A stretch of 64,000 nt of DNA, from the NCBI RefSeq assembly GCF_003150675.1, contig NZ_QGGB01000002.1:62001-126000 (forward strand), given 5' to 3'. Numbering within the stretch: the first letter of the stretch is position 1; each line of letters opens with the position of its first letter. The stretch is from Rhodohalobacter mucosus. GTDB lineage: Bacteria > Bacteroidota > Rhodothermia > Balneolales > Balneolaceae. Position numbers and translations under genes: made by a program. The notes beneath the pieces are model-generated. The model saw only the letters and a list, made by a program, of their open reading frames with translations, searched no databases and was not told the origin of the DNA. Below, one piece after another: positions 1 to 64,000 of the stretch.

Positions 1-1547
1 ACATGATTGAGCTCACTTTCATTTTCAAAATTATCCACAAACAAGAGTTGCTGGCCTTCGTTCAGCGAAGGACGCTGATACACAAAGTCTTCTTTCAGCA
101 TCTCCGTATAGTAGTAGCTGTATCCTCCCTGAAAATGTAAAAACGAGTTGTTGAACCCCGTGTTTCGGTAATTTGAAATGTTGAACGACCGGTTACCCCA
201 GGTGTTTTTAGTGAGAAACTCGCTCAGATCAAAGCGATTTCCCGGACTGTTGAACCCGGTTCTAACCAGACGCTCCGTTTGCTGTGAAGTACGGTCTCCG
301 CCTGCATATCCGCTTAAAGCCCAGCGGCTGCCTTCAGAATTTTCAATAAATACCTTCCCGTGGAAATCAAAAAACTGTGCCGAAGAATCAAGGGGACGAC
401 TGATTCTATCTTCCAGTCTGTCAATATCGTCCGACAAAGAGGAAGGGCGGTCTGTATCAAGGCCCCACGCTATCATGTCGTCAAGTCCAAAGATATTCAC
501 CTGATCAATAATAGAGTGTCGCGCAGCAATCATAAAGCTTGATTGCCCCCTTCGGATCGGCCCTTCCAAACTCCCTTTTACTACCGTACTGCTTAATCCA
601 AGGCCTCCACCGTAAGAGTGAAGCGAACCTGACTTTGTAACCAGCGATAACACACCTCCGGGCGGTGCATGGTATTTGGCAGGTGCAACATCATAATAAA
701 AGTTACCCGTGCGGATGATGTCGGAGTTGAAGCTGTCTATCAAACCAAAGAGATGAGATCGGTTGTAGATTACCGAACCGTCAAGCAGCACATTCAGCGC
801 GTCCGAATTACTGCCCCTGATATGCGCCCCATCGGAGAGAGATGTACCGCTGTTCACGGACGGGAGAACCGACAGCATTCTAACCGCATTCGCCTCTCCC
901 GCAGCACTGAATGAACCCGCTTCAAGCATCCCTCTGTAGACGGATCCGTCACTCTTGCCGCTTCCGGAACCCGTTACAACTATTTCAGAGATTTCGTAGG
1001 CTGAAGGCGAAAGACGGATGTGAATTTGCCCGGTGCTGTCAATTGAATTACGATTCATATTCAGCTCATACGAATCGTATCCGATATACGAAACGCGGAC
1101 TGTAAACTCTTCTTCCCCTTCAGGAACAGGAATGCGGTATCTGCCGTGCTGATCCGACTGAGTTATGCTCTGCGTTCCTGAATTTGAAATCAGGGCAACC
1201 GTAGCGAAAGGAAGCTGTTCACCCGACAGTTTATCGATAATTTCGCCTGATATTGCTGAAACCGATACAGGGTTGCGTTGTGATGCATAAATAATAACCT
1301 GTTTTCGGCTGGAGTCTATTTTAGCGCTCAGATCCCACTTCTCAAGCTCATCCAAAAGTTCAGACTGCCAATTCTCGGAATATGTGAGGTACCCGGTCTT
1401 ATTGGCAACCAATGCATCTTTATATAAAAACCGGTATCCCGTTTGCTGTTCAAGGTGTTGTAAAATCTCATGAAGCGGATCATTTCCGCTGTCAGGTGCT
1501 TGCGAGCCACCCATAAATAGCATTATGAAGCCTAAAATATACGCCAT
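1..1547 (-). CDS. TonB-dependent outer-membrane receptor with STN domain (partial)
   Basis: Reverse-strand frame beginning ATG at 1547 and staying open to the window edge, so only about 515 N-terminal residues are visible. In order: a short signal-like segment (1-16), an STN (secretin/TonB short N-terminal) domain at about 25-88, a carboxypeptidase-regulatory-like beta sandwich at about 97-180, a TonB-box-like stretch EISEIVVTG (185-193), then the plug (AHIRGSNSDALNVLLDG, about 241-257) and the first barrel strands. An STN domain is typical of transducers that pass ligand occupancy to a FecR anti-sigma factor, and a fecR gene ends 12 nt upstream, so this is very probably the signal-receiving transporter of the operon. 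The ligand cannot be told from sequence; iron chelates or glycans are the usual ones. Confidence 0.88.
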   Translation of the reverse strand, partial: MAYILGFIMLFMGGSQAPDSGNDPLHEILQHLEQQTGYRFLYKDALVANKTGYLTYSENWQSELLDELEKWDLSAKIDSSRKQVIIYASQRNPVSVSAISGEIIDKLSGEQLPFATVALISNSGTQSITQSDQHGRYRIPVPEGEEEFTVRVSYIGYDSYELNMNRNSIDSTGQIHIRLSPSAYEISEIVVTGSGSGKSDGSVYRGMLEAGSFSAAGEANAVRMLSVLPSVNSGTSLSDGAHIRGSNSDALNVLLDGSVIYNRSHLFGLIDSFNSDIIRTGNFYYDVAPAKYHAPPGGVLSLVTKSGSLHSYGGGLGLSSTVVKGSLEGPIRRGQSSFMIAARHSIIDQVNIFGLDDMIAWGLDTDRPSSLSDDIDRLEDRISRPLDSSAQFFDFHGKVFIENSEGSRWALSGYAGGDRTSQQTERLVRTGFNSPGNRFDLSEFLTKNTWGNRSFNISNYRNTGFNNSFLHFQGGYSYYYTEMLKEDFVYQRPSLNEGQQLLFVDNFENESELNH

Positions 1548-1559
1548 TTCGATTGCTGA

Positions 1560-2528
1560 TTATGGATTTGCCCTGAAACGATATCTGTTTTCCGAGATAC
1601 GTTCGAATTCTCCCCCAAGGGTAAGCTCCAGATCATCCAGCACCTGGTTGAGATCATCCAGCTGAATTGAACCACTGAGGCTTTCAGATGCTGCAGTGTC
1701 CGGTATCACGAGCTCAACATCATAATGGTGGCTCAGCTCCTCGGCTATGTCGCTCAATGTTCGTTCATCAAGATTAATCACGTTGTTTATCCAGCCTGTG
1801 AATGTTTCGGGGTTGCCTGATATAGGTGTCGCAGGCCCGCCGGGTTCTAAAACAGAGTATTCACCGGGATCGAGTGTAACCGATTCGCCGGTCCCGGAAT
1901 CTGAAAACCGAACACGCCCCTCTTCCAGAAATACCCTTACATCACTGCTCCAGGTACTTACCGTAAACCTTGTTCCCAGCACATCTACCCTTCCTTCTTC
2001 AGCTACTACCGAAAATGTTCTGCTTGCATCACTTGTAACGTCAAAATAAGCTTCTCCGTCAATTCGATAAGTAACCTGTGCATCCGTTGATTCCTCGGTT
2101 TTTAATCTTGAATGCGGCCGCAGGGTAACCACAGATCCATCATCCAGAACCACGCGGGTTTGGTTCGCACCGCTTGTTGCAAGAAACTCCGGTTCAGAAT
2201 CGGGAAGCGAGAGATAGAGCAGCGATATGAGCAGTGCAACGAGAAATGCGGCGGCTATTTTCAGATACGGACTGCGAATTGTAAAAAGAGTTGCCGTTGT
2301 GCCGGATTGCTTTGTATCGGTTTCGATCTGATTTTCTATCGAATCCCACAAATCTGAATCAGCTTTGGCTTCGTGTCGCAGCTGTATTGTACTCTTGTAT
2401 GTTTCCAGTGCATTAAACAACGAAACCTGGTCAGAGCTTACCGGCTCTCCAGACTCAATCAGCCGGTTTAATGAACGTGCCAGGCTAATGTCTTCAGGTT
2501 CAGGTTGATATGTGTCGTTGTTTGCCAT
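1560..2528 (-). CDS. FecR-family anti-sigma factor
   Basis: 322 aa. A cytoplasmic N-terminal part (1-88) would hold the sigma factor; one membrane helix follows (about 89-109), then a periplasmic FecR domain (about 122-215, with DDGSVVTLRPHSRL and GEAYFDVTSD) and a C-terminal STN-like module (about 250-318, ILDE-type segment INLDERTLSDIAEEL). This is the standard layout of Bacteroidota FecR proteins that couple a TonB receptor to an ECF sigma factor. It sits between a lipoprotein gene (70 nt upstream) and the TonB receptor (12 nt downstream), all on the same strand. Cognate sigma factor is inferred to be the one at 3574-4149. Confidence 0.9.
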   Translation of the reverse strand: MANNDTYQPEPEDISLARSLNRLIESGEPVSSDQVSLFNALETYKSTIQLRHEAKADSDLWDSIENQIETDTKQSGTTATLFTIRSPYLKIAAAFLVALLISLLYLSLPDSEPEFLATSGANQTRVVLDDGSVVTLRPHSRLKTEESTDAQVTYRIDGEAYFDVTSDASRTFSVVAEEGRVDVLGTRFTVSTWSSDVRVFLEEGRVRFSDSGTGESVTLDPGEYSVLEPGGPATPISGNPETFTGWINNVINLDERTLSDIAEELSHHYDVELVIPDTAASESLSGSIQLDDLNQVLDDLELTLGGEFERISENRYRFRANP

Positions 2529-2597
2529 GTGTCTGGAAATTTAAGAAGGACAGTTCACCGTCAGATGAACTGTCCACTCTGTGTTCTCTCTGGGGTT

Positions 2598-3503
2598 TTA
2601 TTGATTTACTTCACCACTTCGGAGACCCAGCCGCAGAACTTTTTGGATTCTGTCGAATCGGAGAAGCGCTGTTCCGTCGCCTGTCATCTCGATGGTGCCT
2701 GAAATGGTTTTCTCCCTGCTCTGACCGTTTGAGGATCCCTGCAGCTCAACCGTATAGGTTATCAGTCCTGTAACTCCCTCTTCGAGTGTTCCATTGGTCT
2801 GAACAACTTCCTTGTCGAGCTGAACATCGATCAGATTGAGGCGTACCTTATACGAACGTTCTGCCGTTCCATCGGCCTCCCGAAGCTGCACGGTCATCTC
2901 ACCTTCGCCGTCATGGCTTCCATCCATGCTCAGTATAGGGCTCTCAGAGTAGAGTCCGCTTGTAAAAAGTGTATCAACACGGCTGAAACTAGAGCTTTTA
3001 CGTGCAGATTCTACCGATCCGCTTTTCATTCCTTTAAAGTCGATTGTTTCAATCAAATCCTGATCCCTGCGCGGAAACTCCAGAAATTCACCATCTGGAT
3101 CGGTAAAGATGTACTTATTCAGTACTGAGAGGGATTTGCTTACAAAGGGTCCCTCAAATGATCTTCTGAAGGAAATGATGTGCTCTCCCGTTTCAGGGTT
3201 GTATTCGGCACTCCACTCGCTTTCACTGCTGCGGTTTACACTGTTTTCGGACAGAAGTGCGCCGCCTGTTTCACTTACCTGGCCATAACTGATGCCGTCC
3301 TGGCTTACGGTGGAAAATGCGTCGTACATTGTTGACATCAATCCGCCTCTCTCTCCCGAAAGGGATTCGCCGACAATTTCTCCTGTCAATTCTATTTCCT
3401 CTTCAGTAAGCTCCTGGTCAACAGGATTTACCGTATTACACCCTGCAAAAAGGGCAAGCGCTGCTGCTGTAGCAATAATGATATAAATGTTAGTAGTTTT
3501 CAT
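2598..3503 (-). CDS. Lipoprotein of unknown function in the sigma/FecR operon
   Basis: 301 aa. The N-terminus is a lipoprotein signal with lipobox FAGC (Cys22). The rest is hydrophilic and beta-rich with no repeat or catalytic motif that I recognise; an acidic stretch (about 28-45) follows the lipidated Cys. It lies between the ECF sigma gene and fecR, with gaps of 70 nt on each side, and runs in the same direction, so co-transcription is likely. Usual cell-surface signalling operons go straight from sigma to fecR, so this gene is an extra member; a role as surface or periplasmic partner of the receptor is only a guess from position. Confidence 0.75.
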   Translation of the reverse strand: MKTTNIYIIIATAAALALFAGCNTVNPVDQELTEEEIELTGEIVGESLSGERGGLMSTMYDAFSTVSQDGISYGQVSETGGALLSENSVNRSSESEWSAEYNPETGEHIISFRRSFEGPFVSKSLSVLNKYIFTDPDGEFLEFPRRDQDLIETIDFKGMKSGSVESARKSSSFSRVDTLFTSGLYSESPILSMDGSHDGEGEMTVQLREADGTAERSYKVRLNLIDVQLDKEVVQTNGTLEEGVTGLITYTVELQGSSNGQSREKTISGTIEMTGDGTALLRFDRIQKVLRLGLRSGEVNQ

Positions 3504-3573
3504 TGTTCTTCTCTTTTGTTATTGGTTGGTTGTACGGCTTATACACAAGAAGCCGGCTTACCCCCTAACGATT

Positions 3574-4149
3574 TCACGAAAAATTTTTTAAAGCCTTCCT
3601 GAGGTCCTTTAAAGCAAGTGCCATATGGTTTTCAACCGTCTTTACGGAAACCTCCATTGCCTCGGCTGTTTCCTTGTGTGTAAATCCCTGGAGATAACAG
3701 AATTCAAAAACGCTTCGCCTTCTCTCAGGCATTTCGGACAGCACAGTATGCATTTGTCGAATGGCTTCACTTTGAATCGCCTTTTCTTCGGGATTTACGC
3801 CTTCGGACGGCAGTTCATAAGCATATTCGGGCTCTGTATCCTTGCGATCCCTGAAATGGTTAAGCATCCGGTTGTATGCGGTGGTAAAAAGATAGGATCT
3901 CAATGATTTTTTAGGGTCAATCTGTTTTCTTTTTTCCCAAATTATTAAAAAAGCCTGCTGGATCAGGTCTTCAGCAGTACCGCGATCCAGACCCTTAGAT
4001 AGCAGAAACGAGAATAGCGCAGACTGATTTTTGTCGTAGAACTCTTTAAACGCCTTCTTATCACCTGTGCGTATACGCTCAAAGAGACGAATGGTGTCAT
4101 CATCCGGTTGAACAGACAGGGCCAGAAAGAACAGGATTTCGGTTATCAT
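3574..4149 (-). CDS. ECF RNA polymerase sigma factor (FecI-like)
   Basis: 191 aa. Region 2 is visible (GDKKAFKEFYDKNQSALFSFL, then TAEDLIQQAFLIIWEKRK and SLRSYLFTTAYNRMLNHFR) and region 4 near the C-terminus (MPERRRSVFEFCYLQGFTH, ETAEAMEVSVKTVENHM), giving a helix-turn-helix for the -35 element. This is the FecI-like group common in Bacteroidota. It is the first gene of a four-gene minus-strand unit with a lipoprotein, fecR and TonB receptor, so it likely drives that operon and others when FecR releases it. The first 12 residues (MITEILFFLALS) are hydrophobic and unusual for a sigma factor; I found no better ATG downstream, so the real start may be a rarer codon. Confidence 0.88.
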   Translation of the reverse strand: MITEILFFLALSVQPDDDTIRLFERIRTGDKKAFKEFYDKNQSALFSFLLSKGLDRGTAEDLIQQAFLIIWEKRKQIDPKKSLRSYLFTTAYNRMLNHFRDRKDTEPEYAYELPSEGVNPEEKAIQSEAIRQMHTVLSEMPERRRSVFEFCYLQGFTHKETAEAMEVSVKTVENHMALALKDLRKALKNFS

Positions 4150-4283
4150 ACCGTAATGAACCAGGTTGGAAGGGAGGGTACGCTCAAAGTAAGGAAAGTG
4201 CCATATTTTTAAAAAGACCCTGTCATATTCAAGGTTTGAGCAGGCTTATACCCGGAGAATAACCGATTCGGATATTCCTCTTG

Positions 4284-5318
4284 TCAATCCAGGACAACAG
4301 CCGGTTCAAGCGGCTTAACAACCACTTCGTCATCAGGCTCAAAAAGGATTCTGTTATCCGTATGTACGATATACCGCTCGCCTGAACACTCCACGTAGTA
4401 TGTTATGTCGTGGCCTTTGAATTCTCTACCCACAATAACACCTTTGCTGCAGCCCTCAGCGGCACCGTTGGGTTTCTCGATAGTAAGGTGCTCCGGCCTG
4501 ATAGAACAAACAACGGGCCCGTTTGCCCTGCAGTTCAGACGCAGGGACCCCAGTTTGGTATCAATCATGTCTGAGTTTTCAACATCGGCTTCAAAAAGAT
4601 TGGTACGGCCCAGAAACTGTGCCACAAACTTTGTTTTGGGTTTGTAATAAACCTCTTCAGGCGTGCCGATCTGCTCAATTTTTCCATCATTCATAACGGC
4701 AATGCGGTCGGCAAAGGAGAGAGCCTCCTCCTGGTCGTGGGTAACCAGTATCGCGCTCATTCCGGCTCTTTTAAGTATGGAGCGTACTTCCTTTCGCGTG
4801 GTATCCCTGAGCATTGCATCCAGGTTTGAAAAAGGTTCATCAAGTAAAACCAGCTTGGGTTCAGGTGCGATAGCGCGTGCCAGTGCTACCCGCTGCTGCT
4901 GGCCGCCTGACAGTTCTGCGGGATTCCTGTCTTTATAATCCCCCATACCGGTTCTGCAGAGTACTTCTTCCGCAAAGACTCTTCTCTTGAATTTTGGCAG
5001 GTCTGTTAAGCCGAATGCAACATTATCAAGTGCCGACATATGCGGAAACAGGGCATAATCCTGAAAAACAAAGCCTATACCTCGTTTTTGTGGTGCAACC
5101 TGTGTGTTTTCTGACGACAACGTTATTCCATCCAGTTTTACCTCACCCCTGTCAAGCCTTTCAAAACCTGAAATCATCCTCAGTGTTGTGGTTTTACCGC
5201 ATCCGCTCGGACCTAACAGAGCAAATATTTCATTCTCATGTACGGAAAAAGAGACTCCTTTTACAACAGGCACACCCTTTTCAAATGATTTCTCAATATT
5301 TCGGACTTCAAGCAGCAT
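4284..5318 (-). CDS. ABC transporter ATP-binding protein, FbpC/iron(III)-type with TOBE domain
   Basis: 344 aa. Complete ATPase: Walker A GPSGCGKTT (36-44), Q-loop at Gln86, signature LSGGQQQR (136-143), Walker B LVLLDE (156-161), H-loop His194. The C-terminal about 75 residues form a TOBE-like regulatory domain (SIRPEHLTI). Sequence style matches importers of ferric iron, polyamine or sulfate; FbpC-like is the closest. No permease or binding protein gene lies next to it in this window: upstream is a divergent SPOR lipoprotein, downstream the sigma operon. It must therefore pair with membrane subunits encoded elsewhere. Substrate is not certain. Confidence 0.85.
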   Translation of the reverse strand: MLLEVRNIEKSFEKGVPVVKGVSFSVHENEIFALLGPSGCGKTTTLRMISGFERLDRGEVKLDGITLSSENTQVAPQKRGIGFVFQDYALFPHMSALDNVAFGLTDLPKFKRRVFAEEVLCRTGMGDYKDRNPAELSGGQQQRVALARAIAPEPKLVLLDEPFSNLDAMLRDTTRKEVRSILKRAGMSAILVTHDQEEALSFADRIAVMNDGKIEQIGTPEEVYYKPKTKFVAQFLGRTNLFEADVENSDMIDTKLGSLRLNCRANGPVVCSIRPEHLTIEKPNGAAEGCSKGVIVGREFKGHDITYYVECSGERYIVHTDNRILFEPDDEVVVKPLEPAVVLD

Positions 5319-5504
5319 GGATGGAGGGTAATTCTATAAAATCAACCTTATTTATATTCAGTCTATTTAAATTAAGTAATTTTTATGATCCTATAAAGAG
5401 ATCAGTCAGTTATCTTTACAAGATGTTGTTAAATAAGTTGGAAACAATTATGTTTTTAAGATCATAATCATCTGCAAGGCACCCGTCAATTAAATTAAAA
5501 TACA

Positions 5505-5990
5505 ATGAAAACTGCGTTAGCGTATGTTTTAACCGCCACTTTTGCCATTCTCAGCCTGTATGGCTGCGGACCCAGTGATGAAGAGCTTCGTGAACAGGAA
5601 AGAGCCAGACAGCAGGCTGTACAAGACTCCCTGCAATTGGTATATCAGGCTCAAATGGAGGAGATGAGACAGGACAGCATTGAGCAGGCACGGCAGGACA
5701 GCATTGCTGAAGCCGAAGCCAGGCCGAGGTTCGAACACTCCGAAACAGGCACCTTTGCCGTACAGGTACAGTCCTGGAGATCCAGGGATAAAGCAGAATC
5801 ACAGGTCGCTTTATGGCGTGAACGAGGGTTTGAAAATGCGTTTGTCACCGAATACGGCGATCCCGACACAGGGAATGTTTGGTATCGCGTGCGCCTGGGA
5901 CGATTTGAAACCGAAGAGATGGCTGAAAATGTACGCACTGTAATCAGGGAAGAGCATCAGGCCGACTCATGGATCTCACGCGTAGGCTGA
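5505..5990 (+). CDS. SPOR-domain lipoprotein
   Basis: 161 aa. Lipoprotein signal with lipobox LYGC (Cys21), then a charged helical stretch rich in Glu, Gln and Arg (about 23-75, likely coiled coil, with two EEMRQDSIEQARQDSI-type repeats), then a SPOR domain (about 83-161, TFAVQVQSWRSRDKAE and WYRVRLGRF). SPOR domains bind septal peptidoglycan stripped of stem peptides, so the protein probably sits in the outer membrane and contacts denuded glycan at division sites. It stands alone between a divergent ATPase gene and a convergent barrel gene, and is followed by a strong bidirectional terminator. Confidence 0.85.
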   Translation: MKTALAYVLTATFAILSLYGCGPSDEELREQERARQQAVQDSLQLVYQAQMEEMRQDSIEQARQDSIAEAEARPRFEHSETGTFAVQVQSWRSRDKAESQVALWRERGFENAFVTEYGDPDTGNVWYRVRLGRFETEEMAENVRTVIREEHQADSWISRVG

Positions 5991-6040
5991 GATGTTCAGC
6001 AGAGTCGTGCTAATCCAATCACAATATTGCCAGAAAGTAA

Positions 6041-6072
6041 AAAGAGCTCCATTGATGGAGCTCTTTTTTTTG
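6041..6072. terminator. Bidirectional Rho-independent terminator
   Basis: Perfect 10-bp stem AAAGAGCTCC / GGAGCTCTTT (6041-6050 with 6057-6066), 6-nt loop, followed by a run of T on the plus strand and preceded by A residues that give T on the minus strand. It lies between the convergent SPOR gene and barrel gene and can serve both. Confidence 0.9.
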
Positions 6073-6083
6073 GGTTGATGTTA

Positions 6084-6629
6084 TTAGAACCTGAGATTGA
6101 TGCCAAAGGCAACCCTGCCCACATTGTCATAATTTACGTCCTCAGCACCGCTCAGGTTTGATATCCGGTATTCGATAAATGGATTAATAAGAGGGAGAAG
6201 AGTGAGCTCAAGTCCCCCAAAACCATTTACGTAAAAATTGCTCTCGTCAAAACTGGAAGCTGCATTATCGGTGTCAAAATCAAACTGCTCTGAGCCAATC
6301 CCAAGCCCTACATAGGGCTTCAGCATTGCAATATTTACACCTGCCGTTACGGCTGTTCCGTAGTCATAAGCCTGGATATCACCGGAAAATGTCTGATTAT
6401 CCGCTGTTATCGAACTCTCATCATTAAAAAAACTGAAATGCGCTCTCAGATTGAGATCAATAAGGGGAATAGAGTTTAAAAAACTTTTCTCCACCCGCAC
6501 TCCGAATCCATTTTCAGGGACTTCATTTCTGACTTCGTAGCTTGCCCCTAAACTCCACTGAGCCGAGGCTGTATCGGTTACCGATACCATCAAACCAAGC
6601 AGGAATATTCCGTAGAGATATTTCTTCAT
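6084..6629 (-). CDS. Small outer-membrane beta-barrel protein
   Basis: 181 aa. Cleavable signal peptide (about 1-23, ending TASA before QWS). The mature protein is made of alternating amphipathic strands (PYVGLGIGSE, FIEYRISNLSG) and ends with Phe (INLRF), the usual outer-membrane assembly signal. Length fits an eight-stranded OmpA/OmpW/PagP-like barrel in the broad outer-membrane beta-barrel family. Function is unknown. It is monocistronic, transcribed toward the shared terminator. The upstream region has an imperfect inverted repeat (6663-6686) that could bind a regulator. Confidence 0.78.
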   Translation of the reverse strand: MKKYLYGIFLLGLMVSVTDTASAQWSLGASYEVRNEVPENGFGVRVEKSFLNSIPLIDLNLRAHFSFFNDESSITADNQTFSGDIQAYDYGTAVTAGVNIAMLKPYVGLGIGSEQFDFDTDNAASSFDESNFYVNGFGGLELTLLPLINPFIEYRISNLSGAEDVNYDNVGRVAFGINLRF

Positions 6630-6897
6630 AATTCGTAACTGTTAATTTAGATTTTGAATGTACACACTGTTAATTAAACAGGTGTGCAAACAATAGTACA
6701 AAAAAAGCTTGAAAGTAACGATTTGCATTTTTTTAGGTCTGCGCAACAAAAAAATGAACTTTTTTATGTACAAATAAGATTTGCCGTAACTGCTTTCTGC
6801 TCATAAACATGCACTTTATTAGAATAGTTGTGGTTTTACATTCATTTTTACTAATATTAAATGCGCTCAAGTAGCGTCTCTCTTGATGAATAGTCAG

Positions 6898-6924
6898 GGC
6901 ATCACACCGGATACGTGTGATGCC
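6898..6924. repeat. Perfect 10-bp inverted repeat (hairpin)
   Basis: GGCATCACAC (6898-6907), 7-nt loop CGGATAC, GTGTGATGCC (6915-6924). It lies 45 nt upstream of the -33 element of the STAS operon. What follows is TTATTCC, not a proper T run, so it could be an operator, the end of a small RNA, or a weak terminator. No function can be assigned. Confidence 0.6.
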
Positions 6925-6968
6925 TTATTCCTTCCTGAAACTACTCGTCTATATTTTCGTATTCACTG

Positions 6969-6999
6969 TTTGCTCTGCCCTGTCTATCTTCTATATTTG
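6969..6999 (+). promoter_or_regulatory. Bacteroidota-type promoter of the partner-switching operon
   Basis: TTTG at 6969-6972, 19-nt spacer, TATATTTG at 6992-6999 (matches TAnnTTTG). This equals the known primary-sigma consensus of Bacteroidota. Transcription would begin near 7006, leaving a leader of about 28 nt before the STAS start codon at 7034. Confidence 0.75.
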
Positions 7000-7033
7000 A
7001 AGACTCAAACATATCATAAACAGCTACCGAGCG

Positions 7034-7387
7034 ATGAAAAACTTTAAAATAAGCCACCGTACAACATCCGGCTACGACATTCTGGAACTGGAGGGAGAAC
7101 TGGATGCTCATACAGCTTCACAACTTGAAGATGCTCTTCGCCAGCTCATTAATGAGGATAAGGCAAATATTATCGTAAACTGCAGAGAACTTGACTATAT
7201 CGCCAGTGCAGGTCTTGGAGTATTTATGGCCTATATAGAGGATGTAAGAGGTACCGGCGGCGATATTAAACTCACCAACATGAATGAGAAAGTGTACAGC
7301 GTATTTGATCTGCTGGGATTTCCAACACTGTATGATATTCTTGAAGATGAGCGCGATGCGATAGAAAAATTTTCTTCTGAGGCATAG
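7034..7387 (+). CDS. STAS-domain anti-sigma factor antagonist (SpoIIAA/RsbV-like)
   Basis: 117 aa, one STAS domain. The phosphorylatable serine is at Ser58 in DYIASAGLGVF, aligning with Ser58 of SpoIIAA. In partner switching the unphosphorylated form binds the kinase/anti-sigma protein; phosphorylation releases it. The next gene encodes such a kinase (16 nt downstream) and the third gene a SpoIIE-type phosphatase that would reset Ser58, so the three form one operon. No sigma factor gene accompanies them, so the final target is elsewhere. Confidence 0.9.
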   Translation: MKNFKISHRTTSGYDILELEGELDAHTASQLEDALRQLINEDKANIIVNCRELDYIASAGLGVFMAYIEDVRGTGGDIKLTNMNEKVYSVFDLLGFPTLYDILEDERDAIEKFSSEA

Positions 7388-7403
7388 ACATAATTCAATC
7401 ATC

Positions 7404-7835
7404 TTGAAAAAGACTGCTACATACCATATTACGGTTGGCGCCTCAACCAGAAACTTGTCTGTTGTGCGCGAATTCGTAACAGAACATACCAAAGCAGAAG
7501 GTTTTTCTGACACGGTTGTGAGTGATGTGTGTCTTGCTGTTGATGAAGCCTATACCAACATTATCAAACACGCCTATAAATTTGACCCCACCAAGAAAGT
7601 TGAGGTCGACCTGGAGTTTGACCCTGAAAAAGTTTGTGTTTGCCTTACCGATACCGGAAAAAGCTTTGACAAATCGAGCTATACTGTACCGGATATCCCA
7701 AAACAGATCAAGAATAAGAAAAGAGGAGGAATGGGGGTCTTTTTAATTCAGAAACTGATGGACCGCGTGGATTACAAAACGCGCGATAGTGAGAATGAAA
7801 TAAAAATGTACAAAAAAAGAGAAACTGAATCGTGA
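7404..7835 (+). CDS. RsbW/SpoIIAB-like serine kinase (HATPase) anti-sigma regulator
   Basis: 143 aa, GHKL ATPase fold. N-box DEAYTNIIKHAYK (47-59; Glu48, Asn52), G1 box DTGKSFD (83-89), G2 box KRGGMGVFLIQ (106-116). The frame opens with TTG at 7404 and has no ATG before residue 110, so TTG is the likely start. It would phosphorylate the STAS protein encoded just upstream and sequester a partner protein. Its stop overlaps the GTG start of the phosphatase gene by 4 nt (GTGA), showing translational coupling. Confidence 0.9.
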   Translation: MKKTATYHITVGASTRNLSVVREFVTEHTKAEGFSDTVVSDVCLAVDEAYTNIIKHAYKFDPTKKVEVDLEFDPEKVCVCLTDTGKSFDKSSYTVPDIPKQIKNKKRGGMGVFLIQKLMDRVDYKTRDSENEIKMYKKRETES

Positions 7836-9556
7836 GTAAACTGCCCGTAAAGGATGAGTTGCAAAGCCGTTTTGAAATGAAAACGGTTCTTGATACCAGC
7901 CGGATGCTTATAGAGTCGAAAAGCAGTGATTTTGTACTGAGTAATTTGCTTCTCATTATCATGGGCAAGCTCTTAACCACCCGCGCTGCGGTCTTGCTTT
8001 ACGATCCGGTTAAAGACCAGTACAGAATTGAAAAATCCAAGGGTATTCACCCCCCCGAGCACATTGACATCAATCTGAATCCTGATCAGAAAGAGTGTTC
8101 CCTTCTCTACTATAAAGATCACCGGGATGAACTACCCGCACTTGCAGAAAATATGGAAGGAGCGGTCTTCTTTCCCCTTCGTACAAGCAATCATCATATT
8201 GGCTTTTTGTACCTGGGTGGCAAACCCGGCAACCAGCCCTATACAGGTAGGGAGCTGGAGTTTGTTGAAAGCCTGTGTATTATTTCATCTGTGGCTATTG
8301 CCAATACACAGCTTTTTGAAGAACTGCGGAGAACAAACCGAAAACTCGATCAGAGAATTCATGAACTGAACACACTGTTCGATCTTTCCAAGGAATTCAA
8401 CCTGCTTACTGACAGAAACAAGATCACCAATATCTTCAAATTTGCCCTGCTGGGTCAGCTTTTTGTCAGAACTTTCTTCCTTATCTACAAAACACCGGAT
8501 AAAATAGCCGTGCTGGGCCTGAGCGGACTAAAGAAAACACCGGAAAGGGATGAGTTTGAATCCATTTTTAATGAGTGCCCCACGGATATTTTTGTGCCTG
8601 ACGAAACCTTTCTGGATGAACATCCCATGATCCGGGACAACCAGATCGCCAACCTGATTGGAATAACCATACAGGGTGAAAAGGTTGCGGTAATCGGAAT
8701 CGGTAAACGGGTGAACGGTGAGCCTTTCGCTGAAACAGATTTTAATTTCCTGAAATCGCTTGCCAATCTGGCTATTGTCTCCATTCAGAAAACATATCTC
8801 CTTGAAGAACGAATCGACAAAGAGAGAATGGAAGAGGAACTCTCCATTGCCAAGTCTATCCAGCGCGGGCTGCTTCCCGACCCGATTCCGGAAATCAGCG
8901 GTGTTGACCTTGCCGCCCGCAATACCTCGTCAAGAGAAGTGGGCGGCGACTACTACGACGTGGCAACCACACCCGACGGCAACACGATAATTGCTATTGC
9001 CGATGTAACGGGCAAGGGGGTGCCGGCTGCCCTTTTAATGGCAAATCTGCAGTCCATGCTTCATGTGCTTTTGCCCGTTGATATTTCACTGGCAGAAGCC
9101 ACTGAGCGAATCAACAATTTGATTCACAGAAATACCCCCAGTGATAAATTCATTACTTTTTTCTGGGGCAAGTATATTCATGAGAAAAATATTTTCAGCT
9201 ATGTAAACGCGGGCCACAACCCGCCCCTGCTGCTCAGACGAGACTCCGATGAGTTTGAAGAGCTGAGTGATGGAGGCCTGCTTTTAGGCGCAATGGAAAC
9301 AATGATGCCCTACGATCAGGTTGAGGTGTCTCTTGAGGAAGGGGATTTGATCGTTTGTTATACTGACGGTGTCAACGAGGCTATGAACCCGGCGCAGGAT
9401 GAAGAGTATGGCGAAGAACGGCTAATGAGCTGCATCAGGGAAAATCGGGATTATCCATCCGAAGAGATCCTGAATCGCATTGAGATGGATGTTAAAGAGT
9501 TTTCCAATGACATCCTTTTTGATGATCTGACGCTTGTGATCATCAAATTACGGTAG
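7832..9556 (+). CDS. GAF-domain PP2C (SpoIIE/RsbU-type) serine phosphatase
   Basis: 574 aa. An N-terminal GAF sensor (about 20-160) is followed by a second GAF-like region (about 180-315), a coiled linker (ERIDKERMEEELSIAKSIQ) and a PP2C/SpoIIE domain (about 350-574). Metal-binding acidic residues are present in VGGDYYD (about 370-376), IADVTGKG (about 389-396), CYTDGVNEA (about 508-516) and the terminal DDLTLVII. It likely dephosphorylates the STAS protein of the same operon in response to a signal bound by GAF. Start is GTG at 7832, coupled to the previous gene. Its last 9 nt overlap the 3' end of the convergent mltF gene. Confidence 0.9.
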   Translation: MSKLPVKDELQSRFEMKTVLDTSRMLIESKSSDFVLSNLLLIIMGKLLTTRAAVLLYDPVKDQYRIEKSKGIHPPEHIDINLNPDQKECSLLYYKDHRDELPALAENMEGAVFFPLRTSNHHIGFLYLGGKPGNQPYTGRELEFVESLCIISSVAIANTQLFEELRRTNRKLDQRIHELNTLFDLSKEFNLLTDRNKITNIFKFALLGQLFVRTFFLIYKTPDKIAVLGLSGLKKTPERDEFESIFNECPTDIFVPDETFLDEHPMIRDNQIANLIGITIQGEKVAVIGIGKRVNGEPFAETDFNFLKSLANLAIVSIQKTYLLEERIDKERMEEELSIAKSIQRGLLPDPIPEISGVDLAARNTSSREVGGDYYDVATTPDGNTIIAIADVTGKGVPAALLMANLQSMLHVLLPVDISLAEATERINNLIHRNTPSDKFITFFWGKYIHEKNIFSYVNAGHNPPLLLRRDSDEFEELSDGGLLLGAMETMMPYDQVEVSLEEGDLIVCYTDGVNEAMNPAQDEEYGEERLMSCIRENRDYPSEEILNRIEMDVKEFSNDILFDDLTLVIIKLR

Positions 9557-11086
9557 TCTCGACATGCTTGTGCCGAAAACTCCTGATATGCCGCTCTGCT
9601 GCCGGTTTTCGGCAAGTGCGATCACAGCTTCATACGTTCTGTAGCGGTTCATGATCTCCTTTACGTATTGAACCGGTTCAATTCCGCGGGCAAAACCGAA
9701 TCGCGCATTCTGATAGTATCTTCTCTGCATCAGTTTCAGCAGCGCATCTGCCACATTTTCCCATTCATTGGGATTTTTGTTCTGGTCGATAGCCAGCCTT
9801 CTGGCATCTGCCATATGACCAAGCCCCACATTATATGTTGCCAGCGCCATGGCGATCATATTGGTACTGTCCATATATGAGTAGTGCATCATGTGCTCTT
9901 TCAGGATTCTGGCCCCCTCACGGATATTGACCATCGGATCGTAAAGCCGATCGTACTCCACTTCTACAAATCTTGGCATGACCTGCATAAGGCCCACGGC
10001 GCCGGCCCAGCTCTTACTTTCCGGATTAAAACTCGACTCCTGTGCAATCATGGCAGTTAACAAAAGCCAGTCGAGTTCCATGGAATCTGCAACTGCTTTT
10101 ACCATATCATCATACGGTGAAATAATTCCAAGACTCTGGAACTGCCAGTCGGGATTATAATATTCTGCCACCTGTCGGCTTTCACCGAAGTATTTTTTTC
10201 TGAGTACATTTAAAAACGTAGATCGGCGCGGACGCTCCCGGTCTTCCGTAAACCTGAAATGCTTGTAGAGAAACCGATTCATTCTGGATTCAAGATCGGG
10301 TGCATTTTTTCTGATTGCCCATGCTATTGTATCGTTTCTGGAGATTACCGGTCCTGCAAAAAGACCCTCCATATAGCGATTGGTTGCATCGAACATATTG
10401 TCATCCGCCACAGTTGCCAGGTACTCACCCTCGGCCACCTGAACCAGGGTTGTTTCGGTGTCCATCACGTCCGGAATCAGATCAATCTCAATGTCGAGGC
10501 CTCTTTCTTCAATAATCCGTGTGAGTGTAGAGTAGTAGGAGCTGTTCCGGCGTACAGAAACGGGTATTCCCGAACCGGACAGCTCTTCAAGCGTTCCGGG
10601 ATAAGCCTGTACGGAGGATGAGAAAACAAGCAGCTGATCAACCAGGTTATAGGGCCGTGTAAAGTTGACCCATTCTCTTCTCTCAGGCGTAATTGTATAG
10701 TTGGCGGCAATTACATCGCCTTCACCGCTGTTTAGCAGATCATATGGATTTTCATCATCTCCAATAATGACCACTTCAAGTGCAAGATCATTTTCACGGG
10801 CGAACTCCTTTACAAGCTCGTACTCGAATCCCACTTCAATACCCTGGTTCAGAAAATAGGTATTTGATGAATAGTGGGTAATCATCCGCAGCACGCCGCT
10901 TCGGCTGATTTCAGCAAAATCGCGCTGAACGGGCTCTGTTACGGAGAGTAATTTCTGATCGGCTTCGGCTACGGTCTCGGTTTCCTGGTCGGCCACAGTA
11001 CAGCCGCTAATCAATAAGGCTGAAAAAATAAGCGGCAGCGTAAATCCCGTTCTCTTCTCTTTTATTTTTTTTCTGTCAAGAATCAT
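9548..11086 (-). CDS. mltF: Membrane-bound lytic murein transglycosylase F
   Basis: 512 aa, close to the 518 aa of E. coli MltF. Lipoprotein signal with lipobox ISGC (Cys29), a periplasmic binding-protein type 3 domain (about 60-300) and a C-terminal SLT lysozyme-like domain (about 330-480) with catalytic Glu in AQESSFNP (about residue 350) followed by GAVGLMQVMP. It cleaves peptidoglycan to 1,6-anhydromuropeptides at the outer-membrane inner face; the N-terminal domain modulates activity by sensing muropeptides. The gene is alone and converges on the SpoIIE-type gene with a 9-nt tail overlap. Confidence 0.9.
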   Translation of the reverse strand: MILDRKKIKEKRTGFTLPLIFSALLISGCTVADQETETVAEADQKLLSVTEPVQRDFAEISRSGVLRMITHYSSNTYFLNQGIEVGFEYELVKEFARENDLALEVVIIGDDENPYDLLNSGEGDVIAANYTITPERREWVNFTRPYNLVDQLLVFSSSVQAYPGTLEELSGSGIPVSVRRNSSYYSTLTRIIEERGLDIEIDLIPDVMDTETTLVQVAEGEYLATVADDNMFDATNRYMEGLFAGPVISRNDTIAWAIRKNAPDLESRMNRFLYKHFRFTEDRERPRRSTFLNVLRKKYFGESRQVAEYYNPDWQFQSLGIISPYDDMVKAVADSMELDWLLLTAMIAQESSFNPESKSWAGAVGLMQVMPRFVEVEYDRLYDPMVNIREGARILKEHMMHYSYMDSTNMIAMALATYNVGLGHMADARRLAIDQNKNPNEWENVADALLKLMQRRYYQNARFGFARGIEPVQYVKEIMNRYRTYEAVIALAENRQQSGISGVFGTSMSRLP

Positions 11087-11410
11087 GTATTACAGGTTCG
11101 TTCCTGTTGTAATAGTCTGCCCTTCGCAGATGGTTTGTATACACCTTCCGCAAACCCCGGCAACATATTTGTCATTGATCCTGCTACGATATAACACGTC
11201 GTGAACAGTTTTCGTTTTATGCGAAGATGAGGCTCATCGCACATCAATGATCTGTTTTTTTGCTAAATCTTTATTTGGTCTCTGTGCTTAATTTCACTCT
11301 GGCGATAAATTAGGACAAATGTCTCAGAGCGACAACATTTGTTGAGATATTATAATATTATGAAATAGCTTATGTAAATGATATTACTTCACTAACACTT
11401 ATTTTACACT
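11087..11410. other. Intergenic region (324 nt) upstream of mltF
   Basis: Lies between mltF and the 3' end of the DMT exporter. It should hold the mltF promoter, but I could not pick a clear TAnnTTTG. There is an 8-bp inverted repeat ACAAATGT / ACATTTGT (11315-11322 with 11335-11342) that may end the DMT transcript. No gene seen. Confidence 0.5.
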
Positions 11411-12334
11411 CTATCTGCGATTGCGGACAAGACGCCGGGTCCATGTAAGTGCCACACCCAAAACAACAACAACCATTGCGCCAATGGAGAGTATTGAGGG
11501 AACTTCACTGAATATGAGATAGGCAGCTCCCGCCGCCACCACGGCTTCAGAAAGTACCAGGGTGGAAAGAAGTGTCGGTGAGATGTATTTGACAGCATAA
11601 TTCATCGCACCATGTCCCAGAATGGTTGGTCCTGCAGCAAGGGCTATCCCCACCCATACGGCAGTCAGTGTTATTTTCGGCACTCCCGCCGTACTGACTA
11701 TGCTGAGAACGGCACAGGTAATCGTTGCGTAGAGATAGACAAAAAACACGTAGTCTATCCATTCGGTGTGCTGTCTGATTTTACGGCCCAGCAGAAAATA
11801 ACAGACAAACACAATGGCCGCAGTTATTGCCATACCGTTTCCCAGCAACGCCTGGGGAAACTGCTCCATCTGGGAATCGTCTGCCAGCCCCAAAAGAACC
11901 GACCCGCTAAAGGCCAGAAATACTCCAACCCAGACAGGAAGCCTGAATTTCTTTTTGAAAATCAGACTTTCAGCCACGATGAGCATGACAGGGTGCATCG
12001 TAACCAGAACGGAAGCTGATGCAACCGATGTATAGTGAAGAGAACCGATCCAAAATGAAAAGTGGGCTCCCAGGCTGACCCCTGCACCCGCCAGAAGCCA
12101 TTGCGAAACCCCGCTTTGTTTAAGCTCTTCCATTGAAGCGCGCTTTGCAAACCAAAAGGGAAACAGCATAAGAACGGCAAAACCGGTTCTGAGCGCTGCA
12201 AGTGCAATGGGATCGGTTTCGAGTGAAAAACGAACCAGTATAGGCGCAAACCCAAACGTAAGCATGCCTGCGGCAAGAAAAAGAACTACCTTAAGGAGTG
12301 GGGTGTCCGTATGGTTCGCGGCCGGAACAGACAC
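11411..12334 (-). CDS. DMT-superfamily (EamA) transporter
   Basis: 307 aa with about ten hydrophobic helices forming two EamA repeats, each opening with a segment like FAPILVRFSLETDP and a conserved proline/glycine pattern (TLVLSEAVVAAGAAYLIFSEVP in repeat 2). Inner-membrane drug/metabolite exporter; substrate unknown. The start is GTG at 12334, and its G is the last base of the TAG stop of the upstream DUF4293 gene, so the two are translationally coupled. A second, only distantly similar EamA gene occurs at 19925. Confidence 0.87.
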   Translation of the reverse strand: MSVPAANHTDTPLLKVVLFLAAGMLTFGFAPILVRFSLETDPIALAALRTGFAVLMLFPFWFAKRASMEELKQSGVSQWLLAGAGVSLGAHFSFWIGSLHYTSVASASVLVTMHPVMLIVAESLIFKKKFRLPVWVGVFLAFSGSVLLGLADDSQMEQFPQALLGNGMAITAAIVFVCYFLLGRKIRQHTEWIDYVFFVYLYATITCAVLSIVSTAGVPKITLTAVWVGIALAAGPTILGHGAMNYAVKYISPTLLSTLVLSEAVVAAGAAYLIFSEVPSILSIGAMVVVVLGVALTWTRRLVRNRR

Positions 12335-12741
12335 TATCGGATCCGGTCCATCGACTTCACCAGTTCTTCATCTTTTTTTATTGACCGGCCGGCCAGCCAA
12401 TAGAACATCAGAGCCAAAACAATAAGGCCGGAGCTCAAAACCTCCTGCCACAAAAATGTTCCGAATCCGCCAAGAGAAAACAGAATTCCGGCCGAAAAAC
12501 CAATTGCCACAATTTGCATGTAGGTACCTGCTTTTACAATGCGGATTTGCAGGCTTCTGTTCTGATAGAGGAATATGGCAGCTGCTGCAATCAGGAATGC
12601 CAGAGTGAGGAATATTGCAAACCCAATGCCTATCCACCCGGCCGGATCATTTACAGCATGCCGGTATATGGGAGTAAAAAAGACGGATATGTTCAGTGCT
12701 GCTGCCAGAAAAAGATAGACAGTTTGTATTCTCTGGATCAA
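12334..12741 (-). CDS. DUF4293 family membrane protein
   Basis: 135 aa with four hydrophobic helices. The N-terminus MIQRIQTVYLFLAA is characteristic of DUF4293, a family almost confined to Bacteroidota and relatives; function unknown. The only start in frame is TTG at 12741. A TAnnTTTG-like -7 element (TATTTTTG on the minus strand, 12769-12776) lies 27 nt upstream. Stop and next start share one base with the DMT exporter gene, so the pair is an operon. Confidence 0.8.
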   Translation of the reverse strand: MIQRIQTVYLFLAAALNISVFFTPIYRHAVNDPAGWIGIGFAIFLTLAFLIAAAAIFLYQNRSLQIRIVKAGTYMQIVAIGFSAGILFSLGGFGTFLWQEVLSSGLIVLALMFYWLAGRSIKKDEELVKSMDRIR

Positions 12742-12768
12742 ACCTTCAAATTTTAATTTTCATTTCAT

Positions 12769-12776
12769 CAAAAATA
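12769..12776 (-). promoter_or_regulatory. -7 promoter element of the DUF4293/DMT operon
   Basis: TATTTTTG read on the minus strand matches TAnnTTTG. Spacing puts transcription start near 12763 and a leader of about 20 nt. No good TTTG at -33 is visible. Confidence 0.4.
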
Positions 12777-12797
12777 TGAAAAAACCTGCGAGTTCCC

Positions 12798-12823
12798 ATC
12801 CCTGAAATCACTGCTTCAGGGAT
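12798..12823 (-). terminator. Hairpin at the end of the RND efflux operon
   Basis: Perfect 9-bp stem ATCCCTGAA / TTCAGGGAT (12798-12806 with 12815-12823), 8-nt loop, 29 nt past the RND permease stop codon. A T run follows only after about 15 nt on the minus strand, so it is either a weak terminator or a 3'-end protecting hairpin. Confidence 0.45.
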
Positions 12824-12851
12824 TTCGGCACACCCGTCAGATTCGGAAGAT

Positions 12852-15800
12852 TCAGGGTACGGGTTCCTCCTCCTTTGGCTTGCTCTTTTTCTCACCATTT
12901 TGATGTATCATCTCCGACTGATCAATAATTATGGCCGGATTCACGGTACCGAACATAAACCGGTTGGTACCCCGTCTTGCTTCTTCAATCATGTAGTAAA
13001 GAACCGGGACAACAATCAGGGTGAGAAATGTTGCGAATAACAGGCCGCAAATAACCGCGATGGCCATCGGACTCCACCATGCTGCTTGCTCACCGCCCCA
13101 GTACAAATATTCACCAAGATTTGTGTAGAACTCCACGGGATCGTTTGCGAGCGTAATAAAATCGAGGTTGAAACCAATGGCGAGGGGTATCAGCCCCAGT
13201 GTGGTTGTAATTGCTGTCAAAACAACCGGCCTGAAGCGAACCATTCCACCTTGTACCAGGGCATCGTACAGCTTCATCTTATCCCTGGCCCTCAAAATAT
13301 CGATGTAATCGATCATCACGATAGCATTGTTAACAACAACTCCTGCAAGCGAAATTACCCCTATACCTGTCATGATGATTCCGAACGGCATTTGAAATAT
13401 TAAGAGCCCGTACAGAACACCCGCAATCGACATGATCACCGATGTCATCACAATAAATGGTTTTGAAATTGAATTAAACTGAGATATCAGAATAAAGGCC
13501 ATAAGTCCCAGCGCAATCATAAAAGCCGTTGTAAGGAAATCCTGGGCTTCATTCTGTTCCTGCTGCTGTCCTGTCCAGCGGGTCTGAATATTTGAGGGAA
13601 GCTCCTGCAGGTATGGCTCAAGAAGCTGTTGTGCTTCCTGAAGCACAGCATTGCTGTTAAAGTTCGACCTAACATCCGCCATCACCGTAACCACCCGATC
13701 CTGATCGATGCGTTTTATCCCTCCGAATCCTTCATCCACAGTCCATTGAGCAATTTCAGAGAGCGGTATCTGCCTGCCTTCCTCTCCCATAACCGTCAGA
13801 TCATTGAGAGTGCTGAGGTCCTGCCGATATTCCTCCGCCAGCCGTACCGTAATGTCGTACTCATCATTTCCGTCGCGATACTGGGATGCTTCAACTCCGT
13901 TTATAGCCTGGCGTATGGTATTTCCAACATCGTTTGTGTTTACACCGAAAATGGAGGCCATCTCCCTGTCGACCGTAATTCTCATTTCGGGCCGCGCTTC
14001 GGGTAAGTCCGTCTCAAGGCCATCCAGCTTGCCGTAGATTGGATCATTTTCCAGAATCCGCAGAATTTCTTCGGAAATGCCCTGGAGCCCTTCAAGATCC
14101 TGACCCACAATCTCCAGGTTAATTGGTTTTCCGGTCGGCGGACCGTCTTGCTGCCGTTCCACTGTGATTTCTGCTCCGGCCAGATCCACAGGCAGAATTT
14201 CTCTCAGCTCCTCTATGGATTCGAATGTACTTCCTTCCCGCTGATTATAATCCACGAAATTCAATACAATCGTACCTCTGTTGGTTGTATTGCCCCCGCC
14301 AAAATCCATTCCGCTGGAAATGGGCGCCCCGGCCGTCGTAACCATCGTTTCAACATCACCGAAATTGTCGATAGACCTGGCACGGCGCTCCAGTTCCTCC
14401 GCAATCTGCCTTGTAAATTCCACATTGGTGCCGGGCGGAGTTTCTATCTGGGCATATACCCTGGATGGAGGAATATCCTCCGGGAAAAATTCGATCCCAT
14501 GATTGTATAGGGCAAATACCACTACACTTGAAATGAGAAGCAGAAGAGTGAGCCCAAGTACGGTAAAACGGTGTTTCAGTGACCACTTGAGTGTTGACTT
14601 ATACCGCGTAAGTACCTGGTTCAGACCCTCTTTTTGCCACCAGATACTCACCGGTTTTAGCAACAGCCTGTAACTGATTACAAGAAGTATCGATATCACG
14701 GCAAACATAATCCAGAATACCGGATTTCCAAGTGAAAGAAGAATCAGCAGCACCAAGCCAACAGAGTAGAGTACTTTTTTCCCTGAAGATGTAAGGGCTG
14801 CCTTGGTTCCCGTATCCGTCGTCTCCAGCTTCATGAAAACCGCACAAAGAACCGGATTTATCACCAGTCCCACAAAAAGTGAACTGCTCAGCGTAATGAT
14901 CAGCGTAATGGGCAGATACGACATGAAATCGCCCACGATACCGGGCCAAAAAGCAATGGGAAGAAATGCTGCCAGGGTTGTCGTGGTGCCCGCAATAATC
15001 GGCATGGCTACCTCACCGGTTCCTTTCTTAGCCGCTTCAAAGTTCCCGAAGCCCTCTTCCAGATACCTGAAAATATTCTCAACTACAACAATTGCATTGT
15101 CAACCAGCATACCAAGCGCAAGGATGAGTGAGAAAAGTACAATCATATTCATCGTTATGCCGGCGAATTGAAGAATCACAAACGACATAAACATCGACAA
15201 TGGAATCGAAATACCAACAAATGACGCATTTCTGACCCCCAGGAAAAAGAAGAGAACGCCAATGACCAGCAATAAGCCCGAAATGATATTATTCTCGAGA
15301 CTGCTGACCATCATTTCGATATCCTCACTCATATCCGATGTAACCCGAATTTCCGTAGACGGCGGCATAGAAGGACGTTCTCTCGCGATAATCTGCTGAA
15401 CGGCCTGTGAGGTTTCAATGATGTTGGTTCCGGTTCGTTTCTTAACTGATAGGGTAATAACGGGAGCGCTGTCGAGGTACGCATAGGATTCCCTCTCCTT
15501 TTCGCCGAACGTTACCGTTGCCACATCCCGGATATAGATAGGACGATCATTTGGTGCATCAATAATAATATCTTCGATGGGTCCGGGGTCATCATACTCG
15601 CCGGGTACACGCATTAGAAATTTACGGTTCCCCACATCCACCGTTCCCGCAGGTATCGTTACATTTTCGTTTTGAATGGCAACGATGATATCTCCAAATG
15701 AGACACCGTAGTATTTCATCATCTGCAGGTCAACATCAACCTGGACCTCCTTTTCCAGTCCGCCGGCCAGATCCACTTCCAGCACCTGCGGAATGGTTTC

Positions 15801-16355
15801 CAGCCTTTCCTGCAGGTCTTCGGCAACCACTTTCAGCTCTTCCAGGCCATACGTACCCGATACATTCACCTGCATAATGGGAAATTCAGACACGTTGATC
15901 TCCTCAATCATCGGGTCCTCTGCCTCTGCAGGCAGTTCGGGTTTTGCCAGGTCGACTTTCTCCCTCACTTTTTGAAGGGCTTCATCAATATTCACATCCG
16001 TATTGAATTCAACGTTGATGCTAGAGTACCCTTCAGCAGTTGTAGAGGTCATCTGCTTGATGTCGGATATGCCCGATAGTTCTTCTTCAAGTTTACGGGT
16101 AATCAGGGCTTCCATATCCACCGGACTAACCCCCGGGTAGGTTGTAATAACGATCACATTCGGGATGGTAATATCCGGCTGTGCCTCCTTGGGAATGGTC
16201 ATGTACGATTGGATCCCCATGACGGCAATCAGGAAAATCAGAACCAATACGCTGATCCTGTTATCGATTGAGAAAGAGGTAAGCCTGAACTCTTTGCGTT
16301 CCCCGATGGATTCATCAGACTTTTTAACAGGTGAATTTTTAGGATTCTCGTTCAT
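12852..16355 (-). CDS. RND efflux permease (HAE1-type, modified proton relay)
   Basis: 1167 aa, longer than AcrB (1049). Typical RND layout: TM1 near 30-50, large periplasmic loop, TM2-6, second half duplicated. Two extra hydrophobic segments (about 530-570) lie between the halves, and the last periplasmic loop before the final helices carries an insertion rich in aromatic residues (EYLYWGGEQAAWW). The TM4 relay motif reads GMLVDNAIVVVEN (about residue 418-419), so the second Asp of AcrB (Asp408) is Asn, and the TM10 motif reads VVVNNAIVMID, so the Lys940 equivalent is Asn. Third structural gene of the tetR-tolC-adaptor-permease operon. Confidence 0.9.
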   Translation of the reverse strand: MNENPKNSPVKKSDESIGERKEFRLTSFSIDNRISVLVLIFLIAVMGIQSYMTIPKEAQPDITIPNVIVITTYPGVSPVDMEALITRKLEEELSGISDIKQMTSTTAEGYSSINVEFNTDVNIDEALQKVREKVDLAKPELPAEAEDPMIEEINVSEFPIMQVNVSGTYGLEELKVVAEDLQERLETIPQVLEVDLAGGLEKEVQVDVDLQMMKYYGVSFGDIIVAIQNENVTIPAGTVDVGNRKFLMRVPGEYDDPGPIEDIIIDAPNDRPIYIRDVATVTFGEKERESYAYLDSAPVITLSVKKRTGTNIIETSQAVQQIIARERPSMPPSTEIRVTSDMSEDIEMMVSSLENNIISGLLLVIGVLFFFLGVRNASFVGISIPLSMFMSFVILQFAGITMNMIVLFSLILALGMLVDNAIVVVENIFRYLEEGFGNFEAAKKGTGEVAMPIIAGTTTTLAAFLPIAFWPGIVGDFMSYLPITLIITLSSSLFVGLVINPVLCAVFMKLETTDTGTKAALTSSGKKVLYSVGLVLLILLSLGNPVFWIMFAVISILLVISYRLLLKPVSIWWQKEGLNQVLTRYKSTLKWSLKHRFTVLGLTLLLLISSVVVFALYNHGIEFFPEDIPPSRVYAQIETPPGTNVEFTRQIAEELERRARSIDNFGDVETMVTTAGAPISSGMDFGGGNTTNRGTIVLNFVDYNQREGSTFESIEELREILPVDLAGAEITVERQQDGPPTGKPINLEIVGQDLEGLQGISEEILRILENDPIYGKLDGLETDLPEARPEMRITVDREMASIFGVNTNDVGNTIRQAINGVEASQYRDGNDEYDITVRLAEEYRQDLSTLNDLTVMGEEGRQIPLSEIAQWTVDEGFGGIKRIDQDRVVTVMADVRSNFNSNAVLQEAQQLLEPYLQELPSNIQTRWTGQQQEQNEAQDFLTTAFMIALGLMAFILISQFNSISKPFIVMTSVIMSIAGVLYGLLIFQMPFGIIMTGIGVISLAGVVVNNAIVMIDYIDILRARDKMKLYDALVQGGMVRFRPVVLTAITTTLGLIPLAIGFNLDFITLANDPVEFYTNLGEYLYWGGEQAAWWSPMAIAVICGLLFATFLTLIVVPVLYYMIEEARRGTNRFMFGTVNPAIIIDQSEMIHQNGEKKSKPKEEEPVP

Positions 16356-16383
16356 TGTATTATTCTCTTTTTCTGAACCTGTA

Positions 16384-17463
16384 TTAATTTAGAGCGGTGC
16401 TCTCGCTGTCCCGGTTTTCCACGGTGTTGATTCGCGTTCCGTTTTCCAGGTATGATGATCCTATGGTAATCAGTACATCACCCGGATTGATTCCGTTGGT
16501 GACCACCGTTTGATTTTCAAACGAAGGGCCCATCTGAATCTCTCTTTCGACGGCAATTTTCTCTCCCTGATCATTACTTCCCTCCACGTACACGACGTAC
16601 CTGTTCTCCTTCTGAAAGAGGAACTCTTCATTCACTATCATTACATCTTCCATGTACTGGGTTCTTATCCGCACGTTCGCGATCATTTCAAGCTTAACGT
16701 TCTGCAACTCTTCCGGCAGGTCGATATCCACCCTGAATGTTCGATTCATAGGGTCTATTGTATTTCCAATAAATGTGACCGGCAGCGTGTATCTCTTATC
16801 GGGCTCATAGTTGAACCAGATTTCGGCCATATCACCCATATCAACGGCATTGGAATACCTTGCGGGTACACCCAGCCTTATTTTTTTCTCTTCCCCATCC
16901 ACAATTCTGAATACAGGAGATCCAATAGAAACCATGGATCCCTGTTCGGCAAGTACATTTTCTATCGTGCCGGAAAATGGTGCTTTGATAACACTGTTCT
17001 CAAGATTGATTCTGGCCGATTCAAGCTGTGAGAGATTTTGCTCATAGGTATAGCGTGCATTGATCACGTCAATCTCCGAGCCAATATCATCATTCTCAAA
17101 CAGGCGCTGGAGTCGTTCGTAGTTTTCCCGCGACTGGTTGGTGGCGGCTTCCAGGCGTCTCACTTCCTGACGCAGCTGGCGGTTGTCGAGCCTCACAACG
17201 GGTTCTCCGGACCGGACATCCTGCCCCTCCCTTCTGATCACCTCATCCACCACACCCGAAACTTCGGCAGCAACGATTACATCCCCTGTAGAGGTGACCG
17301 TTCCCACCTGTCTCAGGTAGCTCTCAAATAATTCTGGTTGCAGCATCTCGGTTTCCACATCTACGGTGCGCACCTCTCTTTCAGTTACTTCTGCCTGTTC
17401 TGTGCAAGAACTCGCACCCAGCAGGATTGTCAGTATTATCAGCGCGAAGGTATTCGTTTTCAT
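16384..17463 (-). CDS. RND efflux periplasmic adaptor (membrane fusion protein)
   Basis: 359 aa from ATG 17463. Lipoprotein signal with lipobox ASSC, then barrel-sandwich/lipoyl half (GTVTSTGDVIVAAEVSG), a helical hairpin (RRLEAATNQSRENYERLQ), second lipoyl half (APFSGTIENVLAEQGSMV) and beta-barrel and membrane-proximal domains. It bridges the RND permease (28 nt downstream) and the TolC-like channel gene (just upstream). The open frame extends to a GTG at 17490 and an ATG at 17472; I prefer 17463 because it gives a normal lipoprotein signal. Confidence 0.88.
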   Translation of the reverse strand: MKTNTFALIILTILLGASSCTEQAEVTEREVRTVDVETEMLQPELFESYLRQVGTVTSTGDVIVAAEVSGVVDEVIRREGQDVRSGEPVVRLDNRQLRQEVRRLEAATNQSRENYERLQRLFENDDIGSEIDVINARYTYEQNLSQLESARINLENSVIKAPFSGTIENVLAEQGSMVSIGSPVFRIVDGEEKKIRLGVPARYSNAVDMGDMAEIWFNYEPDKRYTLPVTFIGNTIDPMNRTFRVDIDLPEELQNVKLEMIANVRIRTQYMEDVMIVNEEFLFQKENRYVVYVEGSNDQGEKIAVEREIQMGPSFENQTVVTNGINPGDVLITIGSSYLENGTRINTVENRDSESTALN

Positions 17464-17494
17464 CTTTTCCATTGAAAATATCAGTTTCACTTAC

Positions 17495-18991
17495 TTAAAA
17501 TTCATAGTCTGTTTCATCAATCATTGGAACCAGGCCCAATGCAAGGTCAAAGTCTGCTTTTGTATTCAAATAGTCTGCAACAAGAGATGCGTAATTTAGT
17601 TCTGCTTCACGAACCTGCAGTTCTGCCTCCGTTACCTCAAGCTGAGACCCGACTCCGTTTTCATATCTTCTGAGGGCAATCTCCAGTCCTCTTTTAGCTT
17701 CTTCAACTGCAAACTGTCTCGAATCGGCTGTCTCTCTCAGATTCGTCAGCCTGTCTGAAGTGGTCTCGTATTCATTCATGGCCGTTTTTTCACTGGCCCA
17801 CGTCTGCACCTCTATATCTCTCTTTTCTATCTGGGCAATGTTCAGATTGGCTCTCCTTTCAAAGCCTGTAAAAAGCGGCAGGCTAACATTCAGCACCAAT
17901 GTCTGAAATCGCACACTGTTTTCGAAAGGTCTTGGTGTACCGGGCTGTGCTGCGGTCCACTGAAGGTTATAGTCTGCAGAAATGGTGGGCAAAAATCTGC
18001 TTTTAATCGCAAGGATTTCGCGGTCTTTTAAATCGTTTTGTACGTCGAGCACTCTCAGGTCTCCTCTCTGATTTCGCATCATATCAATCACCTCCTGGCG
18101 TTCAAGGTCAGGAAGAGGCGTTGCCGCCGTGAGTCTGTAGAGGCTTTCATTTTCATTCTGTGAATCACCGTTGCGGAGAAGATTAAAGCTGCTCAAACTT
18201 CCAACCGCCTCAAGCGGAGTGTCTACCGGGAGGCCCATTATTTCGTTAAGGCTCCGATATGCCTCCTGAACACCCAATTCGGCATCTTTCAGCTGTGGTT
18301 CCTCATTGGCCAATTGTACCTCAAGCCGCAGTACATCATACTCCTCTATTAACCCTTCACGCAGCCTTGCCCTGTTTTCACGGAGGTTTGAGCGCAGCCG
18401 GTCAATAACGGCCTTCTGCAAACGCAACTGTTCCTTTGCAATCAGTACAGCATGAAATCCCTTTCGGGCGGCAGTAATTACCTGCTGTGCCACATTTCTC
18501 AGGCTCTCTTCCTGGGCAGATTTAAACAGGGATGAACTGCTGATCCCGACAATCGCTTCGCCCCTGAAAATATTCTGAGAAACGGTTACTCCCCCCTGCC
18601 AGTTGTTATCCGTTCCGAACTGCAGCGGAATGAGTTCTCCGGCAGGCGCATTCGGATCAAATACCTGTGCAGGCACGAAGTTGACCGGTATTTCAATATT
18701 TCTGGTGTACGTTGCAGAGGAGGATACGGTTGGCAGGACCTCACTCCATGCAATTCTGACCTGTTCGTCAGCATTTTCAATCGACAGAAGGGCCCGTTTT
18801 ATATCCGGGTTGTTGGCTACTGCGAGCTGAACAGCCTGTTCTGCGGTAATTCTGGCCTGCTCAGGAAGCTGTACCGTAATATCCTGTGCAGTAAGCGGCC
18901 GCAATAGAAATACAAGTGTCAGCAGTATTGAGATTGCCGCTAACCGGAATGGTAATTGTATCGTTTTGTGTGTCAGAACTGACATGATCAT
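17495..18991 (-). CDS. TolC-family outer-membrane efflux channel
   Basis: 498 aa. Signal peptide ending near LTAQ (about 33-36), then two OEP repeats of long helices and strands (ITAEQAVQLAVANNPDIK, GISSSSLF; second repeat VEEAKRGLEIALRRYENG and VTEAELQVREAELNYA). Forms the outer-membrane exit duct for the adjacent adaptor and permease. It follows tetR by 74 nt. A TetR-like box (19070-19084) overlaps the tetR stop just upstream, so this gene may have an additional regulated start point. Confidence 0.88.
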   Translation of the reverse strand: MIMSVLTHKTIQLPFRLAAISILLTLVFLLRPLTAQDITVQLPEQARITAEQAVQLAVANNPDIKRALLSIENADEQVRIAWSEVLPTVSSSATYTRNIEIPVNFVPAQVFDPNAPAGELIPLQFGTDNNWQGGVTVSQNIFRGEAIVGISSSSLFKSAQEESLRNVAQQVITAARKGFHAVLIAKEQLRLQKAVIDRLRSNLRENRARLREGLIEEYDVLRLEVQLANEEPQLKDAELGVQEAYRSLNEIMGLPVDTPLEAVGSLSSFNLLRNGDSQNENESLYRLTAATPLPDLERQEVIDMMRNQRGDLRVLDVQNDLKDREILAIKSRFLPTISADYNLQWTAAQPGTPRPFENSVRFQTLVLNVSLPLFTGFERRANLNIAQIEKRDIEVQTWASEKTAMNEYETTSDRLTNLRETADSRQFAVEEAKRGLEIALRRYENGVGSQLEVTEAELQVREAELNYASLVADYLNTKADFDLALGLVPMIDETDYEF

Positions 18992-19065
18992 TCTTATTGT
19001 GACCCGGATTTTCTTTTTATTAAAAACATGTATGATTTACGAATCATGATCCGGATGGTTTCAAA

Positions 19066-19734
19066 TTATTTTGACTGTGAGTCATTTGACTGGAGCCCCG
19101 CTCCTATGAGTGTAATGAAGTTTTCAAGCAGGGAGTCAAGACTGAAGGAAACGTCATCCAATATTTTCATATGAGCCCTGCTCTCCTTCAGAAACGCCAT
19201 GTGGACCACACCTTTTGAAGCACCCCAGATAATCAGCCCCATCTCTCTGGGCTCAATGGTACTTTTAATGGAGCCGTCCTGCATGCCAACCTGGAGGGCA
19301 CGTACAATGTAGGCCATTGCTTCACGGGCATGATTCTCACACTTAGCGGCCAGCCTGCTCTGCGAGAGGTTGTCATCATCCATCAATGTTTCATAAAACG
19401 TAAAGGCTGAAAAATAGATAGGATGCTCCTTAATAAATTCCAGGTATGCAAAACCCAGTTTTTTCACCATTTCAATGCCTTTAACATCATCCGTGAGTAC
19501 TTTGCTCATTTGCTTATTCAGAAGCGATGATCCGCGTTCACAGATTGCCAGAAAGATTGAGGATTTGCTCTTGAAGTGCAGATAGAGGGTACCTTTACCA
19601 AGCTCTGCCTGCTCGGCAACTTCGTCCATTGTGGCACCGTCGAAACCCTTTTCTGAAAAGAGATCTTCGGCTGTGTCAATAATAAGTTCGCGGCGGGCAA
19701 GTTTTTCCCGCTCTTTCCTGCTAATTTTAGCCAT
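19066..19734 (-). CDS. TetR/AcrR-family transcriptional repressor of the efflux operon
   Basis: 222 aa. N-terminal TetR helix-turn-helix (about 14-60: ELIIDTAEDLFSEKGFDG, TMDEVAEQAELGKGTLYLHF) and an all-helical ligand domain. It is the first gene of a minus-strand unit with tolC, adaptor and RND permease, so it most likely represses this pump and is released by a substrate. Two copies of a TGACT-N3-AGTCA-type palindrome lie between its promoter and start codon (19738-19768) and a third at its 3' end, fitting autoregulation. Confidence 0.9.
   Translation of the reverse strand: MAKISRKEREKLARRELIIDTAEDLFSEKGFDGATMDEVAEQAELGKGTLYLHFKSKSSIFLAICERGSSLLNKQMSKVLTDDVKGIEMVKKLGFAYLEFIKEHPIYFSAFTFYETLMDDDNLSQSRLAAKCENHAREAMAYIVRALQVGMQDGSIKSTIEPREMGLIIWGASKGVVHMAFLKESRAHMKILDDVSFSLDSLLENFITLIGAGLQSNDSQSK
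19070..19084. promoter_or_regulatory. Third TetR-type operator copy at the tetR/tolC junction
   Basis: TTTGACTGTGAGTCA, identical at 13 of 15 positions to the operator at 19736-19750. It overlaps the last codons of tetR and lies about 80 nt upstream of tolC. Because it is partly coding it could be coincidence, but the repeat of the full 15-mer argues for a real site. Confidence 0.5.
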
Positions 19735-19737
19735 ATT

Positions 19738-19768
19738 TGACTGACAGTCATTTTATGAATCAGAGTCA
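19738..19768. promoter_or_regulatory. Tandem TetR operators
   Basis: Two boxes 18 nt apart: TGACTGACAGTCA (19738-19750, perfect palindrome around the central A) and TGAATCAGAGTCA (19756-19768). Consensus TGAnT-N3-AGTCA. They sit just before the tetR start codon, and the second touches the -7 element, a position suited to repression by the TetR protein. Confidence 0.7.
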
Positions 19769-19799
19769 AAACTATCATTATTCCTGATTAGTTCCCAAA
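19767..19799 (-). promoter_or_regulatory. Promoter of the tetR-tolC-adaptor-RND operon
   Basis: On the minus strand TTTG (19796-19799), 21-nt spacer, TAGTTTTG (19767-19774), matching the Bacteroidota TTTG / TAnnTTTG pattern. Start site predicted near 19760, within the operator pair. Confidence 0.6.
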
Positions 19800-19924
19800 G
19801 ATTTTTCTCATTTTTTTCCCGGATGCGCTTCCATGAAAAACTTTTTGTTCATATCCCGAATAAAACGGCAGCCTATGAACCAAATAGCCTCAAATGTTGC
19901 TATATTTTGCCTCGATAAAACAAC

Positions 19925-20824
19925 ATGAAAAAAATTTCACCCCAACTCCTTACCGACCTATCGCTTCTCTTTATTGCCGTTGTCTGGGCTTTAAATTTTA
20001 CCGTAATCAAAGCAAGTTTATCCGAGATAGATCCTTACAGCTTTAATGCTATCCGGTTCACACTGGCCTCTTCATTTATCTGGCTGGTGCTTGCCAAACG
20101 AAAAGCCTGGTTTACGATACCCAAAGGAGATATCCTCCCCCTTTTGGGTATGGGGCTTGCAGGTAATCTTCTGTATCAATGGCTCTTTATTGTAGGAATA
20201 GACCTCACACTGGCTGCCAACGCGGCCGTTATGCTGGGTACCATCCCCATTTGGGTAGCTCTTTTCTCTCATCTGCTTTCCATGGAGTTTATGAATCGCC
20301 TGAAAGGTGTGGGTGTGCTCCTGGCATTTTTGGGCGTATTGATGATCATTTTTTTCGCCAAAAACCCGATTTCGTTCGAGTCTGAAAACTTTACCGGTGA
20401 TTTGGTGATCATTACGGCAGCCATGGTATGGGCTCTTTATACCATTTATTCAAAAAAATTCCTTGGCCGCTACACTCCTCTTCAGTATTCGACGATCATG
20501 ACAACAGTCGGAGCCATTTCACTTGCACTGCTTGCCATTCCGCAGGCCGGGGCAACGGATTGGTCGGCTGTATCACTGGCATCATACGCAGGAGCCGGGT
20601 TCAGCGGACTGCTTGCGATCGGGGTCGCATATTTGATCTGGAATAACGGTATTCGAACGGTGGGAGCGGTCAGAACGGCAACCTATCAGAACCTGGTGCC
20701 TGTTCTGGGACTGTTTTTTGGAATTCTGTTGCTTGGCGAAAGCCTGGAACTTCTTCAGTATTTGGGTTCAGGCGTGGTTATCGCCGGCATTCTTATTACG
20801 AGGCACGGGGGCAGAGTATCGTAA
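19925..20824 (+). CDS. DMT-superfamily (EamA) transporter
   Basis: 299 aa, about ten membrane helices in two EamA repeats (VVWALNFTVIKASLSEIDP in the first, AMVWALYTIYSKKFLGRYTP in the second). Inner-membrane exporter of unknown small molecules, RhaT/YdcZ-like group. Divergent from the efflux repressor with a 190-nt shared control region that holds the TetR operators, so co-control by TetR is possible but unproven. Convergent with pyrB. Confidence 0.88.
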   Translation: MKKISPQLLTDLSLLFIAVVWALNFTVIKASLSEIDPYSFNAIRFTLASSFIWLVLAKRKAWFTIPKGDILPLLGMGLAGNLLYQWLFIVGIDLTLAANAAVMLGTIPIWVALFSHLLSMEFMNRLKGVGVLLAFLGVLMIIFFAKNPISFESENFTGDLVIITAAMVWALYTIYSKKFLGRYTPLQYSTIMTTVGAISLALLAIPQAGATDWSAVSLASYAGAGFSGLLAIGVAYLIWNNGIRTVGAVRTATYQNLVPVLGLFFGILLLGESLELLQYLGSGVVIAGILITRHGGRVS

Positions 20825-20870
20825 CCATACACCTGCATATGGTTATGCATGTCCACTCTTTCCTTTTGTA

Positions 20871-21827
20871 TCAGGTTCTGTCGCCCCCGCTTAACAGATA
20901 TAATACCGCCATTCTTACGGCCACACCGTTCGTTACCTGATTCAGAATTACTGCACGTTCGCTATCGGCCACTTCGCTTTCCATCTCAACGCCGCGGTTA
21001 ATCGGACCCGGATGCATTACCATAAAATCAGGGAATTTTTCCAGGTGCTCCATTTTAATACCGAACGTTTCATGATACTCCCGGACACTTGGAAAAAGAT
21101 CGGTTCCTCCTTTGATACGCTCCATCTGGATGCGCAGCGCCATGGCTATATCACACCAGGCAAGGGTTTCTTCCAGATTATAGGAAACCGATGCTCCCAA
21201 CGATTCCGTAAAACGAGGCATCAGGGATTTGGGGCCGCAAACAACCACGTCTGCTCCCACCTTTTTTAAACCTATAATATTTGATCTGACCACCCGGCTG
21301 TGTGAAATATCGCCTATAATAGCCACTTTTTTCCCTTTCAGTTCCGGATGGATCTGCTGTATGGTGAACATATCCAGCAGGGCCTGCGTGGGGTGTTCAT
21401 GAGCACCGTCGCCCGCATTGATGATTGCAGCCTCAACACACCGGGTAAGAAAGTGAGGCACGCCGGGGCTTTCATGACGGCTGACAACCATATCAATTTT
21501 CATTGAACTGATATTCCGAATGGTGTCTTTCAGTGACTCTCCCTTCTTGGCGCTTGAGGTGCCTGCCGAAAAGTTAACAACATCTGCCCCCATCCTTTTC
21601 TGGGCCAGTTCGAATGAGAGGCGGGTCCGCGTACTGTTTTCGTAAAACAGGTTTACTATGGTTTTATCGCGCAGAGTGGGGATTTTGGGTACAGGGCGAT
21701 CCAATACTTCCCGGAATGTTTTTGCCTGCTCCAGCACATATAAAATATCGTCTGCGGAGTAGTCGGCCAGCCCCAGTAGGTGCTTTTGGGAGAATGAATA
21801 TTCCGTTTTCCCGGGGGCGTCACTCAT
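20871..21827 (-). CDS. pyrB: Aspartate carbamoyltransferase catalytic chain
   Basis: 318 aa. Makes N-carbamoyl-aspartate from carbamoyl phosphate and aspartate, the committed step of pyrimidine synthesis. Carbamoyl-phosphate signature FYENSTRTRLSFELA (about 60-74), second-site HEHPTQALLDMFT and C-terminal HPGPINRGVE. No regulatory chain gene (pyrI) follows, as usual for the trimeric class. Its ATG overlaps the pyrR stop by 4 nt (ATGA, 21824-21827), so pyrR-pyrB form a coupled operon. Confidence 0.95.
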   Translation of the reverse strand: MSDAPGKTEYSFSQKHLLGLADYSADDILYVLEQAKTFREVLDRPVPKIPTLRDKTIVNLFYENSTRTRLSFELAQKRMGADVVNFSAGTSSAKKGESLKDTIRNISSMKIDMVVSRHESPGVPHFLTRCVEAAIINAGDGAHEHPTQALLDMFTIQQIHPELKGKKVAIIGDISHSRVVRSNIIGLKKVGADVVVCGPKSLMPRFTESLGASVSYNLEETLAWCDIAMALRIQMERIKGGTDLFPSVREYHETFGIKMEHLEKFPDFMVMHPGPINRGVEMESEVADSERAVILNQVTNGVAVRMAVLYLLSGGDRT

Positions 21828-22372
21828 TTTTTCACCTCCGACACCTTTACGACATAAACGGCGTCCTCTCCGTCAAGCTCACGCACTTTTACCCTCACTT
21901 CTTCGTCGGCATGGGTTGGAACCGTTAATCCTACATAATCGGCAGCCACCGGAAGCTCCCTGTGTCCGCGGTCTATCATACAACAAAAACGGATGCTGCG
22001 CGGACGCCCATAGGCCATCAGAGCGTCCATGGCAGAACGTACCGTTCTGCCTGTATAGAGTACATCATCCACCAGGATGACATCCCGGTTATATAGATCA
22101 AACGGAATTTCCGTGACCTTCACTTCCGGCATCTTGAGTTTGCTGCGGTAGTCGTCTCTGTAGAAGGTAACATCGAGTACGCCAAAGTCGGATTTGAGGC
22201 CAAACTCTTTTTCAATGACATCAAGAATTCTGCGCCCCATATAAACGCCCCTCGTCTGCATACCAATGATAGCCGGTTGCGAAGGGTCGTCGTACGGTTC
22301 AAGGAATTGATGGGCAAATCGCATATAGGTGCGATTCACATCCTCTTCCGTCAAGATTTTTGCTTCTTCCAA
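21824..22372 (-). CDS. pyrR: Pyrimidine operon regulator / uracil phosphoribosyltransferase PyrR
   Basis: 182 aa. Type I phosphoribosyltransferase fold with PRPP loop VILVDDVLYTGRTVRSA (about 98-114) and the PyrR-like IGMQTRGVYMGRR near the N-terminus. In Gram-positives PyrR binds the leader mRNA; here the predicted leader is only about 20 nt, with no room for an attenuator, so its main job may be uracil salvage (UMP from uracil and PRPP). First gene of pyrR-pyrB. Confidence 0.93.
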   Translation of the reverse strand: MEEAKILTEEDVNRTYMRFAHQFLEPYDDPSQPAIIGMQTRGVYMGRRILDVIEKEFGLKSDFGVLDVTFYRDDYRSKLKMPEVKVTEIPFDLYNRDVILVDDVLYTGRTVRSAMDALMAYGRPRSIRFCCMIDRGHRELPVAADYVGLTVPTHADEEVRVKVRELDGEDAVYVVKVSEVKK

Positions 22373-22399
22373 AGAGTCGATCCGGCTTTAATTTATCTT

Positions 22400-22430
22400 C
22401 AAAATTATGGAAACGCCGAGTGGTTTACAA
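22400..22430 (-). promoter_or_regulatory. Promoter of pyrR-pyrB
   Basis: Minus strand: TTG (22428-22430), 20-nt spacer, TAATTTTG (22400-22407), matching TAnnTTTG. Predicted start near 22393, giving a leader of about 20 nt. The -7 box overlaps the first possible ATG of the divergent MFS gene. Confidence 0.6.
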
Positions 22431-23666
22431 TTCAGAATTCTTCCCGCATTTCGAATGCGCTATGCTTACCTTTGTACATCTCTTCAAACAGCGTCATTGA
22501 CAGACAACAGGAAAAACATACTGCTCTTACTGGCAATTGGAATAATCGCACTCAATCTGCGTCCGTCCATTACGGCCATTGGTCCGCTGATCGGAGAAAT
22601 CAGGTCTGATACCGGCTTATCAAATACACTGCTTGGATTTCTGACCACCCTGCCCGTTTTGGCTTTCGGCTTGTTTTCGGTGCTTACTCCCGTATTTACC
22701 CGCCGGTTCGGAACCGAAGGCACAATGCTTATTGCCCTTCTGATGCTGGCGGCAGGTATTTTGATCAGAACCGCGCAGCCTTTGATTTTCCTGTTTGCAG
22801 GCACCGCGCTGCTGGGCGTTGGAATCGCGCTGGGAAACGTACTGCTTCCCGGAATCGTAAAAAAGAGCTTCCCCGGCCGATACGGAGCGGTAACGGGCCT
22901 TTATTCCTCCATGCTTGGAGTCGGAGCCACTGCAGGTGCGGCTTTCAGCGTACCGCTTTCGCAGGGAACGGGATTGGGATGGCGGTTTTCAATAGGTTTT
23001 TGGGTTGCGGGAGTCGTTCTTGCCATCGCTGCGTGGCTGCCTCAGATGAAGTTCAACTTACCGGTACAGGCTCGAAGGGGGCTGCGGGATTCACTGCGTA
23101 ATCTCTCCTCGTCAAAAACGGCATGGGGTGTTGCCTTTTTTATGGGCCTACAATCTCTGTCCTTTTTCACCATTATCGCATGGCTTCCCGAAATATTGAC
23201 CGGGCGTAATGCCACGGCTGAATACGCTGGATATATGCTCGCCTTGACCCAGGGCACAGGGGTAATCGGCACACTCATCGTACCCCAGTGGGCAGCCCGT
23301 TTACAACGGCAGCGGCTTCCGGTATATCTTCTCGTTACGGCTGAGATTGTCAGCATCGGCGGCCTCCTCATCCCATCACTCTACCTAACGGGACTTTGGG
23401 TCGCCCTGCTGGGATTCAGCCTGGGCGGCACGTTTGGCCTGGCTCTGCTTTTTATTGTATTGCGAACCAGAGACTCAGGGTCGGCGAATGAACTCTCGGC
23501 TGTTTCCCAATCCGTCGGTTATACCCTGGCCGCCGCAGGACCAACATTTTTCGGTGCATTGTTCGATCTGTCAGGCAGCTGGACAATTCCCATGTTTTTG
23601 CTTCTGATTATTGCAGCAGGCAAAGCCGCGGCCGGACGGATTGCAGGCTCGGACTCCTACGTCTGA
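22407..23666 (+). CDS. MFS transporter, CynX/NimT (cyanate-type) family
   Basis: Up to 419 aa with twelve membrane helices. The opening of helix 1, AIGIIALNLRPSITAIGPLI, is the CynX/NimT family hallmark. Members export or import cyanate, nitroimidazoles or other small anions; substrate here is unknown. I give the longest frame, but the true start is probably later: ATG 22455 or TTG 22497 (which gives a normal N-terminus TDNRKNILLLL), because 22407 lies within the divergent pyrR promoter and a TAnnTTTG-like TACCTTTG occurs at 22467-22474. Confidence 0.83.
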   Translation: METPSGLQFRILPAFRMRYAYLCTSLQTASLTDNRKNILLLLAIGIIALNLRPSITAIGPLIGEIRSDTGLSNTLLGFLTTLPVLAFGLFSVLTPVFTRRFGTEGTMLIALLMLAAGILIRTAQPLIFLFAGTALLGVGIALGNVLLPGIVKKSFPGRYGAVTGLYSSMLGVGATAGAAFSVPLSQGTGLGWRFSIGFWVAGVVLAIAAWLPQMKFNLPVQARRGLRDSLRNLSSSKTAWGVAFFMGLQSLSFFTIIAWLPEILTGRNATAEYAGYMLALTQGTGVIGTLIVPQWAARLQRQRLPVYLLVTAEIVSIGGLLIPSLYLTGLWVALLGFSLGGTFGLALLFIVLRTRDSGSANELSAVSQSVGYTLAAAGPTFFGALFDLSGSWTIPMFLLLIIAAGKAAAGRIAGSDSYV

Positions 23667-24185
23667 TCACATACAGATATTTAAAAAAACACCATTTCAG
23701 TATCATTGCGGATTAAATCATAGAATATCACAGGTTCGAAATAGGTAGATGAACTGAAAATATCCCACTTTCCCCGCAGGTATCCCTGAGGAAAAAGGGG
23801 GAAGCGGCTTACAGGGGGCGGGGGAAGACGACCTGCCATCCGTCTGCCGACCAGGGAACAGTTTTTAACAAGCTCGTATTTCAAACCCACGTTGCATAAA
23901 ATGGGCAGAATGAAAAGCTTTTTCCTGACCGAGACGGAAACCTAAGAGCGGAACCGGGGATCAAACCGTTTTTATCAGGTCAAGACATGAACGTGATCAG
24001 GGTGAGGCATGGTCCCTAAAACATGGAATTGAGACTTTTTATACGCTTTTGGAAACCCGTTTAAACCATTCCGGACGTTCCATATTACCTCTGTACACAT
24101 GAGAGAGTATCAATTGGAATCAAAAAAAAGAGAGACCGGATGACCAGTCTCTCTTTAAAGAGCTTCAAATCAGGCTGATTCAGGC
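23667..24185. other. Non-coding region (519 nt) between MFS gene and sugar dehydrogenase
   Basis: Between the 3' ends of a plus-strand and a minus-strand gene. The part 23760-23850 is purine-rich with runs of G (AGGGGGCGGGGGAAG), resembling the C-rich intergenic repeats common in this phylum. A short minus-strand frame (69 aa, 23681-23890) crosses it but looks repeat-derived. The last 60 nt hold a strong terminator. No gene supported. Confidence 0.55.
24122..24156 (-). terminator. Rho-independent terminator of the sugar dehydrogenase gene
   Basis: Perfect 10-bp stem AAAGAGAGAC / GTCTCTCTTT (24127-24136 with 24147-24156), 10-nt loop, followed on the minus strand by eight T. It lies 30 nt after the stop codon. 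Confidence 0.9.
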
Positions 24186-25415
24186 TCAGTCCTGTATCGG
24201 AATAATCCGGCTCAGCGTGCCGTTCGATTCGTTTGTGAAGTAGATGTATCCATCAGGCGCTTCCTCTATATCGCGGATACGTCCGATACCTTCAAGAATT
24301 CGCTCTTCACTCTGGAAGTCGGTTCCATCCACTTCCACTCTTGAGATCAGCTGAAAAGCCAGGGCGCCATTCAGGATATCACCCTGCCAGCCCGGGTAGC
24401 GGTCGCTGGTTACAAACGTTAGGCCGGATGGTGCAATGGAAGGGTCCCAATAGGTAACCGGCTGCTCCATTCCTTCACGCTCCGTTTCCTCTGTAATGAT
24501 GGTTCCGTTGTAGTTAATGCCATAAGTGATTTCGGGCCATCCGTAGTTTGCACCGGCACTGTGAACATTGATCTCATCACCTCCCCTGGGTCCGTGTTCG
24601 TTGGTCCAGATTTTACCGGTTTCCGGATGCACATCCATGCCCTGGATATTGCGGAGCCCGTAGGTATATATTTCATCCAGGCCTTCCCTGCCTACAAACG
24701 GGTTATCCTCGGGTATGCTCCCGTCATCATTCAAACGGATAACACTGCCGTTAGACTTCGTCAGATCCTGCGCCGTTTCCATCTCACCACGGTCTCCTAT
24801 GGAAAAATAGAGGTAACCTTCGGGATCAAAAGCGATTCTTCCTCCAAAATGCTGACCCCTGCCCGAAAAAGGTGTGCCTACATAAAGCTCTTCAATATCC
24901 TCAAGTGCTGGAGCGTCGGGATTAAGCCGGGTACGGATAACCGCGGTATTGGCACCGCCGTCACCGGGCTTGGAGTAACTCATATAGATCCACCCGTTCT
25001 CTTCGTAGTCGGGATGGAGCGTCATGTCAAGAAGCCCGCCTTGCCCTCTGGCCCATACTTCTGGTACATTCGCTACCGGAGTATCGAGCACCTCGCCATC
25101 CCGAATCAAATGGAGCGTGCCGTTTCGCTGTGAAATCAACACATGTCCATCCGGCAAAAACGCCATTCCCCACGGCACACCCAGATCCTCTGCTACGGTC
25201 TGTACGTAAAACGTTAGCTCTTCCGACTCAATCGGGTCGCCTTGCGTTTCAGGAAGCGGGAAGTAGAAAGAGTCTCCAAGCCATTCAGCCGATTCCGTTT
25301 CACTATTATCATTTCCGTTTTGTTCAGTCTGCATGGCTTCGGCACAACCCGTTAGTGGAAGCACCATTGCCGTAATTAGCAATGCATACAGAGACGTCAG
25401 TTTACTTTGTGCCAT
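24186..25415 (-). CDS. PQQ-type soluble aldose/glucose dehydrogenase family lipoprotein
   Basis: 409 aa. Lipoprotein signal with lipobox LTGC (Cys24), then a six-bladed propeller of the GSDH/YliI family: WGMAFLPDGHVLISQR, GQGGLLDMTLHP, FGGRIAFDPEGYLYFSIGD, YGLRNIQGMDVHP, TNEHGPRGGDEIN. These match the family's PQQ and calcium-binding blades, including His and Arg in TNEHGPRGGDE. Members oxidise sugars in the periplasm using PQQ; no PQQ synthesis gene is in the window, so the cofactor may be scavenged. Monocistronic, with its own terminator. Confidence 0.88.
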   Translation of the reverse strand: MAQSKLTSLYALLITAMVLPLTGCAEAMQTEQNGNDNSETESAEWLGDSFYFPLPETQGDPIESEELTFYVQTVAEDLGVPWGMAFLPDGHVLISQRNGTLHLIRDGEVLDTPVANVPEVWARGQGGLLDMTLHPDYEENGWIYMSYSKPGDGGANTAVIRTRLNPDAPALEDIEELYVGTPFSGRGQHFGGRIAFDPEGYLYFSIGDRGEMETAQDLTKSNGSVIRLNDDGSIPEDNPFVGREGLDEIYTYGLRNIQGMDVHPETGKIWTNEHGPRGGDEINVHSAGANYGWPEITYGINYNGTIITEETEREGMEQPVTYWDPSIAPSGLTFVTSDRYPGWQGDILNGALAFQLISRVEVDGTDFQSEERILEGIGRIRDIEEAPDGYIYFTNESNGTLSRIIPIQD

Positions 25416-25488
25416 TTTTTTCGGTTTGATTTTGGATTTAACTGTTGTACACAGATGCTGCTAAATAAATTAAAATCAGGTAATGGGC

Positions 25489-26340
25489 TTAATCAACCGT
25501 ATAGGTTCCGTTCAGTTCAAAAGGTATATCCTGTGATGCGGGAAACCCCTCCAGGTCTGCGGAAACCGAAGCTGTACCGGCAAGCTCATAGTTGAATGTT
25601 GTGTTTCCGCCCATAAGATCCATAAGCGCAGAACCCAGCTGCGCCGAATTCAGTCTGACCGGGATTCGCACTTCCCTGCTCTGGCCGCTTTCAACCCGTA
25701 TCAGCTGGTTCAATGTGGTATCGAGCCACTCGCGTCCGTTTACCCTCAGATTATAGGATGCACGTAACAGCGAAAGGGCAAAAACATTGGGGTTTGATAC
25801 CCGGAAACTTACTTCCGCATCAGCACCTGACAATGAAACCTGGTTGATTTTGAATTCACCAAATTCAATTCCCGGAGGCTTTGGAACGGGTATTTCACCG
25901 GCAGTACTGACGGGTACCGACTGCATGCCAAGCACAGGCAGATCAAAGTCCACTTCCGTGGAGAGCTCATAGGCAAGTTGGTCCTGATTCAGTACGGAGC
26001 TAAATGTTTCGTAAACTTCCCGGTAGCTGAGAGTCACGGGAACTTGTATCACAGACGCCGACTCCTTTTCAATTACAACCGGTTCATTCATACTGCCGCT
26101 AACAAAAGAACGGTTATTGATAAAAAACTCATAATTGTAACTCTCTGCACTCACGCCAAACCGGTTTGGGTTGGTTACATCAAAATCAAACAGAAGGGTT
26201 ACGTCATCGAAGGTGATGTTGCGTACAGACATCTCCCTGAACTGAACAGCCGGTTCGCGAACATCCGAGAGCTCACCGATCGCAGCGCAGCCTGAAAGCA
26301 AAAACAGAATTATAACCCCTTTAAGTACCGCGTATTTCAT
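25489..26340 (-). CDS. Lipoprotein with two LEA-2 (WHy/NDR1-like) domains
   Basis: 283 aa from ATG 26340, which gives a clean lipoprotein signal (LLSGC). Two tandem LEA type-2 domains: about 40-140 (DVTLLFDFDVTNPNRFGVSAES) and about 165-275 (DAEVSFRVSNPNVFALSLLRAS), each with the family's N-P-N turn. LEA-2 proteins are extracytoplasmic beta sandwiches linked to desiccation or membrane stress; function in bacteria is unclear. Longer frames from ATG 26346 or TTG 26361 are less likely. Downstream of a UDG/recQ pair on the same strand (69-nt gap). Confidence 0.8.
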   Translation of the reverse strand: MKYAVLKGVIILFLLSGCAAIGELSDVREPAVQFREMSVRNITFDDVTLLFDFDVTNPNRFGVSAESYNYEFFINNRSFVSGSMNEPVVIEKESASVIQVPVTLSYREVYETFSSVLNQDQLAYELSTEVDFDLPVLGMQSVPVSTAGEIPVPKPPGIEFGEFKINQVSLSGADAEVSFRVSNPNVFALSLLRASYNLRVNGREWLDTTLNQLIRVESGQSREVRIPVRLNSAQLGSALMDLMGGNTTFNYELAGTASVSADLEGFPASQDIPFELNGTYTVD

Positions 26341-26409
26341 GTGCATCAGATAAATTTTCAATCAAGATAATGATTGATGCGTAACTCTACACACGGGTAA
26401 CTGTTAAAA

Positions 26410-27114
26410 TTAATTACGCCGTTCCGTTTCAGAGTATATCGCGGCAAATTGCCTGCGAAAAGCCGGTGCACCTCCATTTGCAGGGTGTCTCACGCCGCGA
26501 TGCTTCAGTTCAAGCTGTTTAAGGCTCTGTTCACATTTACGGCCAACGGCTATAAGCTCTGAATCAGGAAAGAGTGCGATAAAATCCCTGAGGTGTCGCA
26601 GCCCTGCCTCCATCTCGCCCGTGAGCGGGGTTCTGTTGGTCAGCATACCGTTATCCTTCTTATATGGGTGCCATGGCACCGCGTTCCATAAAACCACTTC
26701 ATATGGATCAATGCCAAGCTTGATCAGGGATCCCCAGACTATAGTAGCCGTAGGCTCGCTCATTCCAAGATCGTTGATTTCCGGTTTGCTTGTACGTTGA
26801 GGCTCGATACTTTTGAAAACATGGCCGGGCCTGATTCCATAGCGCGATTCCTGGTGCCCCAATAGGATACGTTCGGAGGTCATTGCCATCCCGGTGAAGT
26901 GCCCACCCTGGTAGCCCAGCGCCTCCGCAATGAGCAGAAATTTTGCACGCCCCTGTCGTTCAGCCAGGTAGTGTTCAAACTGTCTTTTTCGGATCACCGG
27001 CGCATCAGCCGAGAGATCATGCGCTTTGTCGTAATGATACCATGGGTTAAAGAGTCCGCGCGGCGTTTTTTTTAGCGAACGGACAAATCCTGAAATTCCG
27101 GAGCTGATTTGCAT
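26410..27114 (-). CDS. Uracil-DNA glycosylase superfamily protein
   Basis: 234 aa, matching the UDG-like fold: FLLIAEALGYQGGHFTG replaces the usual motif A (GEAPG), IVLWNAVPWHP-type motif (VVLWNAVPWHPYK) and a late HPANGG motif B (about 210-216). The lack of a catalytic acid in motif A means base excision is not assured; related family members are often called just UDG-like. Its ATG shares one base with the recQ stop (TAATG), so it is translated with RecQ, pointing to DNA repair. Confidence 0.78.
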   Translation of the reverse strand: MQISSGISGFVRSLKKTPRGLFNPWYHYDKAHDLSADAPVIRKRQFEHYLAERQGRAKFLLIAEALGYQGGHFTGMAMTSERILLGHQESRYGIRPGHVFKSIEPQRTSKPEINDLGMSEPTATIVWGSLIKLGIDPYEVVLWNAVPWHPYKKDNGMLTNRTPLTGEMEAGLRHLRDFIALFPDSELIAVGRKCEQSLKQLELKHRGVRHPANGGAPAFRRQFAAIYSETERRN

Positions 27115-29297
27115 TACGAGGTTCCGTTTCCTGCCAGATAGGCCAGTTGCAATATTCGAAGTTCGTTATAGTCCACCTCCTTATTCAGGTCTTCATAAAC
27201 GGGTTTCAGCATGTCGGGACCCACTTTTTTCATGGAGGCATAAACATCGTCAATTTTTCGCTGTGAAAGTTCCGATGCATTAAGTATTTCCTGCGGGTCA
27301 ATTGAGTTTCCCTCATCGAGATACTTTTTGAGATTCGACAGAATCGTTACCGGTTTCACGCCAAACTGTTCTGCCAGGTGGTCGATTGATTTGCCTTTTG
27401 AGTACTCCTCGCCAACCAGCTGATGCTTCTGTTTGGACGTGGTTTGAACAACTTTTTTCTGAATAGCTTCCTCGCGCTCCTCGATATCATTTTTTTCGCA
27501 ATAGTCCCTGATGATATCCAGGAATACGGAACCGTACTTTTTGAGTTTGGTCGAGCCCACCCCATATATCCCGATCAGTTTATCTTCATCCCTGGGAAAG
27601 TAGTACGACATCTCCATCAGCGTGGTATCCGGGAAGATGGTATAGGGTGCTATGCCCTGTTCATCGGCCAGTTCCTTGCGTTTCAGCCGCAGCTCTTCAA
27701 AGAGATGCTCATCGTATTTATTTTCAACGTCGCTGCTTGTTTTCGGCCGTTCAATTCCCTCTTTTCCTGTTTGCGTACGGTCGAGTACTCCCTGCACGCG
27801 TTCATTGCCATCCAGTACGGCTTTAGCTTCAGGTGTCATTTTAAGGCTGCCGTGTGATGTGTCCTTTTCCAGGTAGCCCCTGCGGATCAGTAGTCTGGAG
27901 AGCTGTATCCATTGGTTTTTACTCCAGTCTTTCCCGATACCGTATGTTGAAAGTTCGTCATGGTTCTGCTCCAGAACTTTTTTGGCCTTCGATCCACGCA
28001 ATACGTCTGCAATATGGTGTGCGCCAAAACGCTCACCTGTCCGCACAACACAGCTGAGGTATTTTTGTGCCTGTTCGGTGTAATCCTGCAGGTCACCCTT
28101 TTGCCTGAGACAGTTATCACACATACCGCACTCTTCCTGATTGTACTCCTCTCCGAAGTAGTTCAGCAGCGGAATTCGCCGGCATTTATCATACTCCAGA
28201 AAGTGGATCAGCGAGGCCAGATGCTGTTCGGCCACCTTCTTTTCATTTCCTTCCTTCTGATTGATGAAATACTGAATCTTCTGTTTATCGGAGTAGCTGT
28301 AGAGAAGAAGACAGTCGGCCTTCAGGCCATCACGTCCCGCCCTGCCTATTTGCTGATAGTACGACTCAATATTTTGGGGCATATCGTGGTGAATTACAAA
28401 GCGAACATCCGGCTTGTTTATTCCCATGCCAAATGCAACCGTAGCCACTATAATCCGGATATCGTCACGAATAAATGCATCCTGATTGCGGGTGCGCTCT
28501 TTCTCGGAAAGTCCTGCGTGATACGGCCTCACCAGGTGTCCTTCCGCTTTCAGGTCGAGATAAAGTTCATCGACCTGTCGTCTGGAAAAGCAGTAGATAA
28601 TTCCGGATTGATTTTGCCTCGTATAGAGAAAATCAAGGATCTGATCCAGCGGATTGTCTTTATCAACTACCCTCAGCAGAAGATTTTTACGGTTAAAGCT
28701 GGCAACAAAAACGGCTGAATCTTTCATCTGCAATATCTGCCGTATATCGTCGCGAACACGGGGAGTGGCCGTTGCCGTAAGGGCGAGGCATACCGCATCG
28801 GGAAAATCTTTCCTTACTTCAGCCAGCTGCCTGTAGTCGGGGCGGAAATCATGGCCCCACTCGGAGATACAGTGAGCTTCATCGATGGTAAAACAGTCTA
28901 CCTTCAAATCGCCAAGAAGACTGCGCGTGCTCTCCATCATCAGGGTTTCGGGGGCAAGATAGAGCAGATCCACTTCTCCGGTCCGCAGTCTCGAAACGTT
29001 GTAGCGATACTCTTCATCAGTAAGGCTGCTGTTCAGAAATACCGCGGGCACTCCGTATTCATCCAGCTGCTCCACCTGATCCTTCATAAGGGATATCAGG
29101 GGAGAAATTACAATGGTAAGTCCATCAAAGATACATGCCGGTATCTGGTAACATAGTGATTTCCCGCCTCCCGTCGGCATAATCACGAGTGTATCCCTCC
29201 CTTTCAGCACATTCGATATTACTTCCTGCTGAAGCGGACGAAATGCTTCATACCCGAATGTGTCATTTAAAATAGCCTTTGCCTGGTCAATACTCAT
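27114..29297 (-). CDS. recQ: ATP-dependent DNA helicase RecQ
   Basis: 727 aa. Helicase core with Walker A IMPTGGGKSLCYQ (Lys46), DEAH box (139-142), motif QIGRAGRDG and an aromatic-rich loop (HCISEWGHDFRPDYRQL). Then the zinc site (CRRIPLLNYF to CGMCDNC), RQC winged helix and an HRDC domain (about 510-590), and a C-terminal extra helix-turn-helix segment (SKGKSIDHLAEQFGVKPVTI) seen in Bacteroidota RecQ. It unwinds 3'-5' forked and recombination structures. Overlaps the UDG-like gene by one base. Confidence 0.95.
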   Translation of the reverse strand: MSIDQAKAILNDTFGYEAFRPLQQEVISNVLKGRDTLVIMPTGGGKSLCYQIPACIFDGLTIVISPLISLMKDQVEQLDEYGVPAVFLNSSLTDEEYRYNVSRLRTGEVDLLYLAPETLMMESTRSLLGDLKVDCFTIDEAHCISEWGHDFRPDYRQLAEVRKDFPDAVCLALTATATPRVRDDIRQILQMKDSAVFVASFNRKNLLLRVVDKDNPLDQILDFLYTRQNQSGIIYCFSRRQVDELYLDLKAEGHLVRPYHAGLSEKERTRNQDAFIRDDIRIIVATVAFGMGINKPDVRFVIHHDMPQNIESYYQQIGRAGRDGLKADCLLLYSYSDKQKIQYFINQKEGNEKKVAEQHLASLIHFLEYDKCRRIPLLNYFGEEYNQEECGMCDNCLRQKGDLQDYTEQAQKYLSCVVRTGERFGAHHIADVLRGSKAKKVLEQNHDELSTYGIGKDWSKNQWIQLSRLLIRRGYLEKDTSHGSLKMTPEAKAVLDGNERVQGVLDRTQTGKEGIERPKTSSDVENKYDEHLFEELRLKRKELADEQGIAPYTIFPDTTLMEMSYYFPRDEDKLIGIYGVGSTKLKKYGSVFLDIIRDYCEKNDIEEREEAIQKKVVQTTSKQKHQLVGEEYSKGKSIDHLAEQFGVKPVTILSNLKKYLDEGNSIDPQEILNASELSQRKIDDVYASMKKVGPDMLKPVYEDLNKEVDYNELRILQLAYLAGNGTS

Positions 29298-29455
29298 ATC
29301 CAGTTTTTCAACCTGTCGATTTTATTAAGATTCTTTACTATATAAGATACCGGAATCACAATTCCCTTACAGAATGAATTGAGGAAATAGCTTCACCGTT
29401 CAATATACCGGATTAACCTGATTTCGCTACCCGTCTGGTCAAACCGTCGATTTTT

Positions 29456-29881
29456 ATGTCAAGCAGCAACAAAACCGTGCCAACTCCCATCTCTCCGGAT
29501 TCGCTGATCCGGGCAATAGAACAAGAGGATAAACGACGCGACGCAGCGAAACTGATGGATATTATGAAATCCGTTACCGGAGAGCAGCCCGTGGTCTGGG
29601 GCGATAGCATCATTGGGTTCGGCACCTATCACTATAAGTACGAAAGCGGTCGGGAGGGTGATTATTTTCTTACCGGCTTTTCACCACGTAAAAACAATTT
29701 TTCCATCTACATCATGGCCGGATCCGATCGGTTTCCAGGCCTGATGAACAAACTTGGAAAATTCAAATCCGGAAAGTCGTGTCTCTATGTAAAGCGATTG
29801 CAGGATATTAATGAATCCGTGCTCAGAGAACTTATAGCAAACTCCATAAAATGGATGAAGGAGAAGTATCCTTCAATATGA
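29456..29881 (+). CDS. DUF1801 family protein
   Basis: 141 aa. Central region (GEQPVVWGDSIIGFGTYHYKY, GFSPRKNNFSIYIMAG, KSCLYVKRLQDI) fits DUF1801 (YdhG-like) proteins, small soluble alpha/beta proteins of unknown function. Divergent from recQ with a 158-nt spacer and convergent with an M24 peptidase 24 nt away. No signal peptide or metal motif seen. Confidence 0.78.
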   Translation: MSSSNKTVPTPISPDSLIRAIEQEDKRRDAAKLMDIMKSVTGEQPVVWGDSIIGFGTYHYKYESGREGDYFLTGFSPRKNNFSIYIMAGSDRFPGLMNKLGKFKSGKSCLYVKRLQDINESVLRELIANSIKWMKEKYPSI

Positions 29882-29905
29882 TTCACCTTCCCAATCCTGA
29901 CCGGA

Positions 29906-31255
29906 TCACCGCATCTGTCTTGGAATCAGGTAAAAATCCTTCATTCTGCCATCGGTGTATCGGATGGTCTCTCCGTTAAAAATGGCATCTTCTTCAAGCA
30001 GTATTCTCACGTTCCGGTTCCATTCAGGGACGTATACTTCTGCATTCAGCTCAATAGAGTGGGCGGTGTTGGCATAAAGCGGATAATCGCCCTTGCCGGG
30101 CACGCCGCCCTGCTGATCCCACAGGCCTATGGTAGGCCCTGCACCGTGCCCCTGGTAACCGATCGGATGGGTGTAAATGGTTGCATTAATTCCTTCCTGT
30201 TCTGCCTTGTTAAGAGCAGAAAGCAGAATTTCGTTTCCGGTCCTGCCGGTTCTGAATTCATCTGTCAGAATATCCTGCAGCCTGTTGGCCAGAGCCAGTG
30301 CATCCCGCAAACCCTGCGGTGCCTCTGTCTCGCCCGGCCTGAGCACGTAAGCGTTACGCTGCGTATCGGTTGCCAGGCCCAGATACTCAATTCCGAAATC
30401 AACATGAATCAAATCTCCCGGCATAATCACATCCGATTCTGACCCCGATGAAAAATCCCCGCTGTGCTCGGGCGACTCGCTCCTGTAAACGGTTACCGAC
30501 GGGTGGAACCATGCCGTCATGTTCGAATCACGGATTCTTTCGCGGTACCACCACTGAACATCCCTTGTGGTTGTAACACCCGGGGTGATAACCCTTTCCG
30601 ATAAGCCCTCAGCCACGATATTATGAGCGATTCGATTGATCTGGCTGTAAACAGTAATTTCATTCGCTGTTCGTGTTTCAAGCCAGCCGATCGACAGATT
30701 TTCCGCCGATACGATCCGGTCCCGGAGTTCCGGTGAAAGACTGTTTCTTAGATCCATATAATCCGTATGACTGATACCATCGGCGGCAGCAAAATGTTCT
30801 GAGATGTTAATGCCGATTCTTTCCGGATTCTTTTCCCGTACAATCTCGCCGAACCTTTTCCACTGATCAGGTTCTTCCTCCGGGAACCACTGTGTGTCAA
30901 AAAAACCAATGTCGTATCTGGCAACGGCAAAACGTTCTACAGGGTCACCATTACCGGGGTCATGAAAGATAAGAATGGTGGTTCTTCTTGAGCTCTGCCA
31001 GGTGGCCGGCAGCATTGTAAGCAGTACAGGGTCTTCATTGTATTCGCGAGCAACCAAAACCCACATGTCGATCCCCTCCCGGCGCATCAGATCGGGCACC
31101 AGATTTTCCAGCCGGTCCTCCGTCCACCGGTCCATTACTTCCGCCCTTTCACGCATTGAAAGGATATGCGGCTGAATATCATTTCTGGTTTGGGCAGTAC
31201 ATATCCCTGGGATTGTTAAAAGCAAGATCAAAAAAATGGCGGACAGTAATCTCAT
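29906..31255 (-). CDS. M24-family metallopeptidase (Xaa-Pro aminopeptidase-like), secreted
   Basis: 449 aa. Signal peptide ending at CTAQ (about 1-22). N-terminal creatinase-like domain, then a pita-bread M24 domain (about 210-440) with metal ligands in IHVDFGIEYLGLATDTQRN, HPIGYQGHGAG and SIELNAEVYVP near the C-terminus. Likely a periplasmic aminopeptidase acting on X-Pro peptides. Divergent from ilvE; each has about 100 nt or less of upstream space. Confidence 0.86.
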   Translation of the reverse strand: MRLLSAIFLILLLTIPGICTAQTRNDIQPHILSMRERAEVMDRWTEDRLENLVPDLMRREGIDMWVLVAREYNEDPVLLTMLPATWQSSRRTTILIFHDPGNGDPVERFAVARYDIGFFDTQWFPEEEPDQWKRFGEIVREKNPERIGINISEHFAAADGISHTDYMDLRNSLSPELRDRIVSAENLSIGWLETRTANEITVYSQINRIAHNIVAEGLSERVITPGVTTTRDVQWWYRERIRDSNMTAWFHPSVTVYRSESPEHSGDFSSGSESDVIMPGDLIHVDFGIEYLGLATDTQRNAYVLRPGETEAPQGLRDALALANRLQDILTDEFRTGRTGNEILLSALNKAEQEGINATIYTHPIGYQGHGAGPTIGLWDQQGGVPGKGDYPLYANTAHSIELNAEVYVPEWNRNVRILLEEDAIFNGETIRYTDGRMKDFYLIPRQMR

Positions 31256-31358
31256 TTTGGGCAGGTTAGATTTTGATATTATCTGATTGCATTCTGAACA
31301 GTTTAAAAAAAGACCTTATCTTAATGAAAAAGAAAATATAAATACTCCGGGCACACAC

Positions 31359-32438
31359 ATGAAGGTAACACCTACAAGCAACAGCAGAATATCGGACATT
31401 GACTTCAGCAATTTGCAGTTCGGCAGGATCTTTTCAGATCATATGCTTGAAATGACATACAAAGACGGTACATGGTCCGAACCTGACATTAAACCTTACG
31501 GTCCTATCACCGTTGAACCTTCGCTGCACGCACTTCATTACGGCCAGGCAATTTTTGAAGGCATGAAAGCCTATTATGCAGGCCCAGGAACAATTAACCT
31601 TTTCCGGCTTGATGATCATCATGAGCGGCTGAACAATTCTGCAAAGAGGCTTTGCATGCCGGAACTGAGCAGCGACAACTTTATAAGGGGGCTTGAAGAG
31701 CTGATCAAACTGGATCATCAGTGGGTGCCCAAAACATTTGGCCATGCACTCTATCTGCGGCCGTTTATGTTCGCATCAGAGCACTACATTGCTGCCAAAG
31801 CATCTTCAGAGTATAAATTCTTTATTATTACAAGCCCCGTTGCAGCCTACTACAGTGAAGGTTTTAATCCGGTTAAACTCACCACATCAGAGAAATTTGT
31901 ACGCGCCGTAAGAGGAGGAACCGGTGAGGCCAAAGCCGCAGGCAATTATGCGGGAAGTTTTCTCCCCGCACGTGATGCCAGGGAAAACGGTTTTACCCAG
32001 GTACTGTGGCTCGATGCACTGGAGCAAAAGTACGTGGAAGAGGTGGGTACGATGAATATTTTCTTCCTGATTGACGACAAGCTAGTAACGCCCAAACTGG
32101 CTGGTACCGTGCTGCCCGGCATTACCCGCCGGTCGGTTACCGCCCTCGCCAAAGAGTGGGGAACAGACGTGGAAGAGAGGCGTATTTCGATCGATGAAAT
32201 TTTTGAAGCCCACAATAACGGCTCCCTTAAGGAGGTGTTTGGAGCCGGAACCGCAGCTGTGATTTCACCTGTCGGACTGATACACCATAAGGGTGAAACC
32301 ATCACGCTGAACCAGAATGAGATTGGTCCATTTGCCAAGAAAATGTTCGATCGGCTGACGGGCATTCAGTACGGAAAAACTGAAGATACATTTGACTGGA
32401 CGCACCCCGTTCATGTGGGAAATGAAATCACGGTTTAA
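31359..32438 (+). CDS. ilvE: Branched-chain-amino-acid aminotransferase
   Basis: 359 aa from ATG 31359, the usual length of this class; the open frame runs 24 codons further upstream to TTG 31287 with no family similarity there. Class IV PLP aminotransferase: FGRIFSDHMLEM at the start, PLP lysine in GEAKAAGNYAGSF (Lys192), EEVGTMNIFF and GTVLPGITRRSV. Makes or degrades Leu, Ile and Val with glutamate. Monocistronic. Confidence 0.93.
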   Translation: MKVTPTSNSRISDIDFSNLQFGRIFSDHMLEMTYKDGTWSEPDIKPYGPITVEPSLHALHYGQAIFEGMKAYYAGPGTINLFRLDDHHERLNNSAKRLCMPELSSDNFIRGLEELIKLDHQWVPKTFGHALYLRPFMFASEHYIAAKASSEYKFFIITSPVAAYYSEGFNPVKLTTSEKFVRAVRGGTGEAKAAGNYAGSFLPARDARENGFTQVLWLDALEQKYVEEVGTMNIFFLIDDKLVTPKLAGTVLPGITRRSVTALAKEWGTDVEERRISIDEIFEAHNNGSLKEVFGAGTAAVISPVGLIHHKGETITLNQNEIGPFAKKMFDRLTGIQYGKTEDTFDWTHPVHVGNEITV

Positions 32439-32489
32439 GCCGGGCCGGTCTGCGGTTTTATTGACCGCTTTCCGGAACAAAGAAGCGTA

Positions 32490-33422
32490 TTATGCTTCAC
32501 TCCGGCCAACCACATAATATTTCGACTTTATTTCAAAGGCATGAATTGCGCTGTCCAGATAAAGATCCAGCCTGCCAAGCCTGACGCCACTGTGCCCCAT
32601 TTGCGTAATCAGTGTGTGCTTTCCTGAGGGATTGGTGATGTAGACCGGATTATCCAGAAATGTATGGGTATGCGCGCCAATGATCAGATCAATACCTGTT
32701 ACATTACGGGCCAGTTTCAGATCATCCATTCTGGAACCTTTATAGTGATAGCCAAGGTGACTAAGGCAGATAACAAAATCACAGTTGTGCACCTCTCTCA
32801 GGCTCCTCACCATCCCGTTTGCCCACGCTTCCGGCCTTCTTGAAATCACATCACCCCGCAGTTCGGGTGCAACAACTCCTTCAAGAGGAATTCCCAGGCC
32901 AAAGATGCCTACCCGAAACCCCTTGTATTCCTTTGTCGTAAATCGCTGAACATAAGGATTCATCGGTGTATTCCGAACCTTATAATTGGCGGCCAGTATA
33001 GGAAAACCGGCTTTTCGGGCAGCCTCTGCAAATCCGTCCGGACCCCGGTCGAACTCATGATTGCCCACTGCCATTGCATCGTATTTCATTTCGGTCATCA
33101 GTTCAAAGTCGACGCTCCCTCCATACAAGTCGAACCATGATGTACCCTGAAAAACATCACCCGCATCAACAAGCAGTACATGATCAACTTCACTTCTGAT
33201 CTTCTTCACCAAAGACGACCGCCGCGCGATGCCGCCGAGTCCGCTGAATTCCAGCGAATTTTCAGGAAAAGGGTCCAGGCGTGCATGCGTGTCATTGGTA
33301 TAGAGAATCGTAAGATCGGGCGGACCTGGATTTTTTGTTGAAACACCATTCAGCCATAGCGGAAGCGTGCTTCCGGCCGCAAGAACTGCACTTTTCCTCA
33401 GAAATTCTTTACGGGATATCAT
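32490..33422 (-). CDS. Metallophosphatase half of a split 5'-nucleotidase
   Basis: 310 aa from ATG 33422, which overlaps the upstream stop by 4 nt (ATGA); longer frames to 33533 have no support. A Tat-like signal opens it (ISRKEFLRKSAVLAAG), then a calcineurin-like phosphoesterase: TILYTNDTHARL, LLVDAGDVFQG, GNHEFDRG, SHLGYHYKG, IGAHTHTFL. These give the metal-binding Asp, His and Asn. It hydrolyses nucleotides or related phosphoesters in the periplasm. It needs the substrate-binding domain, encoded by the preceding gene. Confidence 0.9.
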   Translation of the reverse strand: MISRKEFLRKSAVLAAGSTLPLWLNGVSTKNPGPPDLTILYTNDTHARLDPFPENSLEFSGLGGIARRSSLVKKIRSEVDHVLLVDAGDVFQGTSWFDLYGGSVDFELMTEMKYDAMAVGNHEFDRGPDGFAEAARKAGFPILAANYKVRNTPMNPYVQRFTTKEYKGFRVGIFGLGIPLEGVVAPELRGDVISRRPEAWANGMVRSLREVHNCDFVICLSHLGYHYKGSRMDDLKLARNVTGIDLIIGAHTHTFLDNPVYITNPSGKHTLITQMGHSGVRLGRLDLYLDSAIHAFEIKSKYYVVGRSEA

Positions 33423-34153
33423 CTTCTGATTCTCCCGTCCTGCAGAGGTGCGACAACCCTTCTCGATCTGAAGTAATCCACAAACAGGTCCCGCATTGAA
33501 ACATCCAGATCTACTCTTTCTTTGTAGCTCCATAGTGCGGGGTAAAGGTCACCGCCATCAGCCGCCCAGCTGCTTGTGGCTACCAGATAGCTACCGTTTC
33601 TGTCGAGCACTTCGGAATTGACAAGGATCCCGGAGGCACGTCCGTTATTTATTCTGAATCGCATCCCGCTGACCGGGCTGCCCCCCATTTCCGCAACCTG
33701 ATTTGCAAGCGCGAATACATCTTCTCCGGTGAGAGTGAGAATAACCAGGTGGTTATCGTACGGCATAAAATCCATAACCTCTCCCACGGTAAGTTCGCCC
33801 GGATTCAGGTAGAGCTTGAATGAGGATTCACCCATTATTCCGATATGTACAAATCGGCTCAGCTCAGATCCCGCCCTGAAGCGGATGGCATCTGCCACAA
33901 TATTTCCCAATGAACTTTCCGGCTGACCAAAACGAAGTGTATCCTCAACCACAGCTACCGGAACTCCCATTACGCTGTCAAGAGAGTCGCGGTACGAGTC
34001 CAGGAGTGATAAAATCAGGGGGTCGGGCTCGGGGTATGCCTCTTCACCGGCTGTCCCAGAAGAGTTGTTTTGTTCGAGAGTGGCCGGTGTGGACGCACAA
34101 CCTGCAATGAACAGGAGAGAGACGATCCAAAAAAAATGAGACAGGCGTGGCAT
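33419..34153 (-). CDS. 5'-nucleotidase C-terminal (substrate-binding) domain lipoprotein
   Basis: 244 aa. Lipoprotein signal with lipobox IAGC (about Cys19). Contains the C-terminal domain of 5'-nucleotidase (about 55-235: VAVVEDTLRFGQPESSLGNIVADAI, ELTVGEVMDFMPYDNHLV, YLVATSSWAADGGD), normally at the C-terminus of one fused protein. Here it is a separate gene upstream of the catalytic half, with ATGA overlap, so the two are made together. Follows the DUF4412 gene by 12 nt. Confidence 0.86.
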   Translation of the reverse strand: MPRLSHFFWIVSLLFIAGCASTPATLEQNNSSGTAGEEAYPEPDPLILSLLDSYRDSLDSVMGVPVAVVEDTLRFGQPESSLGNIVADAIRFRAGSELSRFVHIGIMGESSFKLYLNPGELTVGEVMDFMPYDNHLVILTLTGEDVFALANQVAEMGGSPVSGMRFRINNGRASGILVNSEVLDRNGSYLVATSSWAADGGDLYPALWSYKERVDLDVSMRDLFVDYFRSRRVVAPLQDGRIRR

Positions 34154-34165
34154 TCGAATCCGGGT

Positions 34166-34927
34166 TTACCGCCTTTGTCTGATCATGTTCATCATCAGGT
34201 CTGACAGACCCAATAATTCCGTGTCAGAAGCGGTTTCTGTTTTGTTTATGTCGAAACCAGATGTTTTAACGCTTACGCTTTCAACTCTGTAGGTAACGAT
34301 ATCGTTGTGAGAAACTTCAATCAGAAGCGGGAAACTATTACTATTCATAATCAACTCAACGGGTATTTCCTCATCCAGCTGGGCGGCACCTGTAGTATGC
34401 CAGGTCTCTTCCAGCAATCCCCAATTTACCCTTATTCCGCTGGTAAGCCACACGGAAATCCGTTCATTCCTGCCTTCAGGAATCAACACAAATTCTTTTG
34501 CTTCATATCCGTGTATTACGCGCGTATTACCGGTTTCCTGAACTGATTCAGACCAGTTAAATCCATTATTTGATGCAGAGACTTCCCTGCCCTGCACCCT
34601 GTTAATCAGATTTACAAGGGCGTCAACATCGCTTTTTGCGATCTGATACGCTTCACGGGGCGCCGTTCGAAACAGAAAGTCTGCCTGGTCATTTCTTACA
34701 AGCACACTGTTTGTACTGAGACCGGGCATTATATTCAATCTTGCGGATGATTCAATCGAAATCCTGTTGTCAGTAAAGACAAGGTCAAGATTTGTAGCCT
34801 GTTCCTCTGAAGTCAGGTCTAAAAGCAAAAAGTTGATTTCACCTGTAAACTGGGCAAATGAGTTTGATTGCAAACCTCCGGTAATAACCAGAAGCAGCAT
34901 GATTATTGAGCTGCGGAATACGTTCAT
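34166..34927 (-). CDS. DUF4412-like secreted protein
   Basis: 253 aa. Signal peptide ending SFAQ (about 1-26). The rest is a beta-rich outer-membrane-lipoprotein-like fold (LolA/LppX style) of the DUF4412 group: FTGEINFLLLDL, RIHGYEAKEFVLIP, ISVWLTSG. Such proteins may bind lipids or other hydrophobic ligands in the periplasm; function is not known. Upstream partner of the split nucleotidase genes, 12 nt away. Confidence 0.72.
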   Translation of the reverse strand: MNVFRSSIIMLLLVITGGLQSNSFAQFTGEINFLLLDLTSEEQATNLDLVFTDNRISIESSARLNIMPGLSTNSVLVRNDQADFLFRTAPREAYQIAKSDVDALVNLINRVQGREVSASNNGFNWSESVQETGNTRVIHGYEAKEFVLIPEGRNERISVWLTSGIRVNWGLLEETWHTTGAAQLDEEIPVELIMNSNSFPLLIEVSHNDIVTYRVESVSVKTSGFDINKTETASDTELLGLSDLMMNMIRQRR

Positions 34928-34993
34928 AAGATGATACCGGATTTATTTATCTGAATGCGTATTTCAGGTGAACGGCAGGAAATCCGTTTTGTT

Positions 34994-36130
34994 TCAGGCG
35001 CTCACGCCCGTTTCTTCATTCAGTTCAACATTCACTTTATAAATCCATCCGCCTGCCACTACGTCATCCCCCTCATAACAGACTACGGCCTGACCCGGGG
35101 TAATGGCTTCGCGGCCGGCGGGGAAATGGACCTGCATCTCGTCATCAGAGAGCTGCCGTATGGTTCCGATAGCTCCATCATCGTTATAGCGTATTTTTCC
35201 CGTAATCTCCATTTCGCCATTGGGTATGGAATCGTATTTCACCAGGTTCATTTCTTTCGCTTTCAGAGTGGTGCTGATCAGGTCTTCCTTTTCCCCGATT
35301 GTGATGACGTTATTTTCTGCATCGATATGGGTTACATATACCGGTTTACCCATGGGCAGGTCGAGTCCTCGGCGCTGTCCAATTGTGTAAAAAGGAAACC
35401 CTTTATGCTCACCGACAATATTACCGTTTTTATCGACAAATACGCCACCACTCACCTTTTCTTCCAGGTCGTCCACCTTGTCTTTAAGAAAACGGTGGTA
35501 GTTGTTATCTGGAATGAAGCAGATCTCATAGGAGTCCGGTTTTGTGGCCACATTCAGCAGTCCGAAATCCTCGGCCATCTGCCTGATTTCAGTCTTTCGG
35601 AAGCTGCCCAAAGGAAAAATGGTGCGCCTGAGATGCTTTTGCTCAACTCCCCAGAGCGCATATGATTGATCCTTATTGTGATCACGGCCTTTTGAGATCA
35701 CAAAGCGCCCGTTCTCTTCCCTGACGTTGGCATAGTGTCCGGTTGCGATGTAGTCGCACCCCAGGTTATCCGCTCTTCTGAGCAGTGCGGCCCATTTAAT
35801 GTGTGTATTGCATAGTACACAGGGGTTCGGGGTGCGTCCGCTGGTATAATCTTCAATAAAACGATCTATAACCCAGTTTCCGAACTCATCACGGATATCC
35901 ACGATAAAGTGTTTGAAGCCATACTTTACCGCGATGTGCCGGGCATCATTCATGGATTCGACCGTGCAGCAGCCCGTTTCCTTTCCGTTATCACCGCCGC
36001 TGCGATGATAGTCCCACGTTTTCATGGTAATTCCGATAACATCGTATCCCTGCTCCTTGAGCATTACAGCAGCAACGGAGGAGTCAACACCTCCACTCAT
36101 AGCAACAAGAACACGCCCTTTTGTACTCAT
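34994..36130 (-). CDS. mnmA: tRNA-specific 2-thiouridylase MnmA
   Basis: 378 aa. PP-loop SGGVDS (12-17), catalytic cysteines Cys104 in NPCVLCN and Cys204 in SYEICFIP, tRNA-binding central part (GQRRGLDLPMGKPVYV) and C-terminal beta barrel. Adds sulfur to U34 of tRNA for Lys, Glu and Gln. Monocistronic; a TAACTTTG -7 element is seen 31 nt upstream. Confidence 0.96.
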   Translation of the reverse strand: MSTKGRVLVAMSGGVDSSVAAVMLKEQGYDVIGITMKTWDYHRSGGDNGKETGCCTVESMNDARHIAVKYGFKHFIVDIRDEFGNWVIDRFIEDYTSGRTPNPCVLCNTHIKWAALLRRADNLGCDYIATGHYANVREENGRFVISKGRDHNKDQSYALWGVEQKHLRRTIFPLGSFRKTEIRQMAEDFGLLNVATKPDSYEICFIPDNNYHRFLKDKVDDLEEKVSGGVFVDKNGNIVGEHKGFPFYTIGQRRGLDLPMGKPVYVTHIDAENNVITIGEKEDLISTTLKAKEMNLVKYDSIPNGEMEITGKIRYNDDGAIGTIRQLSDDEMQVHFPAGREAITPGQAVVCYEGDDVVAGGWIYKVNVELNEETGVSA

Positions 36131-36160
36131 AACAGTAACTGATTTAAAATTTCACAACCT

Positions 36161-36168
36161 CAAAGTTA
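36161..36168 (-). promoter_or_regulatory. -7 promoter element of mnmA
   Basis: TAACTTTG on the minus strand matches TAnnTTTG and lies 31 nt before the start codon. No convincing -33 TTTG at the right distance. Confidence 0.4.
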
Positions 36169-36390
36169 CACATTTTCTGTGTATTTCTTATGAAGCACAA
36201 CGTATGTGGAGGCAACGGTATTTCAGGGTTCCCCGAAGTTTCGGAACTGCGCACTACACGCAGCAGGGTGCAAGATTCAGGAAGCAAGCTTCAAGTAAGA
36301 AACAACGGTTTCGAACTACCAACTCTCTACCGGCAACCCTCACGCTTACACTTTTGTCTTCTGCCTTTTGCCTTCCCGCTCCCCAAAAAC

Positions 36391-36888
36391 TCACATATAC
36401 AAATATGGTTTCCAGTTTTCCTGGACGCCATTCATCATGTGGCGGAAAAAAGTGACATGTACCGGGCGATACGGTTTGTTGCGAAGCGGCATACCGGCCT
36501 CCTCGGGGGTACGGTTGCCTTTTTTCACGTTGCAGGTGTTGCAAGCCGTTATCAGGTTCTCCCATGTATCCCGGCCTCCCCTGCTTTTTGGCATGACGTG
36601 ATCCAGCGTCAGATCGGATTTAACGCCGCAGTATTGACAGGTCTGCAGATCACGCTTCATAATATTACGCCTCGACAGTGAGATCCGCGCATAGGGAATC
36701 CGGATGTATTTTCTGAGACGAATTACCGAAGGATAGGAGTACTCGTCATCAACGGTTCTCAAAACCCTGCCCGGATTGTCGTGCAGCAGCTCCGCTTTAT
36801 TTAGAAATACCAGTTTCACGGACCGCTGTACGGAACAGACACTTAGAGGCTGATAGTCCTGATTTAAAACAAGTACGTCGGTTTTCAT
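36391..36888 (-). CDS. HNH endonuclease
   Basis: 165 aa from ATG 36888 (frame extends to a TTG at 36915). N-terminal about 75 residues (VLVLNQDYQPLSVCSVQRSV) are typical of the Bacteroidota HNH protein; the HNH domain is at about 85-150 with CQYCG, LDHVMPKSRGG, WENLITACNTCNVKKGNRTP, giving two zinc CxxC knuckles and the catalytic His. Probably a general nicking or repair endonuclease; target unknown. Single gene, 72 nt from the PiT-like gene, no toxin or restriction partner nearby. Confidence 0.88.
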   Translation of the reverse strand: MKTDVLVLNQDYQPLSVCSVQRSVKLVFLNKAELLHDNPGRVLRTVDDEYSYPSVIRLRKYIRIPYARISLSRRNIMKRDLQTCQYCGVKSDLTLDHVMPKSRGGRDTWENLITACNTCNVKKGNRTPEEAGMPLRNKPYRPVHVTFFRHMMNGVQENWKPYLYM

Positions 36889-36980
36889 TGAAATGGGGTT
36901 GAAACATCTGCACAATCGGTTTCCACTACTTCAGAAACCGGATATTGACCGTTTAAGTATGAACTATTTTCTCAAAAAAT

Positions 36981-38123
36981 TCAACCTGATATAACCTTCA
37001 AAAGTTCGTCCAGAATTACGGGATTGATAGCTATGGCCAGGGCTATAGAGATGATCAGTCCGATGATTGCATAGGTGAGATCTTTTACGATTAACCGGTA
37101 GGTATGCCTGTAAGGCCTCCCTTTGCCCCCCATGTCGGTTATGCTCATCGCTATCTCCCGACCTGCAAGCAGGCCTATAAAGACCCAGGTGGTGCTCATG
37201 GGAACCACACTGATTGTTTTGAAATACCACAATATGACAGCATATACACCATCGATTACCGTTGCCGACCGAACGTCTGCCACATCCGATTTCTCCGTCA
37301 CAATACGCTGAATTTTGTCTCCCCTGAGGTAGAACAGCAGTCCCAATCCAAAAAATACGAACCCTGTAAACATCAGAAATCCGTTCACTGATAGCGAACG
37401 GGGCAGGTAAACGGCTATGTTTGCCGCATCCTGCATCAGCCATACCGCCCAAAGCGCCCCGCTTATGACCCATTGAAGCGGCCGCCAAACCGGATGAGGG
37501 TTCCCCTTAAACCATTTTACCATCAGCCGGTTTAATGACAGCCACACCACTATTGCCACGATAAATGCAACCAGATACCCTGATACACTTTTGGTAAGCA
37601 TCTGAACGATTCCCTCAGGCGTTGTGGCAAAAGCGCTGAGCAGCAGAAATGTGGTTGAAACCGGCATTCTCAGCCGGGTAAGTATGAGAAGAAAAAGGGG
37701 TGCGGCCACCTGCAGAAACTTGAACTCGTCCGGTGCCTCACTAAAACCTTTTGAGGTAAGTCTCTGATAGCTTACATCCCCGTCGTAGACAATCCAGCTA
37801 TAGGAAACGGTTATCACAAATATACCACCTATAAACAGCCAGAGAATCCACCAGCTGGTTTTTGCATTCGACGCCAGAAAGGTTCCGATTGTCTGAATAC
37901 TGTCGTTGGCTATGGCTGAGTATGCAGCAAAGAAAAATCCGATCCACATGGCAATCTGCGGGGTCTGGTAGGTTAATCCCGCGACAATGAAAAAGAGGCC
38001 GATCATCAGGAGAAAACGCCTCTCGCTCCTTATCAGGGCTATCAGGCTTACAGGGAATATCCCTCTCAGAAAACCTTGATTCTTTTTACCCGCCAAATTC
38101 TTTTTACCCTTTTTTCCAGACAT
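36981..38123 (-). CDS. PiT/PHO4-like permease (divergent)
   Basis: 380 aa with about ten membrane helices and a Lys-rich cytoplasmic N-terminus. Two internally repeated halves each carry a pair of PiT-like motifs: N-half AIANDSIQTIGTFLAS (70-85) and RMPVSTTFLLL (152-162); C-half QDAANIAVYLP (231-241) and VVPMSTTWVFIG (306-317). PiT proteins have GANDVANAIGT-like and PVSTTH-type motifs in both halves. Likely an inorganic phosphate or similar anion symporter, but the divergence makes the substrate uncertain. No phoU-like partner gene is next to it. Confidence 0.7.
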   Translation of the reverse strand: MSGKKGKKNLAGKKNQGFLRGIFPVSLIALIRSERRFLLMIGLFFIVAGLTYQTPQIAMWIGFFFAAYSAIANDSIQTIGTFLASNAKTSWWILWLFIGGIFVITVSYSWIVYDGDVSYQRLTSKGFSEAPDEFKFLQVAAPLFLLILTRLRMPVSTTFLLLSAFATTPEGIVQMLTKSVSGYLVAFIVAIVVWLSLNRLMVKWFKGNPHPVWRPLQWVISGALWAVWLMQDAANIAVYLPRSLSVNGFLMFTGFVFFGLGLLFYLRGDKIQRIVTEKSDVADVRSATVIDGVYAVILWYFKTISVVPMSTTWVFIGLLAGREIAMSITDMGGKGRPYRHTYRLIVKDLTYAIIGLIISIALAIAINPVILDELLKVISG

Positions 38124-38244
38124 GCTTTTTGCAACATCAAACTTTTACGGCACAGATATTCAGGATAAAAAAAACATATTAACACAATATTACCCGCCAC
38201 AAATACTGACGCAAAAAAGAATTTTTCCTTGAAAAAAAAGCCTG

Positions 38245-38252
38245 TATTTTTG
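38245..38252 (+). promoter_or_regulatory. -7 promoter element of glutamate dehydrogenase
   Basis: TATTTTTG matches TAnnTTTG, 65 nt before the start codon. The -33 region is only a T run (38222-38226). Confidence 0.4.
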
Positions 38253-38317
38253 GTTCACATATTTTCAGGAAAAACCCTGTAAAGGAACTTAAACAAGCGC
38301 TTCCACGGCACCCCGAT

Positions 38318-39625
38318 ATGTCATCACAAAAAGAGAACACTGCAACCAATTTTTATAAAGAACCGGGCCCCAAACTTGACAAGGAATCTCCCTTTGAATC
38401 AATGATGGAACGCTTCCGGAATGCGGCTGAAATACTGAACCTTGATGAGGGCATGTTTCAGTACCTGGCAAGCCCGTTTAAGCAGGTAATTGTATCCATT
38501 CCCGTTGTAATGGATGATGGTCGAATTGAGGTATTTGAGGGATACAGGGTTATTCATGACAATGTACTGGGCCCATCCAAGGGCGGTATCCGTTATGCAC
38601 CGGATGTAAACCTGGATGAAGTGAAGGCCCTTGCATCGTGGATGACGTGGAAATGCGCCGTTGTAAATGTGCCTTTCGGAGGAGCCAAGGGCGGCGTGCG
38701 CTGTGATCCAAAACAACTCTCCATGAGCGAACTCGAGAGGCTCACCCGGCGCTACACCGCCAATTTGCTTGAGGTGTTCGGACCCGACCGTGACATTCCC
38801 GCTCCCGACATGAATACAAACGAGCAGATCATGGCGTGGATCATGGATACCTACAGCATGAATTCACTGAAAACTGAAACGGCGGTTGTTACGGGCAAAC
38901 CCATTATCCTGGGTGGTTCGCAGGGCCGAAAAGAAGCAACCGGACGCGGTGTTGTGACCGTTACTCTTGCGGCGCTGAGCAAAATCGGCCTTATGCCAAA
39001 CAAAGCCACCGTGGTTGTGCAGGGTTTCGGAAATGTTGGATCGATATCAGCAGATCTGATGTACCAGCAGGGTTCCAGGATCATTGCCGTCAGTGATATA
39101 TCAGGCGGATATTATAATGAGAAGGGCCTTAATATCCCCGAAATGATGGATTATTTGAAGTCGAACAACAACTCACTGGAAGGATACCCACATGCAGGCG
39201 CAATCAGTAACGAAGACCTGTTGGAACTGGAATGTGACGTTTTGATTCCGGCAGCCAAAGAAGATCAAATCAGCCGGGATAATGCTCCCAATATCAAAGC
39301 AAGAATCATTTCAGAAGGAGCAAACGGACCCGTAACTGCAAATGCAGACTCAATCCTGAATGACAAAGGCATTATGGTTATTCCCGACATTTTAGCTAAT
39401 GCAGGTGGCGTAACGGTTTCGTACTTTGAATGGGTTCAGGACAGGCAGGGTTACTTCTGGACCGAGGAACGCGTGAACAGGCGACTGAACAGAATGATGC
39501 GAAGTGCCTTTGACAATACTTACGCTGTGAGCGAGCAATACAATATCACACTTCGTCAGGCTGCCTATGTGTACGCTATCGACAGGGTTGCAACCACTCT
39601 GAAAATGCGGGGAATCTACGCATAG
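38318..39625 (+). CDS. gdhA: Glutamate (Glu/Leu/Phe/Val) dehydrogenase
   Basis: 435 aa. N-terminal dimerisation domain and catalytic Lys in PFGGAKGGVR (about 125-134); NAD-binding domain (VVVQGFGNVGSISADL) and ISEGANGPVT. Interconverts glutamate and 2-oxoglutarate plus ammonia. Hexameric class. A second gene, an RsbW-like ATPase, starts 49 nt downstream on the same strand. Confidence 0.95.
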   Translation: MSSQKENTATNFYKEPGPKLDKESPFESMMERFRNAAEILNLDEGMFQYLASPFKQVIVSIPVVMDDGRIEVFEGYRVIHDNVLGPSKGGIRYAPDVNLDEVKALASWMTWKCAVVNVPFGGAKGGVRCDPKQLSMSELERLTRRYTANLLEVFGPDRDIPAPDMNTNEQIMAWIMDTYSMNSLKTETAVVTGKPIILGGSQGRKEATGRGVVTVTLAALSKIGLMPNKATVVVQGFGNVGSISADLMYQQGSRIIAVSDISGGYYNEKGLNIPEMMDYLKSNNNSLEGYPHAGAISNEDLLELECDVLIPAAKEDQISRDNAPNIKARIISEGANGPVTANADSILNDKGIMVIPDILANAGGVTVSYFEWVQDRQGYFWTEERVNRRLNRMMRSAFDNTYAVSEQYNITLRQAAYVYAIDRVATTLKMRGIYA

Positions 39626-39674
39626 TAACAGTGAAGAGTGCAGCGCTGAAAATATTCATACAATATCTCTACTC

Positions 39675-40085
39675 ATGGCAAATGAGTCGTACCGGCTTAC
39701 ACTGAAATCAACATATGAGGAGTCGGAGCGTATTCCCGATTTTGTTAACGATCTGCAGTCCAGAAGTTCTCTGAACGAAGATGAAACCTCTACGTTGATG
39801 CTGCTTCTCAGTGAAGCTGTAACCAATGCCATTGAACACGGCAATCAGAATGATGAAGATAAAAATGTGGATGTCAGCATTCTGATCGATAAGGATGCCA
39901 TTACGTCCATTGTGTCGGACGAAGGGGAAGGGTTTGACCCATCTGCCGTGAAGGACCCTCTGAAAGAGGAAAATCTTCTGGACGTTGGCGGCAGAGGTAT
40001 TTTTTTAATCCGTGAACTCTCGGATACCTTCGAGTTTGAAGATGAAGGACGTACGGTTCGTTTTACCATCAAACGGCAGCAATGA
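39675..40085 (+). CDS. RsbW-like HATPase (anti-sigma kinase), orphan
   Basis: 136 aa, GHKL ATPase: N-box SEAVTNAIEHGN (about 56-67), G1 box DEGEGFDP, G2 box GGRGIFLIRELSD (about 105-117). Similar in type to the kinase at 7404 but not close in sequence. No STAS or phosphatase gene lies beside it, so its antagonist is either that of the 7034 operon or encoded elsewhere. Just downstream of gdhA, in the same direction; convergent with the second TolC gene. Confidence 0.85.
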   Translation: MANESYRLTLKSTYEESERIPDFVNDLQSRSSLNEDETSTLMLLLSEAVTNAIEHGNQNDEDKNVDVSILIDKDAITSIVSDEGEGFDPSAVKDPLKEENLLDVGGRGIFLIRELSDTFEFEDEGRTVRFTIKRQQ

Positions 40086-40118
40086 ATGTAACTTTACTGA
40101 TTCCTCAGCATCAAACGG

Positions 40119-41459
40119 TTACGGCTGCATCGCACTAATTTTATCGATCTCACCGCTCAGCCTGAGCAGTTCGGCTTCTGCAACTTTGGCATCGTATTTT
40201 GCATTGGCCAGACGGCTTTCAGCGGCTACAAATGTTCGCTGTGCTTCCCTGAACTCCAGGGAGCTGATGGTTCCAAGCCTGAACCGTTCAATGGCAATTG
40301 AAAGCGTCTCCCCTGCATTATTCAGATTCTGTTCTTCAAGGTCAACCAGTTCTATACTGTTCTGGTATGCCCTGTAACGTGCCAGAAAATCCGACTCAAG
40401 AGCCAGCTTTTGAGATTCAAGGGCGAGTTCCGCATTCTTGTTATTGATTTGAGCATTTTGCACTCTGCGGTTGGTATCGAACCCGTTAAAAAGGTTGATT
40501 CTTGCCGTCAGCCCTACTGAAAATCCGGTTGTTTCATTCAGACGGAAAAACCCGCCGTCGTTCTCGTTCCGGCTGTAAGTATATCCTGATGAAAGCAGAA
40601 TCTGCGGGTACCGCTCGCCACGTATCTCCTTCAGCTCAAGACGGCTTACTTCCTGCTGCATTCTGGCAACCGACAGTTCGGCATTATCACTCATCAGTTT
40701 ATTGTATAGCTCTTCTCTCGACAACAGCCTGTTTACCCGAACATCACCTGATACCTCGAAATCACTTTCCGGATCTCTCGAGAGAAGACGGTTCATCAAT
40801 ATTTTTGCTTCTGTAAGCGTGTTTTCTTCACGGATCAGGGCAGCACGGTCGGCATTCAGGTCAGTTTGTGCCTGCAGTAGGTCGTATTCGGATCCAGAGC
40901 CGATTTCAACCTTTGTCTCTTCAATCTGGATGCGCTCCAGCGATACCTCAATATTATTCTCCAGCACCCGAATCTGTTCCGTAATACGGATGATGTTGAA
41001 GTAGGTCATGGCCACATCTGTAATCAGATTTTCAACATCCAGCCGAAGCGTCTCATCGCTGATATCCCTGAGTGTTTCAAGCCGGTCGTAAGCAGCAAAC
41101 ATCCGGAGTCCGTCGAACAGGGTCCAGTTTAAGTTTATGCCCGCACTGCTTGAGGTACTTCGTGCGCCGTTATTGGTCTGTGAATCACCGCCGGCCGATT
41201 CGAACTGGCTGTCCTCAATGCTCTCTCTGCGGTTTGCGGTTGCTTCCAAAGCAGGTAAAAACCCTGCATTACCGAGCGAAAAATTGTTTCCCGCCTGCGT
41301 CTGCAGGTTTCTTGATATCTGAATACCATAGTTGTTCTCAACTCCCAGCCGAATTGCATCTTCCAGGGTAAGTATTCCGGCCTGCCGGGCTTCAGTACGC
41401 AGCGGCAGTATACTTAAGATGATTAAAAGCGGCAGAGCCATACGGGCTTTAAAGTGCAT
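40119..41459 (-). CDS. TolC-family outer-membrane efflux channel (second pump)
   Basis: 446 aa. Signal peptide ending LRTEARQ (about 25), two OEP repeats (LTLEDAIRLGVENNYGIQIS, ETLSIAIERFRLGTISSLEF). Outer-membrane duct for the RND permease and adaptor encoded upstream on the same strand (27-nt gap to permease). In this operon the channel gene comes last, unlike the first pump where it comes first. Confidence 0.87.
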   Translation of the reverse strand: MHFKARMALPLLIILSILPLRTEARQAGILTLEDAIRLGVENNYGIQISRNLQTQAGNNFSLGNAGFLPALEATANRRESIEDSQFESAGGDSQTNNGARSTSSSAGINLNWTLFDGLRMFAAYDRLETLRDISDETLRLDVENLITDVAMTYFNIIRITEQIRVLENNIEVSLERIQIEETKVEIGSGSEYDLLQAQTDLNADRAALIREENTLTEAKILMNRLLSRDPESDFEVSGDVRVNRLLSREELYNKLMSDNAELSVARMQQEVSRLELKEIRGERYPQILLSSGYTYSRNENDGGFFRLNETTGFSVGLTARINLFNGFDTNRRVQNAQINNKNAELALESQKLALESDFLARYRAYQNSIELVDLEEQNLNNAGETLSIAIERFRLGTISSLEFREAQRTFVAAESRLANAKYDAKVAEAELLRLSGEIDKISAMQP

Positions 41460-41486
41460 TACATCAATAATTAATTATGAACTGTA

Positions 41487-44400
41487 TTACGAAGTGGCTG
41501 CAGGTTCGAGCTCCTTATCAGCTTCAATCGCCTTCTCTATTCTCTCCTTCTTATCCCTTTTGCTGCTGGCAAAATAGCTGTAAATAGCGGGAATAACATA
41601 AAGGGTGAGTGCACTACCGATCAGAAGCCCGCCAATTACAGCAATACCCATGGAGGTTCTGCTTTCAGCTCCGGCTCCGAGGGCAAGAGCAATCGGAAGG
41701 ATCCCCAAAATGGTTGAAATAGAGGTCATTAAGATAGGCCTGAAGCGTACAACGGCGGCATCCAGAATTGCTTCCATAATATCCATACCCTGATCCTGAC
41801 GCTGGTTGGCAAATTCCACGATGAGAATACCGTTTTTGGCAATAAGTCCAATCAGCATCACAGCGCCGATCTGGCTGAAAATATTCAGTGTCTGATCGAA
41901 ATACCACAGCGAAAGCAGTGTACCGAATATCGCAAGCGGCACGGTGAAGAGAATAATAAACGGATCTCTGAAACTCTCGAACTGAGCAGCCAGAACCAGA
42001 TAAATAAGTACCAATGCAAGCATAAATATAAAGTTGAGGCTTGCAGCACTCTCAGCAAAGTCGCGAGAGGGTCCGGCCAGATCGGTAATCATCGTCTCCG
42101 GGAGAACCATATCCGAGATCTCATTCATGGCATCGATTCCGTCCCCTATAGTATAACCCGGGGCAAGGCCAGCCGAAATGGTTGCCGATTTAAACCGGTT
42201 AAAGCGGAAGAGCTGAGGCGGTGCACTCGTTTCCGTAATGGATACAAGGTTGTCGAGCTGTATCAGTTCATCCCCGGATCCTCTCACGTAGATGGTGCGG
42301 AGGTCCACCGGTTCGTTTCTAAAGCGCCTCTCCATTTGCCCGATAACCTGATACTGCTTGCCGTCCATGATAAAAAATCCAAATCGCGTGCCTGACAGGC
42401 TCAGCTGTAGAGTCCGGGCTATGTCGCGTGCGGATATTCCGAGCGTTCTGGCACGATCTCTGTCAATATCAATTTGCAGTTCAGGCTGGTTGAACTTCAG
42501 GTTAACTTCTGCAAATGTAAACGCCGGATGACTGTTGGCTTCCTGTAAAAAGCCGGGAATAACCTCCTCAAGCTGTTCCATATTCTGCGCCTGCAGTACG
42601 TACTGCACAGGCAGGCCGCCACGGGTATTACCGATCGACTGAGGCTGTGAAACAAAGGTCTGAGCTCCCGACAAATTCCGGAGCTCTGCAGTAAGCTGAT
42701 TGGCAATCTGTTGCTGCGACCGTTCCCTTTCTCCTGCATCTTCGAGCTGAATAAATCCGAATGCGGAATTGACAGACGTAGAAGCCCCGAATCCGGGTGA
42801 TGTAACGGTATTGATTGCGATCAGCTCCGGAACGGCGTTCTCAACCGTCGAAATCAGGGTGTCGACGTATGCATCCATATATTCATACGAAGCCCCCTCA
42901 GGTGCGGTAGCAAATATTCTCAGCTGCCCTCTGTCTTCCATGGGTGCCAGCTCTTTTGGCAGGGCTGTATAGAGTACACCGATCAGAATGGCGGAAGCTG
43001 CCATGATTGCAAAGGCCACCCACCGTACATTCATAAACGATTCGAGCGATTGCTTGTAAGCGTTGTTCATCTTTTGGAAGAAAGGCTCCGTAAAGCGGTA
43101 AAAACGATTCTTTTCAGCACCTTTATTCAGAATCTTGGTCGACAGCATGGGCGTAAGCGTCAATGCAACAAAAGACGAGATAATAACAGCACCGGCTATC
43201 ACCACACCAAACTCCCTGAAAAGCCTTCCCGTAGTTCCGCCCAAAAAGAGAATCGGCAGAAAAACCGACACAAGGGCGAGCGATGTGGCTACAACTGCGA
43301 AGAAGATCTCCTTCGACCCCAGAATACCGGCCTCAATAATGGGCAGACCCTGTTCAAGTTTTGAGTAGATATTTTCAAGTACCACAATCGCATCATCCAC
43401 AACGAGTCCGATAGCCAGAACAATGGCAAGCATGGTCAAAACATTGATGGAAAATCCTGCGATATACATGATAAAGAAGGATCCGATAAGCGCGATGGGG
43501 ATCACAATAATGGGAATCAGAGTGGTTCGCCAGTCGCGCAGAAACAGGAAAATAACCGCAATTACCAGTCCGAGTGCCAGAAATATGGTTTGCTGAACTT
43601 CATTCACAGACTCCTGGATATACTCTGTTGTATCAAACCCCACAGCAATGCTCAAATCTTCGGGCAGGTCGCGTTCAATACGGTCAATCCTGTTGAAAAA
43701 CTCCTCTGCGATAGCCAGCTGGTTCGAACCCGGCTGCGGAACGGCAACCACGCCGACCATCGGAATTCCGTTTCTTTTTAAAATCGTTCTCTGGTTCTGC
43801 GCTCCCAGTTCAGCATATCCGATATCGCCGAATCGGACTTTTCGTCCATCTTCCTCAAGGATAATCAGGTTATTGAACTCTTCGGGTGTGGTAAGCCGTC
43901 CCATGGTTCTCACCGACAGCTCCGTAGTCATTCCTTCGATACGGCCCGACGGCAGCTCCACATTCTCTCTGTCGAGAGCCGCCTGTACATCCAGCGGGGT
44001 AAGACCGTATGCCGCAAGTTTGAGCGGATCCATCCAAAGCCTCATCGCATATTGGCGGGAACCCCAGATCATGATCTCACTCACGCCCGGAATTGTCTGC
44101 AGCTGCTCTTTAAAAATGTTGTCTGCAATCGAAGTCAGATTTAAAAGATTCCGCCGATCACTTCTCACATTGAGGAAAACAATAGGAAACGCATCTGCGT
44201 CTGCCTTGGTAACTGTTGGCGGGTCAGCATCAGGAGGAAGCGACCCTTGAGCACGTGATACGCGATCACGTACATCATTAGCTGCAGCTTCGAGGTTAAT
44301 TTCCAGTTCAAACTCAACCGTAATCGTGCTTCTTCCCTCGCGGCTCACAGATGTAAGGGTCCGAATGCCGGCAATTCCGTTTACCGACTCCTCCAGTGGT

Positions 44401-44594
44401 TCAGTAATCTGCGATTCAATGACATCTGCATTGGCACCCACGTAATTTGTGGATACCGTTACAATCGGAGGATCAACGGAAGGGTATTCCCTGACTCCCA
44501 GATAGAAAAATGATATAGCTCCGAACAGAATGATAACAATCGACATGACCGAAGCCAGCACCGGCCGCCTGATACTGAGTGAAGATAAACTCAT
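41487..44594 (-). CDS. RND efflux permease (HAE1, AcrB-type)
   Basis: 1035 aa, AcrB size. Twelve helices and two periplasmic loops. Relay residues are standard: GLVVDDAIVVLEN (Asp-Asp about 398-399) and LIAKNGILIVEF (Lys about 920). Exports amphiphilic compounds; substrate unknown. ATG overlaps the adaptor stop by 4 nt. No regulator gene lies beside the operon. Confidence 0.93.
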   Translation of the reverse strand: MSLSSLSIRRPVLASVMSIVIILFGAISFFYLGVREYPSVDPPIVTVSTNYVGANADVIESQITEPLEESVNGIAGIRTLTSVSREGRSTITVEFELEINLEAAANDVRDRVSRAQGSLPPDADPPTVTKADADAFPIVFLNVRSDRRNLLNLTSIADNIFKEQLQTIPGVSEIMIWGSRQYAMRLWMDPLKLAAYGLTPLDVQAALDRENVELPSGRIEGMTTELSVRTMGRLTTPEEFNNLIILEEDGRKVRFGDIGYAELGAQNQRTILKRNGIPMVGVVAVPQPGSNQLAIAEEFFNRIDRIERDLPEDLSIAVGFDTTEYIQESVNEVQQTIFLALGLVIAVIFLFLRDWRTTLIPIIVIPIALIGSFFIMYIAGFSINVLTMLAIVLAIGLVVDDAIVVLENIYSKLEQGLPIIEAGILGSKEIFFAVVATSLALVSVFLPILFLGGTTGRLFREFGVVIAGAVIISSFVALTLTPMLSTKILNKGAEKNRFYRFTEPFFQKMNNAYKQSLESFMNVRWVAFAIMAASAILIGVLYTALPKELAPMEDRGQLRIFATAPEGASYEYMDAYVDTLISTVENAVPELIAINTVTSPGFGASTSVNSAFGFIQLEDAGERERSQQQIANQLTAELRNLSGAQTFVSQPQSIGNTRGGLPVQYVLQAQNMEQLEEVIPGFLQEANSHPAFTFAEVNLKFNQPELQIDIDRDRARTLGISARDIARTLQLSLSGTRFGFFIMDGKQYQVIGQMERRFRNEPVDLRTIYVRGSGDELIQLDNLVSITETSAPPQLFRFNRFKSATISAGLAPGYTIGDGIDAMNEISDMVLPETMITDLAGPSRDFAESAASLNFIFMLALVLIYLVLAAQFESFRDPFIILFTVPLAIFGTLLSLWYFDQTLNIFSQIGAVMLIGLIAKNGILIVEFANQRQDQGMDIMEAILDAAVVRFRPILMTSISTILGILPIALALGAGAESRTSMGIAVIGGLLIGSALTLYVIPAIYSYFASSKRDKKERIEKAIEADKELEPAATS

Positions 44595-45685
44595 AGTTCG
44601 CTGGATTTGGTCAGTTCAGAAATTTCCACTTCCATGCCGGGCCTCACCTGAAGCAGGCCGGTTGTTAAGACGGTATCGCCCCGTTCAAGTCCGCTCAATA
44701 CCTGGGCTTTATTGCTTGTACGGATCCCCGTATTGATAAATGCCTGTTCAACAACACCGTCCCGTACCAGGTACACCTTTTGCCTGTTCAGTTCGGGCAT
44801 GATGGCAATGGTGGGAATCATGAGCGCGTCGTCGATCTGTTCGAGAATAAGTTCAATATTGGCAAACGCGCCGGGGTACAGCAGTTCATCATCATTTTCA
44901 CTGATTGCGCGCACCTGAAGCGTTCGGGTTTGGGTGTTGATTCGAGGCTCTACAGCATATACGCGTCCTGTAAATGTAGAATCCACACCCTGTACGTCAA
45001 ACAGGATCTGATCGTCGACCGATATTTTTGAAAGATACCTCTCGGGTACGGAGAAATTTATTTTAACAGGGTCAATCTCCTGGAGAGAAGCAATACGGGT
45101 GCTTGGACTCACATAGCTGCCCGGGCTCACATATTTCAGCCCTACAATACCGCTGAAAGGTGCCCGTATTTCGGTTTTTGCTATCTGAGCGTTAATCAGT
45201 CTCATTTCGGACCGCAGTACGTTCACCTCATTCAGTGTGGCATCGTACTCATCCTGGCTTATACCGCCCCTCTCAAGCAGCCTCCTCTGACGCTCTTCCC
45301 TCTGCTCGGCAAGATTCAGTCTGAATGAGGCTCTTTGCAATTGAGCCTGCAGCTCACTGTCGTTTACTTTTACAAGCAGCTGACCTCTTCGTACACGGCT
45401 TCCCTCATCAAAAAAGATACGGGTTACAATTCCTGTAGCATCAAAACTGAGCTCTACACTCTCATTCGCTTCCACCGAACCGCTTGTAAAAATTCTGTCC
45501 TGAATTGATTCAGGTTCAAGCTCCACCGCCTCCACCTGCAGTGCTGCACTGTTCCCAAAACTTCCCTGCGGAGAACCTGGTCCGGCATCTTCACCAAAAA
45601 GTGAGGTTATTTTCGGATAGGAAAGTGCACCAATCACCACAAGAACCAGCGTAATAATCAGCGTGCGTTTACCAACTTTACTCAT
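44591..45685 (-). CDS. RND efflux periplasmic adaptor (second pump)
   Basis: 364 aa. N-terminal membrane anchor or signal (about 8-26), lipoyl half (DATGIVTRIFFDEGSRVRRG), helical hairpin (NLAEQREERQRRLLERGG), lipoyl half (APFSGIVGLKYVSPGSYV), beta barrel. First gene of the adaptor-permease-TolC operon with a 4-nt overlap to the permease. A -7-like TAAGTTTG occurs 41 nt upstream (45727-45734). Confidence 0.88.
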   Translation of the reverse strand: MSKVGKRTLIITLVLVVIGALSYPKITSLFGEDAGPGSPQGSFGNSAALQVEAVELEPESIQDRIFTSGSVEANESVELSFDATGIVTRIFFDEGSRVRRGQLLVKVNDSELQAQLQRASFRLNLAEQREERQRRLLERGGISQDEYDATLNEVNVLRSEMRLINAQIAKTEIRAPFSGIVGLKYVSPGSYVSPSTRIASLQEIDPVKINFSVPERYLSKISVDDQILFDVQGVDSTFTGRVYAVEPRINTQTRTLQVRAISENDDELLYPGAFANIELILEQIDDALMIPTIAIMPELNRQKVYLVRDGVVEQAFINTGIRTSNKAQVLSGLERGDTVLTTGLLQVRPGMEVEISELTKSSEL

Positions 45686-45726
45686 GTAACTACTTAATCT
45701 GCATTATTAATTAATTATCCAACGAT

Positions 45727-45734
45727 CAAACTTA
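45727..45734 (-). promoter_or_regulatory. -7 promoter element of the second RND operon
   Basis: TAAGTTTG on the minus strand matches TAnnTTTG, about 41 nt before the adaptor start. -33 element not clear. Confidence 0.4.
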
Positions 45735-45790
45735 TCATATAGTTCTGAGAGATAAGCACCGATTTTGTAAAATGTTGTCTTCCAATCAAT

Positions 45791-45822
45791 AAAAAAGGCG
45801 ATTCCTTTCAGGAACCGCCTTT
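45791..45822 (-). terminator. Rho-independent terminator of trxA
   Basis: Stem AAAGGCG-A-TTCCT / AGGAA-C-CGCCTTT (45794-45806 with 45810-45822; one A/C mismatch), 3-nt loop, followed on the minus strand by a T run. It begins 31 nt after the trxA stop. Confidence 0.88.
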
Positions 45823-45853
45823 GATTTTACTTCGTAATGCTGCCTTAAAATAA

Positions 45854-46180
45854 TCAGGCAATCTGGGCGTCAAGCTGCTTTTTGATCTGTGATTTCGGAA
45901 CTGCGCCAATGATCTGATCCACAACCTGACCATTCTTAAAGATCAGCAGAGCGGGAATGCTTCGGATTCCGTACTTCACGGAAACCTGCGGATTGGTATC
46001 GACATTCACCTTGCCGATCTTCGCCTTGCCCTCATACTCACCGGCAAGTTCTTCAACAATGGGACCAACCATACGGCACGGGCCACACCACTCCGCCCAA
46101 AAATCGACCAGTACGGGATCGCTGGATGTTTCAACTTCATCTGAAAAGTTAGTATCTGTCAATTCAAGTGTCTTACTCAT
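45854..46180 (-). CDS. trxA: Thioredoxin
   Basis: 108 aa. Active site WCGPC (Cys32, Cys35), conserved cis-Pro in RSIPALLIF, buried Asp (VDFWAEWC). Cytosolic disulfide reductant for ribonucleotide reductase, peroxidases and others. Monocistronic with own terminator; upstream of the second RND operon and downstream of dnaE. Confidence 0.97.
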   Translation of the reverse strand: MSKTLELTDTNFSDEVETSSDPVLVDFWAEWCGPCRMVGPIVEELAGEYEGKAKIGKVNVDTNPQVSVKYGIRSIPALLIFKNGQVVDQIIGAVPKSQIKKQLDAQIA

Positions 46181-46287
46181 AATTCAATTTTGTTTTAATT
46201 TTGTTAAATGTCTCGGATAAAAATCTTAAATGCACATAATAAGTTCCTATCGGTTTTATCACGAAATACTATAAAACAGGAGGCCAA

Positions 46288-49200
46288 CTACCTGGCACCG
46301 TTGCTTTTTGTGAGCTGAACCGAATCTTTTCCAACAAGATTTCTCAGGTTGCCTAACAGCTCATTATTTGGCTCAACAACAAACTTTCTGACATTCATCC
46401 GCAGAGGCCGTCTGGCATGCTCGCTATCGATAACCAGTTTTACCGGAGTTTCCCCTTTATGAATACTGAAAAGGGTAGCCATCTGATGAAGGTCGTCCCT
46501 GCTCAGTTCAGCCGTTTGCAGCTGGATTTTGAGCTGGAGCTGATTTTGAAATTTTTCACGCAGATTTTCAACCCTCTCCATGGATGATGCGATAATTTTC
46601 GGCGGTTCATCCCTGTGCGAAACGCTGCCTTCCAGAAGTACAACCGTATCCGGTGCGATCAGCCCCTGGTGACGGTCGAACACCTCGCTGAAAATGAGTA
46701 CTTCGGTGCTGCCTGTAAGATCCTCGATCTGTGCAAACGCCATTGGGCGGCCTTTTTTATCCGATATTCGTTTTACGGCTGTAAAAATACCAATGATCTT
46801 CACCGTATCCCTGTCGTTAAGCCTTGACAGTTCATCCTGCGACAGCGTATGAGTTGCGAACAGTGACGCATCTTCCCTGTACTTATCAAGCGGATGCCCG
46901 CTCAGGTAGAAACCGATGAGCTCACGTTCTTTATTCAGCCGCTCGATATTGGTCCATGGCGGACAGTCTCTGAGCCGCGGTTCACTGGCCAGGCCGCCGC
47001 TGCCGCCTTCCCCGCCGAAAAGGCTTACCTGGTTGAGCCGTTCTTCTTCCTGTTTACGGGACGCGTAGCTGATTACATCTTCGATGCTGGCAAGCAGTTG
47101 TGCGCGATTTTGGTGCAGCTCATCGAAAGCACCTGCCTGAGCCAAACTCTCAATCGTCTTCTTGTTGCATACCCTTGTGTCGATCCGGGCAGAGAAGTCG
47201 AATACAGATCGGAACGGCCCTTTCTTTTCACGCTCTTCCACCAATTGTGCAATCGCGGACGAACCCACTCCCTTAATCGCAGAGAGACCGTACTGAACCC
47301 TTCCGTTTCGGGCTACAAAACGTCCCTCACCCGTGTTGATATTGGGCGGATCAACCGGGATCCCGATTCTCTGGCACTCCTCAATAAAGAAGCTGACCTT
47401 CTTGATATCGTTCATATTATGACTAAGCACCGCGGCCATGTATTCTGCGGTGTAGTTCGCCTTGAAGTACATGGTATGATAGGCTACCACGGAATAGGCT
47501 GCGGAGTGCGACTTGTTAAACCCGTAGCCGGCGAACATGGCCATTTTATCGAATACTTCCTTTGCCGTTTTTCTGTCGTAGCCTTTCTCTACAGCCTGAC
47601 GTACAAATTTTTCCTCTTCGGGAGGCAACAGTTCCGGCTTCTTCTTGCCCATGATGCGCCGCAAGACATCCGCTTCTCCAAGGGAGTAGCCGCCCATCCG
47701 CTGAGCCACCATCATGATCTGCTCCTGGTAGATCATGATTCCGAAGGTAGGCTCCAGGATATCCTTCAGGTCTTCATGGTCGTAGGCCACCTTCTCCTTG
47801 CCGTGCTTCCGGTTTATGTAGTCTGGAATAAACTGCATCGGGCCCGGCCGGTAGAGGGCGTTCATCGCAATAAGATCGTTAATGCCGGTGGGCTTCAGCT
47901 GCTTCAGGTATTTGCGCATACCGTCCGATTCAAATTGGAAAATACCTACCGTCGCCCCGTTCTGAAACATTTCATACGTCTTTTCATCATCCAGCGGGAT
48001 GTCGTCCAGATTGTACTCCGTACTGTGATTTTCCTTGACCAGCTGAATGGCCGTTTTCAGGATTGAAAGGGTTTTGAGGCCCAGAAAATCCATCTTCAGC
48101 ATTCCGGCGTCTTCAATCACCTTGCCGTCGAACTGTGTTACATAGAGATCTGCGTCTTTGGCAGTACAGACCGGAATGTATTTCGTGAGTTTATCGGGTG
48201 CTATAATAACTCCGGCAGCGTGGATTCCGGTATTTCTGACCGATCCCTCAAGGGTCTCGGCCATCTGCAGTGTCCGGCCTTCAAGGATATCCTCTTCCTT
48301 GATTTCACGCAGCTCTTTTACCTCTTTAAAAGCATCTTCCAAAGAGATCCCGATGGTTTCGGGCACCAGTTTGGCAATGCGGTCGGCGTCGGATAGTGGC
48401 AGATCCAGCACGCGTGCAACATCGCGCACAGACGATCTTGCAGCCATTGTGCCGAATGTTATGATATGCGCCACCTGGTCGCGGCCGTATTTTTCAACCA
48501 CATAATCAATTACTTTCTGGCGGCCGTCGTCATCAAAATCGATATCTATATCGGGCATGGATACCCGCTCCGGATTCAGAAACCGCTCAAACAGAAGGTC
48601 GTATGTGAGCGGATCGATATTGGTAATTCCGGTGCAGTAAGCAACCACCGATCCGGCTGCGGAGCCTCGTCCCGGACCAACGTAAACGCCCATTTCCCTT
48701 GCAGCACGAATAAAATCCTGTACGATCAGGAAGTATCCCGCAAACCCCATCGACTCAATAATGCTGAGTTCATGGTTGATCCGGTCCATCACCTCATCGG
48801 TCATCTCTTCGTACCTGTCCTCAGCTCCTTTCACGGTGAGATGCCGGAGAAATTCATCCTCCGTGGCAAAGCCTTCCGGAAGGGAAAAATTGGGAAGGAT
48901 TACATCGCTTTCGAGATTAAGCGGCTCTATTTTATCCGCAAGCTTCTGAGTATTTGAGATGGCCTGAGGCAGATCGGCAAAAAGCCCCTTCATCTCATCC
49001 TGGGTTTTAAAATAGAATTCGTCGTTGGGGAAGCCGAAGCGGCGGTCACGCCCCTTGCCGATCGGGGTTGATATCAAGTCGTTGTTGTCGATGCAGAGCA
49101 GTGCATCGTGGGCCTTTGCATCCCCCTTTTCAAGGTAGAACGTGTTGTTTGTGGCAATGACGGGAATGGAGTATTTCTCAGAAAATTCGAGCAGCACGCT

Positions 49201-50508
49201 GTTCACGCGTTCTTCCTCTTCGAGCCCATGCCGCATCAGCTCGATGTAGAGATCTTCGCCAAACAGGTCGTGCCACCACTTCAGCGCTTCCTCAGCAGCT
49301 GCTTCACCCCTGTTCAGTATCAGGTCGGGCACTTCACCCAGAATCCCCCCTGTGGTTGCGATCAGGCCGTCGTGATATTTTTTAACCAGCTCACGGTCGA
49401 TACGGGGAAATTTATAGTAGTACCCCTCAATGTAACCGAGTGAACACATTTCGGAGAGATTACTGTACCCCTCCATGTTTTTGGCAAGAAAGATCTGCTG
49501 ATATCTTTTGTCCCTGTTATCGCGGGTAAAACTTTTCTGATGGCGGTCTTCCACAAAGTACGCTTCAAGCCCCAAAATAGGTTTGATTCCGGCGTCGTTT
49601 GCCGCTTTTGTAAAATGAAATGCGCCAAACATGTTACCGAGGTCGGTTATGGCCACTGCAGGCATTCCGTCTTTCTTTGCCTTTCCGACAAGGTCTTTAA
49701 CTCCGGATGCCGCCTGAAGCACGGAAAATTTTGTATGGTTATGCAGATGGACGAACGGTGAATCAACTTTTTGAGCGGCCGCCTCCCTGGAAAGATCAAT
49801 TGACTCCCTTGTATCTTCATCCTCGCCCGTAACTCCGCGGCTTTTCAGTTCTTCAACCCGGGGCATGTAGTGCGAAGGATCGATCAGCGCAGAGGGTGAC
49901 GTTCTTTCCTGCATTTGATTTGCGGGAAATACCGGCTGAATTACTCCGATCCGAACCAGTTCCAGAAAGGCCCTGGCGGTTGCATCCACATCCGCTGCCG
50001 CATTGTGGGCTTCCTCAAAACCAATTTCGAAAAGCTTTTGGTGGAGTTCTGCCAGCGTTGGCCACTTAAATCTGCCCCTGCCACCCGGAATAGCACAATA
50101 TTCGGTGGATTCATCCTTTGTGTCGATGGCAATTTTTTGCGTGAGCGGGTTTTCACGCTCAAGCCTCAGATACTCCGACCCCATGATGCTAAGATCGAAC
50201 TCAAGATTATGGCCGACTACAAATGCACTTTTCCCGAGGTCCCGGTTAAAGTACTCAATTGCCTCTTCGAGCGGAATCCCTTCGCGACGGGCCCTTTCGG
50301 TTGAGATGCCGTGCACTTTTTCTGAATTGAACGGTATAGTAAACCCATCCGGCCTGATGATGTAGTCGCCTGAAGAAACCAGTTTCCCCTTCTCATCGTG
50401 CACCTGCCATGCAAGCTGAACACAGCGCGGCCAGTTATCAAAATCGGTAAGCGGTGCCGAGTAATTTTGCGGAAGGCCGGTAGTTTCGGTATCAAAAATC
50501 AGGTACAT
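46288..50508 (-). CDS. dnaE: DNA polymerase III alpha subunit with N-terminal DnaQ-like exonuclease
   Basis: 1406 aa from ATG 50508 (MYLIFDTETTG); the frame extends to TTG 50538. N-terminal DEDD exonuclease (about 1-195): Exo I Asp6/Glu8, a VVGHNLEFD Exo II motif and a late HNAAADVDATARA Exo III motif. Then a PHP domain (about 255-540) whose metal ligands look lost (ITDLGN, TTGGILGE, NNTFYL), polymerase core with PDIDIDFDDDGRQ catalytic acids and GRGSAAGS, clamp-binding QVSLFGG, and an OB fold (AFAQIEDLTGSTEVL). Replicative polymerase with built-in proofreading. Confidence 0.93.
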   Translation of the reverse strand: MYLIFDTETTGLPQNYSAPLTDFDNWPRCVQLAWQVHDEKGKLVSSGDYIIRPDGFTIPFNSEKVHGISTERARREGIPLEEAIEYFNRDLGKSAFVVGHNLEFDLSIMGSEYLRLERENPLTQKIAIDTKDESTEYCAIPGGRGRFKWPTLAELHQKLFEIGFEEAHNAAADVDATARAFLELVRIGVIQPVFPANQMQERTSPSALIDPSHYMPRVEELKSRGVTGEDEDTRESIDLSREAAAQKVDSPFVHLHNHTKFSVLQAASGVKDLVGKAKKDGMPAVAITDLGNMFGAFHFTKAANDAGIKPILGLEAYFVEDRHQKSFTRDNRDKRYQQIFLAKNMEGYSNLSEMCSLGYIEGYYYKFPRIDRELVKKYHDGLIATTGGILGEVPDLILNRGEAAAEEALKWWHDLFGEDLYIELMRHGLEEEERVNSVLLEFSEKYSIPVIATNNTFYLEKGDAKAHDALLCIDNNDLISTPIGKGRDRRFGFPNDEFYFKTQDEMKGLFADLPQAISNTQKLADKIEPLNLESDVILPNFSLPEGFATEDEFLRHLTVKGAEDRYEEMTDEVMDRINHELSIIESMGFAGYFLIVQDFIRAAREMGVYVGPGRGSAAGSVVAYCTGITNIDPLTYDLLFERFLNPERVSMPDIDIDFDDDGRQKVIDYVVEKYGRDQVAHIITFGTMAARSSVRDVARVLDLPLSDADRIAKLVPETIGISLEDAFKEVKELREIKEEDILEGRTLQMAETLEGSVRNTGIHAAGVIIAPDKLTKYIPVCTAKDADLYVTQFDGKVIEDAGMLKMDFLGLKTLSILKTAIQLVKENHSTEYNLDDIPLDDEKTYEMFQNGATVGIFQFESDGMRKYLKQLKPTGINDLIAMNALYRPGPMQFIPDYINRKHGKEKVAYDHEDLKDILEPTFGIMIYQEQIMMVAQRMGGYSLGEADVLRRIMGKKKPELLPPEEEKFVRQAVEKGYDRKTAKEVFDKMAMFAGYGFNKSHSAAYSVVAYHTMYFKANYTAEYMAAVLSHNMNDIKKVSFFIEECQRIGIPVDPPNINTGEGRFVARNGRVQYGLSAIKGVGSSAIAQLVEEREKKGPFRSVFDFSARIDTRVCNKKTIESLAQAGAFDELHQNRAQLLASIEDVISYASRKQEEERLNQVSLFGGEGGSGGLASEPRLRDCPPWTNIERLNKERELIGFYLSGHPLDKYREDASLFATHTLSQDELSRLNDRDTVKIIGIFTAVKRISDKKGRPMAFAQIEDLTGSTEVLIFSEVFDRHQGLIAPDTVVLLEGSVSHRDEPPKIIASSMERVENLREKFQNQLQLKIQLQTAELSRDDLHQMATLFSIHKGETPVKLVIDSEHARRPLRMNVRKFVVEPNNELLGNLRNLVGKDSVQLTKSNGAR

Positions 50509-50623
50509 AAACGGGAGACGATCAGATTGCTTTCTCAATTCATTTTACACTGTTGAATATAGCAACCGCCATCCGAAATGCAGAATTAAAATCCCCGGTT
50601 CAGGCAGCAAAACCATTCATCTT

Positions 50624-51142
50624 TTACGGAAATTTTTTCAATACCCGATGCACTGCACCCGAGGATTCAAGAACACTGTTCTTCAGGCTGAATCCGGATA
50701 CGTTAAAGCTTAGAGGCGCCGGTGAAGCTGAAAAAATATCCTCACCGGTTACCCGTGCAGGGTTTTTTACCCTTGCCAGGGTGATGTGGGGCCGGAATGG
50801 CCTAAGGTCCGGCTCCGTAAAGAGTGATAATTGATTCTCAATCTTTTTCTGAAGGTTAAACAGTTCAGGGGTACCTTCAGCGCCGGCCCAAACAACTGCC
50901 GGACTTCTTTTATCAGGAAATGCTCCTATCTCCTGAACGGTCATTTGAAAAGATCTGAAACGTACTTTTTGAAGGCTTTCGCAGATTATATGGCTCTTTT
51001 CCCGACTTTGCTCTCCCAAAAACAGTAGCGTGAGATGCATGTTTCGGGGTGCCGTTTTTTTAATACCTGAGTTATCGGGTATCCATGCGGCCAGCTGTTT
51101 GCGAATCTGAGACGGCGGATCGATCGACACAAACAGACGCAT
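50624..51142 (-). CDS. thpR: RNA 2',3'-cyclic phosphodiesterase
   Basis: 172 aa. Two HxTx motifs: HLTL (His36) and HITL (His119), the catalytic pair of the 2H/LigT family, and a RLFVSIDPP start. Hydrolyses 2',3'-cyclic phosphates to 2'-phosphomonoesters at RNA ends. The acylphosphatase gene ends 4 nt upstream, so they form a pair. Confidence 0.93.
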   Translation of the reverse strand: MRLFVSIDPPSQIRKQLAAWIPDNSGIKKTAPRNMHLTLLFLGEQSREKSHIICESLQKVRFRSFQMTVQEIGAFPDKRSPAVVWAGAEGTPELFNLQKKIENQLSLFTEPDLRPFRPHITLARVKNPARVTGEDIFSASPAPLSFNVSGFSLKNSVLESSGAVHRVLKKFP

Positions 51143-51146
51143 CCTC

Positions 51147-51419
51147 TTACCTCTTCACCCTGAACGTATCCGGAAGACTGTCCGGTTCCGCGGAATCCCA
51201 TTCCAATCGATCGACCCTGGCTGCTGCAGGTCCCTCTTTCAGCTTGTCCATCATCTTGCTCACATCTTCATCGTCACCAGTTATGAGAGCTTCAACCGAC
51301 CCGTCGGGCATGTTCATAACCCAGCCATTCAGATTCAGCCGGCGAGCGTTCTGCACTGTAAAATGGCGAAAGCCAACACCCTGAACCCTTCCTTGAATTT
51401 TAATCTTTCTTTTCTCCAT
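51147..51419 (-). CDS. Acylphosphatase
   Basis: 90 aa, usual family size. Catalytic GRVQGVGFRHF with Arg18 and Asn36 in GWVMNMPDGSVE. Cytosolic enzyme hydrolysing acyl phosphates. Upstream partner of thpR (4-nt gap); divergent from oxyR with 108 nt between. Confidence 0.94.
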   Translation of the reverse strand: MEKRKIKIQGRVQGVGFRHFTVQNARRLNLNGWVMNMPDGSVEALITGDDEDVSKMMDKLKEGPAAARVDRLEWDSAEPDSLPDTFRVKR

Positions 51420-51527
51420 ATTGAGAACCTTTCGAATTGGAGTGTCGCTGCTTCTGACTGCAACAATTTGTTCTTTAATTTACGATATTCTCACTTTACA
51501 CAATGATTTAACAATGGTTTTGATTCC

Positions 51528-52472
51528 ATGACCCTTACACAACTGTCTTACATCGTAGCAGTAGACAAGTATCGCCACTTTGCAACGGCTGCTGAAAAAA
51601 GTTATGTAACGCAGCCCACATTGAGTATGCAGATTCACAAGCTTGAGGATGAGCTGGGAGTGACCATTTTCGATCGCTCCAAGTCGCCGGTGATCCCCAC
51701 GGAGATCGGTGAAAAAATCATTGAACAGGCAAAATCCATTCTTAAAGGGTCGAAAGAACTAACCGACATCGCCAATTTTACTGAAAACGAACTCAAAGGA
51801 GTTTTTAAGGTTGGAATCATTCCTACAATCGCCCCCTATCTGGTACCGCTCTTCCTTAGGTCTTTTGTAAAGCAGTACCCTAATGTGCAGCTTATTTTTG
51901 AAGAGCTTTTAACAGAAGAGGTTCTGGAGAAGCTGGGGAATGACCAGCTGGATGCGGGAATCATTGCCACTCCTGTGGAGCAAAGTTTTATCTATACGGA
52001 CGATCTTTTTGTAGAACCTTTTCTGGGTTACCTGTCAAACAGCCATCCCCTGATTGAGAAAGCTAAATTGACGGTTGAGGACCTGAATCAAACCAATATC
52101 TGGCTGCTCAATGAGGGCCACTGTTTTCGTGATCAGGCCGTTAAACTTTGCAGGGATGGAGAAAAACATGGCAAAAAGTATAAGAAAGCGGCTATTGAGT
52201 TTAAAAGCGGCAACCTGGAAACATTGAAAAAACTTGTAGAACAGAACTTTGGCATGACGCTGCTGCCCTGGACAGCTGTAAGCGAATTTGACGGAAGCTG
52301 TTCGAGTGCGATCATCAAAGAGTTTGAAGACCCGGTTCCCTCCCGCAAGGTACGTCTTGCCTACGGTAGAAAACATCTTAAACAGACCATCATCAGTGCG
52401 TTCAAGGATGCAATCTGCAGCTCTATTCCAAAAGAGCTCAAAACAACCGAAAAGCGCGTGCTGATTGAGTAA
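51528..52472 (+). CDS. oxyR: Peroxide-sensing LysR regulator OxyR
   Basis: 314 aa. LysR helix-turn-helix (about 1-60) and effector domain. The segment NEGHCFRDQAVKLC carries Cys199 and Cys208, the same residues and numbers as the redox pair of E. coli OxyR, and GMTLLPWTA follows. Oxidation by H2O2 forms the disulfide that switches DNA binding. No catalase or peroxidase gene is next to it; the 108-nt divergent space to the acylphosphatase gene is the likely auto-regulated site. Confidence 0.92.
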   Translation: MTLTQLSYIVAVDKYRHFATAAEKSYVTQPTLSMQIHKLEDELGVTIFDRSKSPVIPTEIGEKIIEQAKSILKGSKELTDIANFTENELKGVFKVGIIPTIAPYLVPLFLRSFVKQYPNVQLIFEELLTEEVLEKLGNDQLDAGIIATPVEQSFIYTDDLFVEPFLGYLSNSHPLIEKAKLTVEDLNQTNIWLLNEGHCFRDQAVKLCRDGEKHGKKYKKAAIEFKSGNLETLKKLVEQNFGMTLLPWTAVSEFDGSCSSAIIKEFEDPVPSRKVRLAYGRKHLKQTIISAFKDAICSSIPKELKTTEKRVLIE

Positions 52473-52594
52473 ACCTGAGCCGAACCGGATCACTATTGCC
52501 CTGCTGAGGGTACCCGGAAGCAGAACCGAGTCCGCAAATTTTTTTTAATCGACATGTTACTCCCAAACGAACTTTATCCGCACCTGTAAAGGTT

Positions 52595-53029
52595 ATGGAA
52601 GCTTTTTCAACCCAATGGTTTACCGCTTATTATGTCTCGCTGGGAGCGCTGCTGATCAGCTATGGCATCTATCTGTTTTTCCGCACCGATTACGTAAAAC
52701 ACTTTTTAATCGAGGCTGCGGGTCATGAATCCCCGCCCCGCATATGGCGAACGGTTCTCAAATACCTTCTGCTGTTTACCATACCGGGACTCATACTCTC
52801 TTTTTTTCCTTTTTCCTGGATCGAGCTGCTTTTCTCCATATGGTGCCTTGTCATCATCTACGTGTGCGGGCAACTAATCCTGATGTGGAAGCATACGGCA
52901 CGTGCCATTCTGGATAACAGTGAAGAACTGAACCGCAAGATCCGGATCGGTGCTGCAAATATGATCTCCATCGGCATTATTCTGTTTTTGCTTACCTACA
53001 TCCTGCTGCAAAGAAACAATGTGGGCTGA
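52595..53029 (+). CDS. Hypothetical membrane protein
   Basis: 144 aa with four hydrophobic helices (about 9-28, 50-71, 73-95, 120-140) and an inward basic segment (KHTARAILDNSEELNRKIR) between 3 and 4. I do not recognise a family. Located between oxyR and the exonuclease gene on the same strand, 122 nt after oxyR, 52 nt before the next start; possibly in the same transcript. Function unknown. Confidence 0.7.
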   Translation: MEAFSTQWFTAYYVSLGALLISYGIYLFFRTDYVKHFLIEAAGHESPPRIWRTVLKYLLLFTIPGLILSFFPFSWIELLFSIWCLVIIYVCGQLILMWKHTARAILDNSEELNRKIRIGAANMISIGIILFLLTYILLQRNNVG

Positions 53030-53081
53030 TCCGTTGTTTGGCATCATTAACCTGAACATCATCAAGTAAATCCGGCAACCC

Positions 53082-54065
53082 ATGGTTATTCAAAAATCGG
53101 GATATCACGGACTCTTTTTTCCGGAGCTGGGGATCGCTCTCGACGGGTATCATCCTGAGGCTGACTATGTTTTTGTGAGCCATGCCCACGCCGACCACAT
53201 GACCCGTAACCGGAATGCCGTTGCAGTAGCTTCGGAGCCCACGCTGGCCCTTATGGAACGCCGGGGGTTTCGCGGAACAGAACATCCGCTTTCATTCGGC
53301 GAATGGCTTGAAGGGGATAATTACAGGGCCCGACTCTACCCTGCCGGACATATTCTGGGTTCGGCAATGATCTATGTTGAATCGGACATGGGGTCGCTCT
53401 TATATACCGGTGATTACAGAACCCCGCCATCGCCCGCAACCGAGGGTTTTGACGCTCCAGAATCGGCAGATCTATTGATTACCGAGGCTACATTCGGCCT
53501 TCCCATCTACAAATGGAAATCGTATGACGAACTGTATGATGATATCCGTTCATTTGCAGACCAAACACTCTCTGACGGGGAAACACCTGTATTTCTTGCC
53601 TATAACCTGGGCAAAGCACAGGAAATCATGCATATTCTTTCACCTCTCGGACACCCCGCAATGATTCACGGGGCCGGCTACAAGCTATGTGACGTCTATG
53701 AACAGTTCGGGGTTTCGCTGGGCAAATACTCCGCATACAACAGAGAAACCTGCAAAGGCAAGATACTGATTGCGCCGTCATCAGCTCTAGGCACCGGCTT
53801 CGCTTCGAATGTCAAAAAGAAAAGGATTGCCTATTGTTCAGGATGGGCAGCCAATGAATCAAGGCGAACACAGCTTACCGTTGACAAATTAATACCCATT
53901 TCGGATCACCTTGATTTTTTTGAACTGATCCGGTTTTGCGAAGAGCTCGATCCGGGCAAAATCATGATTACCCACACTCCCAATCCGGATGTAGTAAAGC
54001 ACTATCTGGATGAGCGCGGTTTGGAATCCTCTTTTCTTGAAATGGAGATTGAACCGGCTGACTAG
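53082..54065 (+). CDS. Ligase-associated MBL-fold DNA exonuclease
   Basis: 327 aa. Metallo-beta-lactamase fold with HxHxDH (His34, His36, Asp38, His39 in SHAHADHM) and beta-CASP-like motifs (PAGHILGSAMI, LLYTGDYR, PVFLAYNLGKAQEI, ITHTPNPDVV). Matches the small exonuclease that travels with the bacterial ATP-dependent DNA ligase of this type. The matching ligase gene is nearby (56517-58229), on the other strand with a histidine kinase gene between. Likely acts on DNA ends in repair. Confidence 0.85.
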   Translation: MVIQKSGYHGLFFPELGIALDGYHPEADYVFVSHAHADHMTRNRNAVAVASEPTLALMERRGFRGTEHPLSFGEWLEGDNYRARLYPAGHILGSAMIYVESDMGSLLYTGDYRTPPSPATEGFDAPESADLLITEATFGLPIYKWKSYDELYDDIRSFADQTLSDGETPVFLAYNLGKAQEIMHILSPLGHPAMIHGAGYKLCDVYEQFGVSLGKYSAYNRETCKGKILIAPSSALGTGFASNVKKKRIAYCSGWAANESRRTQLTVDKLIPISDHLDFFELIRFCEELDPGKIMITHTPNPDVVKHYLDERGLESSFLEMEIEPAD

Positions 54066-54084
54066 GCGTCAACCCGCGGACATG

Positions 54085-56328
54085 TTACGTTTTTTCAAAT
54101 ACAGGTTTTTCCGCTTTTGGCCTTTTTGCTGAACTCTGAACAGAAGACTCCTGATCATTTGACTGAGATGATTGGCTGAGCGGAATGGTGAACATAAACG
54201 TTGTGCCGATTCCTGACTTGCTCTCAAACCAAAGAGAGCCGCCATGCCCCTCTATAAATTCTTTACAGAGCATCAGACCCAGGCCGCTACCCTTTTCATT
54301 GTCTGTACCGCGTTTTGTAAAGTGGTTTTTCGAAAAAAGCTTTTTCTGATCCTGTTCCCTGATTCCCGTCCCCTCATCAATCACATGTATTTCTGCCATT
54401 CCGTCCAGCTCCGACCGGAACGCTTTTATCCTGACAGAATCTTCCTTTTCGCTAAATTTAATTGCGTTAGCGACAAGATTCCGGACCACCAGTTTTACCA
54501 TATCATAATCAGCCTTCACTTCAATGGCTTTGGGCACATCCAGATCAAGGATAACCCCTTTTTTCTCTGCCTGGAACTGAATCTGATCGGTTACCGATTT
54601 AACGCCCTGATGCAGAGGAAAATCGCGAACATTTAGTTTAATTCCGTTCATCTGTGCCTGCGCCCAGGCCAGCAGATTATCCATCATGCTTGCATTTTCC
54701 TGTAGGTTACGCTCCAGTGTTTTGGTAATTTCGGCCATCTCAGCCTGTGAGAGATCGTGATCGCGAACCAGGTAAATCAGGCTTTGAAGCGAGCTCAGGG
54801 GTCCCCTGAGATCGTGAGCAATAATGGCAAAGAGTTTGTTTTTGATATCATTGATTTGCTCCAGCTCCTCATTTTGCTCCTGAACCGTAGAATTCATCTC
54901 ATTCAGCTGGCGGTTACTGGCTTGTAGCTTCTCATTAACTTTTTTCCGCTTTTGGTTCGATTTTACCAAAACCAGAGCTGCCACCAGCAGAATGCCACCG
55001 GCAATCATGGCCAGAATAATAAGCCACTGCTGAAGCTGAACAAGCGCCTGAGCCTCCTGCTCCCTCTCCCTCAGATCGTCTGACTGTTCGAGTGTTTGCT
55101 TTACATTGAAGAGGGTTTCATATTCGGCCAGCAGGCGTGCTTTATCGGCTGTTTCAAGGCTGTCTTGCAGCCGGTCGCGCTCTTCGAGCCACCTTAGTGA
55201 TTCACTGTAATTTCCGGCTTTGCGGTAGGCCCGATAGAGATTATCATATGATGAAAGCCTGAGCGTGGCATAGCCCTCATTTTCAACAGCCAGATTGGCC
55301 CTTGCATACCATCGTATTGCCTGAACCCTGTTATCGCGCTCCATTTCAAGTTCACCGAGGGCAGCTGCAGTGTAATATTCACTTTCCGCATCCCCCTGAT
55401 TCCTGCTCTCCTCAAAGGCGAACAGCAGCAGTCGCATTGCTTCCTGATAGTTACCCCGCTCACGCTCCATTACTCCCAGGTTATGATAGAGACGTATCCG
55501 GATCTGCGTATCCATTCGTTGGTCGGAAAGTTCAAGTGCTTCTACGTAGTATGTTTCGGCTCTTCCAAAATCACTGAGATCGCGGTAGAGATTGCCCAGA
55601 TTCAACAGAGTACTTTGCAGGATTTCTGATAGCTGCTTTGCACGGCTTATCTCTTCCGCCCTCACAAGGAAATACTCTGCCTGTTCAGGATTATCCATAT
55701 CCAGGAATTTCCATCCTACCAGGTTACTGGCGGCAGCAATGAATGCAGAGTCGTCTGCCTGATCTGCAAACTCAAGTGCTTCATAGTATGCCCTCAGCGC
55801 CTCTGTATCGTCGCCCAATGCCGACCATGCATCAGCTGATTTGATGGCTATTCCGGCTTTGCGCTCGTAGTTACCAAGAGAGTCGGCCAGAAACGAAGCC
55901 CGCCCGAACCGTTCAACCGCCAGCACGTAATTGCCTTGTATTGAGTTGGCTTCTGCCTTCAGCTCCTGAAGTATTCCTTCCTGAAATGGAGAATCAGCAT
56001 ACAGAGCCGCCTGATCTGTCATAATGAATACCGAATCGGGCATCTCTTTTTCGAGATAGTATTTGCTTAATCCCGTCAGGACTGAAAATTTCCCGTCATT
56101 ATCGTCTATGCGTTCAGCCACTTCATATCCCAACAAAAGCCACTCTTTTGCTTCCTCCAATTCAGAGTTGAGGATAAGAATATCTGAGAGGTCTGCAATC
56201 GAAGAGACTGTGGAAGGCTCCATCACTGCGGGATTGATATGGGTACGCAAACTGTCTGCCCTCTCATTCTGCGCCTGTAAAGAGAGCGGCAGTATCAAAA
56301 CCGATAATGTGATCAGAGACCTGTACAT
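54085..56328 (-). CDS. TPR-sensor histidine kinase
   Basis: 747 aa. Signal peptide (1-20), tetratricopeptide repeats (about 30-400; AADSPFQEGILQELKAEANS, YYTAAALGELEMERDNRVQA), one membrane helix (about 435-457, LIILAMIAGGILLVAAL), coiled coil, HisKA with phospho-acceptor His505 (IAHDLRGPLSSL) and HATPase (NAIKFSE, DEGTGI, GSGLGLMLCKEF). A periplasmic TPR sensor would detect protein or peptide partners. No response regulator gene lies beside it. Confidence 0.88.
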   Translation of the reverse strand: MYRSLITLSVLILPLSLQAQNERADSLRTHINPAVMEPSTVSSIADLSDILILNSELEEAKEWLLLGYEVAERIDDNDGKFSVLTGLSKYYLEKEMPDSVFIMTDQAALYADSPFQEGILQELKAEANSIQGNYVLAVERFGRASFLADSLGNYERKAGIAIKSADAWSALGDDTEALRAYYEALEFADQADDSAFIAAASNLVGWKFLDMDNPEQAEYFLVRAEEISRAKQLSEILQSTLLNLGNLYRDLSDFGRAETYYVEALELSDQRMDTQIRIRLYHNLGVMERERGNYQEAMRLLLFAFEESRNQGDAESEYYTAAALGELEMERDNRVQAIRWYARANLAVENEGYATLRLSSYDNLYRAYRKAGNYSESLRWLEERDRLQDSLETADKARLLAEYETLFNVKQTLEQSDDLREREQEAQALVQLQQWLIILAMIAGGILLVAALVLVKSNQKRKKVNEKLQASNRQLNEMNSTVQEQNEELEQINDIKNKLFAIIAHDLRGPLSSLQSLIYLVRDHDLSQAEMAEITKTLERNLQENASMMDNLLAWAQAQMNGIKLNVRDFPLHQGVKSVTDQIQFQAEKKGVILDLDVPKAIEVKADYDMVKLVVRNLVANAIKFSEKEDSVRIKAFRSELDGMAEIHVIDEGTGIREQDQKKLFSKNHFTKRGTDNEKGSGLGLMLCKEFIEGHGGSLWFESKSGIGTTFMFTIPLSQSSQSNDQESSVQSSAKRPKAEKPVFEKT

Positions 56329-56516
56329 TTAATTGCAGATCATGGACTTTTTTATGTGTACGTTATGCACACCAGCACGCACTCCTACTTACCATCGCCA
56401 TTCACTCACAATGTCACTTCTCATTGTTTTAAAATATTTTACGGAGCCAGCCAGACTGTATGCACTTCATTTATTAGAGAAGGAGTGATGAAAACCAAAA
56501 ACGTATCGAAATTTTT

Positions 56517-58229
56517 TCAGCGGCTTGAAATTTTGAAAGACGGGTTCACCGACTGAGGCAGTCTGTCGCGTTCCATTTTTCTTTCAAAAGCCTTTTCTAC
56601 GTCTTTAAGTGTGTCGGAATCATCGGGGGCAAGATCCCAGCGAATAGCCCTGAACCGCGGGAGGCGCAGAGTATAGCCTGCCTTGGTTCTTTTATTGATC
56701 TGTATATCATCAAACTCGATTTCCACAACGATACCCGGCTTTAAACCCAGGGTGGGACCGTACCGCTCGACGGCGAGTTTTTTTAGCTCGGTATTCAGGC
56801 GCTTCAGTTCTTGGTCTGTATAACCGCCATATGCTTTGCCTATCGGGATATACTCTTCTTCATATCTTTCGTCTTCCTTTACCGAAATACCGAGTGTAAA
56901 ATCTGAATAAAGTCCGCCCCTTCTGCCGCTTCCAGCGTGTGCGTACATGATCACCGTGTCGAATGAACCGCCGGGCTCTTTTACCTTCAGCCATGTTTTT
57001 CCGCGCTGACCATATTCGTATCTGCTGAACCTCTTTTTCAGCATCAACCCTTCATTGCCATGGCTGACTGCCCTATTGAACAACTCTTCAACATCATCCT
57101 CGTCATTCAGTTCAAACCGGGTTGTTACCGGGATACCGTATTGGTCAGACAACTTCTCAAGCAGATCCCGCCTTTCTTCAAGGGTCTGTTCAAATACTGT
57201 CTGGCCATCGTGTGCAAGCAGATCAAATGCAATGAACAGGACTGGATATTGGGATTGAATTTTTTTGTCCGGTTTTTTGATGCCCATTCTTTTCTGCAAC
57301 ATCTGAAAGGGCATGATCCTGTCATCCATAAACACGCAGATTTCACCATCCAAAACGGTACTGCTCAGCTGTGCTGACGCGAAAAACCGAACCACTTCCG
57401 GAAATGAACCTGTAATCTGGTTAAGGTCGCGCGAGTAAATTTCAACCTTACCACCATCGGCATGAACCTGTGCGCGCATACCGTCAAACTTTTCCTCTGC
57501 AACATAGCCGCTGACATCCTCCACGGCCCTGTTTTCGATCGGTGAAGCCAGCATGAAAGAGAGAGGATGAAACATTTTGAAGCCGGCTTCATGGAGTTTA
57601 CCCGAGCGCGCCAGTTCTGCCGTACGGCCGATGCTGCCCGTAATCATGTGCACAAAACGAATCTCTTCCCGGTCTTCACTGAAAGCTTTCGATATGGCGG
57701 AAACCAGGCTTCGGGTTTCAAAACCGATCCGAAGAGATCCCTGCCCCATCATTCTGATCGAATAGACAATCTCAACGGGCGTCATGCGGCTCCACATGGC
57801 ATGCAGAAGTCCAGATTTGGCATCTCTCGACGACACCTCACTCAGACGGAAAAACCACTCTTCCATCTCAGGAAGCGATATCTCTTCCGGGGAGCGCTTG
57901 ATTGCAGCTTCGGGTATGTTTTCCATCAGGCGCCCAATGGTTTCGGAGTTGCTTCCGGTTGCCGTGCGACAGGGTTTGAATACAAGATCGTAATCAATTT
58001 CACAAAAAGATGAGGCGGCAAGTCCTGCGGTTCGGCTGCCTATAGACGCTTTTCTGCTGCTGATTGAGGCAAACGCCCCCTCACCAATGAACTGTGCCGC
58101 AAGACGTACGTCGTCATTGCTCTGAAGAGCACTCAGAAATCCGGCGCAACGCCTGATTTTGGCATTGCTTCCGCGTGTGCGCCGAATCGCGTCTATGCAT
58201 TCACAAAGGGATCTGAATGTTGCTTCCAT
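56517..58229 (-). CDS. ATP-dependent DNA ligase (bacterial repair type)
   Basis: 570 aa from ATG 58229 (frame extends to GTG 58256). N-terminal DNA-binding domain (about 1-225), adenylation domain with AMP-accepting Lys247 in EEKFDGMRAQ, further motifs (DGEICVFMDD, EGLMLKK, TWLKVKEPGGSFD) and an OB fold ending in KRTKAGYTLRLPRF. Same type as ligases that are found with a small MBL exonuclease and a Lhr-like helicase; only the exonuclease is nearby. Role probably in repair outside replication. Upstream of the histidine kinase gene on the same strand, 188 nt away. Confidence 0.9.
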   Translation of the reverse strand: MEATFRSLCECIDAIRRTRGSNAKIRRCAGFLSALQSNDDVRLAAQFIGEGAFASISSRKASIGSRTAGLAASSFCEIDYDLVFKPCRTATGSNSETIGRLMENIPEAAIKRSPEEISLPEMEEWFFRLSEVSSRDAKSGLLHAMWSRMTPVEIVYSIRMMGQGSLRIGFETRSLVSAISKAFSEDREEIRFVHMITGSIGRTAELARSGKLHEAGFKMFHPLSFMLASPIENRAVEDVSGYVAEEKFDGMRAQVHADGGKVEIYSRDLNQITGSFPEVVRFFASAQLSSTVLDGEICVFMDDRIMPFQMLQKRMGIKKPDKKIQSQYPVLFIAFDLLAHDGQTVFEQTLEERRDLLEKLSDQYGIPVTTRFELNDEDDVEELFNRAVSHGNEGLMLKKRFSRYEYGQRGKTWLKVKEPGGSFDTVIMYAHAGSGRRGGLYSDFTLGISVKEDERYEEEYIPIGKAYGGYTDQELKRLNTELKKLAVERYGPTLGLKPGIVVEIEFDDIQINKRTKAGYTLRLPRFRAIRWDLAPDDSDTLKDVEKAFERKMERDRLPQSVNPSFKISSR

Positions 58230-58296
58230 GAAAATTTTTTCCAACTGCCGCTGCACAAATCCAACAACACGATGACCGCTATCGGTCCCCGAGCCA

Positions 58297-59658
58297 TCAA
58301 TAGCGTTCCCTGATTAGACCGAGTAAGCGCCCCGTTTCCCGTCTCAGGGTATTGTTGCCGATCACGTAGTTATTGTGAATGATGCTGAAGCTCAGGCGTT
58401 TGCCCGAATTTGTGTAGATATAACCGCTGAGTGCAGTATTGTTGCTCAGGGTGCCGGTCTTTGCATAAACAAACGGCGGCTCACCTTCCGGAGAACGATA
58501 GTAGCCGCGAAGTGTTCCGCTTACCCCTCCGGCAGGGAACCAGCTCAGCACATTTTCTTCCCCATATTCATCCATCAGTTTCTCCAGAAGATATACCACG
58601 CTGCGCGGTGTTATAAGGTTGTATCGGGTGAGTCCGGATCCGTCTCTCCATTGCGGACGATCCGGCAGATCCTGGAAATAATTATCCAGTGACCAGGAAA
58701 TGGCGTTCGAGGAGTTCAGCGTTCCGGATTGCATTTCCGATATCATCAGCATTAGCTGTTCGGCAACAAAATTGTCACTTTCCAGCATCAGGCGTTTGTA
58801 GAGTGTATCTGCAGGCGTGGCGTGTAGCGTTTGCTCAAACCTGAGATCATTTCGATCAGTATAATCCACAGGCCGGTTCAGTGTGTCCGCAAGCATCTCC
58901 GTAATCAGGCCGCTGTCATATTTAAACGGGATATTTCGTTCCTGTCTGGCGGTATCCGACCTGGGTGAATAAAAGACAGTATTGGTTTGATAGTCCCTGC
59001 GCACAAGCTCCATCTGTTCACCGTCCCATCCCAGATTTTCAATATACCGCTCAAAAAATGCCGGCTTCACCGGCTCCTCTTCGTTAAGCATTACCAGGGC
59101 TACCTGCTGTGCCTGCAGCCGCATTATATTTCCATACACGGGAAAGGGGGATTTTTCAGGGGCATAGGCCGCAGGATACCAATCCCATGGCCATCCCTCA
59201 CCGAAATGGTTATCTTCATAGTGACCATCGAAATATACCAGTGTTTCGGGCCGGTCTTTCAGAAAGCGGTAGGCACCGTTTGTCTCGAAGTTGGGGTTAA
59301 GAAACGCGGGATCTCCCGTTCCCCTGAACCAGAGTGTATCATTTCGCACCGTGTAGCGAAGCGAAGGCAGAGTATCAGGCAATGCTTTAAGCGAGGCATA
59401 GAGGGTAAATATTTTCATATTGGAGGCAGGGGTGTAATACCGGTCTCCGTCCCTGTCGTATAGCACTGAATCCGCTTCCGGATCGTAGAGAACAAAACCC
59501 GTTGTACTCTGACTGAATACGCCGGACTCTTCAAAAAAGCGCTCTACGGGTTCTGAAGTTTCAGGTTCATCCGGCAGAGTGGCGCTTTCCGGAGATTTGC
59601 AGGATATCATGGCCAGGATGGACAGAGAGCAGAGTAGTAGAATGAGCTTTGGAAACAT
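58297..59658 (-). CDS. dacB: D-alanyl-D-alanine carboxypeptidase/endopeptidase (PBP4-type, S13)
   Basis: 453 aa from ATG 59658 (frame extends to TTG 59694). Lipoprotein signal with lipobox MISC. Active-site motifs SNMK (Ser79), SDN (LMLESDNFVAEQ) and KTG (VYAKTGTLSNN), and the S13 family insert. Trims or cleaves peptidoglycan cross-links in the periplasm. Upstream of the ligase gene, same strand, 67 nt away. Confidence 0.92.
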   Translation of the reverse strand: MFPKLILLLCSLSILAMISCKSPESATLPDEPETSEPVERFFEESGVFSQSTTGFVLYDPEADSVLYDRDGDRYYTPASNMKIFTLYASLKALPDTLPSLRYTVRNDTLWFRGTGDPAFLNPNFETNGAYRFLKDRPETLVYFDGHYEDNHFGEGWPWDWYPAAYAPEKSPFPVYGNIMRLQAQQVALVMLNEEEPVKPAFFERYIENLGWDGEQMELVRRDYQTNTVFYSPRSDTARQERNIPFKYDSGLITEMLADTLNRPVDYTDRNDLRFEQTLHATPADTLYKRLMLESDNFVAEQLMLMISEMQSGTLNSSNAISWSLDNYFQDLPDRPQWRDGSGLTRYNLITPRSVVYLLEKLMDEYGEENVLSWFPAGGVSGTLRGYYRSPEGEPPFVYAKTGTLSNNTALSGYIYTNSGKRLSFSIIHNNYVIGNNTLRRETGRLLGLIRERY

Positions 59659-59850
59659 TGGGTTCACTACATTATTTAATTTATTCGACACCAAGAACGG
59701 CAGCGTACTTTGAATCGAATTTATACGCTTATGAAAAGATTTTTGACCGTAGAAAAATAGTCATTTTATTCAATTTAACAGATCGCGGGTTTGCGGTTGA
59801 GGGACAAAAGATTAATTTAAAACCTCATTTTTTAAAAATATTCACCTTTC

Positions 59851-60885
59851 ATGACCGAACTTATTACCGGTATCCAGCAAGTGGGAATTGGGGTAACCGA
59901 TATTGACGAAGCCTGGGCTTTTTACAGGTCTCTATTCTGCATGGATGTTCCTGTGTTTGATGATGAGGCAGAAGCCGCCCTGATGACCCTCTATACAGGT
60001 GGCACTCCGCATTCGCGTCGCGCACTTCTCGCCCTGAACATGAACGGCGGAGGCGGTTTTGAAATCTGGCAGTTTAAAAGCCGCAAGCCCAAAGAGTCCG
60101 GATTTACCGTTTTACCCGGCGATCTCGGCATTAACGCCATACGGCTGAAATGCAGGGATATCGAAAAAGCTCATCAGTCAATGAAAGACTATGCTTCCCG
60201 AATTCTGACGGCACCCGATGGTTCTCAGCATTTTCTGGTAAGAGATCCGTATGGGAATCTTTTTCAGATTGTTGAGGGAAATTCCTGGTTTCTGAAAAAT
60301 ACGCAACCGATGGGAGGGGTTTGCGGCGTGATGATCGGCGTGTCTGACATTGATGCATCACTCCCGCTTTACACAGGCGTACTTGAGTTTGATGACATTG
60401 TTTATGATGAGTCCGGCACATATGGTGATCTTGGAGACGAGATCAGTGCCAGAAGAGTGCTGCTCAGAAAAAAACAGGCACGTAATGGTGCTTTCAGCCG
60501 CCTGTTTGGTCATGTTGACATTGAACTGATCCAGATTAGCGGCCGAAAACCAAGAAAGGTGTATGAAAACAGGTATTGGGGCGATCCGGGCTTCATCCAT
60601 GTCTGTTTTGATGTAAACGATATGGACCGCCTGAAGACAGCCTGTGAAGAGAACGGATATGAGTTCACCGTTGACAGCGATTCAAGTTTCGACATGGGGG
60701 AGGCTGCCGGAAGATTCTCATATATCGAGGATCCGGACGGAACCCTGATTGAATTTGTAAACACCCACAAGCTGCCGATCATGAAAAAATGGGGCTGGTA
60801 CCTTAACCTTCGCAAGAGGAAAAAACAGAAGCCGCTGCCCAACTGGATGCTTAAAACCCTCAGCCTGAACCGGGTGTCGGGCTGA
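59851..60885 (+). CDS. VOC-family protein with two domains
   Basis: 344 aa with two vicinal-oxygen-chelate (glyoxalase/dioxygenase) domains: about 5-140 (QVGIGVTDIDEAWAFYRSL, VRDPYGNLFQIVEG) and about 150-310 (CGVMIGVSDIDASLPLYTG, HVCFDVNDMDRLKTA, IEDPDGTLIEFV). Metal ligands appear present mainly in the second domain (His in FIHVCFDV and Glu in LIEFVNT). Substrate unknown. A single gene divergent from dacB, next to a long non-coding stretch. Confidence 0.82.
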   Translation: MTELITGIQQVGIGVTDIDEAWAFYRSLFCMDVPVFDDEAEAALMTLYTGGTPHSRRALLALNMNGGGGFEIWQFKSRKPKESGFTVLPGDLGINAIRLKCRDIEKAHQSMKDYASRILTAPDGSQHFLVRDPYGNLFQIVEGNSWFLKNTQPMGGVCGVMIGVSDIDASLPLYTGVLEFDDIVYDESGTYGDLGDEISARRVLLRKKQARNGAFSRLFGHVDIELIQISGRKPRKVYENRYWGDPGFIHVCFDVNDMDRLKTACEENGYEFTVDSDSSFDMGEAAGRFSYIEDPDGTLIEFVNTHKLPIMKKWGWYLNLRKRKKQKPLPNWMLKTLSLNRVSG

Positions 60886-61015
60886 TTATTGGGTGATCAG
60901 CAAAAAGACCGGTCGATATATGGTGGACGATGAGTGATGAGCGACCTGTGAATTGACCTAATTAAAGAATGTCGCCTATTATTATGCCTTCAGCTTGCAA
61001 GTTGAGGCATTATGC

Positions 61016-61255
61016 TTCCCTCCATGCGCTCGCTGCGCTTGCTTAGTCGGGATGACAAGTGACGGAGGTCAAGAGCGACGGCGCTCCAGAATCCCAAATA
61101 AATGAAAAACCCATTTCTGCGCCGCCAAAGCAATGCTGTCTGTCCTAAGCACCGATGGCGCGCAATCATCAGCCCCGTGCGAAGCGCGGGGTGGGATGAA
61201 CCACCTGTTCCAAACCCGAGCCCGGGTCTTGACCAACGCTTGGATTATGGTCGAG
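61016..61255. repeat. Intergenic repeat, copy 1 (240 bp)
   Basis: Starts TTCCCTCCATGCGCTCGCTG and ends ATTATGGTCGAG. Contains internal hairpins: CCCCGTGC / GCGCGGGG with loop GAA (8 bp including one G-T), AAATG / CATTT, and the GCGCTCGCTGCGC palindrome. Near-identical to the copy at 61295-61532. It is of the type scattered as intergenic repeats in this phylum; origin (transposable or structural RNA) unknown. Confidence 0.85.
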
Positions 61256-61294
61256 TGGCTTGCAGAGCGATCATCCAGATGAAACGTTATGGGG

Positions 61295-61532
61295 TTCCCT
61301 CCATGCGCTCGCTGCGCTTGCTTAGTCGGGATGACAAGTGACGGGGTCAAGAGCGACGGCGCTCCAGGATCCCAAATAAATGAACAACCCATTTCTGCGC
61401 CGCCTATGCGATACCCTCGTTCATAAGCGCCGATGGCGTGCAATCATCAGCCCCGTGCGAAGCGCGGGTGGAATGAACCACCTGTTCCAAACCCGAGCCC
61501 GGGCCTTGACCAACGCTTGGATTATGGTCGAG
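61295..61532. repeat. Intergenic repeat, copy 2 (238 bp)
   Basis: Direct repeat of 61016-61255, 277-279 nt away, with two one-base deletions (GACGGAGG to GACGGGG; GCGGGGTGG to GCGGGTGG) and some substitutions, mostly around 61405-61437. A 39-nt unrelated spacer (61256-61294) separates the copies. Confidence 0.85.
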
Positions 61533-61755
61533 GGTTTTTGGGAAATATTTAATAATTGATTCCCGATTGGAGGCATTTAACAGGTACATTATCCTGAAAC
61601 CGGTTGGCAGATCTGATCATCTGTTGTTAAACTCTAAACCTAGATCAGAAAAAACATAACTTCGGAATTCAATTGTCTGCCCAATCAGAAATCTTAATGA
61701 TTACCCAACCCGTTGATTTTTTTAGACTGTATTCACACTAAATTTATCCACTCCC

Positions 61756-62112
61756 ATGAATATTCTGCAGATTCTGCTCATCTCAATAGTTGCCCTGCTC
61801 CATATTGGATTTATGATTCTTGAAATGATTCTGTGGGAGCGCCCGGCCGGACGCAGGATATTCGGTACCACAAAAGAGTTTGCAGCGTCCTCTAGAAAAC
61901 TGGCCATGAACCAGGGGTTATATAACGGTTTTCTGGCGGCAGGCCTTATCTGGGGGCTTTTTCTGGGACCATCAGGGCTTCACGTAATCTATTTTTTCCT
62001 GATCTGTGTCGTCATCGCAGGAATCTTTGGCGCTGCAACCGTGAATCGCAGAATTTTCTGGGTTCAGGCCGCACCTGCACTGATCGCGTTCGCAGTCATA
62101 TACTATTCCTGA
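61756..62112 (+). CDS. DUF1304 family membrane protein
   Basis: 118 aa with four hydrophobic helices. LLHIGFMILEMILWERPAGR and KLAMNQGLYNGFLAAGL are the DUF1304 signature. Inner-membrane protein of unknown function. It overlaps the 3' end of the convergent AraC-MGMT gene by 10 nt. Confidence 0.83.
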   Translation: MNILQILLISIVALLHIGFMILEMILWERPAGRRIFGTTKEFAASSRKLAMNQGLYNGFLAAGLIWGLFLGPSGLHVIYFFLICVVIAGIFGAATVNRRIFWVQAAPALIAFAVIYYS

Positions 62113-62957
62113 TCATCGGTACAATTCCGGGCCTGTTCAAATCCGATCATGGCGGTTTTTCTGGCTCTCCCCCAATGATACTGCCCGAAAACTCCTGTCG
62201 AACGTATTACCCTGTGGCACGGTATCATACAGGCCACAGGGTTCTTGCCTATAGCGGACCCGGCCGCCCTCGAAGCTGACGGTTTTCCAACAGCTTTTGC
62301 AATATCGGAATAGGTGGCCAGTGAGCCAGCCGGAATTTGAAGAAGTGCTCGCCAGATATTTAACTGGAATGGAGTTCCCTTCACATGCAGGATGACTGGC
62401 TCTGATAATTCTGCGCCGGAGGCCTCATAATTTAAAACCTGTGCAGCTTTTCTATGGAAGTTCGTCTCCTTTGCACTCAGTTGCGCATTCGGAAACCGAT
62501 CACGAATCAGGGGTTCCGGATCTAACTCTTCAAATGCATTCTCAAATACCAGCTGGGAAATGCCTCGATCGGTGGAGCCGATCATCACGCGGCCAAACGG
62601 GGATTCCTGCACACTGTAGCAAATATTGAGTCCTGCTCCTCCGTTCCGGTACTCCCCGGGCGTCATCCCTTCAATTTTTACAAAGTGGTCATAAAGCCGG
62701 GAAGTTGATGAAAATCCCACCTCATCGGCTGCCTGCTCAAGAGTGATACCCTTGTGCAGCACGTTTTTTGCGTGCTCAATCGTGATCAGCTGTAAAAATT
62801 TCTTCGGGCTTACTCCGGCCCATTCTGAAAATAGTCTGTGAAAGTGGTAGGGACTCAGGTTTATGTGACGGGATATTTCTTCAAGATCAGGCTGTTTCTT
62901 ATAGTGATTTGAAATGTAGCCAATGGCTTTCTCAATGCGTGCGTAGTTCCGGTCCAT
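62103..62957 (-). CDS. AraC-type HTH fused to O6-methylguanine-DNA methyltransferase (Ada-like)
   Basis: 284 aa. Two AraC helix-turn-helix motifs (about 10-105: LEEISRHINLSPYHFHRLF, EQAADEVGFSSTSRLYDHF) followed by an MGMT domain with acceptor Cys247 in IPCHRV and the helix GSLATYSDIAKAVGKPSASRA. The N-terminal zinc-binding Ada domain that senses phosphotriesters is absent, so methyl damage sensing must come from another route, or the HTH acts as a DNA-recruiting module. Repairs O6-alkylguanine by suicide transfer. Confidence 0.9.
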   Translation of the reverse strand: MDRNYARIEKAIGYISNHYKKQPDLEEISRHINLSPYHFHRLFSEWAGVSPKKFLQLITIEHAKNVLHKGITLEQAADEVGFSSTSRLYDHFVKIEGMTPGEYRNGGAGLNICYSVQESPFGRVMIGSTDRGISQLVFENAFEELDPEPLIRDRFPNAQLSAKETNFHRKAAQVLNYEASGAELSEPVILHVKGTPFQLNIWRALLQIPAGSLATYSDIAKAVGKPSASRAAGSAIGKNPVACMIPCHRVIRSTGVFGQYHWGRARKTAMIGFEQARNCTDDQE

Positions 62958-63047
62958 GTTTCAAAGTTAACAACCGGGAGTGCCATGCAAAACCCGGTTC
63001 TTGCTTTTATTCGCATTTGTGATCTTCTTTTTACCTATTCAATTCAT

Positions 63048-63079
63048 CTTTTCAGGTTATCTTAGGGATACCTGAAAAG
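63048..63079. repeat. Long inverted repeat in the AraC-MGMT/mce divergent region
   Basis: CTTTTCAGGT-T-ATC (63048-63061) pairs with GAT-ACCTGAAAAG (63067-63079): 13 bp with one T bulge and a TTAGG loop. No T run on either side, so an operator is more likely than a terminator; it lies 37 nt before the mce start. Confidence 0.65.
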
Positions 63080-63115
63080 TGAAATAACAAAAACAACACC
63101 CTTATCCTTGTAACC

Positions 63116-63520
63116 ATGCACATTGACCATATCGGCATTGCCGTCCGAGATCTTGAAAGCGCAATTCAAACGTATGAAAAAATCCTGAATACAAGCTGCT
63201 TCAAGCGCGAAGTGGTTGAGAGTGAGAAAGTGGATACAGCTTTTCTGCAAACCGGTGAATCAAAAGTGGAACTGCTCGGCGGTACATCGCCCGATTCGGT
63301 GATCAACAGCTACATTGAAAGACGCGGCGAGGGCATTCACCATGTCGCTTTTGAAGTAACGGACATTGAAAAGGAGATGAAGCGTCTTAAGGATGAAGGA
63401 TTCAGGCTGCTGAATGAAACTCCAAAAAAAGGAGCCGACAATAAACTGGTGGCTTTTCTTCACCCCAAAGGACAACATGGTGTTCTCGTAGAGCTCTGTC
63501 AGAGCATGGATACGGAATGA
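63116..63520 (+). CDS. mce: Methylmalonyl-CoA epimerase
   Basis: 134 aa, single VOC-type enzyme of usual size. Metal ligands: His5 in HIDHIGIAV, His in GIHHVAFEV and Glu in VLVELCQS near the C-terminus. Converts (2S)- and (2R)-methylmalonyl-CoA, between propionyl-CoA carboxylase and methylmalonyl-CoA mutase. No mutase gene is in the window. Confidence 0.93.
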   Translation: MHIDHIGIAVRDLESAIQTYEKILNTSCFKREVVESEKVDTAFLQTGESKVELLGGTSPDSVINSYIERRGEGIHHVAFEVTDIEKEMKRLKDEGFRLLNETPKKGADNKLVAFLHPKGQHGVLVELCQSMDTE

Positions 63521-63653
63521 CATAATTCGTGAAAAATAAGACATGGTATGTCTGGAATCTCAGTACTAACTACTCGATACTAATACTGTATCCTTTCCCC
63601 GAACCGCCTTACCTTGTTCCCTTTACATCCGATTCAGATAACCCCTATTTTTT

Positions 63654-64000
63654 ATGCAGGACGGAGCTCGTTTTTTTGCCTATGCCACGTGGGCGCTGAT
63701 GGTATCACTGGCAATCATCATTTTTACACACAGCTTTCTGGACATGGTGAGCCGTCCGGGCTGGCTGGGTACCGTTGTACTGCTGGCGTTCGGATTCATC
63801 TATCTCAACCTCACCTATGCTGCCGTAAAGCGTTTTATCCGGAAAGTTCCGGCCCCGACACAAGCCCACCTCTTTCTTGCGTTTCTGATCTATTTGCCTC
63901 CATTTATCTGGATCTATGCATCAGCGGATGTGATAACCACCACCGAGATACTGATCTTCCTGGTCCTGGCAATAGCCTGCGGAATGGGAGCCTGGCACGG
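63654..64000 (+). CDS. Membrane protein of unknown family (partial, 3' end cut by window)
   Basis: About 115 residues visible from ATG 63654, frame open to the window edge. Four hydrophobic helices: about 9-27, 39-56, 73-95, 98-113. Begins MQDGARFFAYATWALMVSLA. No family recognised from this part; 133 nt after mce on the same strand. Confidence 0.6.
   Translation, partial: MQDGARFFAYATWALMVSLAIIIFTHSFLDMVSRPGWLGTVVLLAFGFIYLNLTYAAVKRFIRKVPAPTQAHLFLAFLIYLPPFIWIYASADVITTTEILIFLVLAIACGMGAWH

Follow-up and report, generated by a model that had tools for sequence, protein, structure and literature searches.

A TetR-type repressor with a conserved set of predicted operators above RND efflux pumps that appear to have been exchanged

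The window, that is the whole stretch of 64 kb of DNA analysed here, carries on its minus strand, in this order, a tetR gene, a tolC-type gene, an RND adaptor gene and an RND permease gene, with an EamA gene at 19925 that diverges from tetR. Among relatives the tolC-adaptor-RND block occurs in two distant and mutually exclusive types, A and B, between the same flanks. Common to both pump types are pyrB, usually eamA and then tetR on one side, and DUF4293 followed by a second EamA gene on the opposite side. The features of the window are given below, the operator boxes O1 to O3 without a strand.

11411 to 12334, minus strand: second EamA gene (EamA2, Pfam), a conserved flank with the same location in loci of both pump types
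12334 to 12741, minus strand: DUF4293 gene (Pfam), the conserved far-side flank, likewise with one location whether the locus is of type A or type B
12852 to 16355, minus strand: RND permease of type A, 1167 amino acids (Pfam ACR_tran, E=7e-206)
16384 to 17490, minus strand: RND periplasmic adaptor of type A (NCBIfam RND_mfp, 185 bits, above the cut-off)
17495 to 18991, minus strand: tolC-type outer-membrane channel of type A (Pfam OEP, E=8e-54)
19000 to 19004, minus strand: O4, a possible and weak half-site GGTCA, 67 bases past O3
19038 to 19062, minus strand: ECF-like pump promoter, GAAAC-N16-CGTA, between O3 and tolC
19066 to 19734, minus strand: tetR, a TetR/AcrR-type repressor of 222 amino acids with the recognition helix GKGTLYLHF
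19072 to 19084: O3, predicted operator, TGACTGTGAGTCA, the exact word within the last tetR codons, about 80 bp upstream of tolC
19738 to 19750: O1, proximal predicted operator, TGACTGACAGTCA, an exact TGACT-N3-AGTCA, 3 bp upstream of the tetR ATG
19756 to 19768: O2, outer predicted operator, TGAATCAGAGTCA, with one mismatch to the word
19767 to 19799, minus strand: predicted tetR promoter, TTTG (19796-19799), N21, TAGTTTTG (19767-19774)
19925 to 20824, plus strand: divergent EamA transporter (Pfam EamA, E=2e-42), a neighbour in most relatives

An OEP channel, an HlyD-type adaptor and an ACR_tran permease thus stand together in one operon, which places the pump among the RND tripartite systems, and export is predicted. 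The regulator has an N-terminal TetR_N helix-turn-helix domain (Pfam PF00440, 63 bits for a cut-off of 24, E=2e-17), and its C-terminal part scores 21.8 bits with TetR_C_13, for which the Pfam cut-off is 27. AcrR, SmeT and MtrR are TetR-family repressors of RND pumps, and all three share with the TetR of the window the TetR_N domain, the adjoining RND pump genes and (here predicted) operators at the repressor's own promoter and at that of the pump. In contrast to these systems, tetR and pump are codirectional in the window, not divergent, and one of the predicted operators is internal, located at the tetR stop. The protein is not orthologous to AcrR or MtrR, as it reaches 39 bits with the AcrR equivalog of NCBIfam (cut-off 271) and 39.5 bits with that of MtrR (cut-off 280); SmeT appears only as a distant PDB match. 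Weak full-length matches concern the RutR equivalog (54.5 bits, cut-off 368) and the Bacillus FadR equivalog (44.6 bits, cut-off 200) of NCBIfam. The half-sites of RutR start with TGACC and those of FadR with TGA, but operator spacing and targets of both differ from those of the present system. With all four scores far under the NCBIfam cut-offs, a classification as AcrR, MtrR, RutR or FadR equivalog was rejected.

Read along the tetR strand, the control region consists of TTTG-N21-TAGTTTTG, O2 (TGACTCTGATTCA), 5 bp, O1 (TGACTGTCAGTCA) and the ATG, with O3 (TGACTCACAGTCA) at the far end; the 5 bp between O2 and O1 correspond to a distance of 18 bp from centre to centre. A preliminary description of this DNA had reported three such boxes at 19738-19750, 19756-19768 and 19072-19084, and these coordinates are exact. 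The TGACT-N3-AGTCA that it read in the first box is indeed perfect and is so in the third box as well, the second one having one mismatch; 13 of 15 bases are indeed common to the first and the third, over TTGACT..AGTCAT. Likewise, the promoter-like sequence at 19767-19799 that it had read as a Bacteroidota promoter is present as described. Two of its statements need some correction. Of the two boxes said to lie between this promoter and the tetR start, O1 does so and O2 overlaps the -7 element by 2 bases. The third box has its place at the tetR end before tolC, as described, but inside the last tetR codons and not merely beside the gene. By sequence and conservation, the palindromic O1 and O2 overlap tetR's own predicted promoter, as in the TetR family. 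The aligned relatives also have a conserved GGAAC (19791-19795) 16 bp before the -7 box of the tetR promoter. Such a GGAAC 16 bp before TANNTTT is hardly found elsewhere in the genome; GGAAC-N16-TANNTTTG was rejected as a general promoter class, there being two in the genome (one of them at tetR) and three in the control.

The exact word TGACYNNNRGTCA is found twice in the 64-kb window, as O1 and O3, against an expectation of 0.23 (sd 0.47). Two of 100 shuffles of the window reach two exact words; both real copies are at tetR. A search that tolerates two mismatches shows no enrichment of the word in the window (16 against 24), and the case for the operators therefore rests on the position of the boxes and on their conservation.

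This conservation was followed in the 30 nearest tetR orthologues, which are 41–100 % identical at the protein level and occupy the same genomic place. O1, O2 and O3 recur at the same positions in 30 of the 30 loci, O2 being missing or degenerate in two. A mismatch-tolerant scan, which is the fair count (invariant positions of a matrix are partly forced by the search pattern), finds a single mismatch in O1 of one locus and in O3 of another. The O2 word, TGACYNNNRTTCA, is located exactly 18 bp from O1 in 28 of the 30 loci. Of 28 congeners, 25 have the double word O2-O1 in a single copy and none has two; it always stands at a tetR of the window type, and its reversed control scores 0 in the congeneric genomes. 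Measured from the tetR stop, the position of O3 ranges between -33 and -2 across the 30 loci. Since the O3 word remains constant while the end of tetR moves, it is apparently the DNA word that is kept and not the tail of the protein. An RGTCA half-site (O4) follows 67–69 bases past O3 in 19 of the 30 loci.

Two further observations concern the arrangement of the boxes. In many loci across many genera the TGA stop of tetR coincides with the first three bases of O3 (L004, L011, L022, L027, L094, L095, L098, L099, L102, L103, L109, L144, L164 and L165). In addition, some relatives possess a second TetR/RND locus (L106 and L107; also L090, L100 and L108) with the variant boxes TGATCNTCAGTCA and TGACTGAGAGTTA, which are 18 bp apart in two of the loci.

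A phylum search provided 42 further TetR loci (28–57 % identity). The exact word is present in 36 of them, at most 200 bp upstream of the tetR start or just inside the gene, whereas five control words reach 3, 0, 4, 0 and 0 in the same 42 loci. It also accompanies distant TetR relatives from Aminicenantes, KSB1 and Cyclobacteriaceae assemblies. Conversely, the word is absent from the loci of TetRs with a SRGLLYVYF or SRSLLYVYF recognition helix, and none of 17 unrelated TetRs of other types in named genomes has it. That helix and word vary together is the best evidence at hand, drawn from sequence comparison, that TetR itself would read the boxes. The earlier proposal, in which TetR regulates itself and, via a specific word, the adjoining tolC-adaptor-RND pump as well, is thus upheld by the conservation of the boxes and their recurrence across the phylum, and a predicted autoregulated repressor-operator set of the TetR/RND kind is strongly supported by sequence comparison.

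At the pump itself, GNAAC-N16/17-CGTA is found in 30 of 30 tolC leaders (with a spacer of 16 bases in 28 loci and of 17 in two), shuffled leaders containing it in 0.17 loci on average. In all 30 loci O3 ends 6–11 bases before the -35-like element. We take this motif to resemble the promoters of ECF sigma factors, its -35 and -10 having been assigned by consensus matching alone, and the pump promoter looks like a candidate for such a factor. As O3 is situated upstream of the presumed -35, repression would be less direct there than at O2 and O1. Genome-wide, TGNAACA-N15-CGTA occurs 10 times, compared to once in the control. About four of the 10 copies precede a gene by 10–120 bp, and one of these genes codes for a lipoprotein resembling an RND adaptor.

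The preliminary description had also expected that the word would reveal a wider regulon, possibly including the divergent EamA gene, and neither expectation was confirmed. The source genome contains six exact words in 3.9 Mb, compared to 14 for the reversed control; two are at the tetR locus, two inside genes and two intergenic, and the word upstream of a P-type ATPase gene is absent from the orthologues of that gene in relatives. The search for a clustering of the word in the genome thus found a random density, which counts against a regulon but not against local operators, and the wider regulon was rejected. Because the genomic words are few and the ATPase box is not conserved, the TetR looks like a local repressor. 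As for EamA, its control would be predicted from the 190-bp gap that separates it from tetR, in line with the “<200 bp” rule for divergent TetR control derived from Streptomyces (PMC3511530). Several relatives keep O1 and O2 although EamA does not adjoin tetR, the distance between boxes and EamA ranges from 89 to 1048 bp among relatives, and a word near the EamA start is absent in 18 of 19 EamA upstream regions. There is thus no positive evidence for EamA as a target, and given that no conserved word exists at its start it was set aside, although with the 190-bp gap it may still be controlled.

While the control region is constant, the pump is not. The type A permease of the window is 77–79 % identical to those of three congeners. 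Type B permeases measure about 1262–1284 amino acids and are 35–47 % identical to type A, and the type B TolC is 26 % identical. The closest relatives of the window in TetR and flanks carry type B, but the block of the window (12852-18991) is type A, and the RND tree places it with the type A congeners at 100 %. In AU tests, a grouping of the window with its type A pump-mates is rejected for TetR (p=0.005) and for the flanks pyrB, EamA2 and DUF4293 (p=0.003), as is the grouping with the type A congeners for the flanks plus TetR (p=0.0004). With pyrB alone the rejection is marginal (p=0.039), and with EamA2 alone the grouping is not rejected (p=0.148). Since TetR and flanks group with type B but the pump is type A, pumps would have been exchanged in place, presumably by recombination. 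Well supported branches of a 54-row TetR tree force at least four changes of type, but five A rows in it correspond to a more distant paralogous pump and three changes are the safer number for the locus proper. On these trees, the three-gene pump is exchanged several times beneath a constant regulator and its sites. In situ gene displacement within operons is presented as a known process in a passage of PMC2783167 that cites Omelchenko 2003. According to this passage, there too distant homologues replace genes while the operon structure stays; here it is the three-gene pump that is replaced as a block, and repressor, operators and promoter stay.

The reading that we consider very probable is that a local TetR represses itself through O2 and O1 and the pump through O3, and that this cassette has remained fixed over exchanged pumps. 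Binding, repression, ligand and sigma factor are what we infer in the following scheme. TetR dimers on O2 and O1 would cover the tetR transcription start and thereby repress tetR, and dimers on O3, beside the pump promoter, would keep expression of the tolC-adaptor-RND operon low; the O3-bound repressor could stand in the way of polymerase or act jointly with O4. The repressor would be freed by a ligand, which is probably one of the substrates of the pump, so that pump and repressor rise together. As the pump promoter is ECF-like, envelope stress may perhaps be needed as well. Repressor, operators and promoter would form a fixed control cassette beneath which whole tripartite pumps are exchanged.

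Other explanations can be envisaged for the boxes. The lack of enrichment of the mismatched word in the window is what one would expect of chance palindromes or of a by-product of coding, but the boxes keep their positions and spacing in 30 relatives and recur across the phylum, which leaves this idea a negligible probability; conservation has already refuted it. It is also very improbable that the boxes are read by a further member of the family and not by the TetR of the window. Some relatives do have a related second TetR with similar boxes beside another RND pump (L106, L107), but the source genome has one further TetR match only, 22 % identical to the window TetR, and the double word is only found beside a window-type tetR. 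Finally, TetR could mainly activate the pump from O3, upstream of the promoter, and use O1 and O2 for autorepression. The constant proximity of O3 to the -35-like element (6–11 bases in 30 of 30 loci) and the overlap of O2 with the tetR -7 element would both suit such a dual role, which we nevertheless regard as improbable: the distance between O3 and the -35 varies over 5 bases, unlike what contact activation would entail, and TetR-family regulators of pumps are mostly repressors (PMC3511530).

The distribution of the two pump types could, in turn, go back to an ancestor in which the two pumps were neighbours, followed by differential loss, in line with the age of both types, which extend across several families of the order. 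Such a history would require several parallel losses and seems unlikely, as A and B occur together in no genome searched: B is missing from six A genomes, and the B genomes searched yielded no high-scoring A copy.

Taken as a TetR-controlled RND pump, the predicted system is of an ordinary kind, and the comparative evidence for its operators is unusually strong. It represents a clear case of a conserved control region beneath which a three-gene pump has been exchanged several times, and exchange under constant control renders directly testable what the conserved repressor senses. A more far-reaching reading, possible but somewhat doubtful in its entirety, is that a phylum-wide TetR clade with a (S/A)KG(T/S)LY helix reads TGACYNNNRGTCA, that the locus is an order-level socket for pumps swapped by recombination, and that ECF transcription is gated at O3 and O4 flanking the promoter. 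In the papers searched none of six exact words was found, nor did literature searches give anything on point for TetR operators in this group. The word would thus be an operator word for a clade of pump repressors that is large and apparently undescribed, and would allow a prediction of targets from sequence in a phylum for which regulatory data are scarce. In one type B relative (genome G028, locus L046, 10423-11999), a further RND adaptor and permease follow directly in the place that DUF4293 takes in others.
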